A stretch of 64,000 nt of DNA from Metabacillus flavus (GTDB lineage: Bacteria; Bacillota; Bacilli; Bacillales; Bacillaceae). The position numbers were made by a program, and so were the translations under genes. Below the pieces are notes generated by a model. It made no database searches, was not told the origin of the DNA, and worked only from the letters and a program-made list of their open reading frames with translations. Positions 1 through 64,000 of the stretch are shown in pieces. The stretch covers positions 1,240,001-1,304,000 of the forward strand of contig NZ_JAGVRK010000001.1 of the NCBI RefSeq assembly GCF_018283675.1, written 5' to 3'. The stretch's first letter is position 1, and every line of letters starts with the position of its first letter.

Positions 1-1179
1 CGGGCAGCACAAATGGGAGACCACCAGAAGCTCATGTTCAAGCTTGCTCACAATCTGAGTCACAGTCCTGTTTCTTTTGCGTCAGAAACATCCATCTTAA
101 CGAATGGGGATGAAAAGTTTCCAGCTATTCTAAAGGAAATTAAAGAAGCCAAAAAGTACATTCATTTAGAGTATTATATAGTCCGTCATGATGAAATCGG
201 TCTTCAGCTTCAGGACGCTTTAATTGAAAAAGCCCGTGAAGGGGTCAAAATCAGGTTTTTATATGATGCAGTAGGAAGCTGGAAGCTTTCCAAAGGATAC
301 ATTAGCAAAATGCACCGGGCAGGAATTGAAATGGTGCCATTTCTTCCGGTAACCCTTCCTTTCCTAAGCAATAAGATTAACTTCAGGAACCATCGTAAAA
401 TTATTATTATTGACGGTAAAATTGGATTTATGGGCGGCCTAAACGTCGGAGATGAGTATTTAGGAAAGGTCGACTTCTTTGGCTTTTGGCGTGATACACA
501 CCTGATGGTAAAGGGAGAAGAGGTGCGGACGCTGCACATGATTTTCCTTCAGGACTGGTATTATATGACCGGCAAGGAGCTTGATACAGAAACCTATCTT
601 AAAGCAGACCCAGCAGATTTCCCTGAGGGCAACGGCGGTGTTCAGATGATAGCCGGAGGGCCTGATAATAAGTGGGAAAACATCAAAAATTTATTTTTCT
701 CGATGATTGTCTCAGCTAAAGACTCCATCTGGATTGCCTCTCCTTATTTCATTCCGGATGAGGACATCCTTTCAGCATTGAAAGTCGCAGCGCTTAGCGG
801 TGTAGACGTACGCCTCCTTGTTCCGAAAAGACCTGATAAAAAGCTGGTCTTTTACGCATCAAGATCCTATTTTGCTGAACTGATGGAAGCCGGAGCGCAA
901 ATTTACGAGTATGAAAAAGGATTCATGCACAGCAAGATCGTCATTGTGGACTATGAGCTTGCATCCATTGGTACAGCCAATATGGATATGAGGAGTTTTC
1001 ACTTGAACTTTGAGGTGAATGCATTCTTATACAGAACAGACAGTACGGTCACTCTTGTAGAAGAGTACGAAAAAGACCTGCTGGAATCTAAGAAGCTTGA
1101 TATGGAAGACTTCGTTAAACGGAGCTTTTTCCAGCGTGTTTTCGAATCATTTGCAAGGCTGCTTTCGCCGATGCTTTAA
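1..1179 (+). CDS. cls: Cardiolipin synthase, C-terminal part (5' end outside window)
   Basis: Condenses two phosphatidylglycerols into cardiolipin at the membrane. The reading frame is open to base 1 and has no start with a ribosome binding site, so I treat it as truncated by the window. The first ATG at 13 is probably internal. Counting from that ATG, both phospholipase-D HKD motifs are present: HRKIIIID (His127, Lys129, Asp134) and MHSKIVIVD (His306, Lys308, Asp313). Full Bacillus synthases are about 480-500 residues with two N-terminal membrane segments; those would lie upstream. The position just before coiA matches my memory of several Bacillus species (mecA - cls - coiA). Confidence 0.88.
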   Translation, partial: RAAQMGDHQKLMFKLAHNLSHSPVSFASETSILTNGDEKFPAILKEIKEAKKYIHLEYYIVRHDEIGLQLQDALIEKAREGVKIRFLYDAVGSWKLSKGYISKMHRAGIEMVPFLPVTLPFLSNKINFRNHRKIIIIDGKIGFMGGLNVGDEYLGKVDFFGFWRDTHLMVKGEEVRTLHMIFLQDWYYMTGKELDTETYLKADPADFPEGNGGVQMIAGGPDNKWENIKNLFFSMIVSAKDSIWIASPYFIPDEDILSALKVAALSGVDVRLLVPKRPDKKLVFYASRSYFAELMEAGAQIYEYEKGFMHSKIVIVDYELASIGTANMDMRSFHLNFEVNAFLYRTDSTVTLVEEYEKDLLESKKLDMEDFVKRSFFQRVFESFARLLSPML

Positions 1180-1261
1180 GGTTAGGCATATAGGAAAAGA
1201 GGCTTTCAAGAAAGTCATTTTTCGAAGCTCCTTTCGCATCTTTAAATTCGATTAGTTTTGG

Positions 1262-1390
1262 CAGATTTCCACTGCAGGATGCTCCCTTTCCGCGGGGCGG
1301 GCAGTGAGCATCCGCGGCGCAAGCGCCTGCGGGGTCTCACCTGTCCCGCTGCTCCAGCTGGAGTCTCGCACCTTCCGCTCCAATCAGCCT
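1262..1390. repeat. GC-rich dispersed intergenic repeat
   Basis: A block far richer in G and C than its surroundings, containing CCGCGGGGCGGGCAGTGAGC and GGGTCTCACCTGTCCCGCTG. I recognise this wording from intergenic regions of many Bacillus genomes, where it recurs as a non-coding element; that is memory, not a search. No second copy is present in this window. Confidence 0.5.
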
Positions 1391-1426
1391 AACCCATTTT
1401 TGTTTAAAGTACCTATGTAAAAGCCA

Positions 1427-1463
1427 AAACAGCCGGGATGCTTACAAAGCATCCCGGCTGTTT
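1427..1463. terminator. Strong hairpin, possible terminator
   Basis: Perfect 15-bp inverted repeat AAACAGCCGGGATGC with a 7-base loop. It lies about 250 bases downstream of cls. The run of T after the stem is short (TTTC), so termination efficiency on either strand is uncertain. Confidence 0.55.
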
Positions 1464-1495
1464 CAATTTCAATCGTCCTGGTGGAATATACCACT

Positions 1496-1745
1496 TCAAT
1501 TGCGGTTCCAGCCAAAAACAGAGCTTTTCCAGCCAAATTGATTATTCCAGCCAAATTGATTATTCCAGCCGATTCACTTCTTTTACCAGCCGTGTTCGCT
1601 TACATTTCAGCCAGTTCAGTCGCGGTTCCAGCCCAAAACAGGGCATTCCAGCCAAACTAATTATTCCAGTTGATTTACTTCTTTTTCCAGACGAAATCGT
1701 CTATTTTTCATCCCCTTCGATTTTTTTGCTTAATTCCAGCCAACA
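1496..1745. repeat. Degenerate tandem array of TTCCAGCC units
   Basis: About ten imperfect units of 18-22 bases, each starting with TTCCAGCC or a variant. Two adjacent units, TTCCAGCCAAATTGATTA, are identical. An open frame crosses the array on the + strand (1438-1776), but it is low-complexity translation of the repeat with no ribosome binding site, so I do not call it a gene. Together with the GC-rich block and hairpin this fills the 730-base gap between cls and coiA. Confidence 0.6.
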
Positions 1746-1912
1746 GAACCAGCATCGTTACCTAGCTGCTTTATGAGTGCCTTGGAATGCCAACTTCTAA
1801 CCACTGAAAATTCCCTTTTCAACCCCGGAAATTCAATCTTCTCTCATAAGAAGGATTGTCCAAAGCCCTTGTAGAATGGGTATTTGCAGTCCATTAATAA
1901 GGAGGAAGATCC

Positions 1913-3085
1913 GTGCTAACATCATTAACTGAATCAGGAGCATTTTCTTTACTCAGCAGGGTTTATTCATTTGAGGAGCTAGATCAGCTCCGGACCACCG
2001 AATCGTTTTACTGTCCAGCTTGCAGACAGAGCCTCGAGCTTAAACTCGGTAAGGTAAAGAGATATCATTTTGCTCATCGGAAAAAAACCGCCTGCCATTT
2101 TGAAGCGGAACCGGAGAGCGAACGGCACTTGCTTGGAAAAGAGCAGCTCTTCAATAGGCTGAGGCAGGAAGGGAAGGCAGAGGTGGAACCGTATCTTCCG
2201 GCAATCAGGCAGCGGCCGGATATTATGCTGACGATTAATAAGAAGAAGTATGCCATTGAATACCAATGTTCGTCCATCCCGCATGAACTGGCAATCCGCC
2301 GCAGCAAAGGCTATAAGAGTCTTGGGATAGAACCCGTCTGGATCCTCGGATCTAATCAGCTTCAACGAACCGGAGCCTCTGAGTACCGCCTAAATGCCTT
2401 CCACTGGCTTTTCGCCAAAAACTTCTCCTATTCTTCGCTTCCTTACCTTCTATTTTATTGCCCCGAAAATAAACAGCTCCTCCGCTTAACCAGATTTTTC
2501 CCTTTTTCTAAGCAGATTTTTCATGCAAAAGCCGAAGTGATTGAACTAAGCATGGATTCTCTTACTCCGCACAAATTCTCTGCTCCAAACGGATATCCAG
2601 TCAGCTGGCTGCAAAGCAAGGTTCTGAGATTTAGAAAATATCCTCCTTCAAAACAGATCACCTCCCTGCAGAAGGTACTTTATTTAAAAAAGCGTCTTCC
2701 CATATCTCTTATCCCTGCTATCGTTTTCATGCCATCCCATTTTGACTTTGCAATTGAAACGGAGCCATATGTATGGAAAACACGGCTGCTTTTATGGGTA
2801 GAAGCCCGTACGTTTTTTTCCAAGGAAGAAGTACTCCGGTATTTTTCTTTTCTGGAGATGGAAGGGCATATAACTAGGCGCAATCTCCAAACCATTAATC
2901 CTTCACCTGAAGAGATTCTTTATGAATGGGGAACTATGCTGATAAAAGCAGGATTTTTGACCTCAATGGAGAAAAACAACATATATACACACGCACCGAT
3001 TAAATGGTCAGCCAATATTGCGGATGTTCTGCAAGAGGATTGTGAATTTTTCAGGCTAATTTCGGGGCTGGAGCATAACCTATAG
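1913..3085 (+). CDS. coiA: Competence protein CoiA-like nuclease
   Basis: Competence-associated protein linked to processing of DNA taken up during transformation. It is 390 residues, close to the family length. The GTG start is set by GGAGGAAG at 1901-1908. The N-terminus carries a Cys/His cluster (Cys34, Cys37, His52, His55, Cys61) that looks like a zinc-binding module. It is followed by a PD-(D/E)XK-type nuclease core with Asp103 in RPDIML and the Glu116-x-Gln118 pair in IEYQC. Its place between cls and pepF matches the Bacillus order. A similar Cys/His module occurs in the YjcD helicase of this window. Confidence 0.88.
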   Translation: MLTSLTESGAFSLLSRVYSFEELDQLRTTESFYCPACRQSLELKLGKVKRYHFAHRKKTACHFEAEPESERHLLGKEQLFNRLRQEGKAEVEPYLPAIRQRPDIMLTINKKKYAIEYQCSSIPHELAIRRSKGYKSLGIEPVWILGSNQLQRTGASEYRLNAFHWLFAKNFSYSSLPYLLFYCPENKQLLRLTRFFPFSKQIFHAKAEVIELSMDSLTPHKFSAPNGYPVSWLQSKVLRFRKYPPSKQITSLQKVLYLKKRLPISLIPAIVFMPSHFDFAIETEPYVWKTRLLLWVEARTFFSKEEVLRYFSFLEMEGHITRRNLQTINPSPEEILYEWGTMLIKAGFLTSMEKNNIYTHAPIKWSANIADVLQEDCEFFRLISGLEHNL

Positions 3086-3184
3086 GCATGTGCGGCAAAT
3101 CAATTGACTTCATCGGGGAATTTAGACAAGATGAGTTTAAGGCTGATATCAGCTTGTTGTAAATTTGTATAAGGGGGAAAAGAC

Positions 3185-5002
3185 ATGTCAGAACAGCAAA
3201 CGGTTAAGAAATTACCGCTAAGAAGCGATATTGCGGCGGAGGATACATGGAGACTGGAAGACATTTTTGCAAGCGATGAGGCTTGGGAAAAAGAATTTTC
3301 GGAAATAAAGTCAGCCATTCCTAAAATTGCAGACTACCAAGGCAAGCTTGGGGATTCTGCTCAATCTTTATATGATGGTCTTTCCTATCAGGATTCAGTT
3401 ACCGAGCGCCTTGGCAAATTGTATACATATGCACACATGAGATACGATCAGGATACAGGTAATTCACTATATCAGGCTTTGAATGACAGAGCAGCAAGTC
3501 TTTATACAGAAGCATCCAGCATCTCATCCTATATGGTTCCAGAAATCCTTGCTATGGACGAGGGGACACTCAAACAGTATGTGGAAGAAAGCGAAGACTT
3601 AAAGCTCTACCGCCATGCATTAGAGGAAATCAACCGTGAACGTCCTCACGTTCTGTCTGCTGAGCAAGAGGCACTGTTAGCTCAGGCATCAGAAGCGCTT
3701 AGAGCTTCCAGTGATATTTTCGGCAAGCTTAATAATGCAGACATGGAATTCCCCGCGATTAAGGATGAAAACGGAGAAGAAGTAGAAGTAACACATGGCC
3801 GTTTTATCACCTTTATGGAGAGCGAAGACCGCCGGGTAAGACATGACGCGTTTAAAGCGGTATATGATACGTATGGAAAATTCAAAAATACGCTGGCGAG
3901 CACCTTGTCCGGGGCAGTGAAAAAAGATAATTTCTATGCAACGGCAAGAAAATACAGCTCAGCAAGAGAAGCGGCACTAAGCAGCAATAATATTCCGGAA
4001 GAAGTATACGATAACCTCGTCTCAACTGTAGAGAAAAATCTGCATTTGCTGCAGCGTTACGTAGAACTTCGTAAAAAAGCGCTTAATCTTGATGAGGTTC
4101 ACATGTATGACCTGTACACACCTCTTGTCCAAAACACAAAGATGGAGATCCCTTATAAAGAAGCAAAGGAATATCTTCTAAAAGGTCTCGCTCCGCTTGG
4201 AGAAGATTATTTGGAAATTTTGAAAGAGGGCTTTGAAAACCGCTGGGTCGATGTTCATGAAAATAAAGGGAAACGCAGCGGTGCATACTCATCCGGGACG
4301 TATGGAACGAATCCTTACATTTTGATGAACTGGCAGGATAATGTGAACAACCTGTTTACACTCGCTCATGAATTCGGTCACTCCGTTCACAGCTATTACA
4401 CCAGGAAAAATCAGCCTTACCCATACGGCGATTATTCAATCTTTGTCGCAGAAGTGGCTTCGACAACGAATGAGGCTTTGCTGAATGATTATATGCTGAA
4501 AACGATTGATGATAAGAAGAAGCGGATGTACTTGCTGAATAACTATCTTGATGGATTCAGAGGCACGGTATTCCGCCAAACGATGTTCGCTGAATTTGAA
4601 CATGCTATTCATAAACGTTCCCAGGACGGCGAGCCGCTGACACCGGAGCTTTTGACAAAAATGTACTATGATTTAAACAAAAAATACTATGGCGAGAACA
4701 TTACAGTCGATGAAGAAATCGGCCTGGAGTGGGCGCGGATTCCTCATTTCTACTACAATTATTATGTATATCAGTATGCGACTGGCTTCAGCGCAGCCGC
4801 TGCCCTCAGCAAGCAGATCCTTGAAGAGGGAGAACCGGCAGTAAAACGCTACATCGAATTCCTTAGTGCAGGAAGCTCGGATTATCCGATTGAAGTCCTG
4901 AAAAAGGCAGGAGTTGATATGACATCATCCCAGCCGGTAGAAGAAGCGTGCAAAGTATTTGAAGAAAAGCTGAATGAGCTCGAGAAATTAATGAACGAAT
5001 AA
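3185..5002 (+). CDS. pepF: Oligoendopeptidase F
   Basis: Cytoplasmic M3-family zinc peptidase that degrades short oligopeptides. 605 residues, the expected length. The zinc site is visible as HEFGH at residues 395-399, with Glu423 in EVASTTNE as the likely third ligand. Start from AAGGGGGAAA upstream of the ATG. Followed at once by a rho-independent terminator, so it is probably transcribed alone or with coiA. Confidence 0.95.
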   Translation: MSEQQTVKKLPLRSDIAAEDTWRLEDIFASDEAWEKEFSEIKSAIPKIADYQGKLGDSAQSLYDGLSYQDSVTERLGKLYTYAHMRYDQDTGNSLYQALNDRAASLYTEASSISSYMVPEILAMDEGTLKQYVEESEDLKLYRHALEEINRERPHVLSAEQEALLAQASEALRASSDIFGKLNNADMEFPAIKDENGEEVEVTHGRFITFMESEDRRVRHDAFKAVYDTYGKFKNTLASTLSGAVKKDNFYATARKYSSAREAALSSNNIPEEVYDNLVSTVEKNLHLLQRYVELRKKALNLDEVHMYDLYTPLVQNTKMEIPYKEAKEYLLKGLAPLGEDYLEILKEGFENRWVDVHENKGKRSGAYSSGTYGTNPYILMNWQDNVNNLFTLAHEFGHSVHSYYTRKNQPYPYGDYSIFVAEVASTTNEALLNDYMLKTIDDKKKRMYLLNNYLDGFRGTVFRQTMFAEFEHAIHKRSQDGEPLTPELLTKMYYDLNKKYYGENITVDEEIGLEWARIPHFYYNYYVYQYATGFSAAAALSKQILEEGEPAVKRYIEFLSAGSSDYPIEVLKKAGVDMTSSQPVEEACKVFEEKLNELEKLMNE

Positions 5003-5006
5003 AGAG

Positions 5007-5041
5007 AAAGGCCGCTCCTTAACCGGGGAGCGGTCTTTTCT
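5007..5041 (+). terminator. Terminator after pepF
   Basis: Stem GGCCGCTCC / GGAGCGGTC with loop TTAACCG, followed by TTTTC. Confidence 0.8.
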
Positions 5042-5086
5042 ATAGCCCTATTTAAAAGCAGAACATTTCACGAAAACAGACGATCC

Positions 5087-5260
5087 TTAAAAGCCTTTAA
5101 ATGTTTTTTTGCGCGTCATCCCATATATACTGCCCGCGATGATAAAAAAAAGGATGAGAGAAGAGAGGATGACTGGAATTAGGTTCATCAGACCCAGGAT
5201 TTGAAGAAAGAATGCCCCGCCAAACAGGAGAGTCATTAAGATAATTACCATCGGATTCAA
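5087..5260 (-). CDS. Small two-segment membrane protein
   Basis: 57 residues with two hydrophobic stretches and a basic C-terminal tail, so probably a small integral membrane protein. I chose the TTG at 5260 because GGGGGTGG lies about six bases upstream; the longer frame starting at 5299 has no ribosome binding site. The overlapping ORF in another frame has no membrane pattern. I recall similarly placed small proteins near pepF in other Bacilli, but I know no function. Confidence 0.5.
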   Translation of the reverse strand: MNPMVIILMTLLFGGAFFLQILGLMNLIPVILSSLILFFIIAGSIYGMTRKKTFKGF

Positions 5261-5344
5261 AGGAAAACCACCCCCGTCCTTCTTTATATGAAGGCACATG
5301 ATAAAATATGTATGTGACGAAATTGTGAATTAAGAACTAAGCAC

Positions 5345-5374
5345 TTGTCAAAACTCGACATATTCTGATATACT
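5345..5374 (+). promoter_or_regulatory. Sigma-A promoter of roxS
   Basis: TTGTCA at 5345-5350 and TATACT at 5369-5374, spacer 18 bases. Transcription should start near 5381. Confidence 0.75.
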
Positions 5375-5379
5375 CAGGG

Positions 5380-5395
5380 TGTGAAATTGATCACA
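5380..5395. promoter_or_regulatory. Rex/Fnr-type operator at the roxS start
   Basis: TGTGA-AATTGA-TCACA, an inverted repeat covering the predicted +1. It fits the Rex consensus (TGTGAAATATTTCACA) at 13 of 16 positions and also the TGTGA-N6-TCACA Fnr/CRP pattern. Rex repression is the better inference, because RoxS is known to be Rex-controlled in B. subtilis and because the site sits where a repressor would block initiation. Confidence 0.7.
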
Positions 5396-5503
5396 TAACA
5401 AACATTTACCCCTTTGTTTGACCGTGAAAAATTTCTCCCATCCCCTTTGTTGTCGTTAAGACATACAAGAAGAGACCATGCTTATCCCGGCATGGTCTTT
5501 TTT
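5381..5503 (+). ncRNA. roxS: RoxS / RsaE regulatory small RNA
   Basis: About 120-nt non-coding transcript with its own promoter and terminator. The body matches the S. aureus RsaE / B. subtilis RoxS sequence as I remember it: a 5' segment GATCACATAACAAACAT, a C-rich loop ACCCCTTTG at 5409-5417, and a second C-rich stretch CTCCCATCCCCTTTG at 5435-5449. These C-rich loops are the known seed regions that pair with ribosome binding sites of central-metabolism and redox mRNAs. The location between pepF and spxH is the B. subtilis location. A 5414-5677 open frame across it is not a gene. Confidence 0.92.
5473..5503 (+). terminator. Terminator of roxS
   Basis: Stem AGACCATGC / GCATGGTCT with an eight-base loop and six T residues. 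Confidence 0.88.
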
Positions 5504-5701
5504 AATTTATTTAATAAAGTAAGCGGTTACAAATTGGTTAGGAGAACGGCCAGAAAACGGGGTAGGTTGGACAGAAAAAAACGAACGGCTAAATTAAAGT
5601 ATGGGACGACAAATAAAGAGTCGGAATGGACAGATTATGTCGTAGTAGATGTTTCACCGTGCCGAATAGCCAGATAAATCCATCCAGTCCCGACACTAAC
5701 C

Positions 5702-5739
5702 AAAAAACCGCCAAGACCTCTAAGGGTATGGCGGTTTTT
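5702..5739 (-). terminator. Terminator of the yjbI-spxH operon
   Basis: Stem AAAAACCGCCA / TGGCGGTTTTT. Read on the minus strand it ends in a T run and begins within the last codons of spxH. Confidence 0.85.
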
Positions 5740-6614
5740 CAGTCTAATGCTCTCCAAAACGTTCCGTGTTTGACGGGCACCCGTTCAACTTTTTGAGCAA
5801 GCTGGTATTTTTTCATTTCACGATCCGCTTCTTCTATGCTCATGTCGTATACTAGAGCGATTTCTTTAGAAGCGACGAACCGGAAGTAGGATAAGAATAC
5901 CTGCAGCGGAGGCGGTTCGGATGGCGGCGGGATTTCACCCAGCATTTCGAACAGTACTTCTTCGTACATTTCATACGGATAATAGCCGGCAATTTTCAAG
6001 CCTTCTTCTTCGACCCGTTCATTAAAGAATGCAATTGTAGGCATCTCGCTGACTTCCATCTCAGCTGTGATTTTCATATCGCACTGCAGAGCTTTTACTG
6101 CACTTTCAGAGTGAAGGTCCTTTATGAATTCATCCTTATCCAGACCGGTAATACCTGCAATTTCAACGAGCACCTTTTCATCTGAGACATCTTGCTTTTC
6201 AGTGAAAAGGACTTCCTGCAGCTTGCGTAGGAATCGGATGCCGGATTTTCTTCCCTGTAGTTCTGCTGCTTTAATCGCTACTGAAGGTGCGTAGGGAGAA
6301 GAAATAGGATTATCAAACCAAATGGATCCGTCGCATGACATTCCTGTGCGGCATGCTGTATTATCCCAGGAAGCTGCCATATTCTCAGGCCGTTTCTTTT
6401 TAATTGCATTTAAAGATGCCAGATTGCCGCTGATAATGTGCTTTAGCGTAAAAAAGCGTCCGTATCTCATCAGCAATTTTTTGATAATGGGTTCAAGCGC
6501 CCAGCACTCGGGACAAAGAGGGTCAACGAACAAGTATATTTCAAGCGGTTTTTTTGCATTGCCGTGGCAATGGGAGAAAAAATGCCCGATATTCTTTTTC
6601 TCGCCAAAAGGCAT
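5739..6614 (-). CDS. spxH: ClpXP adaptor protein SpxH
   Basis: Delivers the global redox regulator Spx to ClpXP. DsbA-like thioredoxin fold with the CPEC motif (Cys34 and Cys37 from the chosen start) and an N-terminal His/Cys-rich segment (HFFSHCHG), as expected for the zinc-binding region of the family. I chose the ATG at 6614: it overlaps the yjbI stop as TAATG and has AAAGGAG ten bases upstream, whereas the ATG at 6623 lies almost on that site. The length of 291 residues agrees with the family. Co-transcribed with yjbI; roxS lies just beyond the operon terminator. Confidence 0.93.
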
Positions 6615-7024
6615 TAATTCCATTCTCCTTTCTCATCGAGCGCACTGCCTGGAGTATTCACCATATGATGCGCCGTTAATGTAAGCCGCTCGAAAAAGAA
6701 ACTGCGAATATCTCCCTCTAACCCAACCTCGTCCATCGCTTTGTCCATACAATTCAGCCAGGCTTCCGCCCGATCTTCTGTTATAGGAAAAGGCAAGTGC
6801 CGCGCCCTCAGCATCGGATGACCATGTTCATCTGTATAAAGAGAGGGACCGCCTAAGTATTGCGTCATAAATTGTTTCTGCTTTCTTGCCGTTTCGCTTA
6901 ATTCGTCTGGAAAAATAGGCGACAGCAAGGGATGTTTTCCTACATTGGAATAAAAAGCATCAACAAGCTGGGAAAGAAGCTCTTTTCCAATCGCTTCGTA
7001 CGGAGTTGCAAAAGATTCTGCCAT
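6614..7024 (-). CDS. yjbI: Truncated haemoglobin, group II (trHbO)
   Basis: Small haem protein binding O2/NO; the physiological role in Bacillus is unsettled. 136 residues. Visible family features: the B-helix Tyr in AFYSNV, a proximal His in RARHLPF and the G8 Trp in EAWLNCM. Start from AAAGGAG eight bases before the ATG. Shares a TAATG junction with spxH, so the two are translationally coupled. Confidence 0.92.
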
Positions 7025-7242
7025 GTTGATAACTCCTTTATCTTAAATTCTTTTGATTTTGAGTAAGATTATTCTTAGATAAGTCTGTAAAATCGCGTTA
7101 TGCAAGGGTTTTTAATTCCAACCTGCTCATGTAATAAACTTATTTTAACAATGAGATTCATATATCTCAAACAAATCGCTCTAAGTTTCACTTGAAAATA
7201 AAGTTTTCAATAAAAAAATCAGTCCGCAATGGACTGATTTGC

Positions 7243-7866
7243 CTACGCGAAATAAGAGGCTGAAATTTTCTCGACATAATTTCGCGTTTCTTTAAAAGGA
7301 GGAATCCCTCCATATTTATCAACGTTTCCAGGTCCAGCATTGTATGCTGCAAGGGCAAGTTTAACGTCACCATCATACTTTGCCAGCATCTGCTTTAAAT
7401 ACTTCGTTCCGCCCATTACATTTTCTTTTGGGTCAAAAGGATTTTCGACTCCAAGTCCCCGTGCTGTAGCAGGCATTAGCTGCATCAGTCCCATAGCTCC
7501 TGCTCCGCTTTCAGCATTCGGATTGAAATTTGACTCCTGTTTAATCACAGACCGGATCAATTTAGGGTCGACGCCATACGCCTCGGAAGCTTCTGAAATA
7601 ATGGTCTCAATGGAAGCGGGACCTGATGGAAGCTTAACAGCAGATGCTTTGATTTCATCTAATGAAGGGAGCACTTGTGTATAGAGGGGCCGCTGCCGTC
7701 CCGCCGAAGCTGATGCCGTCTCCGGGGGATTGCCGGTATAAAATTGAAGCATCGTATCGAGCAGGTCGCTGAACATTTCGCTTGCTGATTGGCTCTCTAT
7801 CTGTTTATTGGATTGAAAATCAAGGGAGCGAAGTTCCATCATCGTCTGAAACTGCTTTATTTCCAT
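7243..7866 (-). CDS. yjbJ: Lytic transglycosylase (SLT domain)
   Basis: Peptidoglycan-cleaving enzyme; the B. subtilis counterpart (YjbJ/CwlQ) is a muramidase/soluble lytic transglycosylase. 207 residues. The SLT domain occupies roughly residues 80-205, with the catalytic Glu in KQESNF, then [10 protein letters not shown] and [10 protein letters not shown]. The first 75 residues are low in conservation and lack a clear signal peptide, so export is not obvious. AGGAG precedes the ATG. It lies 15 bases after yjbK and probably shares its transcript. Confidence 0.9.
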
Positions 7867-7881
7867 TAGGAATAATCTCCT

Positions 7882-8460
7882 CTATTCTTGATATTTTTGC
7901 TCATAAAAACGGCGAACCTTGTTTTTTGTTTCACGGACTGGAATCTGATGCATCTCAAGCAGCCGGCTGAAATACAGTTCTCCTGCTGCAGCTTCTTCCG
8001 CTTCATATTCCAATTCAAAGTCCTCTATATATAAGTATCGGCTCCGATCAAGAACGATTAAGCCGTTTTCTGCTTTTTTTTCAGCACGGAAGGTTGTCAG
8101 TGAACCAAAATAGTGAATGGCGCTTGCTTCAATTCCGATGATTTTAAGCTGATCGATGACGGTGCCATCTGGAAATTGGTGATCTTCCATCAATAGTTTT
8201 GCTTCTTCGTCTGTTAAAACCTGCTCGGTTTCAAGGAGTCCTGTTTCAGCCGGCTCTTTAAGCGTGAGCACCCACTCTCCGTGTTTATAGCGGGTTCTAA
8301 GAGCGGACTTCTTTTCTTTTATTTGAAAATCACTGGTGTCAAAATAATGATTGACCTGTTCGTGAAAATCTTTTTCATCAAAGCTGAAAGCAACGGCTAA
8401 CCGGCTGAATTCATCTTCGGTAAGCATGTTTTTAAACTCAATTTCGATATGCTGAGCCAT
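7882..8460 (-). CDS. yjbK: CYTH-domain (triphosphate tunnel) protein
   Basis: 192 residues with the diagnostic N-terminal ExExK motif as EIEFK (residues 6-10), followed by alternating charged strands typical of triphosphate tunnel metalloenzymes. The natural substrate in Bacillus is not established. I chose the ATG at 8460 because GGAGG lies six bases upstream; a 29-residue extension to 8547 has no ribosome binding site and is unlike the family. Divergent from yjbL. Confidence 0.9.
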   Translation of the reverse strand: MAQHIEIEFKNMLTEDEFSRLAVAFSFDEKDFHEQVNHYFDTSDFQIKEKKSALRTRYKHGEWVLTLKEPAETGLLETEQVLTDEEAKLLMEDHQFPDGTVIDQLKIIGIEASAIHYFGSLTTFRAEKKAENGLIVLDRSRYLYIEDFELEYEAEEAAAGELYFSRLLEMHQIPVRETKNKVRRFYEQKYQE

Positions 8461-8628
8461 GGTGATCCTCCAATAGTACATGTTTCTTCTATTATCTCTC
8501 TTTAAAGCGGCCAGAGCAATGAAGAAAAGTTTGAAAAGCAGAGCCAAGCAGCCGAGCTTCCATTTTATTAGAGAGGGGACTGTATGGTAAAATGGATGTG
8601 CAGTATTGGATTGGAAGGAGTTTTGATA

Positions 8629-9009
8629 ATGAACAAGAAAATTGAAGTAATGGAAGCATCAGCTAAAGAGGGGAAATTGGTGCTGACAGGGAATTCTTAT
8701 AATGGCGAGGCTTCCGAATTGGAGGCAAAGGGACAGATTCTGGCAGATTCCGATCACCTCGCATTTATATACATATTGGAAAACCCCGAGCATTTTACAT
8801 ACTTAAGCATTCCGGCTGCACATTGGCCAGAGATTGAAAAAGCAAGAACAGCGTCATTAACCGTTTGGGCGCGGATAAATGAAAAGGAAATAGAGCTTGA
8901 GCATTTCTTTGAAGAGCTTGAAGAGCTGGTTCAAAACATAGCAGGCAATGCGAATTACGGAGATGAAATGGAAAGCAAAGTTTCCGAAGTGTTTGCTACC
9001 TTAGCGTAA
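8629..9009 (+). CDS. yjbL: YjbL family protein of unknown function
   Basis: 126 acidic residues, cytoplasmic, no membrane segment or known catalytic motif. The start is the ATG at 8629, eight bases after AAGGAG; the longer frame from 8584 lacks one. The assignment rests mainly on position, first of the run yjbL - yjbM - nadF - yjbO, and on length close to B. subtilis YjbL. Confidence 0.8.
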   Translation: MNKKIEVMEASAKEGKLVLTGNSYNGEASELEAKGQILADSDHLAFIYILENPEHFTYLSIPAAHWPEIEKARTASLTVWARINEKEIELEHFFEELEELVQNIAGNANYGDEMESKVSEVFATLA

Positions 9010-9047
9010 AAAAAGAATCTGAACATTTCATGCTGGGGGCGATGGTA

Positions 9048-9686
9048 ATGAATGAGAGAGAATGGGAGCTGTTCCTGGCTCCATATCAGCAGGCGGTTGA
9101 CGAATTAAAGGTCAAGTTAAAGGGATTAAGGTCAGAATATGAGCTAGAAAGCTCACATTCTCCTATAGAATTTGTGACGGGGAGAGTCAAGCCGATTGCG
9201 AGTATTCTCGATAAGGCTAAACGAAAAAACATCCATTTGGATATGCTTCACAGTGACATGCAGGATATCGCGGGGCTAAGAATGATGTGCCAGTTCACAG
9301 ATGATATCCGGGCAGTAGTGAACATGCTGAGAAAACGGAAAGACTTGGAAATTGTTGAGGAAAGAGATTACATTTCCCATAAGAAAGAGAGCGGATACCG
9401 GTCATACCATGTCGTCGCACATTATCCGGTTCAGACAATAAGCGGCGAAAAGAAGATTCTGATTGAAATTCAGATCCGGACATTAGCAATGAATTTCTGG
9501 GCAACAGTAGAGCATTCTCTTAATTACAAGTATAAAGGGAATTTCCCAGATGCAATCAGGATCCGTCTTAAGCGGGCAGCGGAAGCCGCATACAGGCTGG
9601 ATGAAGAAATGTCACTGATAAAGGGAGAAATTCAAGAGGCCCATGCCATTTTCTCAAGAAAAACGGAAACAAACGAGTCGGATTAG
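9048..9686 (+). CDS. sasB: Small alarmone (p)ppGpp synthetase
   Basis: Transfers pyrophosphate from ATP to GDP/GTP. 212 residues, a synthetase-only RelQ/SasB (YjbM) type with no hydrolase domain. Visible: [12 protein letters not shown], the catalytic segment [10 protein letters not shown] and [14 protein letters not shown] prefer the ATG at 9048 over 9030 because GGGGGCG lies about eight bases upstream and the protein then aligns with B. subtilis YjbM. Operon with nadF and yjbO. Confidence 0.95.
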
Positions 9687-9723
9687 GAGCGGTATACAAC
9701 CTATAGAAAAGGGGCCTAGGAAT

Positions 9724-10518
9724 ATGAGATTCGCAATTACGTCTAAAGGCGATAACAAATCCAATACACTGATGCAAAAAATGAGGACTTACCTGAGTGA
9801 CTTTGATCTCGAGTATGATGAAGATCGTCCCGATATTGTCATCTCTGTAGGCGGCGATGGCACCCTTCTTTACGCGTTTCACCGTTATCGCAGCCGTCTT
9901 GATAAGACCGCTTTTATAGGAGTGCATACAGGCCACCTCGGTTTTTATGCCGACTGGGTTCCGGATGAAATTGAAAAGCTGGTTATAGCGATTGCTAAAA
10001 CTCCTCATCAGATTGTGGAATATCCAATCCTTGAGGTTATTATCCGGCATAATGACGGGGGGAAAGAAGCGCGGTACCTCGCTTTGAACGAGTGCACAGT
10101 GAAAGCGATTGAGAATTCCCTTGTGATGGATGTCGAAATCAAAGGCCAGAGGTTTGAAACGTTCCGAGGTGATGGATTGTGCATCTCCACCCCATCCGGA
10201 AGCACGGCATATAATAAAGCCTTGGGGGGAGCTATACTGCATCCGTCCATCCGGGCCATACAGCTTGCCGAGATGGCTTCTATTAATAACCGTGTGTTCC
10301 GTACAGTAGGCTCTCCGCTTATTTTGCCTGACCACCACACCTGCCTGCTTAAGCCTGTCAATGATGTGGATTTCCAAATCACGATCGATCATTTAACCCT
10401 GCTGCATAAAGATGTGAAATCTATTCAATGCCGCGTCGCAAAGGAAAACGTTCGCTTCGCCCGATTCCGTCCATTCCCTTTCTGGAAACGTGTAAAGGAT
10501 TCCTTTATTGGCCAGTAA
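9724..10518 (+). CDS. nadF: NAD kinase
   Basis: Phosphorylates NAD to NADP. 264 residues, with the nucleotide-binding GGDGT motif ([11 protein letters not shown]) and the downstream segments NECTV and TPSGSTAYN. Start at 9724 after AAGGGG; the frame extends 27 codons further upstream inside yjbM, but that part is not family-like. Overlaps yjbO by 11 bases. Confidence 0.95.
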
Positions 10519-11410
10519 GCAGTTTCAGATGGAATGGACCGTTTCGAAGCAGGAGTGCGGTATGCTGGTGAAAGAATTTTTACAGCAAAAGCAGCTGACG
10601 AAACGTGCGATCATTGATATTAAATTCAGCGGCGGAAGCATTACTGTGAATGGAATTCAAGAGACAGTCAGAAGGAAGGTGGCAGCCGGGGACATAGTGG
10701 CTGTTCTTTTTCCTGTGGAAAAACCGAGTGAAAGTCTGATTTCTCAAGAATTAGAGCTATCAATCGTTTATGAAGATGATCACTGTATCGTTCTAAACAA
10801 AGCGGCAGGAATGCCGTCCATACCATCCAGGCTTTATCCGCACAGCACACTTGCTAATGGATTGCTGCATCATCTCCAAAATCAGGGACTGTCTTCTACC
10901 ATCCATATTGTTAATCGGCTCGATAAGGACACCTCTGGCCTCATGCTCGCAGCCAAACACCGCTTCAGCCACTCGTTATTTTCCAAACAGCAGAAACAAG
11001 CCGGGATTCATCGAACGTATATGGCAATTGTTCATGGAAGAGTAGATTTGAATGGAGGGGTTATTGACAGACCGATTGGGAGGAGTCCCGAGAGCATCAT
11101 AGAAAGGCAAGTTCGGGAGGATGGACAGCACGCTGTGACGGCTTATCGGACCATAGCCAGAAGGGATTCATTCAGCCTGGTATCCTTAAAGCTAGAAACC
11201 GGCAGAACACATCAAATTCGAGTCCATATGAGCTATATTGGCCATCCGCTTGCGGGAGATACTCTTTACGGGGGAGTTAATGATCAAATGAGAAGACAGG
11301 CTTTGCATAGCGCGGAGCTTTCGTTCTGGCATCCGTTTATGGAAAAAGAAATGAGATTTGAAAGCAGTATTCCATTGGATATGCTTAATTTTTGGGAGGA
11401 AACAGAATAG
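10508..11410 (+). CDS. yjbO: Pseudouridine synthase, RluA/RluD family
   Basis: Isomerises uridine to pseudouridine in RNA. 300 residues: an S4-like N-terminal region (about 1-75), then the catalytic domain with the [12 protein letters not shown] motif carrying the essential Asp, and [13 protein letters not shown] start at 10508 with AAAGGA eight bases upstream, inside the end of nadF, implying translational coupling. Ends in a terminator. Confidence 0.92.
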
Positions 11411-11420
11411 ATAGGAAAGG

Positions 11421-11453
11421 AAGCTCTGGCAGCAAAAAGCCGGGGCTTTTTTC
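11421..11453 (+). terminator. Terminator after yjbO
   Basis: Stem AAGCTCTGGC / GCCGGGGCTT (two G-U pairs) followed by a T run. Confidence 0.75.
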
Positions 11454-11495
11454 AGCAGAGGGAGATATGTTTAACCTTACTTTTGCCAATAAACT

Positions 11496-11756
11496 CTAAG
11501 CTAAAATTAAAAAAGCAGCGGCAATTGAAACGAATGCGCCCCACAAGATCCAAGCTGCGCCAAGACCTGCTTGAGAAATATCCGAACCGTTAAGAGGAGT
11601 AATCCATGTGATAGCAATTCCGTCACAAAAAGTTGCAGCCGCAAGCCCAAGGCTTATACAGGGAATTATTTGTTCGGCATTGAGTATTGCTTTATCGATC
11701 CATTCAAGGTGATGGCCAAGAGGAAATAGAACAACTATCAGCTCTTGCTTTGGCAA
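11496..11756 (-). pseudogene. Probable remnant of a membrane-protein gene
   Basis: 86-residue hydrophobic frame with a TTG start, no ribosome binding site and no convincing promoter. It reads like the C-terminal part of a larger membrane protein (two hydrophobic segments after an amphipathic stretch). I do not recognise the family. On the opposite strand, about 11715-11817, there is a short acidic frame ending in FVILDAIDQNFKQKAF, which could be another remnant. I see no intact gene between 11454 and 11823. Confidence 0.3.
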
Positions 11757-11823
11757 CGGTTGAGGAATTTGTTATACTGGACGCGATTGACCAGAATTTT
11801 AAACAAAAAGCTTTTTAAAACCT

Positions 11824-11872
11824 AAAAAAATGAGCGTACCGATGGAAAGAGAATCGGTACGCTCATTTTTTT
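11824..11872. terminator. Long perfect bidirectional terminator hairpin
   Basis: Perfect 20-bp inverted repeat, AAAAAAATGAGCGTACCGAT and its complement, around the nine-base loop GGAAAGAGA. The A run and T run make it usable from both sides. It lies between the remnants and the minus-strand DUF1272 gene. Confidence 0.85.
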
Positions 11873-11947
11873 AAAATTGTCTGTTTATAAAGATTCCCGA
11901 TTTGAAAAACGCTGTAAAGGGGGTTAAATAAATGACGATGTTTTTGA

Positions 11948-12127
11948 TTAGTGAACCCTCGGCCTAGGCCGCTTCACTAATTCCCCGCTGCAATTGGGGC
12001 AAACCTTCATCAACTCTTCTGTGCATGGTTCGCAGAATGTGCATTCGTGTACACATATGTAGGCAGGGGACTGAGCATTCAGGGTTTCACTGCACCGCTC
12101 GCATTGCTTTCGCATCTCAAGTGGCAT
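11948..12127 (-). CDS. DUF1272 cysteine-rich protein
   Basis: 59 residues, too short for the usual 60-residue cut-off. Eight Cys residues in CxxC-like pairs (QCERC, CVHEC, CEPC, VCPNC) plus a His, probably binding zinc. The start MPLEMRKQCERC and the end GELVKRP match the DUF1272 family as I remember it; the function is unknown. AAGGAG precedes the ATG by eleven bases. Third gene of a minus-strand run behind the methyltransferase and a small membrane protein. Confidence 0.8.
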   Translation of the reverse strand: MPLEMRKQCERCSETLNAQSPAYICVHECTFCEPCTEELMKVCPNCSGELVKRPRPRVH

Positions 12128-12134
12128 GACTGTT

Positions 12135-12323
12135 TCAGCTCCTTTTCAATTTTTCCTTCTGCAGGAATTTCATAATGAAAGCTGTTCCGGCAATGTTAAA
12201 AATCAGACTGGGTACGAGAAATGCAGCCAGCAGCATGCCTTCTGGTTTTAATGCAATTGACAGCATTAAAAAGCACATGCCTGTCATGACAAATAGTAAT
12301 CCAGATGCGTATATTCTATCCAA
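12135..12323 (-). CDS. Small membrane protein
   Basis: 62 residues with two hydrophobic segments and a basic tail (KFLQKEKLKRS). TTG start with GGAGAGG about six bases upstream. The start overlaps the end of the methyltransferase gene by eight bases, which suggests coupling. I do not recognise a family. Confidence 0.6.
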   Translation of the reverse strand: MDRIYASGLLFVMTGMCFLMLSIALKPEGMLLAAFLVPSLIFNIAGTAFIMKFLQKEKLKRS

Positions 12324-13065
12324 TGAAGTCCTCTCCTTTTACGCAAGAGAATAAGAGGAAAAGCGGAATCCGCATGCGGCGTTTGTATTCCTCCGGATTT
12401 GAAAATTGCTCAGGATCCGGCTTTGGTTCTGTGAGACTTTCAATCTTAAATCCTGCATTTGCAAGGGCCGAAAAGTATTCTCCTGTTGAGCGGTGATATT
12501 TAACGACCTGTTCACCCATCCAGTTCTCTACTCTTTTTCCACTATAAAAATAATCATCAACGATCCAGCTGCTGCGGCTCTCTCCGGATTCGCTGCTTTT
12601 GAATGATGAGGTTAGAAGCGGGTGCTGTACACTAAAAACGAGTCTGCCGCCGGGCTTTAAAGTCTGGAAGATCGACTGAAAGAGGGTTTCCATGTCCTCC
12701 ACATAGTGAATAGCCAGCTCGGAAACGGCTAGATCGAATGCTTCGGGAGGATAAGAATAGTCTTCCATTGATGATAATTCCATCTTTCCTTTCGATGCTT
12801 CAAGCAGCTGAATCGCTTCTTCGAACATTTTATTCGAGCCTTCGATTCCTAAGTAGGAGGAGCAGCCTTTTTCAAGTAAATCCAGCCCCAGTGATGCATC
12901 CCCGCAGCCAAGGTCGAGAACCGAGAATCCCTCAGGATTGCCGATCAATTGGAGAATCGCCGGTTTCTCAATCCTTAAATTGGGACTGTCTGTTCTATTC
13001 CTTCTTTTCATAAATTGCTGAAAAAACGCTTCTTCGTCATATGCCTTAGATCCTTTAAATTCCAT
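12316..13065 (-). CDS. Class I SAM-dependent methyltransferase
   Basis: 249 residues, methyltransferase-11 type. SAM-binding motif I is visible as VLDLGCGDASLG (about residues 48-59), with acidic post-motif FDLAVSELAIHYV and LKPGGRLVFSVQHP. The substrate cannot be inferred. GGGGGATTGGG stands before the ATG. Probably heads a three-gene transcript with the small membrane protein and the DUF1272 protein. Confidence 0.85.
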   Translation of the reverse strand: MEFKGSKAYDEEAFFQQFMKRRNRTDSPNLRIEKPAILQLIGNPEGFSVLDLGCGDASLGLDLLEKGCSSYLGIEGSNKMFEEAIQLLEASKGKMELSSMEDYSYPPEAFDLAVSELAIHYVEDMETLFQSIFQTLKPGGRLVFSVQHPLLTSSFKSSESGESRSSWIVDDYFYSGKRVENWMGEQVVKYHRSTGEYFSALANAGFKIESLTEPKPDPEQFSNPEEYKRRMRIPLFLLFSCVKGEDFIG

Positions 13066-13137
13066 CCCAATCCCCCATTCAATAAAACCTGCATCTTGAA
13101 AATTTTACTTGAAGTATCATATTTTTACAATAAAAAT

Positions 13138-13881
13138 TCAGGAGCCGGGATACTCTCTGAATCTTGCCGCGTCGAAAGGCATGGAGGAAGGAACGGAAAT
13201 CGTTTCTTCTTCAGGGTACCGAAAAGCGGTCAGCTTCCCTCCAAATACCGCCCCCGTGTCGATGTTAATGGTTTTGTTAATGGATCTGGGGCTTTTCACC
13301 GGTGTATGGCCGTAAACAATCAAGCGCGTTCCTTTATAATGAAGCGCCCAGTCTCTTCTCTCAGGCAGCCCATTTTCCATTATCTCGCCAGTAACATCTC
13401 CGTAGAATACAAATTCCTTGATCCGCTTCGTATAACGGCCAATATCCTTTTCCTGAATTCCTGCATGGGCGACAATCAGTTTGCCGCCATCCAGCTCCTG
13501 ATAAATAGGGGCTTCTTCATAAAGCTTCATAAATGTATCGCGAAGTGTTTTTCTGTCCCGCTCATTTAATTGCTCTAATTCTTCAACAGTTGTCTCCAAA
13601 CCGTGCTTGATCTGTACTTTATTGCCTTTCAAATAGCGATAGAGCTTGTCACAGTGATTACCGGGAGAGTAATACCCTTTTCCTGCGTCAATAATCCGAG
13701 CCGTTTTTTCGATGACTTTTAATGAGTCTGGCCCCCGGTCTGTTAAATCGCCGACAAAAGAAATTTTTCTTCCTTCAGGATGGATGGGTACACCATCATA
13801 ATCCTTATACCCAAGCTTGTGCAGCAACTCGTCCAACTCCTTATAGCAGCCGTGCACATCTCCAATCACATCTATTTTCAT
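13138..13881 (-). CDS. prpE: Bis(5'-nucleosyl)-tetraphosphatase PrpE
   Basis: Calcineurin-like metallophosphatase that hydrolyses Ap4A; in B. subtilis linked to spore germination. 247 residues with all family motifs: GDVHGCYKE near the N-terminus, VGDLTDRGPDS, SPGNHCDKL, AHAGI and VYGHTPV. Divergent from mgtE. Confidence 0.93.
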   Translation of the reverse strand: MKIDVIGDVHGCYKELDELLHKLGYKDYDGVPIHPEGRKISFVGDLTDRGPDSLKVIEKTARIIDAGKGYYSPGNHCDKLYRYLKGNKVQIKHGLETTVEELEQLNERDRKTLRDTFMKLYEEAPIYQELDGGKLIVAHAGIQEKDIGRYTKRIKEFVFYGDVTGEIMENGLPERRDWALHYKGTRLIVYGHTPVKSPRSINKTINIDTGAVFGGKLTAFRYPEEETISVPSSMPFDAARFREYPGS

Positions 13882-14098
13882 CTATCATCACTCCATGCGG
13901 GTTTTCCGATTATTTTCCAGCCGTTATCACAAACTATACATAATGCGAGACTCAGGTTTCAAGGCGTAAGGGAATATTACGGACGGAAACGGGTAAGAAG
14001 GGTTATGGGTGGAAGAAAAAAAGGGAATGCGTTATTCTAATCACTATGTTATTATGCTGTTTTCAAAGCGTATGAAATTTGAAGGGAGGGGGCTGCTC

Positions 14099-15466
14099 AT
14101 GGCGGAATTGCAAAAAATGGATGAGCTTGAAGAAGAGCTTCTTATTACCGCTTTAAGAGAAGATAGGATGGATGCTTTCAGGGATTTGTTCTTCGACCGT
14201 CATTCCTATGATCAAGGAAGATGGTTCGTTAAGCTTGAACCTGAGGACCGGGCTATTCTTTACCGCTTTCTCTCACCCGAAGAAATGGCTGCAATCTTTG
14301 AGAATATTGATGCGGATGAGGAAGAGGTTGAGACGTACCTTTCTGAAATGGATTCCATATATGCTGCGCAAATGCTCGCTCAAATGTATGCCGATGATGC
14401 GGTTGATGTTCTGAATGAATTGGATCAAGGTAAAGTAGCCGGTTATTTAACTTTAATGGAGGAAGATGCGGCTAAGGAAATACGCGAACTACTTCATTAT
14501 AAAGAATTTACAGCCGGAAGCATTATGACAACAGAATTTGTTGCCATTCATGCACACCAGACCGTCCGCTCGGCTATGCAAATATTAAAAAGCGAAGCGC
14601 CGAATGCTGAGACGATTTACTATACGTTCGTCGTTGATGAGGACAGACGGCTTGTCGGAGTCGTTTCATTAAGAGATTTAATCATCTCGGAGGATGAAAC
14701 GATGATCACCGAGATTATGAACGAACGAGTCTATTCGGTATTGGTATCCGTTGATCAGGAGGAAGCAGCGAGAAAAATCAGGGATTATAACTTCCTGGCC
14801 CTTCCGGTTGTGGATATTAACGATCGGCTGCTCGGCATCATTACCATTGATGATATCGTTGATGTTATCGATGAAGAAGCCTCTGATGATTACTCGAAGC
14901 TCGCTGGGATTTCCGACGCGGACTCATCAGATAAAGGGCCATTTTCAGCCGCGAAAAAGAGACTTCCGTGGCTGATTATCCTTTTATTTCTCGGAATGCT
15001 CACAGCAAGCCTGATTGGCCGTTTTGAAGAAACATTGGATCAGGTGGCGATTCTTTCTGTGTTCATCCCGCTGATTGCCGGGATGGCCGGAAATACTGGA
15101 ACGCAGGCCCTGGCTGTTGCCATCAGAAGAATTGCTTTAGGAGAAATCGAAAAGGAAACGTCCTTCAAAATTTTGTTCAGGGAAGCAGGTACCGGCCTGA
15201 TTGCAGGTACAGTATGCGGGGTCCTTGTAACAGGCGTCGTGTTTGTATGGAAGGGAGACCTCCTGCTCGGAATGCTGGTCGGAACGGCGATTCTCTTTTC
15301 GCTTATAGTCGCCGCTGTTGCTGGAGCCATGGTTCCAATCGTGATGCATCGCTTTAAAATAGATCCAGCCGTTGCATCAGGGCCATTTATTACAACGATT
15401 AATGATATTATCAGTATTCTTATTTATCTTGGACTTGCATCCTTATTCATTCAAAATCTTCATTAG
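14099..15466 (+). CDS. mgtE: Magnesium transporter MgtE
   Basis: Mg2+ channel of the membrane. 455 residues: an acidic MgtE-N domain (about 1-130), two CBS domains (about 135-255) that sense cytoplasmic Mg2+, and five C-terminal membrane segments including PLIAGMAGNTGTQ. I start at 14099, preceded by GGGAGGGGG; the frame extends 30 codons upstream without a site. I looked for an M-box riboswitch in the 217-base leader and did not see one. Confidence 0.93.
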   Translation: MAELQKMDELEEELLITALREDRMDAFRDLFFDRHSYDQGRWFVKLEPEDRAILYRFLSPEEMAAIFENIDADEEEVETYLSEMDSIYAAQMLAQMYADDAVDVLNELDQGKVAGYLTLMEEDAAKEIRELLHYKEFTAGSIMTTEFVAIHAHQTVRSAMQILKSEAPNAETIYYTFVVDEDRRLVGVVSLRDLIISEDETMITEIMNERVYSVLVSVDQEEAARKIRDYNFLALPVVDINDRLLGIITIDDIVDVIDEEASDDYSKLAGISDADSSDKGPFSAAKKRLPWLIILLFLGMLTASLIGRFEETLDQVAILSVFIPLIAGMAGNTGTQALAVAIRRIALGEIEKETSFKILFREAGTGLIAGTVCGVLVTGVVFVWKGDLLLGMLVGTAILFSLIVAAVAGAMVPIVMHRFKIDPAVASGPFITTINDIISILIYLGLASLFIQNLH

Positions 15467-15484
15467 CAGACAGGAGGGAAAGAG

Positions 15485-17332
15485 ATGGAACACGAAGCTT
15501 CCGTAACATCATTGGTCATAGTCGTCCTGGTCGCCTTTATGACACCGATCCTCATGCACCGGTTAAAGCTGAATTTTATGCCTGTCGTTGTTGCCGAAAT
15601 TTTAATGGGGCTTGTTATTGGCAAAAGCGGTTTTGACATCGTTGCACAGGACACCTGGCTGCAGACTCTCTCATCATTGGGCTTTATTTTCCTTATGTTT
15701 TTAAGCGGACTGGAAATTGACTTTAGTGCGTTTACAGGAGGAAAAAGAAAAGAAAAGCTTCCAAACGGGAAGCCGGTCCCCAATACGTTCATCGCTTCAG
15801 GTGCTGTATTCGCGGGAATCTTTGTTCTTTCCATTCTTCTGTCCCTGATTTTCGTTTGGACAGGCTTTATAAAGAATGCTTTCCTGATGACTTTGATCAT
15901 TTCTACAATTTCGCTTGGGGTAGTGGTTCCCACCTTAAAAGAAGGCGGCATCATGAAAAGCAACATTGGCCAAATCATTCTGCTTGTCGCGGTAATCGCT
16001 GACTTGGTCACTATGATTCTGCTTGCCGTCTTTGCCTCCATATATGGAGATGGCGGCGGCAGCATTTGGCTACTGCTCATCCTGTTTGCAGCGGGAGTGG
16101 TTTTATACTTTGTAGGGAATCGATTTAAAAACCGCTCATTCATCGATTCAATGTCAAAAGGAACGATTCAGATTGGTACGCGGGCAATCTTCGCGCTCAT
16201 CATCATTCTGGTTGGAATCTCAGAAACCATAGGAGCAGAAAACATTTTAGGAGCCTTCTTGGCGGGAGTGCTTGTATCCCTGCTGTCACCGAATAAAGAA
16301 ATGGTTCAAAAGCTGGATTCCTTTGGCTACGGGTTCCTCATACCCATTTTCTTCGTGATGATTGGAGTGGAGCTTGATTTATGGAAGCTGTTCGAGAACC
16401 CGAAAATCCTGGTGCTGATTCCGCTTCTTTTGATTGCTCTGTTTATTTCAAAACTTCTCCCCATTCTTTACTTGCGAAAATGGTATGACATGCGCACGAC
16501 CGCGTCGGCAGGATTTCTGTTAACTGCAACACTGTCACTTGTAATCGCGGCCACCACGATCGGTCAAAAAGCGAACGTGATTGATGAGCAGATGTCGGGA
16601 GCCCTCATTCTCGTTGCGGTCATTTCAAGCATCATTTCGCCGATTGGATTTAAAAAGCTGTTTCCTAAACAAAAGCTTGCGGATCAGAAGCTGCAGGTAG
16701 CGCTCATTGGAGCCAATCAGATGACACTCCCGGTTACAAGAGAGCTTAATCCTGATTATTATCAGACTGTCGTCTTCCACACGTTTCAGGACAAAATGGA
16801 TGACCAGATTGCTGAATCTTTATTCGAAATCAAGGAGCTCGAGGATTATTCAATGGAAAGTCTGCAAAGCAGTCATGTTTTTGATGCAGATATTCTTGTT
16901 GTCGCTACAGGAGAAGAGGAAAGAAACGCTGACATCGCTATTTTTGCAAAAGAAAAAGAAGTACCTAGGGTAATCGCAAGCATTGCTTCTGCGGAGCTTG
17001 GGGAAAAGCTGAAGGAGCATGATGTCGATCTTTTCTCTGTCCTGCTTTCAACGACGGTATTGCTGCAGGCCCTGATTGAATCACCGGATATTGTCCGCAT
17101 CCTGACAAACAAAGAGACCGGGCTGTATCAAGTTACGATGAACAATGCAAAATATTCAGGCATTACGCTAAGAACCTTCCCATATACAGGAGACATCATT
17201 TTCGTCCGGATTTTCCGTGGGAAAGATTCGATTGTACCCCATGGAGATACAAATCTTCGGGTAGGGGATCGAATTCTTGTTACGGGATCGGCTGAATATG
17301 TGAAGGAACTAAGAAGAGAATTGCAAAATTAA
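15485..17332 (+). CDS. yjbQ: CPA2-family cation/proton antiporter with RCK domains
   Basis: 615 residues, equal to B. subtilis YjbQ. About twelve membrane segments fill residues 1-380, followed by a TrkA-N-like region (about 400-520) and a TrkA-C domain (about 535-615, ending PHGDTNLRVGDRILVTG). The TrkA-N part lacks a clean GxGxxG motif (ALIGANQMTLP), so nucleotide binding is doubtful. Probably K+ or Na+/H+ exchange at the membrane. AGGAGGG precedes the ATG; 18 bases after mgtE, so likely co-transcribed. Confidence 0.88.
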   Translation: MEHEASVTSLVIVVLVAFMTPILMHRLKLNFMPVVVAEILMGLVIGKSGFDIVAQDTWLQTLSSLGFIFLMFLSGLEIDFSAFTGGKRKEKLPNGKPVPNTFIASGAVFAGIFVLSILLSLIFVWTGFIKNAFLMTLIISTISLGVVVPTLKEGGIMKSNIGQIILLVAVIADLVTMILLAVFASIYGDGGGSIWLLLILFAAGVVLYFVGNRFKNRSFIDSMSKGTIQIGTRAIFALIIILVGISETIGAENILGAFLAGVLVSLLSPNKEMVQKLDSFGYGFLIPIFFVMIGVELDLWKLFENPKILVLIPLLLIALFISKLLPILYLRKWYDMRTTASAGFLLTATLSLVIAATTIGQKANVIDEQMSGALILVAVISSIISPIGFKKLFPKQKLADQKLQVALIGANQMTLPVTRELNPDYYQTVVFHTFQDKMDDQIAESLFEIKELEDYSMESLQSSHVFDADILVVATGEEERNADIAIFAKEKEVPRVIASIASAELGEKLKEHDVDLFSVLLSTTVLLQALIESPDIVRILTNKETGLYQVTMNNAKYSGITLRTFPYTGDIIFVRIFRGKDSIVPHGDTNLRVGDRILVTGSAEYVKELRRELQN

Positions 17333-17339
17333 CTGCAGG

Positions 17340-17367
17340 ACAGGCATCAATGGTGCCTGTTTTTTTC
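17340..17367 (+). terminator. Terminator after yjbQ
   Basis: Stem ACAGGCA / TGCCTGT, followed by seven T. Confidence 0.82.
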
Positions 17368-17380
17368 TGCGGGGAGATGC

Positions 17381-17402
17381 TATAATTGGAACCAGGTACT
17401 AA
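17381..17402 (+). promoter_or_regulatory. fabI promoter -10 with FapR-like operator
   Basis: TATAAT at 17381-17386, immediately overlapped by TTGGAACC-A-GGTACTAA (17386-17402). The right half matches the FapR half-site exactly and the left half has two mismatches. FapR represses fatty-acid synthesis genes, including fabI in B. subtilis, and is released by malonyl-CoA. The -35 is weak (TGTTTT at 17358) and lies in the preceding T run. Confidence 0.68.
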
Positions 17403-17431
17403 TAACATGTATAAAACAGGAGGCACGCCCG

Positions 17432-18208
17432 ATGAACTTTTCTTTAAAAGGCCGGAATATTGTGGTCATGGGAGTAGCAAACAAACGCAGCATCGCTTGG
17501 GGAATTGCGCGTTCTCTTCATAATGCAGGCGCCAGAATTATTTTTACATACGCAGGAGAGCGCTTTGAAAAACCGGTGAAAGAGCTTGCTGAAACACTGG
17601 AGCGCAATGACTCTCTTTTTTATCCTTGCGACATAACCAATGATGATGAAATAAAAAAATGCTTTGCTGACATAAAGGCGGAGGTAAACGTTCTTCACGG
17701 CGTAGCTCACTGTATCGCATTCGCCAATAAAGAAGACCTGGCTGGCGACTACATGGATACAACCCGCGAAGGCTTCCTTCTTGCGCACAACATAAGCTCT
17801 TATTCTCTGACTGCTGTAGCAAAAGAAGCGAAAGGCTTGATGACAGAAGGTGGAAGCATCGTTACCTTGACCTATCTTGGAGGCGAGCGTGTTGTTTCCA
17901 ACTACAACGTAATGGGTGTAGCCAAGGCATCCCTTGATGCAAGCGTCCGCTATCTGGCTGAAGATCTGGGGAAAGAGAAAATCCGCGTAAATTCGATTTC
18001 TGCAGGCCCAATCCGTACGCTATCTGCAAAAGGAATCAGCGATTTCAACTCCATCCTTAAGGAAATTGAAGAAAAAGCACCGCTTCGCCGTACGACAACT
18101 CCAGAGGAAGTAGGAGACACGGCTCTATTCCTATTCAGCGACCTTTCCCGCGGCATGACAGGCGAAAACCTGCATGTGGATTCGGGGTATCATATTATTG
18201 GCGGTTAA
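17432..18208 (+). CDS. fabI: Enoyl-[acyl-carrier-protein] reductase FabI
   Basis: Last reduction step of each fatty-acid elongation cycle; NAD(P)H-dependent SDR. 258 residues, beginning with the glycine-poor FabI nucleotide motif GVANKRSIAWGIA and carrying the catalytic Tyr-x6-Lys in YNVMGVAKASL. AGGAGG before the ATG. Its own promoter carries a FapR-like operator. Confidence 0.95.
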   Translation: MNFSLKGRNIVVMGVANKRSIAWGIARSLHNAGARIIFTYAGERFEKPVKELAETLERNDSLFYPCDITNDDEIKKCFADIKAEVNVLHGVAHCIAFANKEDLAGDYMDTTREGFLLAHNISSYSLTAVAKEAKGLMTEGGSIVTLTYLGGERVVSNYNVMGVAKASLDASVRYLAEDLGKEKIRVNSISAGPIRTLSAKGISDFNSILKEIEEKAPLRRTTTPEEVGDTALFLFSDLSRGMTGENLHVDSGYHIIGG

Positions 18209-18217
18209 CTGCCGCAC

Positions 18218-18250
18218 AAAGAGCTTGAGGAAAATTCCCCAAGCTCTTTT
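18218..18250. terminator. Terminator between fabI and the XRE operon
   Basis: Stem AAAGAGCTTG / CAAGCTCTTT with a short inner extension, T run on the + side, A run on the other. It serves convergent transcripts. Confidence 0.8.
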
Positions 18251-18446
18251 ATTTTGTGTTTTTCTGTTTTCTAATTTGCTGAAAGGTGAACAAAAGGCCT
18301 GTAAATCCGGCAAAAAAGGAAGGTAAAAGGGAGAAAAGAAAATATCCCCACTCGCCAGCAGCGAGCGAAACAGCAAGAAAAAGAAGCGGAAGCCCAATCA
18401 TAGCAATCAACGATGCCAATAGTCCGGCTTTTGTCTGATTTGTCAT
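18249..18446 (-). CDS. Small membrane protein downstream of XRE operon
   Basis: 65 residues with two hydrophobic segments and a basic end (QQIRKQKNTK). The ATG at 18446 overlaps the stop of the preceding gene as ATGA, so I prefer it to the longer frame from 18494. The family is not recognised. Third gene of the regulator operon. Confidence 0.62.
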   Translation of the reverse strand: MTNQTKAGLLASLIAMIGLPLLFLAVSLAAGEWGYFLFSLLPSFFAGFTGLLFTFQQIRKQKNTK

Positions 18447-18769
18447 CCGCCATGCCTCGAAAAATAAGCCGCTGACAAAATAAGCGACAAGCAATGAAGG
18501 ACATAAATTCCAGTTAAAATAAAGAATGAAACCGAAATCCCTTCGAATAGAATGACTAAAGCCCAGGCTATTAAAATTACAACGAATGTAATATTCCAGG
18601 AAACCGCCTTCGCGTTTGACATCAAATAATGATAGCGTTCATCTAAACCTCGCTTCTTCTTACTGGAACGTCTGCCGAGAAACATGGCGGTCCCAGCAAG
18701 GATTACACCCGCAATCAGCCCGAAGAGGCCGATCCAATTGTTGAATATTGCTTCAGTCAATATTCTCAT
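18443..18769 (-). CDS. DUF2178-like membrane protein
   Basis: 108 residues with about four hydrophobic segments and a basic loop (GRRSSKKKRGLDERYHYL). This resembles the DUF2178-type proteins that commonly accompany small XRE regulators. Start at 18769 inside the end of the regulator gene; GAGGGG precedes it closely. Function unknown. Confidence 0.65.
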   Translation of the reverse strand: MRILTEAIFNNWIGLFGLIAGVILAGTAMFLGRRSSKKKRGLDERYHYLMSNAKAVSWNITFVVILIAWALVILFEGISVSFFILTGIYVLHCLSLILSAAYFSRHGG

Positions 18770-18965
18770 CCCCCTCAAAAATAAATAAATCCTCAATGCG
18801 GCATTTGAAAACCTGAGCAAGCTTGTGTGCTAAAACAAGGGAGGGTTTATACTTGCCCTTTTCCAATGAAATAACTGTTTGCCTTGATACATTTAATACT
18901 TGGGACAGCTCTTCCTGCGTGATATTGCCTTCTGTTCTTTTTTCACGAATGAGCGATTTCAACAT
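18753..18965 (-). CDS. XRE-family transcriptional regulator
   Basis: 70 residues that are little more than a helix-turn-helix: TQEELSQVLNVSRQTVISLE, then KYKPSLVLAHKLAQVFKC. Typical of YozG-like regulators paired with a membrane protein. AAGGAGG before the start. Two copies of a palindromic motif over its own promoter suggest autorepression. Confidence 0.85.
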   Translation of the reverse strand: MLKSLIREKRTEGNITQEELSQVLNVSRQTVISLEKGKYKPSLVLAHKLAQVFKCRIEDLFIFEGDENID

Positions 18966-18984
18966 CGGCCTCCTTGATAGATAT

Positions 18985-19033
18985 GTAAAGCTTACTGTAC
19001 ATAAAGCTTACTTTGTTATTATTTGGAAGTCAA
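18985..19033 (-). promoter_or_regulatory. Promoter of the XRE operon with two operator repeats
   Basis: On the minus strand: TTGACT (19033-19028), 17-base spacer, TAAGCT (19010-19005). The motif TAAAGCTTACT occurs at 18986-18996 and again at 19002-19012, 16 bases apart, covering the -10 and the start site. The AAGCTT core is palindromic. This is the layout expected for autoregulation by the small XRE protein. Confidence 0.55.
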
Positions 19034-19115
19034 GTTCGCTTTACTTTTTTCTTTTGAGGAATTTCATTATAATAAGGGACAATTCTTATTTACATAGAGA
19101 GGCGGGTAACTTCAG

Positions 19116-20018
19116 ATGCAGACATTTAACAAAACTCAATTGAAAAAATTTAAAGGAAAATACGAAAATCGTGGCAGGATCCTGCTTAAATGTGCAGACC
19201 GGCCAGGAATCGTGGCAGCCGTATCAAAATTTTTATTCGGCCATAACGCGAATATCATTGAATCCAGCCAATACTCATCTGATCCGGAGGGAGGCACCTT
19301 TTTCCTGAGGATTGAATTTGAATGCCCGGATTTAGCAGAAAAGCTTTCCACTATGAACACATACTTTAAACCGATTGGATCGGATTTTCAGATGGAGTGG
19401 AAAATTGTCCAGGTGACGGATCTGAAAAAAACAGCGATATTTGTTTCGAAGGAACCGCACTGTCTGCTCGAGCTTTTATGGGCATGGCAAAGCGGAGACA
19501 TCATGGCGGATCTATCCCTTGTTCTAAGCAATCATGAGGACTGCCGGGAAATTGTAGAATCGCTCGGCATCCCTTTTTATTATATTCCTGCAACGAAGGA
19601 CATCAGGCAGGAAGCGGAGGCCAGGCAAATGCACCTTCTGAATGAATACGGAATTGAACTCATCATCCTTGCCCGCTACATGCAAATTCTGACTGAGGAA
19701 TTTGTTGCGGCCAATCCTAACCGGATTATTAACATTCATCACTCGTTCCTGCCTGCCTTCATCGGGGCAAGACCATACGAACGCGCCTATCAGCGCGGCG
19801 TAAAACTGATCGGAGCGACCTCCCATTATGTAACAAATGAGCTCGACGAAGGACCGATTATCGAGCAGGACATTGAGAGGGTATCCCATCACGACCATGT
19901 AGATGAATTGAAGCGGATCGGGCGCTCCATCGAACGAAGTGTACTTGCACGTGCGGTAAAATGGCACCTCGAGGATCGGATATTAGTGGATGGGAACAAG
20001 ACAGTCGTTTTCTCCTAA
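19116..20018 (+). CDS. purU: Formyltetrahydrofolate deformylase
   Basis: Hydrolyses 10-formyl-THF to formate and THF, supplying formate to purine synthesis and balancing one-carbon pools. 300 residues: an N-terminal ACT domain (about 15-95) and a C-terminal formyltransferase-like domain with NIHHSFLPAF and GATSHYVT, which hold the catalytic Asn/His. Start after GAGGCGGG. Confidence 0.94.
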   Translation: MQTFNKTQLKKFKGKYENRGRILLKCADRPGIVAAVSKFLFGHNANIIESSQYSSDPEGGTFFLRIEFECPDLAEKLSTMNTYFKPIGSDFQMEWKIVQVTDLKKTAIFVSKEPHCLLELLWAWQSGDIMADLSLVLSNHEDCREIVESLGIPFYYIPATKDIRQEAEARQMHLLNEYGIELIILARYMQILTEEFVAANPNRIINIHHSFLPAFIGARPYERAYQRGVKLIGATSHYVTNELDEGPIIEQDIERVSHHDHVDELKRIGRSIERSVLARAVKWHLEDRILVDGNKTVVFS

Positions 20019-20091
20019 TCTTTAAAGGTCATGAAATGGTACGAAGGCGAATAAACTGTCTTGAATAGTTTATGACCCGGAGGTGGGAGAT

Positions 20092-20670
20092 TTGAGCAAA
20101 AAAAATGACAAGCGGCAGCAGCCGCTCATGTATATTGTTCAGCCCGAAAACATGCAGCCCCAAGCACAAATGCAGCAGGTGGCCGTCAAAAAAAACCCTG
20201 TAAAGGCGAAGATTGACAAAAAAGAACCAGAAGCCAATCAAATCGATTCCATTGTAGAAACACCTGCAGAAGCCGCCCTTGACGCTCCGAAAACCATACC
20301 TGAAGAACAAGGAGCTGCCGAAATAAAACTGAATCAGCAAGCAGATGAAGCCGTTCTGGCAGAGACAGTGAAAACAGAAGGAAATGAGGAGGCAACTGAA
20401 GCCATCGTTGAACCTCCTAAACCTGTGTACGAACGCAAAACAAGGAAAGTGCTCAATCAAATGAGTGTGGTTGAGAAAATTGCGTTCTTCGCCAACCTGC
20501 CCGGCAATATCCCTAGAACGCTCTGTCAGGTTGAACTGGCAGACCAAACCTATAGAGGCATCATTATCGGCGAAACAGACGGCGTCGTTCATCTCAGAAC
20601 AACCGCAAGCTCCCAGCCGGTAAACATCAAATCTGAAGATATCCAGGCCATCCAGCCGCTGGGCTTCTAA
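20092..20670 (+). CDS. cotO: Spore coat protein CotO
   Basis: Outer-coat/crust assembly protein. 192 residues: an N-terminus with QPLMYIVQPE, a Gln/Glu/Ala/Pro-rich middle of low complexity, and a conserved C-terminal third (MSVVEKIAFFANLP to the end). TTG start at 20092, six bases after GGAGGTG; the GTG at 20083 lies within that site. Faces the cotZYXWV cluster. Confidence 0.85.
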   Translation: MSKKNDKRQQPLMYIVQPENMQPQAQMQQVAVKKNPVKAKIDKKEPEANQIDSIVETPAEAALDAPKTIPEEQGAAEIKLNQQADEAVLAETVKTEGNEEATEAIVEPPKPVYERKTRKVLNQMSVVEKIAFFANLPGNIPRTLCQVELADQTYRGIIIGETDGVVHLRTTASSQPVNIKSEDIQAIQPLGF

Positions 20671-20671
20671 T

Positions 20672-20714
20672 AAAAAGAGCTGAATCGGGATCATCCGAAT
20701 TCAGCTCTTTTTTT
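20672..20714. terminator. Bidirectional terminator between cotO and cotZ
   Basis: Stem AAAAAGAGCTGAAT / ATTCAGCTCTTTTT, with extra pairs CGG/CCG above it; T runs on both strands. Confidence 0.88.
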
Positions 20715-20715
20715 A

Positions 20716-21162
20716 TTAATTCTGATGAGTCCGATTGATCAAACGCGGGTTCAAGCACTGAATGGAACAGAAGCAGTTCAAATCCACTTCAATACAAGAA
20801 TCTGTTTTTTCCAAACGGAAAACGTCACACGCGCTGTCTTCATGGAAATCCAGCACATCTTTCTTTTCGCTGAATGCGATTAGCAGGCGAAGAGTAGCGC
20901 AGCAGCCATTAATGTGTTCTACACGAAAGAAGATCGTATTGAAGCAATCTCCCGCGGAAAACCCTCCAACATTCCCAAACGCTTTGAAAGGAGTCCCTTT
21001 TTTCGTATATAGAATGAACGGAATTGTATCTCCTAATGTATTAACTGGGGAAAGAAGATTGCTGTAACAGCTAGTAGAGCACTGCTCCTCAACCGCATTC
21101 TGGAGATCGTTGATGTTTTCAACCGCATCGCATACACAGCTAAGGTCTTTTTGACGGATCAT
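20716..21162 (-). CDS. cotZ: Spore coat (crust) protein CotZ
   Basis: Cys-rich crust protein of 148 residues, the length of B. subtilis CotZ. Shares with CotY the segments [29 protein letters not shown] and EVDLNCFCSIQCL. Forms cross-linked sheets on the spore surface. GGGAGGG precedes the ATG. Separated from cotY by 386 bases including a terminator, so it probably has its own promoter. Confidence 0.92.
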   Translation of the reverse strand: MIRQKDLSCVCDAVENINDLQNAVEEQCSTSCYSNLLSPVNTLGDTIPFILYTKKGTPFKAFGNVGGFSAGDCFNTIFFRVEHINGCCATLRLLIAFSEKKDVLDFHEDSACDVFRLEKTDSCIEVDLNCFCSIQCLNPRLINRTHQN

Positions 21163-21510
21163 ATTTTTCCCTCCCGATTAAGGATTTTATCTATACTAGG
21201 ATAGGCAGGTACAAGACTAAATGTGCTAGTAAAAACGCCTATTATGGAAAAAAATTTAGATGATCCTCTTTGGGACCTATGGACTGGTTGGATTGCGGTA
21301 AGGGGGAGGGGAGGCGACAGTTAGAATGCTGGCGGCGGGAAAGGGATTGATGCCGGGCATGGAGGGGAATAGAGGAATGTCAGGTGAATGCTGCGGTCAT
21401 GCAGTAGTCGCCAAACATTGAATTAGTGCGTTTGTCAGCCAAAGTTGTCAGACAAACCCCAAAAACCCAACCCCAGATACCCCATAATCACCACACAACC
21501 TCCAACCTCC
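21163..21510. other. Intergenic region between cotY and cotZ
   Basis: Presumably holds the cotZ promoter on the minus strand, but I cannot see a clear sigma-K match. The part from 21290 to 21400 is G-rich on the + strand and low in complexity. No gene found. Confidence 0.4.
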
Positions 21511-21543
21511 AAAAAAAATAGACTACCGGTTAGGCAGTCTATT
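21511..21543 (-). terminator. Terminator of cotY
   Basis: On the minus strand AATAGACT...AGTCTATT is followed by eight T. Confidence 0.8.
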
Positions 21544-21548
21544 CAATG

Positions 21549-22043
21549 TTATCCATGGTGGTGCTTCTTTTTACTCATTGGGGATACGCGGTTCACTAGT
21601 TCAGGGGATAGACATTGGATTGCACAGAAGCAGTCAAGATCTACTTCGATGCAGAAGTCGGATTTTTCTAGTCCGAAGAAGTCTTCTGCACAAGGGTCGC
21701 ACACACTAAGTGTGTCGCCTTCTACATCTACTGGCTTCAAAAGTTTAAGAGTTGCGCAGCAGCCTCTCAAGGCTTCTACACGGAAGAAGATGGTTTCGAA
21801 GCAAGTCATATCATCCAGGAATCCGCCTACGTTTCCGAATGCTGAAAATAGTTTTCCTTTTTTATCATACAACAAGAACGGAATCGTATCTTTTCCCGGC
21901 AAAGCGGATGGGCTTAGCAAGTTGCTGTAGCAACTGGTGGGGCAGTTTTCCTCAACTGCTTCTTGTTCTGCGAGGATGTTTTCAACTGCTTCGCATACGC
22001 AGCCTTCGATGTCGCGTTTTCCATTGTTTTTTCCGCAGCTCAT
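21549..22043 (-). CDS. cotY: Spore coat (crust) protein CotY
   Basis: 164 residues, paralogue of CotZ with the same Cys positions ([32 protein letters not shown]) and a His-rich tail (SKKKHHHG). A main structural protein of the crust. AAGGAG before the ATG. Confidence 0.92.
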
Positions 22044-22156
22044 GTTTTCATCTCCTTAATAATTGGTTGATTGACATTAGTCTTTAACAACATATGTGCG
22101 GACGTCTTTATTGGTGTGGGTGAACATCACGAATATCTGGATGAGTGCGGAAAAAG

Positions 22157-22183
22157 AAAAAGCAGGCGGGGAGCCTGCTTTTT
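22157..22183. terminator. Terminator of cotX
   Basis: Perfect stem AAAAAGCAGGC / GCCTGCTTTTT with loop GGGGA; usable on both strands. Confidence 0.85.
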
Positions 22184-22207
22184 CCTTTGGTGTTATTTTG
22201 GGGGAGA

Positions 22208-22669
22208 TTACAGAATGTCGATAGATACAACAAGCGCAAGCAAGATTTGGATAAGCAATTGAAGAGATACAGCTACGTCTGTGTCAGTAGTTTTTACATT
22301 TACGTTGCGGGAGTTTTCGATAACCAATTTTTGAGCACTTGCTTGAGTAATTGTAGCTTTTTGAAGAAGATCTTGAGTGACCATTTCAGCACGTGCACTA
22401 TCAGCGATTGTAAGGTTGATTACAAGAGCGATGGCTACTTGAAGAGCTGCTTGAAGGGATACAGCGATTTGCGTTTCAGTAGTTGTTACTTCAATGTCAC
22501 AAGAATCCTTAATGATGATGGTCTCAGAAGAAAGCTGAGCAGTGTTGCTTACTTGATCAAAGTTTTGATCTACCTCACCATCTTTGCTGCACATATTGCC
22601 TAGTCTGCTGCTGTTTTCAGTTGGATGAGAGCAGCTTCTGTCGTTCGCTACCCATGTGTAATTTGACAT
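22208..22669 (-). CDS. cotX: Spore coat protein CotX
   Basis: Insoluble-fraction crust protein, 153 residues. Contains an internal duplication of the CotX-type unit: TTETQIAVSLQAALQVAIAL and, about 55 residues later, TTDTDVAVSLQLLIQILLAL. Start MSNYTWV after AAGGAGG. Third of the cotV-cotW-cotX order of B. subtilis. Confidence 0.88.
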   Translation of the reverse strand: MSNYTWVANDRSCSHPTENSSRLGNMCSKDGEVDQNFDQVSNTAQLSSETIIIKDSCDIEVTTTETQIAVSLQAALQVAIALVINLTIADSARAEMVTQDLLQKATITQASAQKLVIENSRNVNVKTTDTDVAVSLQLLIQILLALVVSIDIL

Positions 22670-22761
22670 GTTCTTTTTCCTCCTTTCATTGTAATACTAT
22701 TAAATGTTGAATTTCTGTTTTGGTTTAGACAAACATCATGATTCAAACACCTATTTTTTGG

Positions 22762-23040
22762 TTAATCGTTGTTTTTTTTGTTTTTTAACATGTCTCTTAG
22801 TGTTGTGTTTTTAGGTGTTTCAACAGGGGCTTTTTCTGCTTCTTCGGCTTTTTTGTTTTGGGCTGCTAGAAATTCATCCACTTTTGCCTGAAGATCGAGG
22901 ACGACTGCTTTGATTTTCGCTTTTTGATCTTCGCTTAGTTCTTTTTTCGTTTCATCTGTAATGTTGTTTTTACTGAATACATCAGAAACGAAAAGCTGCA
23001 TAAGTTTAGCGGAAATTTCGTTGAGGTTTTCTTTTGACAT
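22762..23040 (-). CDS. cotW: CotW-like spore coat protein
   Basis: 92 charged residues, predicted mostly helical with an Ala/Glu/Lys-rich stretch. Assigned chiefly from its place between two CotX-family genes and its length near that of CotW. ATG at 23040, eight bases after AAGGAG; the GTG at 23049 overlaps that site. Confidence 0.7.
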   Translation of the reverse strand: MSKENLNEISAKLMQLFVSDVFSKNNITDETKKELSEDQKAKIKAVVLDLQAKVDEFLAAQNKKAEEAEKAPVETPKNTTLRDMLKNKKNND

Positions 23041-23076
23041 GGTTGTCACTCCTTTTAAGAAATTTAAGAAAGGGTA

Positions 23077-23475
23077 CTACAGGATATCGATCTGCAGCAG
23101 CAGAGCCAGCAAAATTTGAATGAGCAGCTGCAGGGAAATTGCAACATCTGTATTTGTGGATTTAACCGTAACGTTTTCTGAATTTAGTACGATAATGCGC
23201 TGCTTTTTTGTTTGCTGAATGATAGTGTTGTTTAAAAGCTGCTGGGTCACTTGTTCCGCGCGAGCGCTGTCTGCAATCGTTAAATTGATTGCAAGGGCGA
23301 TGGCCACCTGGATGGCAGCTTGAATGGATAGAGCAAGCTGAGTGTCAGTTGTTTCGATTGTGACGCAGTCGGAATTTTTGACGTAGATTCCTTCGTCGGA
23401 AAGCTGAAATAAGGATGTGTTTTGCTCGGCGTCCTGGCTCACTGCTTCATCCATGACTGACCATTCATTAGACAA
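23077..23475 (-). CDS. cotV: CotV (CotX-family) spore coat protein
   Basis: 132 residues, with the same duplicated unit as CotX (TTDTQLALSIQAAIQVAIAL and STNTDVAISLQLLIQILLAL). Start is a TTG at 23475, eight bases after AAAGGAG, giving MSNEWS, which parallels MSNYTW of CotX. The longer frame to 23568 overlaps the divergent promoter region and has no site. Confidence 0.82.
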   Translation of the reverse strand: MSNEWSVMDEAVSQDAEQNTSLFQLSDEGIYVKNSDCVTIETTDTQLALSIQAAIQVAIALAINLTIADSARAEQVTQQLLNNTIIQQTKKQRIIVLNSENVTVKSTNTDVAISLQLLIQILLALLLQIDIL

Positions 23476-23566
23476 ATGATTCACTCCTTTCCCATATATA
23501 GCTAGTAAATGCAGGTTCGTTCCATTTGGACTGATGAAAACATACAGATTCCTCCCGATTTTTTTC

Positions 23567-23593
23567 ATATCTGATCTGGCCGTTCATATCGTA
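23567..23593 (+). promoter_or_regulatory. Possible sigma-E promoter of yjcA
   Basis: ATA at 23567-23569 and CATATCGTA at 23585-23593, spacer 15. It fits the loose sigma-E pattern; yjcA is a mother-cell gene in B. subtilis. Confidence 0.35.
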
Positions 23594-23617
23594 ATAGTAG
23601 AATGGCAGGTGAGAGAA

Positions 23618-23971
23618 ATGCTTGAGAGCTGGTTAACGGTTACATTGTTTGCATTGGCGATTTTTCGCCTGACTCGTTTGATTGTGTTTGATAAAATTAC
23701 AGATTGGCTGCGCAGACCGTTTCATGAGGAGTATGTTGTGAAGGGTGAATCAGGTGAAGAAGAGGTTTATATAAAAATGAAGGGAACAGGAGTCAGGAAG
23801 TGGATTGGAGAGCTGCTAAGCTGTTATTGGTGTACAGGGGTTTGGTGTACAGCTTTTCTTTATGGAAGCTTTCGGGTTTGGCCGATCGGTGCTGAACCGC
23901 TTGTCTGCGTACTTGCATTGGCAGGCTTTGCAGGAATCATCGAAACCGCGGTATCAAGGCTTTTAGATTAG
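23618..23971 (+). CDS. yjcA: DUF1360 sporulation membrane protein YjcA
   Basis: 117 residues; an N-terminal hydrophobic segment with FRLTRLIVFDKI, the conserved CYWCTGVWC motif (about residues 67-75) and further hydrophobic stretches at the C-terminus. These are DUF1360 features. ATG at 23618 after AGGTGAGAG; the upstream extension to 23534 is not family-like. Divergent from cotV. Confidence 0.85.
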   Translation: MLESWLTVTLFALAIFRLTRLIVFDKITDWLRRPFHEEYVVKGESGEEEVYIKMKGTGVRKWIGELLSCYWCTGVWCTAFLYGSFRVWPIGAEPLVCVLALAGFAGIIETAVSRLLD

Positions 23972-23985
23972 GTTTTTGACTCAGT

Positions 23986-24013
23986 ACGCATTCTGACAAA
24001 CCTTCATAACATA
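23986..24013 (+). promoter_or_regulatory. Sigma-K promoter
   Basis: AC at 23986-23987, 17 bases, then CATAACATA at 24005-24013, matching AC-N17-CATANNNTA. Located 33 bases before the 35-residue gene. Confidence 0.65.
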
Positions 24014-24045
24014 ATTTATCCCCGAATAAGAAAGGTGGAGCGGTA

Positions 24046-24153
24046 ATGAATAAGCCATATTTGCATGCTTATCCAACAAATGCTGCGAAAACCCAGCAGA
24101 ATTCAAAACCAGTGAAGAAAAAAGGCTGCGGCTGCGGAAGCAAAAAACGCTAA
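24046..24153 (+). CDS. 35-residue spore-associated peptide with KKKGCGCG tail
   Basis: MNKPYLHAYP at the start and KKKGCGCGSKKR at the end; basic, with two Cys. GGTGG ribosome binding site and a sigma-K promoter upstream, inside the coat cluster, so late mother-cell expression is a fair inference. The Gly/Cys/Lys tail could be cross-linked into the coat. I do not know a name for it. Confidence 0.7.
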   Translation: MNKPYLHAYPTNAAKTQQNSKPVKKKGCGCGSKKR

Positions 24154-24222
24154 GGTTGGAAAGTGAAAAAAACGGGAGCATCATGGACATCAGAAAAAAA
24201 GAAGGGAAGCTCCTTTTAAAAA

Positions 24223-24250
24223 GATGAACCCTGTATACCACAGGGTCATC
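24223..24250. terminator. Hairpin, possible terminator
   Basis: GATGAACCCTG / CAGGGTCATC, loop TATACCA. A T run follows only on the minus strand. Confidence 0.5.
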
Positions 24251-24323
24251 TCCCATTGGCAATGGATATACAAAACTTTCTGTGTCAGATTTACATAGCA
24301 ATTCGCCCCTCTGGATGCCAAAT

Positions 24324-24357
24324 AAAAAACCGGGAATGCATCGTACGCATTCCTGGT
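24324..24357 (-). terminator. Terminator of the CAP-domain gene
   Basis: On the minus strand CCAGGAATGC...GCATTCCCGG, then six T. Confidence 0.82.
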
Positions 24358-24361
24358 TGAT

Positions 24362-25114
24362 TTACTTACTTATAAACATCTGTGTCCAGTACTGCCCCTC
24401 TTCGTTGTATCCAACGCCAATCTCGGTGTAGGTTCCGTCTAGAATATTTTTACGGTGGCCTTCACTGTCCATCCAGGCTTTTACGACTTCTTCTGGAGTT
24501 TTCTGGCCCATCGCAATGTTTTCACCGGCTGTTTCGTATTGAATCCCAAAGCGCTGCATCATATCAAATGGGGAGCCGTATGTTGGATTTGTATGAGAGA
24601 AGTAATTTTTCTCCTCCATATCCTGCGATTTTTCCCTTGCTACATTGCTGACCTGTTGGCTGGATTGCAAAGCGGGCAGGCCACTCTTTTCTCTTTCTTT
24701 GTTCGTGAGGTCGATTACCTGGGCTTCAATGCCGGTGTTATCGCCTGTTGCAGGAGGCTCATTCTGGGACGGTGTGCCATTTTCCGTTCCATTCTGCGGC
24801 TTGTTTTGACCCATGCTGCCTTGGGGCGGTGCAGGCATCACTCCTTCATTAGGAGGAACAGCTGAACCCGATCCATATTGGTACATAGAGTCACCTTCAT
24901 TTTGCACCGGCTTCAAAGATGAAGATTTTGAGCTTGGCTTTTCTGTGCTGTAAGGTTTTTTATCAACCGTTATAAAACCGCCTTCACTCTTCAAGACACC
25001 CTTGTTGTTTACCTTTGTTATTCCCTGTTCCTTATTTGGAGCACCTTCTTGGTTTCCGCAGGCAGTAAGCATCAAGATGACTGCAGGAACCAGTAAATAT
25101 GCTGTTTTCTTCAT
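24362..25114 (-). CDS. CAP/SCP-domain lipoprotein (YkwD-like)
   Basis: Secreted lipoprotein of 250 residues: a signal peptide with lipobox LTAC (Cys19), a Pro/Gly/Gln-rich linker, then a CAP domain (about 125-250) with VSNVAREKSQDM, FSHTNPTYGSPFDMM, GENIAMG and GHRKNIL. The role of bacterial CAP proteins is unclear; several are spore or wall associated. ATG at 25114, six bases after GGAGG. Confidence 0.88.
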   Translation of the reverse strand: MKKTAYLLVPAVILMLTACGNQEGAPNKEQGITKVNNKGVLKSEGGFITVDKKPYSTEKPSSKSSSLKPVQNEGDSMYQYGSGSAVPPNEGVMPAPPQGSMGQNKPQNGTENGTPSQNEPPATGDNTGIEAQVIDLTNKEREKSGLPALQSSQQVSNVAREKSQDMEEKNYFSHTNPTYGSPFDMMQRFGIQYETAGENIAMGQKTPEEVVKAWMDSEGHRKNILDGTYTEIGVGYNEEGQYWTQMFISK

Positions 25115-25340
25115 TTGCACCCTCCTTTTTCATTTAGCCTTTAGTTTGCTCCATATGGCGCAGAATATTTAATATTTAGGGCTGTTAACGGAAAAAGAAC
25201 GAAAGCAGGATTTCAGAAGATCTAACGAAAATAAGCTCCTTTAAACTCTAAAGTGCAGCTATGATTGTTTTGACCCATTTCCTTTGCTTTTTTGTGGCGT
25301 TAAAAGGAGCACTCCGTATTCTATAGAAGGGAGTGATGAC

Positions 25341-25568
25341 ATGGGGAAAAAACTCAGCAAGGAATTTGAAACATTTATAGGTAATCGAATGAAGGGCCAC
25401 GATGGGGTTATGAAAAAGAGTGACAGCTGGCTTAAGGGCAAGGATAGAGATTTACGTAAAATGGAGACAGCAGCCGATGGTTTTGATGCACAAATGGAAA
25501 AATTAGCGGGGATATTCAGAAATGGATTAGCAGCAAAAATCATAAAAAATAATTCTGATCATAATTGA
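25341..25568 (+). CDS. Small charged protein of unknown function
   Basis: 75 residues, rich in Lys, Asp and Met, helical in appearance, no membrane segment. ATG at 25341 after GGGAGTG. Neighbours are spore genes, so a sporulation role is possible; nothing in the sequence proves it. Confidence 0.65.
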
Positions 25569-25580
25569 GCGAATGTCCAT

Positions 25581-25608
25581 ACCCTTTCTGGCCGATCTTC
25601 ATATGTTG
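25581..25608 (+). promoter_or_regulatory. Sigma-K promoter of yjcZ-like gene
   Basis: AC at 25581-25582, 17-base spacer, CATATGTTG at 25600-25608. Same spacing as the other two sigma-K promoters here; the last two -10 bases deviate. Confidence 0.55.
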
Positions 25609-25639
25609 TAGAGAAGAAGGAAAGGGAGGTGCTTGGCTA

Positions 25640-25762
25640 ATGTCTTATGGTTATGGATGCGGTGGCGGCTACGGCGGTGGCGGATACTACGGTTCTACTT
25701 TCGTGCTTATCGTAGTTTTGTTCATTCTTTTGATCATCGTTGGTGCTTCTTTCTACAACTAA
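25640..25762 (+). CDS. yjcZ: YjcZ-family sporulation protein
   Basis: 40 residues: a Gly/Tyr/Cys-rich head ([18 protein letters not shown]) followed by one hydrophobic segment (residues 19-36). This is the signature of the YjcZ/SscA-type small spore proteins. GGGAGGT lies nine bases before the ATG; the frame opening at 25565 is an upstream extension only. Confidence 0.85.
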
Positions 25763-25800
25763 TAAAAACTTGCAGTCTCCTTCAAAGATGTGCAAACAGG

Positions 25801-25830
25801 AAAGTACGGGCTCATGGTCCGTACTTTCTC
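25801..25830 (+). terminator. Terminator after the yjcZ-like gene
   Basis: Perfect stem AAAGTACGG / CCGTACTTT with a nine-base loop; weak T run (TCTCCGTTTT). Confidence 0.6.
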
Positions 25831-25844
25831 CGTTTTGGAAACGC

Positions 25845-25872
25845 ACCATTTTTTGGGCACCTTCATAGGATA
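25845..25872 (+). promoter_or_regulatory. Sigma-K promoter of spoVIF
   Basis: AC at 25845-25846, 17 bases, CATAGGATA at 25864-25872: a full match to AC-N17-CATANNNTA. SpoVIF is a known sigma-K gene. Confidence 0.7.
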
Positions 25873-25896
25873 AATCAACAGTAAGGAGGCAGAAAA

Positions 25897-26151
25897 ATGG
25901 ATAACAAATTCTTTAAAAATATTGAAAAGAAAACAGGCGTAAACATGAATGAAATCCTCGCTCTAGCCAATTCCCTTCAAAATGCAAACTTCCGCGATGA
26001 AACAACAGTCCGAAACGTGATTCGCAAGGTTGCCCAAATCGCTAACAAGAAAGTACCGAAAGAAACAGAAGACAAAATTGTGAACTCGATAGTGAATGGA
26101 AAAGAAAAGCTGGACTTTAACACAATCTCTAAAATGATTAATAAGAAATAA
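25897..26151 (+). CDS. spoVIF: Stage VI sporulation protein F
   Basis: 84 residues, helical and basic, with SLQNANFRDETTVRNVIRKV and a conserved C-terminus. Needed for assembly of GerE-dependent coat proteins in B. subtilis. TAAGGAGG precedes the ATG and a sigma-K promoter lies 25 bases upstream of the start codon. Confidence 0.9.
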   Translation: MDNKFFKNIEKKTGVNMNEILALANSLQNANFRDETTVRNVIRKVAQIANKKVPKETEDKIVNSIVNGKEKLDFNTISKMINKK

Positions 26152-26189
26152 ACAAAAGCCTTTCGTCCGGATGGATGAAAGGCTTTTGT
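26152..26189. terminator. Bidirectional terminator, spoVIF / aminopeptidase
   Basis: Perfect 13-bp stem ACAAAAGCCTTTC / GAAAGGCTTTTGT. Confidence 0.85.
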
Positions 26190-26195
26190 TTTGAC

Positions 26196-27587
26196 TTAGT
26201 TCAGTTCCTGCTCCTGAACCATTTCAGGTGCCGCTTTCACTTTCGGACCATTGAAGATCTTCGGCCATTTAATGTCGAGACGGGCACGCTCATAGACGGA
26301 GGTGCTAATGATTTCAGCTACATCCTGAAGCTTGTCCTTGCTGATTTTATCAATGGTATCCTGAGGATTATGATACCATGGCTCAGTCGGATTATGGATA
26401 AAGAGTGCTGCTGGAATGCCTGCTTCCGCAAATGGAACATGGTCACTTCGGCCGCCTTGTCCGAATGGTGTCGCCTCTCCATTCAGTTTTTCACTTTTAT
26501 TTTGGGCAAGCTCTGTAACTAAATTCGATTTGCCGTCAAGGGTCAGCATTACAAGATCCCCTGCATCCTTGCTTCCGACCATATCAAGGTTAAAGTTCGC
26601 GATGGTCCGGCTGATTTCATCATCTGAAAGATTCTCAACGTAATGATAAGAACCGAGAAGTCCGACTTCTTCTGCCCCGAAGGTCACGAATCTCAGCTCT
26701 GTATCTGTTGGCACATTTTGATAAATACGGGCCATTTCAAGAGTCATTGCGGTACCGGAGGCATCATCATTCGCACCTGGAGCTCCTTCGACCGAATCAT
26801 GATGAGCGCCGATGACAATCACATCACTATTTTTATCTTTTGAAACGACCGGTTTCTTAGTTGCGATGACATTATGAGAAGTGCGGGTCTCTACTTTTCC
26901 GCCTTCTACATTCAAATCGGCCTTTAATGGTTCGCCGCCGCTGATTTTAGCTGCAAGCGCTTCACCTTCTGCTTTTGTCAGTGCTACAGCAGGTATATAT
27001 TTATCGCTCGCTGCTCCTAATGTACCGCTCAATGCACCAGTTGAATTGTTGTATATGATAACTCCGGCTGCTCCTTTTTCCGCCGCATTCAATACCTTCT
27101 CGGCAAAACTGATTTCGCCGCGTTTAATCAAGGCAATTTTTCCCGTCAAATCAGTATTTAGAAGCTCTTCCTTTTTTCCAAGACCTGTAAGAACGAGTTC
27201 TCCTGATACCTTCCCGCCAACTGTATATGTAAAGGAGCCCGGCTTAAAGCTTTCTGATCCCACTGTCAGCTCAATCTTAGTCGGTGCAGTATAACCTTCA
27301 AATGTAAAAGGCTGAATTTTGGTTTTGTACCCATAAGATTCAAATTTTTTCTTTACATACTGAACAGCCTTCCATTCGGACTCAGTCCCCGCTACACGAG
27401 GTGTTTTGGAAAGCTCTGCAATCGTGCTGTAAATTTTTTCAGCATCAATCTTCTTCAGGATTTTTTTCTCTGTTACATTCAGCTCATACGTTTGCTCTGC
27501 AGGTTTTGCAAAAGCCGTTTGTGTGCCTGCTGCACTTAATGCAAGAGTAGCAGCGAGTAAAGAAGTAAGAATAGGTTTCTTCATCAT
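26196..27587 (-). CDS. ywaD: Secreted M28 aminopeptidase with PA domain
   Basis: 463 residues with a Sec signal peptide (cleavage probably after AFA, about residue 27). Then a protease-associated domain (about 120-220) and an M28 zinc domain: AHHDSVEGAPGANDDASG and TFGAEEVGLLGS hold the metal ligands and catalytic Glu, and SDHVPFAEAGIPA a further His. Closest by memory to B. subtilis YwaD leucine aminopeptidase, so the symbol is a homology call. GGGGG before the ATG. Confidence 0.87.
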   Translation of the reverse strand: MMKKPILTSLLAATLALSAAGTQTAFAKPAEQTYELNVTEKKILKKIDAEKIYSTIAELSKTPRVAGTESEWKAVQYVKKKFESYGYKTKIQPFTFEGYTAPTKIELTVGSESFKPGSFTYTVGGKVSGELVLTGLGKKEELLNTDLTGKIALIKRGEISFAEKVLNAAEKGAAGVIIYNNSTGALSGTLGAASDKYIPAVALTKAEGEALAAKISGGEPLKADLNVEGGKVETRTSHNVIATKKPVVSKDKNSDVIVIGAHHDSVEGAPGANDDASGTAMTLEMARIYQNVPTDTELRFVTFGAEEVGLLGSYHYVENLSDDEISRTIANFNLDMVGSKDAGDLVMLTLDGKSNLVTELAQNKSEKLNGEATPFGQGGRSDHVPFAEAGIPAALFIHNPTEPWYHNPQDTIDKISKDKLQDVAEIISTSVYERARLDIKWPKIFNGPKVKAAPEMVQEQELN

Positions 27588-27903
27588 AGACCCCCTAAAT
27601 GATAGACTTACAGTTTTATTTTATATTGTTTCGATACACGAAATAAGTGACTAATTTACCGAACTAAAGTAGTTTGAATTTTCTATTTTTTAGTAGAATA
27701 TAGATAAATTGATATTTTTGGCACAGGACTAAATATCTCTTTTATACTAAGTGGTCGTATTATGAAAGATTTGAAGTATCTGAATATAGGGAGGAGTTTC
27801 CGATAACTGGAGCGGAGTGTGCGGTATATGGAGGGTTGTCCGGTAGATGCAGAGGAATGTTTAATATAAGAGGCGGTGTCCATGACGTTTTACCACATCA
27901 GCC
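27588..27903. other. Intergenic region with short degenerate repeat
   Basis: No gene. From about 27795 to 27870 three loosely similar units of about 20 bases occur (CGGAGTGTGCGGTATATGGA and neighbours), G-rich on the + strand. The remainder is AT-rich and should carry the aminopeptidase promoter. Confidence 0.35.
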
Positions 27904-27943
27904 AAAAAAAGAAGAAGCAGAGCCTCCGAAGTGCTCTGCTTCT
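27904..27943 (-). terminator. Terminator of small membrane gene
   Basis: On the minus strand GAAGCAGAGC...GCTCTGCTTC, then a T run. Confidence 0.82.
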
Positions 27944-27947
27944 CAAG

Positions 27948-28133
27948 CTATATACTGACCGCAAACGCGTAAAGCAGGTAAACGACCAGAGCAATCGCAA
28001 GGACAATTTTGGATACATCCAGTACTCTTTTGCTTGGAAACGTGAGATTTAAAAGATAAAAGAAGCCAACAGCCCAAATCCCGTTTTGGAAAAAAGTGAA
28101 GAAGATGTTCCGCAGCACTGTGAGAGATACCAA
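27948..28133 (-). CDS. Small two-segment membrane protein
   Basis: 61 residues with two hydrophobic segments and a short basic loop (FPSKRVLDVSK). I chose the TTG at 28133 because AAAGGAG lies nine bases upstream; the ATG at 28190 has none. A dedicated terminator supports expression. The family is not recognised. Confidence 0.55.
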   Translation of the reverse strand: MVSLTVLRNIFFTFFQNGIWAVGFFYLLNLTFPSKRVLDVSKIVLAIALVVYLLYAFAVSI

Positions 28134-28241
28134 TTTCCACAACTCCTTTCCGCAATGTACTATATATGTATGGCTGTTTCCTTTATTCATTCGTACTATT
28201 TAATTGGGACATGGCTATTTGATTTTTTGACATCTGCTTAT

Positions 28242-28275
28242 AAAAAAGACGTGCAGGCAAAAGCACGTCTTTTTC
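28242..28275 (-). terminator. Terminator of yjcD
   Basis: Perfect stem AAAAAGACGTGC / GCACGTCTTTTT, loop AGGCAAAA. Confidence 0.85.
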
Positions 28276-30549
28276 CTATTCAATCGCCTGAAAAAACCTC
28301 GAAGGCGCGCTTTTCTTTCCCCGTCTTGTTTGCGGGGCGGACAAATAGAGTTCGTATTGAGCACGGGTCATGGCGACATATAGGAGGCGCCGTTCTTCCT
28401 CAAATGAAGTAAAATCTCCGTTGCGGGCTGATTCAAGCGAAAAGTCATGGGGAATGCTTCCGTCTACAGCACCTAGCACATATACATACGGAAATTCCAG
28501 TCCCTTAGACCGGTGGATGGTCATGAGCCGGACACCGTTTGCCTGGTTGCGGCCGCTCCTTTTAATGTCTGCTGAAAGGGCGGTCATGTGGTCAGCATGT
28601 TCAATGAGTTCGGCGATTGTACCGAACTTTTTGGCTGCGACTTTTAGGTCTTGCAAATCGTCTGAGCCTTTCTCCATTTTGTTTCCTTCATTGCCGCGCT
28701 TCTTGATGGCGTCCGCCAGTCCCATTTTCTTCTCGATTAAACTTAGGGCATCCAGGGGAGCCATTTTGCTGATTTGTTTAAAATACGGGAGAATGTCCCG
28801 GATTTTTTTCTGCTGGAAGGGCTTAATATCCTGTACGTGGAGTAAAGCCTCCAAGAGAGTGCAGTCATTTATGATGGATAGGGCTTTTACATCTTGAAGA
28901 ACCTGGGATTTCAAAAATAAGGCAAAAATCAGGTCTTTCATCGCTTGCCCATCATCTTGATTTACCGCTAATCTTAAATAAGCGAGTGGGGTACGCACCA
29001 TTTTACGCTCGTAAAAAGATCCGGTTTCCTGATCGACAGCGAAGGGAATGCTTGATTCGCTTAGACGTTCAAAGATTGCTCTTCCGCCGGTATGGGTGCG
29101 GTACAAAATCGCGAACTCCTCAGGCTTCCGCCCGTTAAGCATCTTCTCCTTCAGGTCATTGACAATCAGCGTTGCTTCTTCCTCTTCATCGTATGGATAG
29201 AAGAACAGCGGTTTGATTCCGTTTGTGAAGGTGGCGTCCATTTTCTTCTTGTGCCGCTCGCGGTTTTTCGCAATCATTTTGTTCGCGGTTGCGACAATTT
29301 CATGGCTGGAGCGGTAATTGGAAGCAAGATGAATCACCTTTGCATCCGGGAAATCTATCGTAAACTGAAGCAGGAATGCGGGATTGCTTCCGCGAAAAGC
29401 ATAAATTGACTGGTCGTCGTCACCGACAGCAAAGACAGACTGGTGCTTGGCAGATAATAGCTGAATGATTTCGTACTGCACCTGGTTAATATCCTGGAAT
29501 TCGTCAATCAAAATGGATTGAAAACGATTCTGATAAGCTTCACGGATTTGCTCGTTATTTTCAAGCAAAAGCAGGCACTGCAGAAGCATATCATCAAAAT
29601 CAAATTGCCCGTTTGCTTCCTTAAATTCCTCATATTTGCGGTAAAGGAATGCAATCTGTTCCTCCCATTTATCCTGCGGCTTAATGTCGGAAGGAGAGAG
29701 GCGGGTATTTTTCCACAACCCAATTTGCTGAAGGGCCTGGTCGAAAGGAAACTCGGTTTCATCCAGCTTCAATTCCCGGCCCGCTTGTTTCACATACTGC
29801 TCACGCTGCCATTCTTTCAGCAAATGCCTTGAGTCCCATCTGCTCCGGTCATGGTGTGTAAGAATTCTATAAAAAATACCATGGAATGTACCGGTTACCA
29901 TTTGGTTCACCTGCTGCAGTGACAGGCCATAAAGGGAAGCCATACGCTCTTTCATTTCCTTCGCTGCTTTAACGGTGAAGGTGATGAGCATGATTGAGGA
30001 TGGATCTGCCCCGTTTTCCAGGATTAAGTAAGCGGCTCTTGATGTGAGCACTCTTGTCTTCCCGCTGCCTGCTCCAGCCAGAACAAGGGTAGAGGCGGCA
30101 TTAGATGTGACGGCTTCCGCTTGAGCTTTGTTTAAAGTAATGTCGTCAAAAAGGGTAATCAAAGGATCCTTTTTTTCAGCAAACGGGGTGATAATCCCCG
30201 GGAAATTCGGATTTTTCCAAATGATTGAAGGTTTAGGCAGATCCGTATCAGTAATGGACCTGTTTTTAGGAATGCGAAAGGCTCCTGACGTTTCGTCTTC
30301 CGGCTGTTCTTTTTTCTCTCTTATAGGCTTGTTAGCCGGCTTGTAAGCGTTTAAGCATGCTTCAGAATCTGATTGATCCTTATGAACAAACTCAGGCTTG
30401 GATGAAATCCGGAACTGCAGCACAACAGGACGGCCGCAAACAGGACATGTTAGTAGACCAGCTTTGCCTAAGTCATATACCTTTTGATAATCTTCTCTGG
30501 GATAAGTAGGAAGTTCTATTAATCTATCAGAATATTTTGCGAAAAACAT
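28276..30549 (-). CDS. yjcD: UvrD/Rep-family DNA helicase YjcD
   Basis: Superfamily 1A 3'-5' DNA helicase, 757 residues. Walker A AGAGSGKTR (Lys164), DEFQDIN, GDDDQSIYAFRGS, and the C-terminal MTIHRSKGLEFPYVYV and LLYVAMTRAQ are all visible. The first 70 residues form an extra Cys/His module (Cys35, Cys38, His56, Cys65) resembling the CoiA N-terminus. GGAGG stands seven bases before the ATG at 30549; the longer frame has no site. Role presumably DNA repair or recombination. Confidence 0.92.
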   Translation of the reverse strand: MFFAKYSDRLIELPTYPREDYQKVYDLGKAGLLTCPVCGRPVVLQFRISSKPEFVHKDQSDSEACLNAYKPANKPIREKKEQPEDETSGAFRIPKNRSITDTDLPKPSIIWKNPNFPGIITPFAEKKDPLITLFDDITLNKAQAEAVTSNAASTLVLAGAGSGKTRVLTSRAAYLILENGADPSSIMLITFTVKAAKEMKERMASLYGLSLQQVNQMVTGTFHGIFYRILTHHDRSRWDSRHLLKEWQREQYVKQAGRELKLDETEFPFDQALQQIGLWKNTRLSPSDIKPQDKWEEQIAFLYRKYEEFKEANGQFDFDDMLLQCLLLLENNEQIREAYQNRFQSILIDEFQDINQVQYEIIQLLSAKHQSVFAVGDDDQSIYAFRGSNPAFLLQFTIDFPDAKVIHLASNYRSSHEIVATANKMIAKNRERHKKKMDATFTNGIKPLFFYPYDEEEEATLIVNDLKEKMLNGRKPEEFAILYRTHTGGRAIFERLSESSIPFAVDQETGSFYERKMVRTPLAYLRLAVNQDDGQAMKDLIFALFLKSQVLQDVKALSIINDCTLLEALLHVQDIKPFQQKKIRDILPYFKQISKMAPLDALSLIEKKMGLADAIKKRGNEGNKMEKGSDDLQDLKVAAKKFGTIAELIEHADHMTALSADIKRSGRNQANGVRLMTIHRSKGLEFPYVYVLGAVDGSIPHDFSLESARNGDFTSFEEERRLLYVAMTRAQYELYLSAPQTRRGKKSAPSRFFQAIE

Positions 30550-30701
30550 CAGGTTTCCTCCCATAAAATCTCTTTTGGGCGCGTAAACTATATGTAAAAT
30601 AGACAAGAACCATCTTAACAGACTCACAGAGAAAGAAAAAGGTGATTATGGCGTTTTTGATCTGAAAAATGGGGTATATTTTATAAAAGGGGAGTGGGAA
30701 G

Positions 30702-30950
30702 ATGAGCTGGGTAGCACCTATTCAAAACGATCAGTACATACAATATGCCAATCGATCCGTTCAGGTAAAGGATGACTATGCATCGCTTGACCGCGTCTCA
30801 AAAATCCATCTTCAGCGCGATAAAATGGAGGAAGAACGCAAGTACGAAGAAAGCCGGTTTTCAAGAATATTGGAACGGGTAAAACGGACTTCCACTCAAG
30901 CTTTGCCTTCGGAACCGGGAAAAGGTTTGTCATTTGACGCGAGGATATAA
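30702..30950 (+). CDS. Conserved small protein, unknown function
   Basis: 82 residues, highly charged, probably helical (RDKMEEERKYEESRFSRILE), no membrane segment. GGGGAGTGGGA before the ATG. Its stop TAA abuts the GTG start of csaA, so the two are co-translated. I do not recognise a family. Confidence 0.7.
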   Translation: MSWVAPIQNDQYIQYANRSVQVKDDYASLDRVSKIHLQRDKMEEERKYEESRFSRILERVKRTSTQALPSEPGKGLSFDARI

Positions 30951-31313
30951 GTGAAGAAGTCAGAATGTTCGATGAAAGGAATGGCATCAATTGAGGATTT
31001 TTTGAAATTGGATATCCGTATTGGTACGATTATAGCTGCTGAGGATTTCACAGAAGCTAGGGTTCCGGCTATTAAGATGAAAATTGACTTTGGAGCGGAA
31101 ATCGGAGTAAAGCAATCAAGTGCTCAAATTACAAAACGGTATTCACCAAGCCTTCTAATCGGAAGGCAAATCGCAGCTGTTGTGAACTTTCCGCCGCGCA
31201 AAATTGCCGGCTACCGTTCTGAAGTGCTTGTACTTGGCGGTGTTTCAGGCGAAGGGGATGTTGTCCTGCTTAACACAGACGTTCCCGTTGTAAATGGTAC
31301 CCGAATTGCATAA
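30951..31313 (+). CDS. csaA: CsaA chaperone (tRNA-binding-like domain)
   Basis: Export-related chaperone with an EMAP-II-like OB fold that can also bind tRNA. 120 residues from the GTG at 30951 (AGGA upstream); the family normally starts at MASIEDFLKLDIRIG (30981), but there the ribosome binding site would overlap the codon. Conserved: KMKIDFG, SSAQIT, VVNFPPRKIAGYRSEVL. Confidence 0.87.
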   Translation: MKKSECSMKGMASIEDFLKLDIRIGTIIAAEDFTEARVPAIKMKIDFGAEIGVKQSSAQITKRYSPSLLIGRQIAAVVNFPPRKIAGYRSEVLVLGGVSGEGDVVLLNTDVPVVNGTRIA

Positions 31314-31365
31314 TCACCTTAAAAGGGGGGAGGCCGTTCTGAACGCCCAAGAGCGGCCCGTCAAC

Positions 31366-31393
31366 AGACCATAAACATGGTCTTATTTTTTTT
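31366..31393 (+). terminator. Terminator after csaA
   Basis: GACCAT-AAAC-ATGGTC, then TTATTTTTTTT. Confidence 0.75.
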
Positions 31394-32057
31394 GGATATA
31401 AAGACCTTCTCCCTTGCGCCATTCGGCATATAGCACATGCTGATAGGAGTGGATGCCCTGGTTAGAAAGCTCGTTTACGAGCCATTCTTCTTTAAGCCCT
31501 GCTTCTTTAAGGTTGTCTCTCTGCACAGCTCCGTCCAGCACCAGGCTGTATGGAAGCACAGGCATGGAGCCCATCATCGAAAAATCGGTTCGGACCGGCA
31601 TGTCAAATTGGGGCTTTTTTAAGATGCTCACACTGCCATCGGTTTCTAGAATCGCAAATTCAATTTCCCTCATGGAAAATGTTCCTTTGGATCGGATCAG
31701 ATGCTGAAGCTGATTAAGATCAAGCTTTTCTTTTTTTAGCTGCTCCCTCAAAATTCTCCCGTTGCGGATGATAATTGTGGGACTGCCCTCCATCATAATC
31801 CTCGCTTTGTTGGATTTCTGAGTCAGCCACTCAATAAAATATATAAGCACTCCCCATATGGCAATAGCGAAAAGAATATCCATTAATCCGATTTCATCAT
31901 CATACACAGCGTTCCCTACAAGCTCTCCAAGAACAAGAGCCGAGATAAAGTCAAAGGTCGTGATTTGCGTTATTTGAGTTTTGCCAAGCAGTCTTGACAT
32001 GAGAAACAATCCGAAAAATCCAACAACCAATTCTGTTGATATTCTATACATGTCCAT
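31383..32057 (-). CDS. DUF421 membrane protein (YetF/YrbG type)
   Basis: 224 residues: three N-terminal membrane segments, then two cytoplasmic beta-rich DUF421 repeats with RSKGTFSMREIEFAILETDG. In B. subtilis such proteins (YetF, YdfS) affect the inner spore membrane. ATG at 32057 after AAGGGTG; the GTG at 32066 falls inside that site. Confidence 0.87.
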   Translation of the reverse strand: MDMYRISTELVVGFFGLFLMSRLLGKTQITQITTFDFISALVLGELVGNAVYDDEIGLMDILFAIAIWGVLIYFIEWLTQKSNKARIMMEGSPTIIIRNGRILREQLKKEKLDLNQLQHLIRSKGTFSMREIEFAILETDGSVSILKKPQFDMPVRTDFSMMGSMPVLPYSLVLDGAVQRDNLKEAGLKEEWLVNELSNQGIHSYQHVLYAEWRKGEGLYIQKK

Positions 32058-32102
32058 TGCGATCACCCTTTATAGATTGCACACATAAAAAGGTTTTCAC
32101 TC

Positions 32103-32133
32103 AAAAAAACAGACAGCATTTTCGCTGTCTGTC
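32103..32133 (-). terminator. Terminator of the yjcG-yjcF operon
   Basis: Perfect stem ACAGACAGC / GCTGTCTGT; T run on the minus strand. Confidence 0.83.
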
Positions 32134-32554
32134 AAATACGGCTTTTGATCATCGTTACATGAGGTATACCCGCATCCATAAATACGCCCGAACGCACTTC
32201 ATAGCCAAGCTTTTCATAAAAGGGAATCGCTTGGGTCTGTGCATTCAGCTTAAAATTCTCAATGTTTGGAGCAGCTACAATCTCAAGTTCTTTCATAATC
32301 AGGCTGCCTGCGCCTTTTCCGCGGTGAGAGGGGAGAATGCAGATTCGCTCGAGCTTTCCGTAGCCATCCACTTCACGGATACGGCCGGTGCCAACAGGCT
32401 TGCTTTCATCGTAAAGAACGACGTGCACGGACATTTCCTCGTTGTCATCTACCTCTTCCTCTGCCGGGACTTTTTGTTCTTCAACGAACACCTTCATCCG
32501 GATTGAGAAGGCATCCTGCATTTCTTTTTCCGTCTGTACAACTTTTGCGAGCAT
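32132..32554 (-). CDS. yjcF: GNAT acetyltransferase YjcF
   Basis: 140 residues, ElaA/YjcF type. The acetyl-CoA motif A is ERICILPSHRGKGAGSLIM, followed by NAQTQAIPFYEKLGY. Substrate unknown. Start overlaps the yjcG stop (TAATG). Confidence 0.9.
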   Translation of the reverse strand: MLAKVVQTEKEMQDAFSIRMKVFVEEQKVPAEEEVDDNEEMSVHVVLYDESKPVGTGRIREVDGYGKLERICILPSHRGKGAGSLIMKELEIVAAPNIENFKLNAQTQAIPFYEKLGYEVRSGVFMDAGIPHVTMIKSRI

Positions 32555-33072
32555 TAGAGTTCTCCTTTTTCAAGGATGAACGTTTCATAAACAGTCCAAG
32601 CTCCGTTATCAAGCTGATAGAGCAGGTGGAAGCGGTCAACCAGCTCGATGTGATGGTTATCCTGCATCTTCAGCTGTCCAAGAACATCCGCCATCTCCGC
32701 ATCGGACAGCTTCTGGCCAATTGTGATGTGCGGAACAAAGGAATATTCAGGCTTGGAATCAAGGGAACCTGAATGAAGCTCGGTATGAAGCTCCATCAGT
32801 TCATCATTAGGCTCCACTTTTAGATAAATCACGTTGTTGACAGGAGAGAAAGAACTAATTTTCTGCACCTCAAGCTTAATCGGGCTCAGCTTGTTTGCAA
32901 CAGATCTGAGTTCTTTGGAAATCGCCTTAACTTCTTCATCTGACGCTTCAAATGGCGTCTTCAGAGTCAAGTGCGGCGGAATGAGCGCGTAATGAGGGTC
33001 ATAGCGTTTTCGGTAGGAATTCGCCAGATCTTGAAGTTTTTTTGCCGGAAATAGGACAATTCCATATTTCAT
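32554..33072 (-). CDS. yjcG: 2H phosphoesterase YjcG (2'-5' RNA ligase-like)
   Basis: 172 residues with the two HxT motifs of the 2H family, PPHLTLK and VPHITIG. The natural substrate is unknown. GGAGGGAA before the ATG. Coupled to yjcF. Confidence 0.92.
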
Positions 33073-33104
33073 ACAGGTTCCCTCCAGTAGTAGGTAGTAT
33101 TTAA

Positions 33105-33827
33105 TTAAAACATGGCTTTAAGCGCCTTAGGAAGCAGAGGCTGCCAATGTGTCCATGTGTGGTCCCCATCAAATTCTTCATATGTGTAAGGAAATCCTTT
33201 TTTTTCGATCGCTTTTTGCAATTTGCGATTCGGTTCGATGAAATTCTGCACTTCTCCAGCTGTGGTTTTGACTTCTGTTTCCTTCTCGCCCACCTGATGA
33301 TAGATGGTCAAACTCGGATCTGCATCATATTGCTCCACAGCATTCAGAACCTTCTCGTCTGCATAAGGAGACTGCATAATGATTTTACCAAAAATACTCG
33401 GATAGTCGAGTGCTGTCATAAATCCGACTGTGGCAGCAAGTGAATCCCCAATGAGTGCGCGGCCCTGTCCGACTTGATATGTAGGGAACTCCCGGTCAAG
33501 AAACGGGACTAGTTCATGAGCAAGAAACCGTTTATAAGCAGAAAATTTTTCGCCATCCGGATGATATTTTGCGCGGCGGTCCTGTACGTTCTTATATGGG
33601 ATGCCGACAATGATGACATTTTCAGTTTCGCCGTTTTCAAGCAGTGATTCATACTGGCGGGCAATGCGCCCAAGCCTGAAATAATCCTGTCCATCCTGCG
33701 CAATCAGCAAACTGTACTTATACAGCGGTGAATAGCTTTTAGGCAGGTATGTAAGAACAGTCAGTTCTTCGTTCAATGCTTCTGAAAAAAAGGAAGATTC
33801 TTTGACAATTCCAGTTTGCTTCTCCAC
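33105..33827 (-). CDS. yjcH: Alpha/beta-hydrolase esterase YjcH
   Basis: 240 residues, esterase D / enterochelin-esterase-like. Nucleophile Ser in GDSLAATVG, likely catalytic His in [13 protein letters not shown] start, eight bases after GGAGG. The same order yjcH-yjcG-yjcF is found in B. subtilis. Confidence 0.9.
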
Positions 33828-33867
33828 AGGTAAGTCCTCCAGGTGAGTTAAGTAAGGTTTGTACTTA

Positions 33868-34060
33868 GTTTTTGCGTCTAGCTCCGGCGCCTAGCCCCTC
33901 GAGGTCATAAGCCACTCAACCTCCGAAAGGAAAAAACACCTTTCTCCGGCTGATTGTCTTATGCTTGTCGGGGGCCTGCAGGAGGCAGGTCAGTTCTGCG
34001 TTGCGGCAGGACGCCGCGCACTTAGCAGAACATCCTTCCTTGAGGAGCCTCCGCTTTTGG
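33868..34060. repeat. Dispersed repeat, long copy
   Basis: Starts GTTTTTGCGTCTAGCTCCGG and ends CCTCCGCTTTTGG. Contains inverted segments (CATAAG...CTTATG and AGGTGTTTTTT-type arms around CTTTCTCCGG). Nearly identical to the copy at 34089 but with about 60 extra bases (about 33972-34040) that hold a further hairpin between TTCTGC and GCAGAA. I recognise the core from many Bacillus intergenic regions, from memory. Confidence 0.65.
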
Positions 34061-34088
34061 AATGTGATGGATAAGTTGTTTCTACTTT

Positions 34089-34220
34089 GTTTTTGCGTCT
34101 AGCTCCGGCGCCTAGCCCCTCGAGGTCATAAGCCACTCAACCTACGAAAGGAAAAAACGCCTTTCTCCGGCTGATTGTCTTATGCTTGTCGGGGCTGAGC
34201 AAGGCGCCTCCGCTTTTGGT
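34089..34220. repeat. Dispersed repeat, short copy
   Basis: About 105 bases agree with the copy at 33868 with only a few substitutions, then GGGGCTGAGCAAGGCGCCTC closes the unit where the long copy carries its insertion. Direct orientation, about 220 bases apart. Confidence 0.65.
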
Positions 34221-34320
34221 TTTTGTATTCGCTTCCACCTATTTTATCATGATTTAAGAAAAAATGCTTTTCCGGAGAAATCAGGAAAGTTTACATGAAT
34301 CGCTTGTAAAATTCATAGAA

Positions 34321-34349
34321 TTGCGTTAAAGTTATAAAAAATTCATAAT
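34321..34349 (+). promoter_or_regulatory. Candidate promoter of the metI-metC leader
   Basis: TTGCGT at 34321-34326, spacer 17, CATAAT at 34344-34349. Puts the start about ten bases before the S-box. Confidence 0.45.
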
Positions 34350-34365
34350 ATTTCGGACGATTTAT

Positions 34366-34530
34366 TCTTATCCAGAGAGGTGGAGGGACTGGCCCTGCGA
34401 AACCTCAGCAACCGGCAGAACGCTCTAGGCGTGCCAAGGTGCTAAATCCAGCAAGCGAGCTTGGGAGATGAGAAGAAGAACTGTTAAGCGACAAGCCTTC
34501 TTCTTATTTTTAAGAGGAAGGCTTTTTTGT
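34366..34530 (+). promoter_or_regulatory. SAM-I (S-box) riboswitch with terminator
   Basis: Classical S-box core: CTTATCCAGAGAGGTGGAGG, GGCCCTGCGAAACCTCAGCA, GTGCCAAGGTGCTAAATCC and GCGAGCTTGGGAGATGAGAA, in order. Expression platform: terminator stem AAGCCTTCTTCTT / AGAGGAAGGCTT followed by six T (34492-34528). High SAM is expected to switch off metI-metC. Confidence 0.96.
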
Positions 34531-34560
34531 ATTCTTATTCTGCAGAAACGAGGGTGTAAA

Positions 34561-35685
34561 ATGACAAAACATACTGAAACGATCCTAGCCCAAATCGGCA
34601 ACCGCAGTGAACAGACAACTGGCGCGGTAAATCCCCCCATTTATTTAACGACGGCTTACCGTCATGCGGGAATCGGGGAATCGACCGGTTTTGATTACAT
34701 ACGAACCGGCAACCCGACCCGGTCCATTGCGGAAAAAGCATTAGCCGATTTAGAAGGAGGAGACCAGGGCTTTGCTTTCAGCTCTGGGATGGGGGCGATC
34801 CAAACGATTATGGCCCTATTCAAAACCGGAGATGATTTGATCGTTTCTTCCGATATTTATGGAGGAACGTACCGGCTGTTTGAACAGGAATGGCGCAAAT
34901 ATGGGCTAACCTTTCAATACGATACCTTTACAGATCTTGAAAGCGCAGAAGCACGCATCCTGCCGAATACAAAAGCCATTTTTCTGGAGACGCCAACCAA
35001 CCCGCTCATGCAGGAAGCGGATGTTGCTGCAGTAGCAGAAGTGGCGAAGCGCCACGGCCTGCTGCTGATTGTAGATAACACGTTTTACACACCGGTCATT
35101 CAGCAGCCGCTAAAAAGCGGAGCCGATATCGTCATCCACAGTGCAACAAAATACCTTGGAGGGCACAATGATCTCCTTGCTGGGATCGTTGTAGCAAAAG
35201 GGCAGGAGCTTTGTGCGGAACTCGCTTCCCATCATAATGCGATCGGTGCGGTTCTTGCACCGTTTGATTCATGGCTTTTGATCCGCGGATTAAAAACGCT
35301 CGCGCTTCGGATGAGGCAGCATGAACAGAATGCAGCTGAAGTAGCCGGATTCCTGGAAGAAGCCCCGGAGGTAACCGATGTACTTTATCCGGGCCGAGGA
35401 GGCATGCTGTCGTTCCGGATCGCGAAGGAGGAATGGGTAAATCCATTCTTAAAAAATTTGAAGACGATTACGTTCGCAGAAAGTCTTGGCGGAGTTGAGA
35501 GTTTGATGACGTATCCGGCCACACAGACGCATATGGATATACCAGAAGAAATTCGTACGGCAAACGGTGTCTGTAATAGGCTTCTGCGTTTCTCGGTAGG
35601 AATCGAGCACGCAGAAGATCTCAAAGCTGATTTGAATCAGGCATTCCAGGCTGTGAAGGAGGAGGAAAAAATTGAGCAATACTGA
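34561..35685 (+). CDS. metI: Cystathionine gamma-synthase / O-acetylhomoserine thiolyase MetI
   Basis: PLP enzyme joining cysteine or sulfide to O-acetylhomoserine in methionine synthesis. 374 residues; PLP lysine Lys197 in SATKYLGG. Start at 34561 after GAGGGTG; the frame extends upstream through the riboswitch terminator and that part is not coding. Overlaps metC by 14 bases. Confidence 0.94.
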   Translation: MTKHTETILAQIGNRSEQTTGAVNPPIYLTTAYRHAGIGESTGFDYIRTGNPTRSIAEKALADLEGGDQGFAFSSGMGAIQTIMALFKTGDDLIVSSDIYGGTYRLFEQEWRKYGLTFQYDTFTDLESAEARILPNTKAIFLETPTNPLMQEADVAAVAEVAKRHGLLLIVDNTFYTPVIQQPLKSGADIVIHSATKYLGGHNDLLAGIVVAKGQELCAELASHHNAIGAVLAPFDSWLLIRGLKTLALRMRQHEQNAAEVAGFLEEAPEVTDVLYPGRGGMLSFRIAKEEWVNPFLKNLKTITFAESLGGVESLMTYPATQTHMDIPEEIRTANGVCNRLLRFSVGIEHAEDLKADLNQAFQAVKEEEKIEQY

Positions 35686-36877
35686 TTGGTCCATCCAGAC
35701 AAAGCTGCTGCACAATAGCCATAAAACGGATAAAGAAACGGGAGGGGTGAGCGTTCCCGTACACTTATCGTCCACCTTTCACCAGTCTGATTTTGATCAA
35801 TTCGGAAAATACGATTATGCCCGATCAGGGAACCCGACGAGAGAAGTGCTTGAGAACGCAATTGCCGATCTTGAAGGCGGAACGAGAGGATTTGCATTTT
35901 CATCCGGTATGAGCGCGATTTCGACTGCCTTTCTTTTATTATCAAAAGGAGATCATGTCCTGGTGACGGAGGATGTTTACGGCGGAACGTACCGGATGGT
36001 GACGGAGGTTTTGAGCAGGTTTGGAATCGAATATACATTTGTGGATATGACCGACCTTCACAATGTTGCGTCGAAAATCCGTCCGAATACAAAAGTGATT
36101 TATTTAGAAACGCCATCCAACCCGCTGCTGAAAATTACGGATATCCAAGGAATTGTAAAGCTTGCGAAAGCCAATAACTGTTTAACGTTTCTGGATAATA
36201 CGTTTTTAACACCTGCTTTGCAGCGTCCGCTGGGGCTAGGAGTAGACATTGTTCTTCACAGCGCCACGAAATTTTTAGCGGGACACAGTGATGTCGTGGC
36301 AGGGCTCGCTGCTGTAAAAGATGAAGAGCTTGGAAACCAGCTGTACAAACTCCAAAATTCCTTTGGAGCCATTCTCGGGGCACAGGATTCCTGGCTTGTG
36401 CTGAGGGGCCTGAAAACTCTTCACGTCCGTTTGAAGCAATCGACCGAATCTGCCCATAAGCTGGCCGCATTCTTGTCAAGGCATCCGGCTGTAGAAGAAG
36501 TCTATTATCCGGGTCTTTCCTTCCATCCCGGCTGTTCCGTACAGCGTTATCAGGCAGATGGACCGGGTGCCGTGCTTTCCTTCAGGCTGTCTGATGAGGA
36601 TGCCGTTCGAAAGCTCGTCCAAAACGTCCAGCTTCCGGTTTTTGCAGTGAGCCTCGGCGCCGTAGAAACCATTCTCTCTTATCCTGCTAAGATGTCACAT
36701 GCGGCAATGCCGAGGGAAGAGCGGTATGCAAGAGGAATTACCGACGGATTGCTCCGAGTCAGTGTAGGGCTTGAGAAAGCGGAGGACCTGATTCAGGACT
36801 TTGGATCAGCTCTGGATTTGCTGCCGAAAACGAAGCCGCTGCAGTACGCGCGTGTTCAGGGAAGCGGGCGTGGGTGA
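35672..36877 (+). CDS. metC: Cystathionine beta-lyase MetC
   Basis: PLP enzyme cleaving cystathionine to homocysteine. 401 residues; PLP lysine Lys200 in SATKFLAGHSD. TTG start with GGAGGAAAAAA upstream, inside the end of metI, so coupled. The C-terminal 15 residues (QYARVQGSGRG) run beyond the usual end, towards the adjoining repeat. Confidence 0.93.
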   Translation: MSNTDWSIQTKLLHNSHKTDKETGGVSVPVHLSSTFHQSDFDQFGKYDYARSGNPTREVLENAIADLEGGTRGFAFSSGMSAISTAFLLLSKGDHVLVTEDVYGGTYRMVTEVLSRFGIEYTFVDMTDLHNVASKIRPNTKVIYLETPSNPLLKITDIQGIVKLAKANNCLTFLDNTFLTPALQRPLGLGVDIVLHSATKFLAGHSDVVAGLAAVKDEELGNQLYKLQNSFGAILGAQDSWLVLRGLKTLHVRLKQSTESAHKLAAFLSRHPAVEEVYYPGLSFHPGCSVQRYQADGPGAVLSFRLSDEDAVRKLVQNVQLPVFAVSLGAVETILSYPAKMSHAAMPREERYARGITDGLLRVSVGLEKAEDLIQDFGSALDLLPKTKPLQYARVQGSGRG

Positions 36878-36879
36878 GG

Positions 36880-37160
36880 GGCTGAGGTGCTAGCTGAACG
36901 GGGTGTCTGGTGGTGGCTGACCCTCACTCTGGTAAAGAAGTAAAGCTCCGGCACCATATCGTTTAAACCTTACTGCGGCAAGGTCTGGCAGAGAACAGTC
37001 TTTGTCCCCTGCTGCGGTGAAGAATGTGGGGACTGGCACGGTGCCAGTCCCCTTAAATTTTACCGGACTAAAGCTCCGGTACCAAATCTGCAGACCGCTT
37101 CTGCGCATGGTTTTCAGAAAGCAGCCCTCTGTCCCCTGATGCGGTGAAGCAGTAAGGGTC
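36880..37160. repeat. Two imperfect units of a ~147-base dispersed repeat
   Basis: Each unit reads ...CCAGTCCCC, TTAAATTTTACCG, CTAAAGCTCCGG, a variable middle, CTGTCCCCTGATGCGGTGAA, GGGACTGG. The units meet in a perfect palindrome at 37028-37052 with 12-base arms GGGGACTGGCAC. The same unit occurs twice more at 50252-50515. No coding frame is convincing. This fills the gap between metC and the DinB gene. Confidence 0.7.
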
Positions 37161-37218
37161 AGGCACCAAATTTTTGATCATTATGATAAATTCCAGAAAG
37201 AACGATAGGTGAAGAACC

Positions 37219-37692
37219 ATGCATCAAAATATTCTATTAAGTTCAATCTTTAGCCAGCTTGAAGTTGCAAATCGCTCTATTATAGAAATGGCCGTGCTTT
37301 TAGATGAGGATGATTTAAACTGGAGATACCAAGATAAGAAGCGATCCCTGGGTGAATTGCTGAATCATCTATCCCTTCTCTATCGCGCTGATTATTTAAT
37401 TATGGAAGAAGCCTCAAAGGATGAGATGGGGGACTATTATCAATCTAATCCATTTAGAAGTACTGAGGATGTAATCAAAACGCTCCAAGTGAATTTTGAG
37501 GCTCTAAAAGCAGCCTATTATTCTTTCAGAGAAGATGAGCTGGAGGAAATGAAAATTTCCTATTGGGGGACTGCATACTCACGATATGAATGGCTCCTTG
37601 AAATCCTGGGGCACATGTACCATCACAGGGCTCAGCTGCATTTTTATTTAGAAGCGCTTGGGAAAAGCCCTCAAGTCCGATTATTTGAGTGA
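37219..37692 (+). CDS. DinB-family protein
   Basis: 157 residues, four-helix-bundle DinB/YfiT type. Likely metal ligands: the His in LLNHLS (about residue 50) and the HHRAQLH group (about 135-141). Several relatives are thiol-dependent transferases; the substrate here is unknown. AGGTGAAG before the ATG. Confidence 0.78.
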   Translation: MHQNILLSSIFSQLEVANRSIIEMAVLLDEDDLNWRYQDKKRSLGELLNHLSLLYRADYLIMEEASKDEMGDYYQSNPFRSTEDVIKTLQVNFEALKAAYYSFREDELEEMKISYWGTAYSRYEWLLEILGHMYHHRAQLHFYLEALGKSPQVRLFE

Positions 37693-37761
37693 TGGGCAAG
37701 AACCTCTCTTCAGCCACTCCAAACCTGTAGATACTGTGATGATATATGCTTGTTAAAGAGG

Positions 37762-37793
37762 AAAAACCGCGGAACAGGTTATCCGCGGTTTTT
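37762..37793. terminator. Bidirectional terminator
   Basis: Perfect stem AAAAACCGCGGA / TCCGCGGTTTTT around eight bases; it ends within the stop codon of the minus-strand 48-residue gene. Confidence 0.82.
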
Positions 37794-37938
37794 AAATGGT
37801 TTCCTTCTTATTTATTTCCTCCAGCACGTAGATGATTTTGTTATTTTGCTCTATGATTTTTTTGTTTTGGTCTCTTAACTTGGTGAAATCATATAAGAAT
37901 ACAATCAAAATAATCGTGATTAGAAATGTCAGTTCCAC
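37792..37938 (-). CDS. 48-residue membrane/coiled-coil peptide
   Basis: GTG start, then a hydrophobic segment (TFLITIILIVFLY) and a charged heptad-like tail (KLRDQNKKIIEQNNKIIYVL). Too short for long-ORF lists. The only ribosome binding site, GTGAGG, is very close to the GTG, so the exact start is doubtful. The terminator directly at its stop supports a real transcript. Confidence 0.5.
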   Translation of the reverse strand: MELTFLITIILIVFLYDFTKLRDQNKKIIEQNNKIIYVLEEINKKETI

Positions 37939-37947
37939 ACCTCACTA

Positions 37948-39168
37948 TTAATTGGCTGCTTCCCCTGCCGTGTCCATTTTGTCCTTAAACGCGGAAGAGG
38001 GCCTCATAGCCGCTGTGAATAGCAGCAGGGAGAGAAACACCATAAAACCTGACCCCGAAATAATCACGATTCTCAAAGAAAACCAATCCCCGGCTAGTCC
38101 AATTCCAAATACAAAAACCACTTGAATGAGCGAGATCACCATGCCAAGCGCACTTCCCACCCGTCCCATGATGTCTGACGGAACGTGATCCTGATAAAAC
38201 GTCCAAATACCTGTGTTCGCAAACGCCATAAAGAAGGCAAGAATGAAAAAACCGATGGCCGCCCATAAAAATGAGGAGGAGAGGGAGTAAATAAGGTACC
38301 CTCCTGCAATCATCAATCCTCCGCAGGCGATCAGTACAGATGGGGACAGTTTTCTTACGGCAAACCGATTAATAAAAGATCCCATTAGTAATCCTATGCC
38401 GGAAATACTGACAAGCAGACCATAAGCGCTGTCAGAAAGCATCAGGATTTCCCGGGAAAACACCACTTCCTGCGAATCGAGAGCGGCCGCCATCATCATG
38501 AGTCCGTTAAAGAGGAGATACACACTCATGACGTAGCGTGCTGATTTCATATAACCTATGACCATCCGCCAGTCATCTGCCAAGACGGAAAAAGAAACTC
38601 TTTTTTTAGGAGAATGCCCAGCCGTTCCGAGATGAGGCAATAGGAAAAGAAGAAGCGCAGAAATCATAAAAGTAAAAGAGTTAGCTAAAAAGGCAAATTC
38701 CGGCTGTCCAGTCATGAACAGCAGTCCGGCAAGAGCCGGGCCGAGTATAAATGAACCGGACCATGCGAGGCTCTTATATGAATTAAAAACTTGCCGGTCT
38801 TTAGAAGGAATCAGCCTGGCAGAGTATGCTGTTGCAGCAGGATCATAAACCGCATCTGCCATGCAAATGAGAAAGACTAGCACATAAATAGTGGGAAGGG
38901 TAGGTGCGGCTAAAATAAGCAGCTCAAGCACCGCTCTCATGAAATCCAGTCCAATCATTAGATTTCTCTGAGAATACCGGTCTATTAAGCTGCCTGCCCA
39001 AAACGAAGTCAGGATACCTGCAAGAGGACGTATTATATATAGTCCGGCGACAGCAGCTGCGGAACCAGTCATGTTGTAAACCATCATGTTCAGGGGGATG
39101 AAATAGATCCAGTCTCCGAGATTGGAGATGCCGGTTGAGGTTAATAGAAGGGCTGTTTTTTTATTCAT
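37948..39168 (-). CDS. MFS transporter
   Basis: 406 residues with about twelve membrane segments and the MFS loop motif GSLIDRYSQRNLM. Related to the MFS_3/enterobactin-exporter-like group; substrate unknown. ATG at 39168, seven bases after GGGGG; the frame to 39228 is an extension without a site. Confidence 0.85.
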   Translation of the reverse strand: MNKKTALLLTSTGISNLGDWIYFIPLNMMVYNMTGSAAAVAGLYIIRPLAGILTSFWAGSLIDRYSQRNLMIGLDFMRAVLELLILAAPTLPTIYVLVFLICMADAVYDPAATAYSARLIPSKDRQVFNSYKSLAWSGSFILGPALAGLLFMTGQPEFAFLANSFTFMISALLLFLLPHLGTAGHSPKKRVSFSVLADDWRMVIGYMKSARYVMSVYLLFNGLMMMAAALDSQEVVFSREILMLSDSAYGLLVSISGIGLLMGSFINRFAVRKLSPSVLIACGGLMIAGGYLIYSLSSSFLWAAIGFFILAFFMAFANTGIWTFYQDHVPSDIMGRVGSALGMVISLIQVVFVFGIGLAGDWFSLRIVIISGSGFMVFLSLLLFTAAMRPSSAFKDKMDTAGEAAN

Positions 39169-39352
39169 CTCATTGCCCCCTTTAAAGGATATTTTAACCA
39201 CTTTATACCATTGGAAGGTAGGAAGCAATGGGAAAATGAAAAAACTGGCAGTCCATCTTTAACTTTGCAGGGAAAAAAGAATAGCAGAAGGAAAGCCTAT
39301 TAGGGGAATAGAAGTAATTAACGGAATCCATATGTTCTTGAGGAGGAAGAAA

Positions 39353-39742
39353 ATGAAGGAAGATTGGAAACCTGAAGGATATTCCAGCGTCTCTCCGTAT
39401 CTCATTGTTTCAAATGCACAAGCAGTGATTGAGTTTGCCGAAAAAGTATTGAATGGAACAGCCCACCGCCGCAAAAATAGACAAGATGGCTCAATAATGC
39501 ATGTTGAATTGAAAATTGACGATTCAGTTGTTATGTTGGGGGAAGCTACAGAAAATTGGTCAGGGGCTCAAAATCATCTTCACGTATACGTTCCGGACGT
39601 TCATGCAACCTACAATCTTGCTGTTGAAGCAGGCTATGAATCTGTACAGGAACCGGAAATCCATGGGGATGAACCCGATAAGCGGGCAGGAATATTGGAT
39701 CCCTGCGGCAATACATGGTGGATTGCCACACAGGTAAAATAA
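39353..39742 (+). CDS. VOC-family (PhnB/glyoxalase-like) protein
   Basis: 129 residues, one VOC domain: VSPYLIVSNAQAVIEFAEKV, HVELKIDDSVVMLGE, and DPCGNTWWIAT with the usual acidic/aromatic end. The first conserved His of glyoxalases is not evident. Function unknown. GAGGAGG before the ATG at 39353. Confidence 0.8.
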   Translation: MKEDWKPEGYSSVSPYLIVSNAQAVIEFAEKVLNGTAHRRKNRQDGSIMHVELKIDDSVVMLGEATENWSGAQNHLHVYVPDVHATYNLAVEAGYESVQEPEIHGDEPDKRAGILDPCGNTWWIATQVK

Positions 39743-39743
39743 A

Positions 39744-39778
39744 AACGGACTTCCATATCAAGAAGTCCGTCTTTTTTC
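39744..39778. terminator. Terminator between VOC gene and 39778 gene
   Basis: Perfect stem ACGGACTTC / GAAGTCCGT, then CTTTTTT. Confidence 0.85.
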
Positions 39779-40317
39779 TAATTCAATTCTAAAAAGTCAT
39801 ACACATCTCCGCCATCAAACCCTGCTCCAAGGATGACACCATCCGGGAAAAGCTCCGCATGCTTCGATACGAACTCTTTAACGAAAATGATCATCGTCGC
39901 CGCACCTAAAAATAAGCCAGCCGGGAGATGCTCCTCTAATAGCTGATAAATTGGCTTGTAGACAGGAAAATAAGGTTCGACTGACAGTGGTGCATAATCC
40001 TTTGCCAATGCCCAGTCACCTTCCTCATCCCATTCCTCTGACCCTGCCACATACAAACTGATTGTGTCAGCCGTCTCATAGAGCGAAAAGGTTATCGCTT
40101 CTAATGAAGCAGGAGGTTTTTTTTCTGAGAGAAGCTCTGTCAGCCATACTTCGAATTCCTGAAAACTCGCATCAAACTCGTTCTCGATTTCCGCGAGATG
40201 GCTTTTAATCCCCAGCTTCCCTGACCGTGTCACAATCCATTGCTTGCCGTCCTGTACACCAGCCACCTCATCAATGGCATCATATATAGCGTCGGTAAAA
40301 GCTTCTGTTTTAGCCAT
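39778..40317 (-). CDS. Conserved protein of unknown function
   Basis: 179 acidic residues, cytoplasmic, no catalytic motif seen. ATG at 40317 is seven bases after GGAGTG; the ATG at 40323 is too close. It lies 26 bases after the DsbA-like gene and is probably co-transcribed. Confidence 0.72.
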   Translation of the reverse strand: MAKTEAFTDAIYDAIDEVAGVQDGKQWIVTRSGKLGIKSHLAEIENEFDASFQEFEVWLTELLSEKKPPASLEAITFSLYETADTISLYVAGSEEWDEEGDWALAKDYAPLSVEPYFPVYKPIYQLLEEHLPAGLFLGAATMIIFVKEFVSKHAELFPDGVILGAGFDGGDVYDFLELN

Positions 40318-40342
40318 TCCCATTCACTCCTAATTTAATAGT

Positions 40343-40978
40343 TCAGCAGCCCTCGGGTCCGCAAGAGGCTCCCTCAATCATACCGCCGTTCGCCTCATCC
40401 TCAATTACTTGTTCAATCGATTCTTTTGAATGGAGGCCCTGGAGCTTTTGGGTCCCAATAATAAAGGTCGGAACCGCTTGAATTTCCTTTGTTCTTGCCA
40501 GATTCAGTGCTTCTTTATGATCCTGCACATACGTGCCGCCAGTAATCGCATCCTGAAAAGCTGCTTCATTTAAGCCAAGCTCGCGGACAATTCCGGTCAG
40601 AACATTCACATCCCCGATATTCTGGCCCTCCTGCCAATAAGCCTTAAACACCGCATCCACATATGCCTGACCCTCGCCATGCTCCTTCGCAAACTGATAG
40701 CCCTGATGCGCAAGATGCGTATGCGGAACCGGATCCAAATCCATCGGAAGCTCCATCTCCACACCAAACCGCTGTGCCAGCGGCTGAACCGACTGCTTAT
40801 ATGCCTGCTGAATATAATCGCTATTCGGAGACATCCCCTCCATCGGATAAGGACGAAGCTCAAAAGGCATAAACTCTACCTCTACATCCTTCCCTTCCAC
40901 CGCTTGCCGAAGCGGCTCCTCTCCAATAAAACAGAAAGGGCATACAAAATCCGAAAAAACCTGTATCTTAACCGTCAT
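40343..40978 (-). CDS. DsbA-family oxidoreductase (FrnE-like)
   Basis: 211 residues, thioredoxin fold with an inserted helical domain and active site CPFC near the N-terminus (DFVCPFCFIGE), plus VPTFIIG with the cis-proline. No signal peptide, so cytoplasmic. The C-terminus has two further cysteines (GASCGPEGC). GAGGAGG before the ATG. Confidence 0.88.
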   Translation of the reverse strand: MTVKIQVFSDFVCPFCFIGEEPLRQAVEGKDVEVEFMPFELRPYPMEGMSPNSDYIQQAYKQSVQPLAQRFGVEMELPMDLDPVPHTHLAHQGYQFAKEHGEGQAYVDAVFKAYWQEGQNIGDVNVLTGIVRELGLNEAAFQDAITGGTYVQDHKEALNLARTKEIQAVPTFIIGTQKLQGLHSKESIEQVIEDEANGGMIEGASCGPEGC

Positions 40979-41054
40979 CTGAAGTTCCTCCTCGTCATTG
41001 ATAGACTCATTGTAGCAAAAGGGCTTAGAGAAGACGATTTATTTGGATAAGTTA

Positions 41055-41083
41055 TTGACAGGGCAGGGGCGGGGAAATATAAT
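41055..41083 (+). promoter_or_regulatory. Consensus sigma-A promoter of tRNA-Val
   Basis: TTGACA at 41055-41060, exactly 17 bases, TATAAT at 41078-41083: full consensus, as typical for stable RNA genes. Confidence 0.9.
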
Positions 41084-41122
41084 AGAGAAAGTCAGCTGAG
41101 AGATGCTGCAACTACATATTAC

Positions 41123-41195
41123 GATTCCTTAGCTCAGCTGGGAGAGCGCTACCTTGACAGGGTAGAGGTCGCTGGTTCGAACCCAGTAGGAATCA
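41123..41195 (+). tRNA. tRNA-Val (anticodon GAC)
   Basis: Acceptor GATTCCT / AGGAATC with discriminator A, D-arm AGCTCAGCTGGGAGAGC, anticodon stem CTACC / GGTAG with loop TTGACAG (anticodon GAC), T-arm with GGTTCGAACCC. 73 bases; CCA is not encoded. Confidence 0.95.
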
Positions 41196-41204
41196 TTCTA
41201 GGAA

Positions 41205-41232
41205 GAGTTGCTTTTAGGAGCAACTTTTTTTG
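41205..41232 (+). terminator. Terminator of tRNA-Val
   Basis: AGTTGC / GCAACT with a nine-base loop, then seven T. A similar hairpin GAGTTGCTTTTGAAGCAGCTC follows the decayed tRNA fragment at about 41346-41366. Confidence 0.8.
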
Positions 41233-41308
41233 TTTATGGCTTAGAGGCAAAATCTTATTTAATTGCACATTTTTGATTAAAGAGGGCGAGGCAAAAGCAG
41301 ATAAAAGA

Positions 41309-41334
41309 AGAGGGTTCGAATCCCTCCCAGATCA
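41309..41334 (+). pseudogene. Remnant of a tRNA 3' half
   Basis: AGAGGGTTCGAATCCCTCCC followed by AGATCA: a complete T-stem/loop and part of an acceptor end. The D and anticodon arms cannot be found upstream. Confidence 0.6.
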
Positions 41335-41379
41335 TATGGGAATGGAGTTGCTTTTGAAGCAGCTCTATTTTTATTTGGT

Positions 41380-41462
41380 AACTTGAGCCTTTTTATTTCA
41401 GGTGGAAGAGCGCTGCCTTAACAGGGTGGAGGGCGGGGGTTCAATCCCCTTTCAAGTCACCA
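41380..41462 (+). pseudogene. Decayed tRNA gene
   Basis: ACTTGA at the 5' side pairs with TCAAGT near the 3' side; the anticodon arm CTGCC-TTAACAG-GGTGG and the T-arm GGGGTTCAATCCCC are intact, and a CCA end is encoded. The D-arm is replaced by TTTTTATTTCAGGTGG, which cannot fold normally. Confidence 0.65.
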
Positions 41463-41676
41463 TACATAAAATACCTAAACCTCATGTCCCGATTGTTTTG
41501 AAAAATTTCTTAATAAATTAATAAATCTAACTAAAGGTGCTATAAATATTACTTTTGTGAAATTCAATTCCCTGAGGATAAGATTCCTCTCCTTAAAGAT
41601 CAATTAAGAAGTCTTTCCAATTATGAAATAATTACGCAATCGATCAGTTAAGAAATGCATCCTTAAATAAGGAACT

Positions 41677-42154
41677 ATGAAAGGTAGTTTCCACAGAGAG
41701 CTAAGTAAAAAAACATTAAAGATGAATGATAATTCAATGCTTCCATTAATACCAAATGGAGCAAGCCAAGAGAAAGGATTAATTCTTCTTGAGGCCAAAG
41801 CACATACAAGAGAGACTCATTCAAAGATTCAAGCAACATCGCTTACGAGCATAACGAAAATTAAAGAAGCGATAAAGATGATATAAGTAGAATTTGGCTT
41901 AGTTCCTCAATTGACCCATGGATCAATAAATACTATCAACTTGCAAACAGATATATTTATAAATTCTTAATGGAATAATAGAAATCCCAACATGACTATT
42001 ATTTATTAATTTTATAAAAGATAAAACTCATATCCAAACTTCAAAAGAGGAATGGATCAGACCTTATCATAAAGTTTTTCAAGAGTTAGATATTAAACAC
42101 GAATCCAAATTGCTTTCAAAAGTGGTTTCTCTTTACCTTCCGTTGATTGTCTAG
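41677..42154 (+). pseudogene. Frameshifted remnant of a PD-(D/E)XK-like protein
   Basis: Three consecutive pieces in different frames read as one protein: GLILLEAKAHTRETHSK (nuclease-like ExK core, about 41776-41826), PWINKYYQLANRYIYKFLME (about 41937-41999) and THIQTSKEEWIRPYH to LYLPLIV before TAG at 42152-42154. The order matches a family of roughly 250-residue hypothetical proteins I remember with an LLEAKAH core. At least two frameshifts or deletions, so not functional. Confidence 0.55.
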
Positions 42155-42236
42155 ATGTATTTATTTAGGCATTATAAAAGTTATTGTTTTTTTCTAATGT
42201 AAATCATTCAGAAGAACAAAACACGGAGAATAAATA

Positions 42237-42330
42237 ATGAAAAATACAAGAGGAACATAGCAGAGGATTGTCCTAATTTAATTGAAGATTGGCATTCAAC
42301 TGAAAATAAAAAAATACTCCTTACAATGTA
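42237..42330 (+). pseudogene. Fragment of a DUF4379 zinc-ribbon protein
   Basis: The frame IAEDCPNLIEDWHSTEN, ending with a stop, matches the head of DUF4379 (a pattern like LAEKNPELAKEWHPTKN). Only this one half-domain is left. Confidence 0.45.
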
Positions 42331-42399
42331 AGTTCTGGATGAGACAAAATGATAGTTTGATGCTGCAAGAAGTGTTCACATATCTGGAAAAGTAAGCTA

Positions 42400-42535
42400 A
42401 AAACAGAGCTATTAGAAATACTGGGTGTCCCAAATGCCATGACATTTCCGCAATGCCTTTCCTGCCTAAGTTTCCAATGATGTATTATTTGAACGGATAG
42501 CCTGCATATTTTTCCTAGTTTGCTCATTTGTCCTT
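42400..42535 (-). pseudogene. Remnant of a Vsr-type mismatch endonuclease
   Basis: On the minus strand, EQTRKNMQAIRSNNTSLET is read from 42525 to a stop at 42466-42468. This is the conserved N-terminal block of very-short-patch repair endonucleases. After a frameshift KLRQ continues the family pattern. The catalytic domain cannot be followed further. Confidence 0.55.
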
Positions 42536-42672
42536 TTTTTTCTAGTTCGGTTTTATTTAACTAGAGTAGAAGCGGCTACCTATTGCTCCATAGTCCCAAT
42601 ATTAACCTGTTTCTAAATAGCCTTTTATCCTGTATCCTTCCTAATATGTTAATTAGAGAGGATGAGTTCATT

Positions 42673-43923
42673 ATGCAATTAAATTTTTTAAGAGAAATGA
42701 CAAAAGAGGAATTTTTAATGCTATTGTCATCTTTTTTAGAAAAGTGGGTGAATCATTCCTCCACGAAATTAATGATAAAAGAAATGAAAATGAGTTTAGT
42801 GGTAGATGGCGTTGAATATGATATAAACAAGGGTGGAGAAGAAGCAGTTTTTAACCTTTTTAATGAATTGGAAGAAGATGCGGAATCATCTGAGGTTGAA
42901 GTAATAAATCCGAAAAGGAATATGCCAAAATCAAAAAGGAAAGATAATTTAATAAAATATGATAGTCTTTCGGAATGGATGTTTACGAAAGGAAATCCTT
43001 TTCGTATTCCTCTTGAAATAGAAAAGGAATTGGATTATATCGGTGAAACCAAACCGCCCTTTAATAGAGATGCTTTACCTGTTTATTCTATTGAATCCTA
43101 TTGTCGTACGAGAGGGTTAGTATTTTTAACAAAAGAGGATTTTAAATACGTGCAGAAGTCCGTAGCAGCTGAACTGATATCTCAAGATTTAATAGATAAA
43201 TTTGAAACGAGTGCTATATATAAAAGTTGGGAAGGTTTAAGTGAATGTATAAAACTATCTGAATTAGAAATGGCATATAATCAACCTATATTAAAATATC
43301 GAGGAAATAGAGATGTTGGTTTTCCGTATGTTACAGAAGATAATATTCATACGATTCTACCTTATTTAAACAAAGTAAAACCGGTAGGAAAACAGTATAA
43401 ATATTTTGATTACTCTTTTGAAAATGTACTTTTTAAAGATTTGTATGATTTAAATCAACTTATGGAAGAAAATGAGCTTTTTGTTATAACCAACGATGAG
43501 TACATTCGAAACCATTATGTTGAGTATTTATCAGAGCATGATCTAAAAACTTTCCCTAAAGAAATGCAAATTAAAGAAAAAGCTGTAGTCTGTGGAAGCT
43601 TTATTGATAATTCAAGCTTTAATGTAAAAATTAAACCCTTGTTTAAATTAGAACAAATCTTAATGGGTTATTCTAAGATCCACGAAGGGAATCTCAAGGA
43701 AGAGCATCTTAGTTGTCCAATTCGTCACTTGCCAAAATTAAAGAAGGAATTAAAGAAAGAAAATGATATCGATTTTAACAAATTGATTCCTATCGGATTG
43801 GCAACACAAAACAAGCTTGTCTTCGAAAAAATACCTGTTCAAGTAAAAGAAGAAATGGAAAGGTATATTATGTTAAAGGAAAAAGAAGATGAAATACAAA
43901 TATTAAAGAGGGGTTTTAAATAA
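42673..43923 (+). CDS. 416-residue protein of unknown function in the tRNA island
   Basis: Intact AT-rich gene. No signal peptide or membrane segment; the first 90 residues are acidic and end in a Glu-rich stretch (NELEEDAESSEVEV), followed by a basic linker (NPKRNMPKSKRKDN) and a body of about 300 residues with many Lys, Glu and Tyr. A Cys pair (VVCG, LSCP) is present, but no motif I can name. ATG at 42673 after GAGGAT; the frame to 42583 has no site. Position beside decayed nuclease genes and a tRNA suggests a mobile, perhaps defence-related, origin; that is inference only. Confidence 0.7.
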   Translation: MQLNFLREMTKEEFLMLLSSFLEKWVNHSSTKLMIKEMKMSLVVDGVEYDINKGGEEAVFNLFNELEEDAESSEVEVINPKRNMPKSKRKDNLIKYDSLSEWMFTKGNPFRIPLEIEKELDYIGETKPPFNRDALPVYSIESYCRTRGLVFLTKEDFKYVQKSVAAELISQDLIDKFETSAIYKSWEGLSECIKLSELEMAYNQPILKYRGNRDVGFPYVTEDNIHTILPYLNKVKPVGKQYKYFDYSFENVLFKDLYDLNQLMEENELFVITNDEYIRNHYVEYLSEHDLKTFPKEMQIKEKAVVCGSFIDNSSFNVKIKPLFKLEQILMGYSKIHEGNLKEEHLSCPIRHLPKLKKELKKENDIDFNKLIPIGLATQNKLVFEKIPVQVKEEMERYIMLKEKEDEIQILKRGFK

Positions 43924-44327
43924 TAGCGGGTACAGTTCAGTCCTCCTTCTTTATATTTAAGTAAACAGAATAGGTTGTTACCTTTTGGATAGTTGCTATA
44001 ATTGTTATAGACATACAAAAAATCTGCCAATCAAGTTCTCTTAGCTTAAGCTTAGAAATTCAACAAGCCATCCATTTTTTTCTCTATCCAGGCGAACGCA
44101 TTCATCATTGTGGTAACATCTGTCTTAGTTTTAAGTTGGTACAGTAAAAGAAATAAAAACTAAAATATGAAAGTACCCCGGTGCTCCAATACCAAGGTTC
44201 CGATTTAATAATTGTCTCCCTGCAAGGTGGAAGGCTTCAATCAGAATAGGAAAGACCACCCTAATCGCCGCCACAGCTCAAAGGGGGGTCTTACTTGTTG
44301 TCTATAAGGTGTTGTTCTAATCAAAAT
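43924..44327. other. Intergenic region with a hairpin
   Basis: No gene found. At 44258-44291 AAGACC-A-CCCT pairs with AGGG-G-GGTCTT around a 20-base loop; on the minus strand it could end the monooxygenase transcript. The flanking sequence 44170-44290 is richer in GC than the island and looks like the end of some older structured RNA, which I cannot name. Confidence 0.4.
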
Positions 44328-45824
44328 TTACTTCAAAATAAAATCCCGTACCTCTTGATCCCGCCCCTTCCCAAAAGCAAACCCCACATGCCCATCCGGC
44401 CTTACCCAATAAACCGCATCCTGTTCAAATCCAGCCTTTGCTATCTCGGAATTCCACTCAAACTCAACCAGTTCAACATCTTTCGCAACGGCAAATTCCT
44501 GCAGATCCTGGCTGGCCTCCCCATACACATGAATCTGCCACTCCATGGACTTCAGCGGCTCATAGTTATCCCCACTATTTGTCTTCACCCAAGGCAATCG
44601 GTCCCCGCCATGAATGTATCCGGCTTTCCCATCGCTGATTTTGCTGCCTCTGTAATGAATCCGGGTTTGAGAGAGCAGGTTAAACGCTCTTTTACGTGCA
44701 TTCGATAACTTAAGCAGAGCTGGAATGACGATAGGGAAGAGGACCTTCCGGATTAGCTTGCTTTGAATGCCTCTGCCGACAAGCGGCTGGAAGGCCCTGT
44801 CGGTTGTGGAGACGAGCAGCCGTGCGAAAGCGATGCGTTCGGTTTCGTACGTGTCCAGAATATCCGGGTCTGCTTTTCCTTTCAGGACGGCGGCGAGCTT
44901 CCAGGAAAGGTTGACGGCGTCGCCGATTCCGGTGTTCATCCCTTGACCGCCGGCGGGACTGTGGATATGGCCGGCATCTCCTGCGATAAATGCTCTGCCT
45001 TTACGGAAGTGCTCACTGACGCGATGATGTACCCGATAGGTGGAGAACCAGTTCACATCGAGAATAGATAAACCAACTTGTTTTTCGACGATTGGCCGTA
45101 AGTTTTCAAACGAAAGATCCTGTGAAATTCTCATTTCTTTCGGTACAATTCCAACGACTCTCCTCATTCCGGTTGTCCGGACCGGGATAAACGCACAAAA
45201 TCCGCCTTTGTCGATGAACATATAAAATCCGTCTTTTTGAACCCCGTCATCTGCTGCTTTTACATCCGCTACATAAAACAACTCTTCGTACGTCCCGCCG
45301 GGAAAGTCGAAGTTCAGTGCTTTCCGGACCGTACTATGGGCTCCGTCGCAGCCGCAAATGTAGTCAAAACGAGCGGATTCCTCTTTGCCATGTTTTCTTA
45401 TCACTGCCTGAACGTTTTCTCCATCATCGGTAAATGAAATGAGCTCAGTCTCCCATTCCACTTCAAAACCCTGCTGTTCCAGTTTTTTGACTAAAAATTG
45501 TTCGTGAACATCCTGAGCAAGACTCAAGATAAAGGGAAAAGGACTTAGTCCAGCCCCTAAATCAGCCAGCTCAAGCTCAGCCTTTTCCTGGCCGTTTTCA
45601 AGGAGGTGGATGGATTTCATTTTGATTCCGAGTTCGACAAGTTCATCCGCAAAGCCGAGCTGCCGGTAAAATTCAAGTGTTCTGGCGTGAACGACGAGAG
45701 CGCGGGATGATTCTCCAGGGCCTTTGTTTTGATCAATGATACGGAAAGAGATTCCATGCCTGGCCAAACGGAGAGCAAGGACTAGCCCGGTTGGACCGGC
45801 ACCGGCGATTAATACTTGAGTCAT
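44328..45824 (-). CDS. FAD-dependent aromatic-ring monooxygenase
   Basis: 498 residues, PheA/TfdB/MhpA-like flavoprotein hydroxylase. FAD motif GAGPTGLVLALRLARHG near the N-terminus, the second motif CDGAHSTVRKAL, and GDAGHIHSPAGGQGMNTGIG for ribityl binding. Typically NAD(P)H plus O2 hydroxylation of phenolic substrates or antibiotics. ATG at 45824, eight bases after GGGAGG; the 72-residue upstream extension is not coding. Single gene here, about 5 kb from the hpa operon. Confidence 0.88.
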   Translation of the reverse strand: MTQVLIAGAGPTGLVLALRLARHGISFRIIDQNKGPGESSRALVVHARTLEFYRQLGFADELVELGIKMKSIHLLENGQEKAELELADLGAGLSPFPFILSLAQDVHEQFLVKKLEQQGFEVEWETELISFTDDGENVQAVIRKHGKEESARFDYICGCDGAHSTVRKALNFDFPGGTYEELFYVADVKAADDGVQKDGFYMFIDKGGFCAFIPVRTTGMRRVVGIVPKEMRISQDLSFENLRPIVEKQVGLSILDVNWFSTYRVHHRVSEHFRKGRAFIAGDAGHIHSPAGGQGMNTGIGDAVNLSWKLAAVLKGKADPDILDTYETERIAFARLLVSTTDRAFQPLVGRGIQSKLIRKVLFPIVIPALLKLSNARKRAFNLLSQTRIHYRGSKISDGKAGYIHGGDRLPWVKTNSGDNYEPLKSMEWQIHVYGEASQDLQEFAVAKDVELVEFEWNSEIAKAGFEQDAVYWVRPDGHVGFAFGKGRDQEVRDFILK

Positions 45825-46123
45825 TAATAATTCCTCCCTTTTAGCAGACATTTCAATAAACGGATGATGATTTCCTCTTTGGCTTAAGAATAGCATAGAA
45901 TAGCTGTTAAAAAGAGGGAATTCCTGATGAACAAAGAGGAGAATCGTATGATTGCAAATCTCCTGGTTTACAGCTTGTTTACAAACTCTGTCCAAATTGA
46001 TCTGTTTTTCTTTACGAAATCCTAATAAAGGATGGAACAATCGGCCCGTTCAACCATTGCCTATCCCATGCTTTAATTGTTAAGGGACTAACGTGTCCAA
46101 ATTAAAGGAAAGCAGGGAAAAAA

Positions 46124-48067
46124 GTGAAAGTTTTGCAATCCGTCCTCATATCTTTAGCGATACTTACAGGTACCAGTGTTACGCAAAGTTCTATTCCATC
46201 AGCTTCAGCAGCCGCTGTAAGAGACATTGTGATCAATGAAGTGGCTTGGATGGGTACAACAACATCTTATAATGATGAGTGGATCGAGCTTTATAATCCC
46301 ACCACAGCAGACATCAGCCTAAACGAATGGACATTAAAAACGGCAGATGGATCTGTAGCGATTTCTTTAACTGGCACCATTCCGGCTAAAGGGTATTTTC
46401 TTGCTGAGAGAACGGATGACACTACCGTTCCAAACATCACAGCGGACATAATTTACAGCGGTACCCTTGAAAATACGAATGAAACACTTGAACTATATGA
46501 TACTGCGGGCAATCTGGTTGATAACACTGGCAGCTGGTATGCCGGAGATAATACGGCGAAAGCAACGATGGAAAGAAATGATCCTGCTGTTGACGGGAAC
46601 AGTGCTTTAAACTGGAGCAGTTCCACCTATTCTTACAGCGGGGGATTCGGAACACCCAAGGCTGTGAATTCAAAATCAGTGAAAACAGAAGAACATTTGA
46701 ATCACGTGAGTGAAGATTTAAATGCCATTAATGTTTATTTTAATAAAAGCGCGCAACCGCAATTTGCTTCAGCAGGAAATGAAGCAAACTATAATGTAAA
46801 CCTTGAAAACCGTTTAATCAAACGGCTGAACAGTGCGAAAACGTCGATCGATTTTGCGACGTATGAAATTAATCTGCCCCGTGTAGTCGATACGCTGATG
46901 CAGAAAGCCGCTCAGGGTGTTCAAGTACGCGTTCTTGCAGATGCAAAAGATTCAGCAGACCCGGATTATGTTGAGCGCTATGAGACGATGCGTCTATATC
47001 TGGAGAGATTAGCCAGAGGAGCAGATGGGAAGATTGGTACGGGGGATGATGTGCATATTTTCTCTGATTCTCCGATGTTTGCTGTGGAAGATGCAGCAAA
47101 TAGATCAGCAAATGGACTTCCTTCCGATTTATCTGATATTCCGGTAAAAACCGTTGAAGTGGGAAGTGCTTTACAGTCTGGGCATTTATTTGTAAACGGG
47201 GAAGAAAAAGCTTCAAACAGCTATTATTCCCCTAATAACCAAATGCACAATAAGTTTGCGATTGTAGATAACACATGGGTGTTTACAGGAAGCTGGAACT
47301 TTACAGTGACTGGACTTTACGGGGATGAAGCAAATATGAGTCAAGGGATTTTGGACGGAAATCAGAATCATTCAGTAGAGTTTCATTCTCCTGAATTAGC
47401 TGGGGTTTATCAGACTGAATTCAATGAAATGTGGGGAAGCGGCACTGCTCAGCCGGCTCCGTCAGCTGCCAACTTTAACTCTAGAAAAACGGATAATACA
47501 CCACACGTATTAAACATTGGCGGAAAAAAAGTAGAAGTTTATTTTTCAGGCGGGGATGATGCACTCGGAAAACTGGTGAACCTAGTCAAAAATGAAGCCG
47601 ACTACAGTGCGTATTTCACCATTTTCGCATGGAGTGATCAAGCACTTGTCAATGAACTGAAGAACAAATGGGAAGGTTCCTATGAAGATCAGACAGGAAC
47701 ACTGACAGGGTTTGATGTAAAAGGAGTATTCGATTCAAGCTATTGGAACCAATGGTGGTCAGCAAGTGTTGAAATGCGCGGTGTCACCGCATCTCAGTCC
47801 AGTACAGATAATCCAAATATCCGCTGGAAAAATCCAGCACCTGTTTATCAGGATGCGGAATCCAGAAAGCTTCATGCAAAAACAATGATCATTGATGCGG
47901 ACACCTCAAGCGATCCGACGGTTGTGGCAGGATCGACAAACTGGAGTACAAACGGGAACAGTGAAAACGACGAAAATATGCTGTTCATTCATGATGCCGC
48001 CATTGCCAATCAATTTGTTCAGGAATTTAATGCGCGCTATACGAGTGCGGGAGGACAGGTGAATTAA
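46124..48067 (+). CDS. Secreted lamin-tail domain / phospholipase D-like protein
   Basis: 647 residues: a signal peptide (cleavage about residue 30 after ASA), a lamin-tail domain (about 33-150) with INEVAWMGTTTSYNDEWIEL, then two PLD-type domains with HxK motifs MHNKFAIVD (His375) and LHAKTMIID (His584), each followed by a GSxNW box. Probably an extracellular nuclease or phosphodiesterase; the substrate is not shown. GTG start after AAAGGAAAGCAGGG. Confidence 0.87.
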   Translation: MKVLQSVLISLAILTGTSVTQSSIPSASAAAVRDIVINEVAWMGTTTSYNDEWIELYNPTTADISLNEWTLKTADGSVAISLTGTIPAKGYFLAERTDDTTVPNITADIIYSGTLENTNETLELYDTAGNLVDNTGSWYAGDNTAKATMERNDPAVDGNSALNWSSSTYSYSGGFGTPKAVNSKSVKTEEHLNHVSEDLNAINVYFNKSAQPQFASAGNEANYNVNLENRLIKRLNSAKTSIDFATYEINLPRVVDTLMQKAAQGVQVRVLADAKDSADPDYVERYETMRLYLERLARGADGKIGTGDDVHIFSDSPMFAVEDAANRSANGLPSDLSDIPVKTVEVGSALQSGHLFVNGEEKASNSYYSPNNQMHNKFAIVDNTWVFTGSWNFTVTGLYGDEANMSQGILDGNQNHSVEFHSPELAGVYQTEFNEMWGSGTAQPAPSAANFNSRKTDNTPHVLNIGGKKVEVYFSGGDDALGKLVNLVKNEADYSAYFTIFAWSDQALVNELKNKWEGSYEDQTGTLTGFDVKGVFDSSYWNQWWSASVEMRGVTASQSSTDNPNIRWKNPAPVYQDAESRKLHAKTMIIDADTSSDPTVVAGSTNWSTNGNSENDENMLFIHDAAIANQFVQEFNARYTSAGGQVN

Positions 48068-48075
48068 GAATAATG

Positions 48076-48107
48076 AAGGATGCTTCTTCGGAGGCATTCT
48101 TTTTTTG
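48076..48107 (+). terminator. Terminator after the PLD gene
   Basis: AGGATGC / GGCATTCT with loop TTCTTCGGA (one G-U), then eight T. Confidence 0.7.
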
Positions 48108-48161
48108 TGGAAAAAGGACTGAAAGAGAGGGGGAAATAAACGGCATCCCCCATTTTTCGGA

Positions 48162-48527
48162 CTAAAGAATCAGAAAGAAATAAAAAGAGAACATCAAAAC
48201 AATGACGGCAAGCAAGGCAGAAACCAGAGTCACAATATGTTTGGAAGGACGAAAAGTCTGCTCATCGATTTGCTTTGTTTTCCTTCTATAATCAACAGTA
48301 GAAAAAAGTATTAGGAAAAATCCGCAAATAATGGAAAAAAGCCCAATGGCCACGGTTAGCATGTTTGCTTCAGGATTTGCTTTTTCCATAAAGTTGAAGT
48401 GGAGATTTGTTATTAAAAAACCGATTCCGACAATCGCGATTGCCGTCCGGACCCATGCCAGATAAGTCCGTTCATTTGCCAGGTGCTGCTGGATGTATTT
48501 TGAACTGATTGTTTTTTCTTTTTCCAT
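48162..48527 (-). CDS. DUF202 membrane protein (YidH-like)
   Basis: 121 residues, three membrane segments, with the family motif LANERTYLAWVRTAIA at the N-terminus. Function unknown. AAGGAG before the ATG. Confidence 0.87.
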   Translation of the reverse strand: MEKEKTISSKYIQQHLANERTYLAWVRTAIAIVGIGFLITNLHFNFMEKANPEANMLTVAIGLFSIICGFFLILFSTVDYRRKTKQIDEQTFRPSKHIVTLVSALLAVIVLMFSFYFFLIL

Positions 48528-48726
48528 TGGATCTCCTTAGAAATGAAGGTGTGTTGGATGAATTGGAGGAGTTTTGAAAATCTCCTTATTCCTATTGTGA
48601 GCGTCCATCTTTTCTTTTGCAATAGTGTTCCTTAGGCAGGATCCAATTTAAAATTTATTGCCCAATACCTGGAACTTACCTTAATATGTAAAAGCAGAGG
48701 TTAACCTGTTAATAAAGGAGAATCCC

Positions 48727-49275
48727 ATGAAAATAAAAAATCAAGATTTTGAGGTTAAGGGTCTTACATATTCGATTAGGTCTGCAATCATTGAAGATGC
48801 AAAGAAGTTGTCGGAAGTAAGGGTCCGTATTGATGGAGAGACAGAGAATTTAGACCGGGATAAGGGAGAGGGACTTATTAATATAGCAGGCTTTGAACAG
48901 CTGATCAAGAATGATACTGAAATGCCGAGCAATCTATTTTTAGTTGCCGTCGTAAAAGGGGAGATTGTCGGGTTTTCGAGGTGTGAAGGCAATCACTTGA
49001 AAAGATACTCTCACAAAGTAGAATTTGGAGTTGGCGTGCTAAAGGATTTTTGGGGTTACGGGATTGGAGAAAATCTATTAAAAGAATCGATATCCTGGGC
49101 AGACTCCTATGGTATAAAGAAAATGAATCTAAAGGTAACAGAAACGAATGATAGGGCGTTAAAAATTTATAGCAGACTGGGATTTGAAACAGAAGGAACT
49201 TTAAAAAAGGATAAGCTTTTATCAGACGGGAAATTCTACAGCACGATCATCATGGGAAGATGGAATGAGTCATAA
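48727..49275 (+). CDS. GNAT acetyltransferase
   Basis: 182 residues, RimJ/RimL-like. Acetyl-CoA motif GVLKDFWGYGIGENLL and the family end NDRALKIYSRLGFETEGTL. Substrate unknown. AAAGGAG before the ATG. Followed 26 bases later by a second acetyltransferase. Confidence 0.85.
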   Translation: MKIKNQDFEVKGLTYSIRSAIIEDAKKLSEVRVRIDGETENLDRDKGEGLINIAGFEQLIKNDTEMPSNLFLVAVVKGEIVGFSRCEGNHLKRYSHKVEFGVGVLKDFWGYGIGENLLKESISWADSYGIKKMNLKVTETNDRALKIYSRLGFETEGTLKKDKLLSDGKFYSTIIMGRWNES

Positions 49276-49301
49276 TACATAATAGGGAGATTAATAGAAA
49301 T

Positions 49302-50231
49302 ATGTCCAACATAACGATAAAAAGAGCTTCCTTATCGGACGCTGAAACTCTGACAAGCATCATGCAGGAAACCTTTGATGCAGAAGCAATAAAATGGCTG
49401 AAAGAGGAGGATAATATCATAGATTACAATATCCAGCCGCCAGGATATCAGTCCATTCATATGACGGAGTACAGTATTCGGGAGTTAGTCTATTACAAAA
49501 TTCTCGAAGATGAAAAGATAGCAGGCGGAGTGATTATGACACTTACAGGCAATTTGCACGCTAGAATTGATCGTATTTTTGTTAGCCCTTTCTTGCAGGG
49601 GAGGGGAATCGGATCAATCGCACTTAAATTTGTCGAAGAGGAGTTTCCGCAGGTCACATCATGGGAACTGGAGACATCCAGCAGGCAGCTCAATAATCAT
49701 TATTTTTATGAAAAAGCAGGTTTTAAAAGAGTGTATGAATCCGAAGATGAGTTTTGCTATGAGAAGCGTATAAATACGAATGATGAAACGGAAAAAGTAC
49801 AGAATCGGGATTTTTCGGGCACTTATTATGAAAGCTGCGGGATGGACGAAAGTGACTTCTTTAAGGTGAATTTAGCCGGAAGCTCCATCAGCAACAGCAA
49901 TGTGATGAACAGCCATTTCAGCAATTGCAATTTGAGCCAGTCCAAGTTTCAAAATATTAATTTCAGAAACAGTCTGCTGGCTGATTTGAATTTATCCGGC
50001 AGCCGAATCGATCACGTGACGATGGGCGGGGTTCAGTTTAAGGATACAAGCCTTGGTGAGAATCGGCTGTCTGTCACATTTGAACGGTGCGACCTGAATG
50101 GCAGCCGCTTTGTGGAGTGCAATCTGCAAGACGTGGAGATTCAGCAAAGTGATTTGTCAGGGATGCGGATTAACGGGGTTTCAGTGAAGGAATTGTTTGA
50201 TGCGTATGAGAGGAATGTAAAACACACCTGA
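49302..50231 (+). CDS. GNAT acetyltransferase fused to pentapeptide repeats
   Basis: 309 residues in two parts. Residues 1-155 are a GNAT domain (VSPFLQGRGIGSIALKFVEE, NNHYFYEKAGFKRVY). Residues about 168-295 are a pentapeptide-repeat beta-helix with many A(D/N)LXX-like units (NLAGSSISNSNVMNSHF, CNLSQSKFQNINF, CDLNGSRFVECNLQDV). Such helices often bind or mimic nucleic acid, as in Qnr/MfpA, or act as scaffolds. Role here unknown. No frame break lies between the two parts. Confidence 0.82.
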   Translation: MSNITIKRASLSDAETLTSIMQETFDAEAIKWLKEEDNIIDYNIQPPGYQSIHMTEYSIRELVYYKILEDEKIAGGVIMTLTGNLHARIDRIFVSPFLQGRGIGSIALKFVEEEFPQVTSWELETSSRQLNNHYFYEKAGFKRVYESEDEFCYEKRINTNDETEKVQNRDFSGTYYESCGMDESDFFKVNLAGSSISNSNVMNSHFSNCNLSQSKFQNINFRNSLLADLNLSGSRIDHVTMGGVQFKDTSLGENRLSVTFERCDLNGSRFVECNLQDVEIQQSDLSGMRINGVSVKELFDAYERNVKHT

Positions 50232-50248
50232 TTTTGGGTGTGTTTTTT
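50219..50248 (+). terminator. Terminator after GNAT-pentapeptide gene
   Basis: AAAACACACC / GGTGTGTTTT, then further T; overlaps the last codons. Confidence 0.82.
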
Positions 50249-50251
50249 CTA

Positions 50252-50515
50252 TGGGGGTGCCAGTCCCCTAAGATTTTACCGTGCTAAAGCTTCGGCACCG
50301 TAGCTGTGAACCTTTGGGACGTAAGGCTTTACACGCCATAGTCTCTGTCCCCTTATGCGGTGAAGGAGGACGGGACTGGCACCGTGCCAGTCCCCGAAAA
50401 TTTTACCGAACTAAAGCTCCGGCACCATTGCCGGAAGCCTTTGAGCCACAAGGGTTCACAGCCTGCAGTCTCTGTCCCCTTTTGCGGTGAAGCATGTGGG
50501 GACAGGCGCCACCAT
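50252..50515. repeat. Two further units of the ~147-base dispersed repeat
   Basis: Same unit as at 36880-37160, same orientation: GTGCCAGTCCCC, ATTTTACCG, CTAAAGCTCCGGCACC, GTCTCTGTCCCCTT, TGCGGTGAAG, GGGACTGGCACC. The unit junction is again a perfect palindrome (50372-50394, 11-base arms). It fills the gap between the fusion gene and the LysR gene. Confidence 0.7.
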
Positions 50516-50538
50516 CCCGCTCAGTCTAAGCACCCCGC

Positions 50539-51420
50539 TCAGTAGTTCCCCTCCCCCAAAAAAGTCTCCCGAAACCGCACCGCTTTCTTCGATAAGTACC
50601 GGTCCTTCAGCCAAATCAGCGCACAGTCTGATAGAAGTTCACTATTTTTAATAGGGACAGCCTTCAGTCCGCTATTTGGAAAGGATTGGAGTGTGGACTC
50701 GGGCAGGATAGCAACCCCGACGCCTTCCCTGACAAGTGACATCAGCATCGCTGCATCAGGGCATTGGCAAACAATTTTGGGCTCTAAACCTAGCTTTTGA
50801 AATTCGTTCACTACTAACTCAAATAGCCCGATTCCGCTGACCCGGTGAAGCAGCATAAGCGGCAGCTCGGCCAGATCTGCCATATCAATGGTGCTGTTCA
50901 TTTTCGAATGTTCGGGTACGACAGCGGCGAAAGGGTCTTTGGAAAGAGGGAGGCAGTCAAAATCGTTTAAGTCTAGAGGCAAGCGGACGATAGCCAGTTC
51001 AATGCTTCGGTTTCGCACATCCTCCGCTAGCCGGTAGGAATCTCCTTCATGCAGCCGAAACGAGACGTTCGGATACTGTTCACGAAAAAAGCGAATCCGC
51101 TCTGGGATATAGGAGAAGCAAGTTTTTACACAGCCGATAGAGAGCAGTCCGGATAAGCCTTCACCTGCCTCTTTCACCTCGGATACAGCGGCTTCCATTT
51201 GGAGCAGAAGCGAGTTCGCCCGTTCGTAAAGAATGGTTCCGGCTTCGGTCAGTTCCATTTTTTTGCCGTTCCTTTCCATCAGTAAAACACCGAGTTCTTC
51301 CTCGAGCGACTTAAGCTGGTAGCTTAGCGGAGGCTGGGCCATGTGCAGTTTTTTTGCAGCACGCGTCACTTGGCCTTCTTCTGCGATAGTACAAAAATAT
51401 CGGAGCTGTTTTAGATCCAA
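50539..51420 (-). CDS. LysR-family regulator of the hpa operon
   Basis: About 293 residues: an N-terminal winged helix (LRYFCTIAEEGQVTRAAKKL and AQPPLSYQLKSLEEELG) and a periplasmic-binding-like co-inducer domain. Divergent from the hpa genes, which is the classical LysR arrangement, so it probably controls them in response to an aromatic acid. TTG start at 51420 after GGGTGAG; the ATG at 51438 has no site. Confidence 0.87.
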   Translation of the reverse strand: MDLKQLRYFCTIAEEGQVTRAAKKLHMAQPPLSYQLKSLEEELGVLLMERNGKKMELTEAGTILYERANSLLLQMEAAVSEVKEAGEGLSGLLSIGCVKTCFSYIPERIRFFREQYPNVSFRLHEGDSYRLAEDVRNRSIELAIVRLPLDLNDFDCLPLSKDPFAAVVPEHSKMNSTIDMADLAELPLMLLHRVSGIGLFELVVNEFQKLGLEPKIVCQCPDAAMLMSLVREGVGVAILPESTLQSFPNSGLKAVPIKNSELLSDCALIWLKDRYLSKKAVRFRETFLGEGNY

Positions 51421-51477
51421 ACCACTCACCCTATCCATACGTTTTTTGTATCGATACTCTATTTTTTATGTATTTTC

Positions 51478-51487
51478 CATATATGGT
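51478..51487. promoter_or_regulatory. Palindrome in the LysR/hpa intergenic region
   Basis: CCATATATGG, a perfect 10-base palindrome about 60 bases upstream of the LysR start; a candidate LysR binding site. Confidence 0.35.
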
Positions 51488-51508
51488 AGCACATGTTAGA
51501 TTAATTTT

Positions 51509-51522
51509 GTAAGCGTTTTCAA
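51509..51522. promoter_or_regulatory. CcpA cre site upstream of the hpa operon
   Basis: TGTAAGCGTTTTCA agrees at every defined position with the cre consensus TGNAANCGNNNNCA. About 50 bases before the first hpa gene, so glucose repression of the pathway through CcpA is likely. Confidence 0.75.
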
Positions 51523-51573
51523 TTAAATCTGAAAACAAATTAGATCGGATGATAGTTTTACAAAAAGGAGAGA

Positions 51574-52506
51574 ATGCATGTGACTGGATATGAGGAAGTA
51601 AAAAAGAGATTAAGAGGATCCATTGCCCCGATTATCACTCCGTTCCATGAAGATGGTTCGATTGATTTTCAAACCCTTGAAAAACTGATTCATTGGCATA
51701 TTGAGAGCGGAAGCCATGGTATTTCTGTGACAGGAACGACCGGCGAACCGAGTTCTTTGACAGTAGAGGAACGCGTTCAGGTGATGGAAATCGCAGCAAA
51801 GGCGGTCAACAAAAGGGTTCCTTTCGTACCGGGTACAGGGTCGGCGAATCATGAAGAAACTCTTTATTTAACTAAAAAGGCTCAGGAGCTAGGTGCAGAT
51901 GCAGCTATGGTCATCGTGCCTTATTACAATAAGCCTTCACAGCACGCTCTTTACAGACATTTTAAAGTGGTGGCTGAATCTGTAGAAATACCAATCATCA
52001 TCTACAATATTCCGGGCCGGACAGCGGTTAACCTGGAAGTGAAAACGATGGCCCGTCTGGCAAAGGATGTGCCGAATATTATTGGTGCAAAAGAATCCAA
52101 TAAAGATTTTGAACACATTAACCGTGTGCTTTTAGAATGCGGAAGAGATTTTCTTCTTTATTCCGGTATTGAATTGCTTTGCTATCCGATGCTTGCAATT
52201 GGCGGAGCGGGCTACATCAGTGCTACAGCGAACGTCGAGCCGAGAAAAGTCGCGGATGTTTACAACGCTTGGAACGAAGGAGATATTACCCGCGCGCTTA
52301 ATCTGCATTATGAGCTGATGCCGTTAAATGATGTTCTGTTCAAAGACACAAATCCGGCACCGCTCAAGGCTGCTCTCGGGATGATGCACAAAATCAAGCC
52401 CGTGCTCCGTATGCCGATGGATCTTCCAACAAAAGAGCTTCAGGATGAAATCAGAAATGTACTGAAAGCGTACGTAGAACTTCCCGAAGAGGCAGGAACG
52501 ATTTAA
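51574..52506 (+). CDS. DapA-family class I aldolase (probable HpaI role)
   Basis: 310 residues, dihydrodipicolinate synthase / N-acetylneuraminate lyase fold. Schiff-base Lys173 in GAKESN, upstream TGTTGEPSSLT and the Tyr in YNIPGRT. As first gene of the hpa operon it most likely performs the pyruvate-releasing aldol cleavage of 2,4-dihydroxyhept-2-enedioate, the job done in E. coli by the unrelated class II enzyme HpaI. Biosynthetic DapA is the alternative but does not fit the context. ATG at 51574 or GTG at 51580 after AAAGGAG. Confidence 0.8.
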   Translation: MHVTGYEEVKKRLRGSIAPIITPFHEDGSIDFQTLEKLIHWHIESGSHGISVTGTTGEPSSLTVEERVQVMEIAAKAVNKRVPFVPGTGSANHEETLYLTKKAQELGADAAMVIVPYYNKPSQHALYRHFKVVAESVEIPIIIYNIPGRTAVNLEVKTMARLAKDVPNIIGAKESNKDFEHINRVLLECGRDFLLYSGIELLCYPMLAIGGAGYISATANVEPRKVADVYNAWNEGDITRALNLHYELMPLNDVLFKDTNPAPLKAALGMMHKIKPVLRMPMDLPTKELQDEIRNVLKAYVELPEEAGTI

Positions 52507-52522
52507 GAAAATTGGAGGAGGC

Positions 52523-52552
52523 CATGAAAAGATATGAAGACACAATCAAGTA
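52523..52552 (+). other. Nine-codon mini-ORF before hpaE
   Basis: GGAGGAGGCC is directly followed by ATG and nine codons (MKRYEDTIK) to a TAA. The best ribosome binding site in this junction therefore serves the mini-ORF, not hpaE. Could be a leader for coupling or a sign of a mutated start. Confidence 0.4.
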
Positions 52553-52587
52553 AGTCGGCTGCAGAGCATAAACAGCTCGAGGCTATT

Positions 52588-54045
52588 ATGCAATATATTA
52601 ACGGGGAATTTCTGAATTCGGACCAGACATTTGAAAATGTAAATCCTTATACGAACAGCAGAATTAATGAAGTAGCGGAGGGACGGAAGGAAGAAATCGA
52701 TCAAGCCGTCGCTTCTGCTAAACATGCCTTTGTTCATTGGGGTTCCATGAAAATAGAGAAACGGATGAAGTTCATTGAGCGGATTGCCGCATTGATTGAT
52801 GAGGAAATTGAGGAGATTGCCTACTTAGAATCTCTTGATACCGGCCTGCCCATCAGCCAGACAAGAAAAATGACTTCCAGGGCAGCGGAGAATTTCCGGT
52901 TTTATTCACGGATGGTTCAGACGAAGCTGCATGGAGAGTCGTATGCGGCAGACGATGAGTTTATAAACTACACCGTGTATAAACCCCTTGGTCCCATCGG
53001 TCTTATTACTCCGTGGAATGCGCCGTTTATGCTGGAAACGTGGAAGGTCGCTCCGGCGCTTGCGACTGGAAATACCGTCATTTTAAAACCTGCAGAGCTT
53101 TCACCGCTTACGGCTAATAAGCTTGCAGAGATTATTCATAAAGCAGAGCTTCCTCCAGGCGTTTTTAACGTCGTGCATGGATTTGGAGAAACAGCCGGGG
53201 CCGCGCTTGTCGCTCATCCTGATGTGAAGGCCATCTCGTTCACAGGGGAGACAAAGACCGGATCAATCATCATAAAAAATGCAGCCGACAGCCTGAAAAA
53301 AACGTCGATGGAGCTTGGCGGAAAGTCTCCTCTTATCGTTTTTGACGATGCGGACCAGGAAAGGGCGCTGGACGCGGCGGTTTGGGGGATTTTTTCTTTT
53401 AATGGAGAACGATGCACAGCGAACTCCCGCTTATTTTTGCAAAAGAACATTAAAGAATCTTTTATTGCAAAGCTGAAAGAGCGTGTCCAAAATCTTGTAG
53501 TCGGTGACCCGCTGGACACGGGAACTCAGCTTGGACCGCTTATTGAAAAAGAACATTGCAGCAAAGTACGCTATTACATTGATTTAGCGAAAGAAGAAGG
53601 CTGCACGGTTTTTCAGGGGGAAATGCCGGAGGAGCTGAAAGCAGGGAATTTCGTGCCGCCCACCTTGCTTTTGAATGCACGAAATGACATGAGAGTTTGC
53701 CAGGAAGAGATCTTCGGGCCGGTTATGTCTGTGATTGAATTTGAGACAGAGGAAGAGGCGGTTGAGCTTGCAAATGATGTTCCTTATGGCTTGGCAGGTT
53801 ACGTGTGGACAAATGATTTAAAGCGGGGACACAGGGTTGCACAGGCGGTAGAGGCGGGAATGCTCTGGGTAAATTCACAAAATGTACGCGATCTCCGCAT
53901 TCCTTTCGGAGGAATGAAAGCAAGCGGAATCGGAAGAGAAGGCGGCCATTACGCGATGCTGGAGTTTTACTGCGAGCCAAAAGTTATTCACGTCGCACTC
54001 GGCGATCATCACATTCCGCAATTCGGAAAAAGAAAGGGGAGTTAA
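52588..54045 (+). CDS. hpaE: 5-carboxymethyl-2-hydroxymuconate semialdehyde dehydrogenase
   Basis: NAD-dependent aldehyde dehydrogenase acting on the ring-cleavage product of homoprotocatechuate. 485 residues with Cys in FNGERCTANSR, Glu in MELGGKSP and the NAD-binding PWNAPFML. I prefer the ATG at 52588 (MQYINGEFL, GAGG five bases upstream), because the family starts there; the frame extends 18 codons to an ATG at 52534 that lies inside the mini-ORF. Two bases before hpaB. Confidence 0.9.
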   Translation: MQYINGEFLNSDQTFENVNPYTNSRINEVAEGRKEEIDQAVASAKHAFVHWGSMKIEKRMKFIERIAALIDEEIEEIAYLESLDTGLPISQTRKMTSRAAENFRFYSRMVQTKLHGESYAADDEFINYTVYKPLGPIGLITPWNAPFMLETWKVAPALATGNTVILKPAELSPLTANKLAEIIHKAELPPGVFNVVHGFGETAGAALVAHPDVKAISFTGETKTGSIIIKNAADSLKKTSMELGGKSPLIVFDDADQERALDAAVWGIFSFNGERCTANSRLFLQKNIKESFIAKLKERVQNLVVGDPLDTGTQLGPLIEKEHCSKVRYYIDLAKEEGCTVFQGEMPEELKAGNFVPPTLLLNARNDMRVCQEEIFGPVMSVIEFETEEEAVELANDVPYGLAGYVWTNDLKRGHRVAQAVEAGMLWVNSQNVRDLRIPFGGMKASGIGREGGHYAMLEFYCEPKVIHVALGDHHIPQFGKRKGS

Positions 54046-54047
54046 GC

Positions 54048-55523
54048 ATGCCGGCAAAAACGGGAAAACAGTATATTGAACGCGTAGACAAAGCGGAGGC
54101 GGAAATCTGGATTGACGGGGAGCAGGTTAAAGGCAAGATCTCTGAGCATCCGGCTTTTAAAGGGGTGATGAAATCACAGGCTGAGCTGTATGATATGCAG
54201 TTTGATTCTGATAAGAAGGATTACATGACGTATGTGTCGCCATCAAGCGGAGAAAGGGTTGGTACATCCTTTATGCAGCCTTCCACAAAGGAAGAGCTTG
54301 TGATGCGCCGCAGGATGATGCAGGAGTGGGCCCGATATAACGGGGGAATGATGGGGCGCTCTCCTGATTACATTAACGCTGGCCTTATGGCATATGGCGC
54401 GGCATCCGAAATGTTCGGCAGCCAGGATCCGATGTATGCGAAAAATATGCAGAATTACTATGAATACGCCCGCGAGAACGATTTATCTCTCACCCATACG
54501 CTCATTCAGCCGCAGGTCAACCGGGGAGTCAATGCGTCCCAGCTGCCGGATCAGTTTATTGCAGCGAGAATGAAAGAAAAAACGCCGGATGGAGTTGTCA
54601 TTAAAGGAGCAAGACTGCTTGCAACCCAAGGCGGAATTACGGATGAAATCATGGTTTTTCCTTCTACGCTGCTTAAGCAGACGGACGAAGAAAATCCATA
54701 TGCCTACGCATTTTGTATTCCAAACAATACGCCTGGCCTAAAATTCATTTGTCGCGAATCATTTGACTATGGAAAAACAAGCTTCGATCATCCGCTGGGC
54801 TCACGTTTTGAGGAGATGGATACAATCGTCGTTTTTGATGACGTCACCGTTCCATGGGACAGAGTCTTTTCCCTCGGTGATGTGTCGGTGTGCAATCAGG
54901 CATATAACGAGAGCAGCGCCGTCGTTCATATGACGCATCAGGTTGTAGCGAAAAATATTGCCAAAACGGAGTTCGTTCTCGGCATTTTGCAGCTCATGGC
55001 TGAGACGATCAACATTGGACAGTATCAGCATATTCAGGAAAAAATATCGGAGGTCATCATTGCTCTTGAGACGATGAAAGCATATGTTACGGCATCAGAG
55101 GCCAATGCGCAGCCCGACCGCTGGGGCACGATGACGCCGGATTTCGCTCCGCTGAACGCAGCGCGTAATTATTTTCCGAAAATTTATCCGCGGTTCACAG
55201 AAATTATGCAGCTTATGGGGGCAAGCGGGCTGATGGCCCTTCCTTCTCAAGCAGATTTCCAATCGGCAATCCGTCCTGACCTGGATAAATTCCTGCAGTC
55301 TGCAACCGGTGATGCAGAAAGCCGCGTCAAGCTGTACCGCCTTGCATGGGACGTTTGCATGAGCTCATTCGGCTCAAGGCAAATACTGTACGAGCGCTTT
55401 TTCTTTGGCGATCCGGTCAGGATGGCAAGCGCGCTCTACACCGGATACGACAAGCAGGAGCATGTGGACCGGGTAAAAGCATTCCTGGACCGGTCAGAGG
55501 AACTGATTAAAAATAATGGATGA
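54048..55523 (+). CDS. hpaB: 4-hydroxyphenylacetate 3-monooxygenase, oxygenase subunit
   Basis: FADH2-dependent hydroxylase turning 4-hydroxyphenylacetate into homoprotocatechuate. 491 residues, HpaB family throughout: YVSPSSGERVGTSFMQP, RSPDYINAG, LTHTLIQPQVNRG and DDVTVPWDRVF. It needs reduced flavin from a partner reductase (HpaC), which is not encoded in the window. Immediately follows hpaE. Confidence 0.94.
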   Translation: MPAKTGKQYIERVDKAEAEIWIDGEQVKGKISEHPAFKGVMKSQAELYDMQFDSDKKDYMTYVSPSSGERVGTSFMQPSTKEELVMRRRMMQEWARYNGGMMGRSPDYINAGLMAYGAASEMFGSQDPMYAKNMQNYYEYARENDLSLTHTLIQPQVNRGVNASQLPDQFIAARMKEKTPDGVVIKGARLLATQGGITDEIMVFPSTLLKQTDEENPYAYAFCIPNNTPGLKFICRESFDYGKTSFDHPLGSRFEEMDTIVVFDDVTVPWDRVFSLGDVSVCNQAYNESSAVVHMTHQVVAKNIAKTEFVLGILQLMAETINIGQYQHIQEKISEVIIALETMKAYVTASEANAQPDRWGTMTPDFAPLNAARNYFPKIYPRFTEIMQLMGASGLMALPSQADFQSAIRPDLDKFLQSATGDAESRVKLYRLAWDVCMSSFGSRQILYERFFFGDPVRMASALYTGYDKQEHVDRVKAFLDRSEELIKNNG

Positions 55524-55538
55524 AAAGAGGAATCGTCA

Positions 55539-56525
55539 TTGACGGACTTTAACATTATTCGAGTTGCCAGAACGGTTTTGAACGTAAAGGACTTGGACCG
55601 TTCCCGGAAGTTTTATGTGGACGCCCTTGGATTCATTGAAACAGAGCGGACAGATGAGGCCATTTACTTAAGAGGCTTGGAAGAGCATACCCACCATAGC
55701 CTTGTCCTGAAAAAATCCGAACAGTACGGTGTTCATGCCCTTGGATATAAGGTGGAATCGAATGAAGATCTGGACCGGCTTCAGGCACTTTTCCAATCAA
55801 AAGGGCTGAAAACAAAATGGCTGGAGGAAGGGACCCAGCATGCACTTGGAAGAGCCCTTCATGTTCATGATATTTCCGGCATGCCGCTCGAATTTTTCTG
55901 CAAAATGGATGCGGCTGAGAGAATGCTGCAGCGTTACGATCTTTATAAAGGAGCGAAAATACAGCGCATTGACCACGTTAACTGCAGTGTTCCGGATGTG
56001 GAAAAAGCGTATAACTTCTTTGTAAATGAACTAGGGTTTGCGTGCTCGGAATATACCGCGACCGATCAGGACCGGATTTGGGCAGCATGGCTGCACCGCA
56101 AGCAAACGGTTCATGACCAGGCTTTTATGAATGGGGAGGGACCTTGTCTCCATCACATTGGCTTTTGGCTGCCGGATCCGATGGCGATTATTCATTGCTG
56201 TGATGTCCTGGCTTCTCTTGGGTATGCTGCAATCATCGAACGCGGTCCGGGGCGCCACGGATTATCGAACGCCTTCTTCCTATACTTAAGGGATCCAGAT
56301 GGATACCGCATTGAGCTGTACAGTGGAGACTATTTAACAAGCGATCCAGATTTCAAGCCGATCCGCTGGGATTTAAACGACCCGAGACGCCAAACGTTCT
56401 GGGGAACGAAAGCACCGGACAGCTGGTTTAATGAGACGGCTCCGTTTTTGGATATCGAGACGGGGGACCCGGTTGGAACCTCTGCCCCGACACTTGAACA
56501 GAAGAAGCCAGAATTTATGATTTGA
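55539..56525 (+). CDS. hpaD: 3,4-dihydroxyphenylacetate 2,3-dioxygenase
   Basis: Extradiol ring-cleavage enzyme, 328 residues, two VOC domains, B. fuscum HPCD type. Likely iron ligands: His146 (DHVNCS), His205 or His206 (CLHHIGFW) and Glu259 (YRIELYSGDY). TTG start after AAGAGGAA. Note that this VOC type is unrelated to the E. coli HpaD. Confidence 0.93.
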   Translation: MTDFNIIRVARTVLNVKDLDRSRKFYVDALGFIETERTDEAIYLRGLEEHTHHSLVLKKSEQYGVHALGYKVESNEDLDRLQALFQSKGLKTKWLEEGTQHALGRALHVHDISGMPLEFFCKMDAAERMLQRYDLYKGAKIQRIDHVNCSVPDVEKAYNFFVNELGFACSEYTATDQDRIWAAWLHRKQTVHDQAFMNGEGPCLHHIGFWLPDPMAIIHCCDVLASLGYAAIIERGPGRHGLSNAFFLYLRDPDGYRIELYSGDYLTSDPDFKPIRWDLNDPRRQTFWGTKAPDSWFNETAPFLDIETGDPVGTSAPTLEQKKPEFMI

Positions 56526-56546
56526 TGAAAGGAGGGGAACCCGGGG

Positions 56547-57362
56547 ATGGAAACAATCTATTTATCTAAGCCCCCAGTAAAAGCAAGTGCTTCGGAAGAA
56601 TGCGTTCTTGCGTTCGGGTTTTTCGACGGCGTTCACTTTGGACACAAAGGGATTCTTGAGAAAGCAAGATTAATAGCGGCGGGAAAAAACTGTGCATTTG
56701 GAGTGATGACCTTCTATCCTCACCCCTCCGATATTTTGTTCCCTGAAAGGAAGCCGATGACCTACTTGACACCGCTCTCTGTAAAAATCAAACGGTTTGA
56801 GCAGCTTGGGGTGGATAAGCTATTTGTAATCGAGTTTAATCCGGAACTTGCCCGGCTTTCTCCAGAAGATTTTGTTGAACAATATATAAAATCTCTTCGC
56901 TGTATTCATGCGGTAGCGGGGTTTGATTATCATTACGGCTTTAAAGGGGAAGGAAGCATGAAGACCCTTCCCATCCATGGAGCCGGTTCTTTTGAGGTGA
57001 CGTCTGTAGAGAAGATTGAAAGGGAAGGGACGAAGATTAGCTCCACTGAAATTCGCCGTCTTTTAGATGCCGGAAAGGCAGAAGCAATTCCTGATTATTT
57101 GGGAGATTACTTTGAAGTGGAGGGGGTCGTGACACAATGCTCCCGCCTGGCTGATCACGAACAATTTGCATCAGTTGCACCCGATCCGGATTACCGCCTT
57201 CCGAATAAAGGAGTCTATCAAATAAAGGTGCAGATAGGCATCCGTACTTACTTGGGAATCTGTCATCAAATAACCAATCAAGTGAACCGATCCAGCCTCC
57301 TTCTTCAGGTGAAAAACTGCCCCGAAGACATCCGGAGCAAGCGATTAAAGTTAAATGGCTGA
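56547..57362 (+). CDS. RibF-like FAD synthetase without riboflavin-kinase signature
   Basis: 271 residues; housekeeping RibF is about 315. The N-terminal nucleotidyltransferase half is complete: GFFDGVHFGHKGIL (residues about 24-37), MTFYPHP, and ISSTEIRRLL (about 166-175). The C-terminal half lacks the riboflavin-kinase motif of the GRTIGFPTAN type; VTQCSRLADHEQFASVAPDP stands there instead. It should therefore adenylylate FMN to FAD but not phosphorylate riboflavin. In an operon with an FADH2-using hydroxylase this points to dedicated FAD supply. AAAGGAGGGG before the ATG. Confidence 0.82.
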   Translation: METIYLSKPPVKASASEECVLAFGFFDGVHFGHKGILEKARLIAAGKNCAFGVMTFYPHPSDILFPERKPMTYLTPLSVKIKRFEQLGVDKLFVIEFNPELARLSPEDFVEQYIKSLRCIHAVAGFDYHYGFKGEGSMKTLPIHGAGSFEVTSVEKIEREGTKISSTEIRRLLDAGKAEAIPDYLGDYFEVEGVVTQCSRLADHEQFASVAPDPDYRLPNKGVYQIKVQIGIRTYLGICHQITNQVNRSSLLLQVKNCPEDIRSKRLKLNG

Positions 57363-57476
57363 AGCATCTTTACTCAGCATCAATTGAAGCAAGAGGTTTC
57401 TATGATTATACGTCTATAGAAGAGATGGTCATGTAAGCCTCCTTGAGTGAAAATAAATAAAAAGGTGTGAGGATGA

Positions 57477-57827
57477 ATGGGATTACAAGTGAAATCATCT
57501 GATGATTTTCGGCTGAATTACGAGAGGATTGCAGGTTCACCAGAGTTCAAGCAGCTGATTGCTGCAAAGAAACGGTTTACGATCGGAACGACGCTGTTTT
57601 TCCTTTTCTTTTCCCTGCTCCTTCCTATTCTAGCCTTTTACACAGATGTATTGACCATCCAGATCGCGGGCTCCATTACGTGGGGATGGATTTTTGCTTT
57701 TAGCCAATTTGCGATGACGTGGTCCGTTTGCCATCTATATGTAAAGAAGGCGGGAGAGTTTGATGATATGGCGAAGCGAGTACTGGAAACTGAGATTAAA
57801 AGGAGCAAAGTGAAAAATGGATATTAA
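57477..57827 (+). CDS. DUF485 membrane protein
   Basis: 116 residues, two membrane segments, helical ends; the DUF485 family regularly precedes SSS-family monocarboxylate symporters (as YjcH does ActP in E. coli). Overlaps the symporter gene by 11 bases. Likely an accessory subunit. Confidence 0.87.
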   Translation: MGLQVKSSDDFRLNYERIAGSPEFKQLIAAKKRFTIGTTLFFLFFSLLLPILAFYTDVLTIQIAGSITWGWIFAFSQFAMTWSVCHLYVKKAGEFDDMAKRVLETEIKRSKVKNGY

Positions 57828-59367
57828 AGTTGTTTCTCTTTTTCTTTTTGTAGTCCTCATTACTTTATTTATTACGTTTTACGCTTCAAAGCGCACCAAT
57901 AATGCAAGCTCTTTTTATACAGCCGGAGGCGGACTGAACGGCTGGCAAAACGGGTTCGCGATTGCGGGGGATTTTATGTCTGCCTCTTCCTTTCTGGGGT
58001 TGATCGGTGCCATCTCTCTAGTTGGATATGATGGGTTTTTCCTCATGTACGGTGCGCTTGTTTCCTACTTGGTTGTCTTGCTGCTCGTTGCGGAACCTCT
58101 GAGGAACTTAGGGAAATACACGCTGGCAGATATGATCACCGAACGGTTTAATTCAAAGAAAATCAGGGGTGTCACTGCCTTTAATGCGCTAACGATCTCT
58201 GTTTTTTACATGCTTGCACAGCTTGTGGCGGCAGGAGCGCTGTTTAAACTGCTTCTTGGAATACCTTATGAACTATCCGTAGTGATTGTCGGGCTTGTCA
58301 TGCTCGTTTTTGTTATTTTCGGGGGAATGACTGCGACAAGCTGGGTGCAAATAACGAAGGCATTCCTCTTGCTTGGCGGAACACTGTTTGTTTTCATTTT
58401 GGTCATGACCAAATTTGATTTCAACATCATGCTGCTTTTCGATCAGATGAAATCGGCCACACCCCTAAATGAAGCGTATTTGAACCCGAGAGCGAAGTAC
58501 ACGAATGGGCTGGATGCAATATCCCTTACACTGGGACTCATCCTCGGTACAGCAGGCTTGCCGCATGTATTAAGCCGGTTTTTAACGGTACCTGATGCTA
58601 AGGTTGCGCGGAAATCGGTTGTGTATTCTATATGGATCATCGGCTTGTTTTATGTCATGGTCATTTTCTTAGGCTTTGCAGCTGCAAAATTTGTTGGAGC
58701 GGAAGCGATTATGGCTGCCAATCCGGCAGGAAACATGGCGGCCCCATTACTTGCAGAAATTTTGGGCGGTGATATTCTGTTTGCGGTTATTTCAGCGGTA
58801 GCGTTTGCGACTATACTTGCAGTTGTAGCAGGAATCGTTGTAACCGGGGCTACGGCATTCTCCCATGATTTTTACAATGAAATCATTAAAGATGGAACCG
58901 CAACAGAAAAGCAGCAGATGAGAATGGCAAGATTCGCTTCAATCGCGATTACGGTTCTCTCCATCATCATGGCCCTATTCGTTCAAAAAATGAATGTAGC
59001 GTTCCTTGCATCATTAGCCTTAACGGTTGCAGCCAGCTCTAATTTGCCGGTTATTCTTTTTACAGTCTATTGGAAGCGTTTTAATACAACTGGAGCGATC
59101 AGCGGTATTTTGACAGGCCTGATTTCCACTATGCTATTCGTTGCGTTAAGTCCAAATGTATGGAATCCTGTGGCCGGGGCAGCTTTGTTCACTGGTGATC
59201 CGATATTCCCGCTTACCTCTCCGGGAATCGTTTCAATTCCTCTTGGTTTCTTAGGGGCTTACGCTGGAACTATGCTTTCAAAAAGGAAAGCTGCGACGGG
59301 GAATTTTCAGGAGATCTTGGTTAAAACCAACACGGGCAGTGACGTAAAAGGGGTTACCCATCAATAA
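57817..59367 (+). CDS. Sodium:solute symporter, probable 4-hydroxyphenylacetate uptake
   Basis: 516 residues, SSS family with about thirteen membrane segments, ActP-like (TAGGGLNGWQNGFAIAGDFM, FGGMTATSWVQITKAFLL). In this operon the likely cargo is 4-hydroxyphenylacetate or a related aromatic acid, with Na+; acetate cannot be ruled out from sequence. AAAAGGAG before the ATG. Confidence 0.85.
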   Translation: MDIKVVSLFLFVVLITLFITFYASKRTNNASSFYTAGGGLNGWQNGFAIAGDFMSASSFLGLIGAISLVGYDGFFLMYGALVSYLVVLLLVAEPLRNLGKYTLADMITERFNSKKIRGVTAFNALTISVFYMLAQLVAAGALFKLLLGIPYELSVVIVGLVMLVFVIFGGMTATSWVQITKAFLLLGGTLFVFILVMTKFDFNIMLLFDQMKSATPLNEAYLNPRAKYTNGLDAISLTLGLILGTAGLPHVLSRFLTVPDAKVARKSVVYSIWIIGLFYVMVIFLGFAAAKFVGAEAIMAANPAGNMAAPLLAEILGGDILFAVISAVAFATILAVVAGIVVTGATAFSHDFYNEIIKDGTATEKQQMRMARFASIAITVLSIIMALFVQKMNVAFLASLALTVAASSNLPVILFTVYWKRFNTTGAISGILTGLISTMLFVALSPNVWNPVAGAALFTGDPIFPLTSPGIVSIPLGFLGAYAGTMLSKRKAATGNFQEILVKTNTGSDVKGVTHQ

Positions 59368-59386
59368 AACATTGGGAGGAATGGAA

Positions 59387-60166
59387 TTGAAGACAGCCCT
59401 ATTGAAAATGGCAGGAACCTCCGGGCTCAAATTGGTGCAGGTTCGGGGGGAAGAATTCGTCTACAAGGAGAAAACTTATCAAACGAATGACCTGATTCTT
59501 GAAACGCCCATATCAGGTACGGTTTATGGAACAGTACTTAACTATAAGGGCGAACTGGAGCTGCTGGGAGATGCTGTTCATGAGCCTCCCTACAAAAAAA
59601 CTCCGGCCGCACCCGTCCTATACATTAAGCCGGCGAACACAATCTCTGGCCACGGCATGCTGATTCCGCTTCCGGAAGGGGTAGAGGAATTACAGGCTGG
59701 CGCTGCTCTTGGAATTGTCATTGGCAAAAAAGCGGTCCGGATAAAGGAAGAGGAAGCCCTCGAATATGTCGCAGGATATACAGTGGTAAATGATGTGAGT
59801 ATTCCGTATTCGAGTGTATACCGGCCTCCCATTATGCAAAAGTGCAGAGATGGTTTTTGCCCGGCAGGTCCCTGGATTGCAGCTCGTGAAGATGTGGAAA
59901 ATCCGGATGCATTATCGATTCGAGTTTTTGTCAATGAAGTTCTGCAGCAGGAAACGACGACGGCGAATCTCATTCGTCCTGTTTCAAAATTGATAGCTGA
60001 TGTAACAGAATTTATGACGCTGGAAGAAGGAGACATTCTGCTGGCAGGGGTTTCTGAAAATCCTCCTCGTTTGAAAGACGGAGATACGGTCAAAATTTCC
60101 ATAGAAAGTGTAGGTTCGCTGCAGAACCGAGTGGCAAAAGAAGAGGAATGGATGGTGCAGCTATGA
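59387..60166 (+). CDS. hpaG1: HpaG1: FAH-family decarboxylase/isomerase, N-terminal-half homologue
   Basis: 259 residues, aligning with the N-terminal half of E. coli HpaG: YIKPANTISGHG, VNDVSIP, KCRDGFCPAGPW. HpaG decarboxylates and isomerises 5-oxopent-3-ene-1,2,5-tricarboxylate. I start at the TTG at 59387, six bases after GGGAGGA; the ATG at 59381 is too close. Overlaps hpaG2 as ATGA. Confidence 0.87.
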   Translation: MKTALLKMAGTSGLKLVQVRGEEFVYKEKTYQTNDLILETPISGTVYGTVLNYKGELELLGDAVHEPPYKKTPAAPVLYIKPANTISGHGMLIPLPEGVEELQAGAALGIVIGKKAVRIKEEEALEYVAGYTVVNDVSIPYSSVYRPPIMQKCRDGFCPAGPWIAAREDVENPDALSIRVFVNEVLQQETTTANLIRPVSKLIADVTEFMTLEEGDILLAGVSENPPRLKDGDTVKISIESVGSLQNRVAKEEEWMVQL

Positions 60167-60978
60167 AAAGAGCGAGGGTAGCCTATGCAGGAGCCGTTCA
60201 TGAAGCCGTGGAAACAAATGGTCAGGTAAAACTGGATGACGGACGTTTGGTTAAGGAAAATGAAGTTGTATGGCTTCCTCCAGTCAACCCCCGTACCGTA
60301 TTTGCCCTCGGACTGAATTATGCCGATCATGCGAAGGAGCTTGACTTTCAAGCGCCTGCCGAGCCGCTCATATTTTTAAAAGGGCCTAATGCATTCGTTG
60401 GCCACCGCGGCCAGACGAGACGGCCGGCAGGAGTTGAATACATGCATTATGAATGTGAGCTTGCTGTTGTAATCGGGAAAAAGGCGCGGCACGTAAAGCG
60501 TGAGGAAGCGTATCAGTATGTGAAGGGATATACGATTGCCAATGACTACGCCATTCGTGATTATCTCGAAAACTACTTCCGGCCGAATTTGCGTGTAAAA
60601 AACCGGGATGGCTGCACACCAATCGGGCCATGGCTGACGGATGCGGCAGATATTGCGGATCCTATGAATCTGGCACTCCGCACATTTGTAAACGGGAAGC
60701 TGACGCAGGAAGGAAATACAAGGGATATGGTGTTTGATATACCGGACTTGATCGAATACCTCAGCAGGTTTATGACCTTGGAAGAAAACGATATCATTCT
60801 CACGGGAACCCCGGAGGGACTCTCGGATACTGCTGCGGGGGACATCGTTGTAACAGAAATTGAAGGAATAGGAAGATTGGAAAATACGATTGTCAACGAT
60901 GAAGTATTTGGCATCCAAGATGTAAAAAAGGAGGAGCCCCATGCCGCACATCGTGGTCGAATACACAAAGAACATTAA
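60163..60978 (+). CDS. hpaG2: HpaG2: FAH-family decarboxylase/isomerase, C-terminal-half homologue
   Basis: 271 residues, aligning with the C-terminal half of E. coli HpaG: LGLNYADHAKEL, YECELAVVIGKKA with the metal-binding Glu residues, RDYLENYFRPNLR, TGTPEGLSD. With HpaG1 it makes up the function that is one polypeptide in E. coli. ATG at 60163 overlaps the hpaG1 stop. The last 38 bases overlap hpaF. Confidence 0.9.
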   Translation: MKRARVAYAGAVHEAVETNGQVKLDDGRLVKENEVVWLPPVNPRTVFALGLNYADHAKELDFQAPAEPLIFLKGPNAFVGHRGQTRRPAGVEYMHYECELAVVIGKKARHVKREEAYQYVKGYTIANDYAIRDYLENYFRPNLRVKNRDGCTPIGPWLTDAADIADPMNLALRTFVNGKLTQEGNTRDMVFDIPDLIEYLSRFMTLEENDIILTGTPEGLSDTAAGDIVVTEIEGIGRLENTIVNDEVFGIQDVKKEEPHAAHRGRIHKEH

Positions 60979-61336
60979 GGATCAGGCGGACATTCCTGAG
61001 CTTTTGAAAAAAATAAACGGCATCCTCCTATCAAGAAGCGATCTATTCCCAAAAGGCGGGATCCGTTCCAGAGCGATTGAGCTTCAAGACTATTTTATTG
61101 CAGATGGTCAAGAAGACGATGCTTTTGTTCATATCTCAATGAAGATTGGAGCCGGGCGTTCGGAAGAAGACAAAAAGGATGTTTGTGATGAGCTGTTTGA
61201 GATGGCGAAACATCATTTTCAAATGCTGTTTTCATCACGATATCTGGCCTTGTCGATGGAACTCGCAGAATTCAGTGAAGCGGGGACCTATAAGCATAAC
61301 AATATCCATGAGCGGTTTAAAAAAGCACCCCGGTAG
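60941..61336 (+). CDS. hpaF: 5-carboxymethyl-2-hydroxymuconate isomerase
   Basis: 131 residues, tautomerase superfamily, with the catalytic N-terminal Pro2 after Met removal (MPHIVVEYTKN). Isomerises CHM before decarboxylation by HpaG. AAGGAGG lies within the end of hpaG2. Last gene of the operon. Confidence 0.93.
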   Translation: MPHIVVEYTKNIKDQADIPELLKKINGILLSRSDLFPKGGIRSRAIELQDYFIADGQEDDAFVHISMKIGAGRSEEDKKDVCDELFEMAKHHFQMLFSSRYLALSMELAEFSEAGTYKHNNIHERFKKAPR

Positions 61337-61351
61337 TTTTCAGGGGTGCTT
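61323..61351. terminator. Terminator of the hpa operon
   Basis: AAGCACCCC / GGGGTGCTT; starts inside the last codons of hpaF. T run modest on the + strand (GACTTTTATTTT). Confidence 0.65.
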
Positions 61352-61356
61352 GACTT

Positions 61357-61656
61357 TTATTTTACGAGTTTCACAAGCATGTGAGCCAGTGCGTGCTGCT
61401 GTTCCTTGTCTCCCACTTTCCATAACTCATTCAATAAGTATTCTTCTGAATTACGGGGCTCTTCATGTTTAGCTAAGTGATCAGCCACTTTCTCCGCTGC
61501 TTTAGCAAGCTGTTCTTCACCTAAACCAAGCTTTTCACCTTTGCTTACCTTATCAGACAGATAACTTTTGAACGTTTCAAAGTCTTGTAAAATACGATCT
61601 TTTTTCTCGGAGTCCATTTGATCAACTTTTTCATCAACATTATTAATGTTTGGCAT
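61357..61656 (-). CDS. DUF3243 protein (YmfJ-like)
   Basis: 99 residues, helical, charged: VSKGEKLGLGEEQLAKAAEKVADHLA is typical of the family. Function unknown. AGGAGG stands before the ATG. Convergent with the hpa operon. Confidence 0.83.
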   Translation of the reverse strand: MPNINNVDEKVDQMDSEKKDRILQDFETFKSYLSDKVSKGEKLGLGEEQLAKAAEKVADHLAKHEEPRNSEEYLLNELWKVGDKEQQHALAHMLVKLVK

Positions 61657-61853
61657 TTCAATTACCTCCTTGAATTTGGTATATGTAACAATACCCGGTG
61701 TTCAAGTATATAAACGTATAAACTTTTAAAATTTTCTTACAATGATTATACAAAGATTATACATAGTGTATTTTTGTAAAACATTTCAGAAAAGTTGAAA
61801 TTTTCAGCTGTGAAAAGTAGTCTGTAATTATAGTAGTTGAAGGGGTGAAGCAG

Positions 61854-62780
61854 ATGAATAAAGTAGGGAAACAGCATTTAGTATATGCCATGGGACCGAA
61901 CCGGGAGCCTGTTCTTAGGGTTAAGTCAGGAGAAAGAGTGGTGTTTGAGACGTGTGACTGTTTTGAGGACCAAATCACTTCTGTGGATACTGCGTTTGAT
62001 TCATTGAATTGGGAGCGGATTAATCCGGCTACCGGACCGGTGTTTGTAGAAGGAGCGGAGCCGGGAGATATTCTATCAGTCACGATTGAGAAAATAACGA
62101 TTGCAGACCATGGAGTAATGGTCACGGGACCTGATTTAGGTGTGCTGGGAGGGGAGCTTAATACCAATTCAATCCGAATTCTCCCTATCAGGAATGATTA
62201 TGCTTATTTGAATGATTCTCTCAAGGTCCCAGTCAATAAAATGATCGGAGTTATTGGAACGGCTCCTGCCAGTGAAGAAATTTCCTGCGGAACACCTGAT
62301 CTTCATGGCGGAAATATGGATTGCAAGGAGATTAAAGAAGGAGCCACGCTTTTGCTTCCGGTAAATGTGGAAGGAGGCTTGCTTGCACTCGGTGATCTTC
62401 ATGCAGCGATGGCAGATGGTGAAGTGGCGGTGTGCGGCGTGGAAACAGCGGGAGAAGTAACTGTTACAATCCATGTTATAAAAGGCAAAAGACTGCCGTT
62501 GCCAATGCTGATAAATGATTCGGCCATCATGACCATTGCATCCAAAAAGGAATTGGACGAAGCAGCCAATCAGGCAGTGAAAAATATGGCGGAGTTTTTA
62601 GTAAGCGAACTGAATTTCGAAAAGGATGAAGCCATTTTCCTATTATCATTAGCAGGAGATTTAAAGATTTGCCAGGTTGTTGATCCGAATAAAACCGCGA
62701 GAATGGAACTGCCATTGAGGTATGTTGAAGATAAGTATGACTTACAGATTCTTATAAAGGGGCAGAAAATTTTAAGTTAA
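61854..62780 (+). CDS. Acetamidase/formamidase family protein
   Basis: 308 residues. Visible family features: GPVFVEGAEPGDILSVTI, CGTPDLHGGNMDCKEI and GDLHAAMADGEVAVCGVE. Hydrolyses short amides to ammonia and an acid in characterised members; the exact substrate is not evident. ATG at 61854, eight bases after AAGGGG; the GTG at 61845 lies closer to that site. Confidence 0.87.
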   Translation: MNKVGKQHLVYAMGPNREPVLRVKSGERVVFETCDCFEDQITSVDTAFDSLNWERINPATGPVFVEGAEPGDILSVTIEKITIADHGVMVTGPDLGVLGGELNTNSIRILPIRNDYAYLNDSLKVPVNKMIGVIGTAPASEEISCGTPDLHGGNMDCKEIKEGATLLLPVNVEGGLLALGDLHAAMADGEVAVCGVETAGEVTVTIHVIKGKRLPLPMLINDSAIMTIASKKELDEAANQAVKNMAEFLVSELNFEKDEAIFLLSLAGDLKICQVVDPNKTARMELPLRYVEDKYDLQILIKGQKILS

Positions 62781-62803
62781 AGCCAAGATAGGAGAAATGT
62801 CAA

Positions 62804-63685
62804 ATGAGGGAAATTCTCGTACTCGGAGGTACTAAATATTTCGGCCGGAAATTGGTTCAGCGGTTAATAGAAAACGCTGATCGGGTGACCCTTGCAACGA
62901 GGGGTTCACACGATGACGGATTTGGAAAGCAAGTGGAGCGATTGAAGATCGACAGGGAAGATAAATATTCCATGATGACCGCGTTCGAGGGCAAAAGCTG
63001 GGATCTTGTTTATGATCAATCGTGTTTAGCTTCACAAGAAGCATGGGATGCAGCGGTAACTCTTAAGGGAAAATGCAGCCGGTATATTTTCACTTCTACT
63101 CAAGCTGTTTATGAATATGGAACCAATCATAGGGAAGAGAGTTTTAACCCGATGTCCTTCACCTATCAGCTTAAGAAAAGGTCTGGTTATCAAGGATATG
63201 AAGGCTATCAGGAGGCAAAGCGGGCTGCTGAAGCTGTCCTGTTCCAACATGGGTCTTTTAAAACAGCCGCGGTTAGAATGCCAATCGTAGTATCAGAAGA
63301 TGATTATACTGAAAGGCTTAAATTTCATGTGGATAGAATTAAGCAGTCAAAGCCAATCGGAATGGCGCATCTGGAATTTCGCTACAGCTTCATCCACGCG
63401 GAGGAAGCTGCTGATTTTCTTTTTGAAGTGGGAAAGAGCGATTTCGCAGGTGGCATTAACCCCGGATGCAGTGAAGATATTAGTTTAGATGAACTTGTCC
63501 AGAAAATTGGCAGGATTGTTGAGAGGAAACCACTAATTGAAAGCAATCAAACGGATGATAATGGATCCCCTTACGCCCTTCCTGGCTCCTGGTCCATTGA
63601 TACGGTCAAGGCCCGGAGCCTGGGCTATAGGTTCTCAAGCCTTCATGAGGTTTTGGATCCATTAATCCGTTTCTTTCAAAAGTAA
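62804..63685 (+). CDS. NAD-dependent epimerase/dehydratase family protein
   Basis: 293 residues, extended SDR (CSP41-like group) with the nucleotide motif LGGTKYFGRKLVQRL and an active-site-like YQEAKRAAE (Tyr-x3-Lys). Substrate unknown. AGGAG stands before the ATG. It follows the amidase gene by 23 bases and may be co-transcribed. Confidence 0.83.
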   Translation: MREILVLGGTKYFGRKLVQRLIENADRVTLATRGSHDDGFGKQVERLKIDREDKYSMMTAFEGKSWDLVYDQSCLASQEAWDAAVTLKGKCSRYIFTSTQAVYEYGTNHREESFNPMSFTYQLKKRSGYQGYEGYQEAKRAAEAVLFQHGSFKTAAVRMPIVVSEDDYTERLKFHVDRIKQSKPIGMAHLEFRYSFIHAEEAADFLFEVGKSDFAGGINPGCSEDISLDELVQKIGRIVERKPLIESNQTDDNGSPYALPGSWSIDTVKARSLGYRFSSLHEVLDPLIRFFQK

Positions 63686-63705
63686 AGAATCCGGCGGAGG
63701 TTCAC

Positions 63706-64000
63706 TTATTTAACGATATAGACAGGACACGGTGATTTCTGACTGACGTAATGACTGACGCTTCCTAAAAACAATTCCTTCAGCTCTGTAAGGCCGCGGC
63801 TTCCCATTATAATGAGTTCAGCATCTTTCTGTATAGCGTATTCAACAATTGATAAAGATGGCGTCCCCAGAAGAACAGCGGTTTTAATGGTGTTCGGAAG
63901 CGAGCTCAGGTTACTTTTTGCCTCATCCAAATGTTTTCTGGCTTCCGCTAGCAAATCCTCTCGAATTTCCTTTACTGAGAGGAGATCCGAATAGGCTTCT
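63706..64000 (-). CDS. Universal stress protein UspA family (5' end outside window)
   Basis: At least 98 residues; the frame stays open to the window edge, so the N-terminus is missing. The ATP-binding signature is present: MGSRGLTELKELFLGSVS (G-x2-G-x9-G-S), followed by SPCPVYIVK at the end. Confidence 0.88.
   Translation of the reverse strand, partial: EAYSDLLSVKEIREDLLAEARKHLDEAKSNLSSLPNTIKTAVLLGTPSLSIVEYAIQKDAELIIMGSRGLTELKELFLGSVSHYVSQKSPCPVYIVK

Follow-up and report, generated by a model that had tools for sequence, protein, structure and literature searches.

A RibF paralogue lacking the riboflavin kinase site in a 4-hydroxyphenylacetate operon of Metabacillus flavus: a candidate pathway-linked FAD synthetase

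Introduction

Why would a catabolic operon carry its own gene for FAD synthesis? The question is raised by a locus of Metabacillus flavus, where a paralogue of the FAD synthetase (FADS) RibF is found among genes for degradation of 4-hydroxyphenylacetate. The analysis concerns a stretch of 64,000 nucleotides of genomic DNA, referred to throughout as the window, together with related loci in other genomes.

The gene and its operon

The FADS gene lies on the same strand as the hpa genes, with short spacing, between hpaD and the hpaG1, hpaG2 and hpaF genes. Genes for a DUF485 protein and a symporter separate it from hpaG1. The features of the region are as follows, with profile matches in brackets; the NCBIfam matches of the aldolase, HpaE, HpaB, HpaD and both HpaG types are all above cut-off.

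50539..51438, − strand: LysR-type regulator, divergent, conserved beside related hpa operons
51574..52506, + strand: HpaI-type aldolase of the DapA family (TIGR02313, above cut-off)
52534..54045, + strand: hpaE, 5-carboxymethyl-2-hydroxymuconate semialdehyde dehydrogenase (TIGR02299, 763 bits)
54048..55523, + strand: hpaB, FADH2-dependent 4-hydroxyphenylacetate 3-monooxygenase, the presumed consumer (TIGR02309, HpaB-1, 695 bits)
55539..56525, + strand: hpaD, 3,4-dihydroxyphenylacetate 2,3-dioxygenase (TIGR02295, 446 bits)
56547..57362, + strand: FADS paralogue lacking riboflavin kinase (RFK) motifs (FADS-type II), predicted FMN adenylyltransferase, 271 aa (Pfam, motif tables, AlphaFold, Foldseek)
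56547..57110, + strand: its FMN adenylyltransferase (FMNAT; nucleotidyltransferase) domain, approximately residues 1-188, with GFFDGVHFGH, TFYPHP, AGFDYHYG and KISSTEIR present
57111..57359, + strand: its degenerate riboflavin kinase barrel, approximately residues 189-271, with six predicted beta strands and lacking GRTIGFPTAN, the catalytic Glu and the C-terminal helices
57477..57827, + strand: DUF485 small membrane protein (PF04341)
57817..59367, + strand: SSS-family (ActP/MctC-like) solute symporter (PF00474; NF058657, 571 bits, under cut-off)
59372..60166, + strand: hpaG1, HpaG N-terminal type (TIGR02305, above cut-off)
60148..60978, + strand: hpaG2, HpaG C-terminal type (TIGR02303, above cut-off)
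60941..61336, + strand: hpaF, 5-carboxymethyl-2-hydroxymuconate isomerase, CHMI (PF02962, above the Pfam cut-off)

The FADS reading frame has an ATG start codon preceded by a strong ribosome-binding site (aaaggagggg); hpaD ends at 56525, leaving 21 bp between the two genes. A consensus promoter and terminator scan gave counts near the shuffled expectation.

Pfam FAD_syn matches residues 14-167 with 158 bits (1.6e-46), and Flavokinase reaches 12.9 bits against a cut-off of 19.6; there is also a weak match to CTP_transf_like. The models for complete bifunctional RibF score below their cut-offs (TIGR00083, 133.5 against 184.35 bits; NF004161, the PRK05627 model, 248.5 against 461), as does NF045965, the model for the monofunctional FAD synthase RibF_rel (81.8 against 200 bits). 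The same genome encodes a canonical RibF of 318 aa with GRTIGFPTAN intact (G000:C1:1880584). The window protein thus combines the features by which FADS-type II is recognized: FMNAT motifs (GVHFGH, KISSTEIR) without PTAN, a C-terminal module shortened to give 271 rather than 318 aa, and a coexisting type I enzyme.

Active-site residues and predicted fold

The FMNAT residues of C. ammoniagenes FADS (CaFADS) have been defined by mutagenesis (PMC7279473, PMC2573891). In alignment, H28, H31, P56, P58 and L98 of CaFADS correspond to H30, H33, P58, P60 and L101 of the window protein, and Y106, F128, S164 and T165 to F109, Y130, S166 and T167. Other positions differ from CaFADS in the same way as they do in canonical RibF of Bacillales: N125 is D127, R161 is K163 and F62 is Leu64, with Asp, Lys and Leu likewise found in the canonical enzymes. 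The flavin-cavity, catalytic Asp and phosphate-binding residues all agree with canonical Bacillales RibF.

The kinase half presents the opposite picture. T208, N210 and E268 are required for RFK activity in CaFADS, where single substitutions cripple it (PMC2573891), and none has a counterpart in the window protein; by comparison, Thr and Glu are present at these columns in 29/29 canonical RibF sequences and Asn in 28/29. Unrelated sequence stands in place of GRTIGFPTAN, and Leu has replaced the catalytic Glu (SVEVHIFDF to SLLLQVKNC). An ordinary second bifunctional RibF was therefore ruled out for this gene, given the lost kinase residues. That the protein is still bifunctional, with a diverged kinase, is extremely improbable: the barrel fold is kept in the model and one relative (L003) still scores 35.6 bits on Flavokinase, but both PTAN and the catalytic Glu are missing, and a single substitution of T208, N210 or E268 is enough to cripple RFK in CaFADS.

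The loss is shared by related proteins. Among 37 long RFK-less paralogues of Bacillales, the window protein included, the PTAN-type motif is found in none, and both histidines and the Asp, Lys, Ser and Arg of the FMNAT site are kept in 37/37; the mapped FMNAT residues are almost invariant across these and 16 short RFK-less paralogues. Such a consistent pattern indicates that loss of the motif in the window protein is more than chance.

An AlphaFold model of the window protein (11 sequences; mean pLDDT 89.9, pTM 0.85) has six strands in the C-terminal half. Its best Foldseek matches in the PDB are 3op1 and CaFADS (TMq 0.87-0.89), the top one being the S. pneumoniae FADS 3op1 (TMq 0.88, E 4.8e-25). 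According to the model, the kinase barrel is retained as a scaffold whose active site is gone. Its retention may matter, since the isolated N-terminal FMNAT domain of CaFADS has no activity (PMC2573891); by the same token, an intact N-terminal half is no guarantee of function. The open frame, the full set of FMNAT residues and the well-folding model ruled out a spurious annotation or a frameshifted remnant.

A nucleotidyltransferase with a changed substrate, or a non-catalytic flavin sensor or carrier for the operon, is conceivable for a member of the broad cytidylyltransferase-like superfamily (to which the weak CTP_transf_like match points) whose modelled barrel persists without kinase residues. 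We consider this very unlikely, as the flavin-cavity, catalytic and phosphate-binding residues are those of canonical Bacillales RibF.

An earlier note on this DNA had described a RibF paralogue with an intact FMNAT half and a lost kinase motif, placed directly after the dioxygenase gene of a 4-hydroxyphenylacetate operon. The Pfam matches, motif tables and alignment bear this out, as does the location 3' of hpaD. The structure prediction and RibF alignment that it called for returned a predicted FADS fold in which the FMNAT residues are intact and the kinase residues lost.

Distribution in Bacillales

In a survey of the order, 399 genomes were searched for HpaB, and FADS paralogues were then sought in 128 HpaB-positive and 80 HpaB-negative genomes. 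RFK-less copies were found in 39/128 of the former and 2/80 of the latter (Fisher p 1.6e-7), or 4/80 with two ambiguous HpaB-negative genomes counted in (p 3.3e-6); the HpaB-positive genomes sampled were those scoring highest for HpaB and the p-values ignore phylogeny, so they are indicative only. In one of the two HpaB-negative exceptions, the neighbours of the gene are hpaC and an HsaA-like group D monooxygenase; in the other, a protein with an acyl-CoA-dehydrogenase fold is encoded nearby.

Gene position is stronger evidence than co-occurrence of this kind. Among 38 long loci, which include two of a different, RFK-containing type (L115 and L133), 31 lie no more than 6 kb from an HpaB gene, and 28 have an HpaC/StyB-type flavin reductase gene on the same strand within 200 bp, mostly at 6-44 bp. 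The order hpaE-hpaB-hpaD-hpaC-FADS is a common arrangement that recurs in many families. Some long copies are located in other aromatic clusters, with L101 and L139 beside HsaA-like monooxygenases. The one-off insertion of a random gene was ruled out by the same neighbour occurring in many families. A strict need for a reductase partner was also ruled out as a general rule, with FADS present and no adjacent hpaC in the window genus and in L127-L130.

L115, L133 and L049 represent a distinct second class of RibF-like proteins of about 315 aa. They were set aside because of their RFK-like motifs (GRELGFPTIN, GRELGFPTLN and GRTLGYPTLN, respectively). In the tree, L115 and L133 group together at a distance from the rest; all three loci are without an HpaB or reductase neighbour.

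These results bear on further claims of the earlier note. It had named absence of the gene from all other hpa operons as an outcome that would refute it; the survey finds the paralogue in other hpa operons, so that refutation fails. The link that it drew to FADH2 consumption by HpaB gains support from gene context, and does so for FADH2-using monooxygenases generally, beyond 4-hydroxyphenylacetate. Its expectation that such a gene would be unusual did not hold, in that RFK-less paralogues were catalogued from sequence in 2010 (PMC2972280) and are commonly paired with monooxygenases in Bacillales, a pairing that extends to Alphaproteobacteria.

The frequent adjacency to a reductase gene raises an alternative in which the enzyme acts mainly on FMNH2 from the neighbouring reductase and hands FADH2 to the monooxygenase, forming a three-protein module. 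S. pneumoniae FADS, the top fold match, adenylylates only reduced FMN, and the B. subtilis enzyme is reported to be specific for reduced flavins (PMC5548840). Against this, no hpaC-type reductase occurs in the window or elsewhere in the genus, flavin transfer in a two-component phenol hydroxylase needs no physical contact (PMC6165268), and redox preference cannot be deduced from sequence. We regard this alternative as unlikely.

Short FMNAT-only genes and plasmids

A second form consists of the FMNAT domain alone, in reading frames of 175-226 aa (typically about 180 aa). In the tree, these short proteins are one clade (support 100/98), apart from the long form and from RibF. An HpaB gene lies within 6 kb of 9/16 short genes, and in six of these nine the distance is 36 bp or less. 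Six other short genes (L107, L108, L111, L113, L114 and L050) are located in catechol-type meta-cleavage operons with no HpaB nearby; the operon of L111 also contains amidohydrolase and RidA-like genes.

Pairing of the short form with HpaB-type monooxygenases is found in Bacillota and on annotated plasmids of Alphaproteobacteria. Plasmid relatives adjoin genes annotated as '4-hydroxyphenylacetate 3-hydroxylase N-terminal domain' or 4-nitrophenol monooxygenase, together with flavin reductases, for example in Sagittula, Priestia megaterium, Xanthobacter, Sphingobium, Agrobacterium, Bradyrhizobium, Bacillus badius, Marinibacterium and Paracoccus; weaker cases are Priestia aryabhattai and Peribacillus asahii, with a reductase nearby. 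On a plasmid of Sphingobium sp. YC-XJ3 (L144), HpaB-type, FMNAT-only and flavin reductase genes lie between IS6100 copies, which suggests that the trio is mobile as a unit. This may be the MeaXY locus.

Other arrangements were also observed. At L103 (5268-6410), HpaB and a short FMNAT gene are preceded by the gene of a 380-aa protein in which Pfam shows a flavin reductase fused to a GntR/FCD regulator, and at L104 (5107-6282) a flavin reductase reading frame of similar size (391 aa) has the same position. Such a fusion could link transcription to flavin state. On a Ligilactobacillus plasmid (L153, 4456-5295), a FAD synthetase family gene lies between the pyruvate oxidase gene spxB and a riboflavin biosynthesis cluster, which is another FAD-demanding setting.

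Presence, absence and selection

In a tree of FMNAT domains, the window protein clusters (100/99) with copies that two other families carry in operons, and it belongs to a larger group made up of 33 long paralogues (95/90). L046, L048/L119 and L099 fall outside this group, so the kinase may have been lost on more than one occasion. For the FMNAT half, the gene pairs that were compared gave dN/dS values of 0.09-0.24 wherever these could be measured, with constraint usually looser in the C-terminal half; these sequence comparisons indicate that, in relatives of the window gene, the FMNAT half is under purifying selection. Decayed paralogues were also seen, including a 90-aa remnant (L132) and fragments at G365:C23:75828-76624 and G294:C1:360300. 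The decayed copies of G216 and G294 are in or beside hpa operons.

Within the genus, the gene belongs to a block that varies between species:

56526..59371, no strand assigned: block of about 2.85 kb comprising the FADS, DUF485 and symporter genes; three sibling species have an otherwise collinear hpa operon from which exactly this block is missing

The siblings (n=3, L158-L160) have the same operon, with HpaB 90-97% identical and hpaD followed directly by hpaG1 across a clean junction. The block is a presence/absence cassette within the genus, and these near-identical operons without the FADS gene show that it is dispensable. It is missing from many other hpa operons too (L134-L137). Across orthologous hpa operons, FADS is present in many families and absent from the three siblings and from other operons.

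The reductase is also missing. There is no hpaC in the window operon (51574-61336) and no HpaC/StyB-type reductase in the whole genus, where the single PF01613 protein is of another type (L118, 7648-8256). Since relatives of the window operon carry hpaC (L120, L122-L124, L126), it was probably lost first in the genus, with the siblings then losing FADS as well. An alternative history is that FADS was gained in the window lineage, which may be the case.

The window FADS is about 53% identical to its nearest relatives, compared with about 83% for HpaB. The copy is accessory here, and as it is both short and faster-diverging than HpaB it may be drifting slowly towards loss. A stronger form of this idea is that it is a decaying RibF duplicate with no present role in the species. 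The shortened C-terminus, the rapid evolution, the siblings without the block and the degraded copies elsewhere are all in keeping with decay. We nevertheless judge it quite unlikely, given the open frame, the good ribosome-binding site and the intact FMNAT residues, together with purifying selection on the FMNAT half of related copies and an adjacency conserved over many families.

Relation to known proteins

The available text of Yruela et al. 2010 (PMC2972280) describes FADS-type II proteins with conserved FMNAT, no PTAN and a short C-terminus, occurring beside type I, and lists them in Oceanobacillus, Bacillus, Listeria, Arthrobacter and others. The window protein shares with them the FMNAT half, the shortened C-terminal module without PTAN and a type I enzyme in the same genome. 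In that text, the class is known from sequence alone, with no genomic context and no monooxygenase link given. Also listed there are proteins consisting of FMNAT alone, from Bacillus cereus, Geobacillus thermodenitrificans, Mycoplasma and others, and the short genes of about 180 aa beside HpaB belong to this type. The window gene differs from these in keeping a degenerate RFK barrel and in lying outside the short clade of the tree.

Several characterized proteins provide points of comparison. The bifunctional FADS of C. ammoniagenes (2X0K) and S. pneumoniae (3OP1) have their fold and FMNAT site in common with the window protein, which lacks their kinase active site. The plastid proteins AtRibF1 and AtRibF2 combine a bacterial-type FMNAT with a C-terminal module without PTAN, as the window protein does, and FADS activity has been measured for them without RFK activity (Sandoval et al., as reported in PMC2972280); they are nuclear-encoded plant genes, whereas the window gene is operon-borne. 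B. subtilis RibR and S. agalactiae MreA are monofunctional riboflavin kinases (PMC7017516) and likewise represent a bacterial split of the FADS activities, but with the opposite half kept. The two-component FAD monooxygenases of HpaBC type are the system of the neighbouring hpaB, and of hpaC in relatives; as reviewed in PMC6165268, they have no FADS-like third component (the terms 'FAD synth' and 'ribF' are absent).

By 2010, no monofunctional prokaryotic FMNAT had been reported, according to PMC2972280. In the open-licence papers searched, we found neither a later report of a monofunctional bacterial FMNAT nor a paper tying FADS-type II or FMNAT-only genes to two-component monooxygenase operons. 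The two classes have been known since 2010, and their link to monooxygenase operons is apparently new.

Proposed function and significance

Taken on sequence grounds, the window gene is probably a kinase-less duplicate of RibF that provides a pathway-linked supply of FAD from FMN for an FADH2-dependent monooxygenase. After duplication of RibF, the copy would have lost riboflavin kinase and would act purely as an FMN adenylyltransferase (FMN + ATP -> FAD + PPi). Because the gene is in the hpa operon, where it would be co-transcribed with its neighbours, the enzyme would be made when 4-hydroxyphenylacetate is degraded and would move the FMN/FAD pool towards FAD. A reductase would turn this FAD into FADH2 for use by HpaB, and the housekeeping RibF would continue FMN production. 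With its kinase lost, the paralogue could add FAD without drawing riboflavin into FMN or competing for riboflavin.

The repeated pairing with reductase and monooxygenase genes in two phyla suggests a built-in, on-demand cofactor supply. In engineered cells, more FAD-synthesis enzyme leads to higher output of FADH2-dependent monooxygenase pathways (PMC10958861). A more specific proposal is that many FADH2-dependent monooxygenases of aromatic catabolism belong to a three-component module of monooxygenase, flavin reductase and a kinase-less FMNAT, the last of which works on reduced FMN, forms FADH2 at its site of use and has arisen independently in two or more RibF-derived lineages (the long type II form and the short form of about 180 aa). 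This we hold to be rather doubtful.

If these proteins are active as proposed, they would provide a function for the unexplained FADS-type II and FMNAT-only paralogues. For HpaBC-type biocatalysis, the paralogues also offer a ready set of candidate genes with which the supply of FADH2 might be increased. More broadly, such activity would mean that catabolic operons are able to carry their own cofactor-finishing step.
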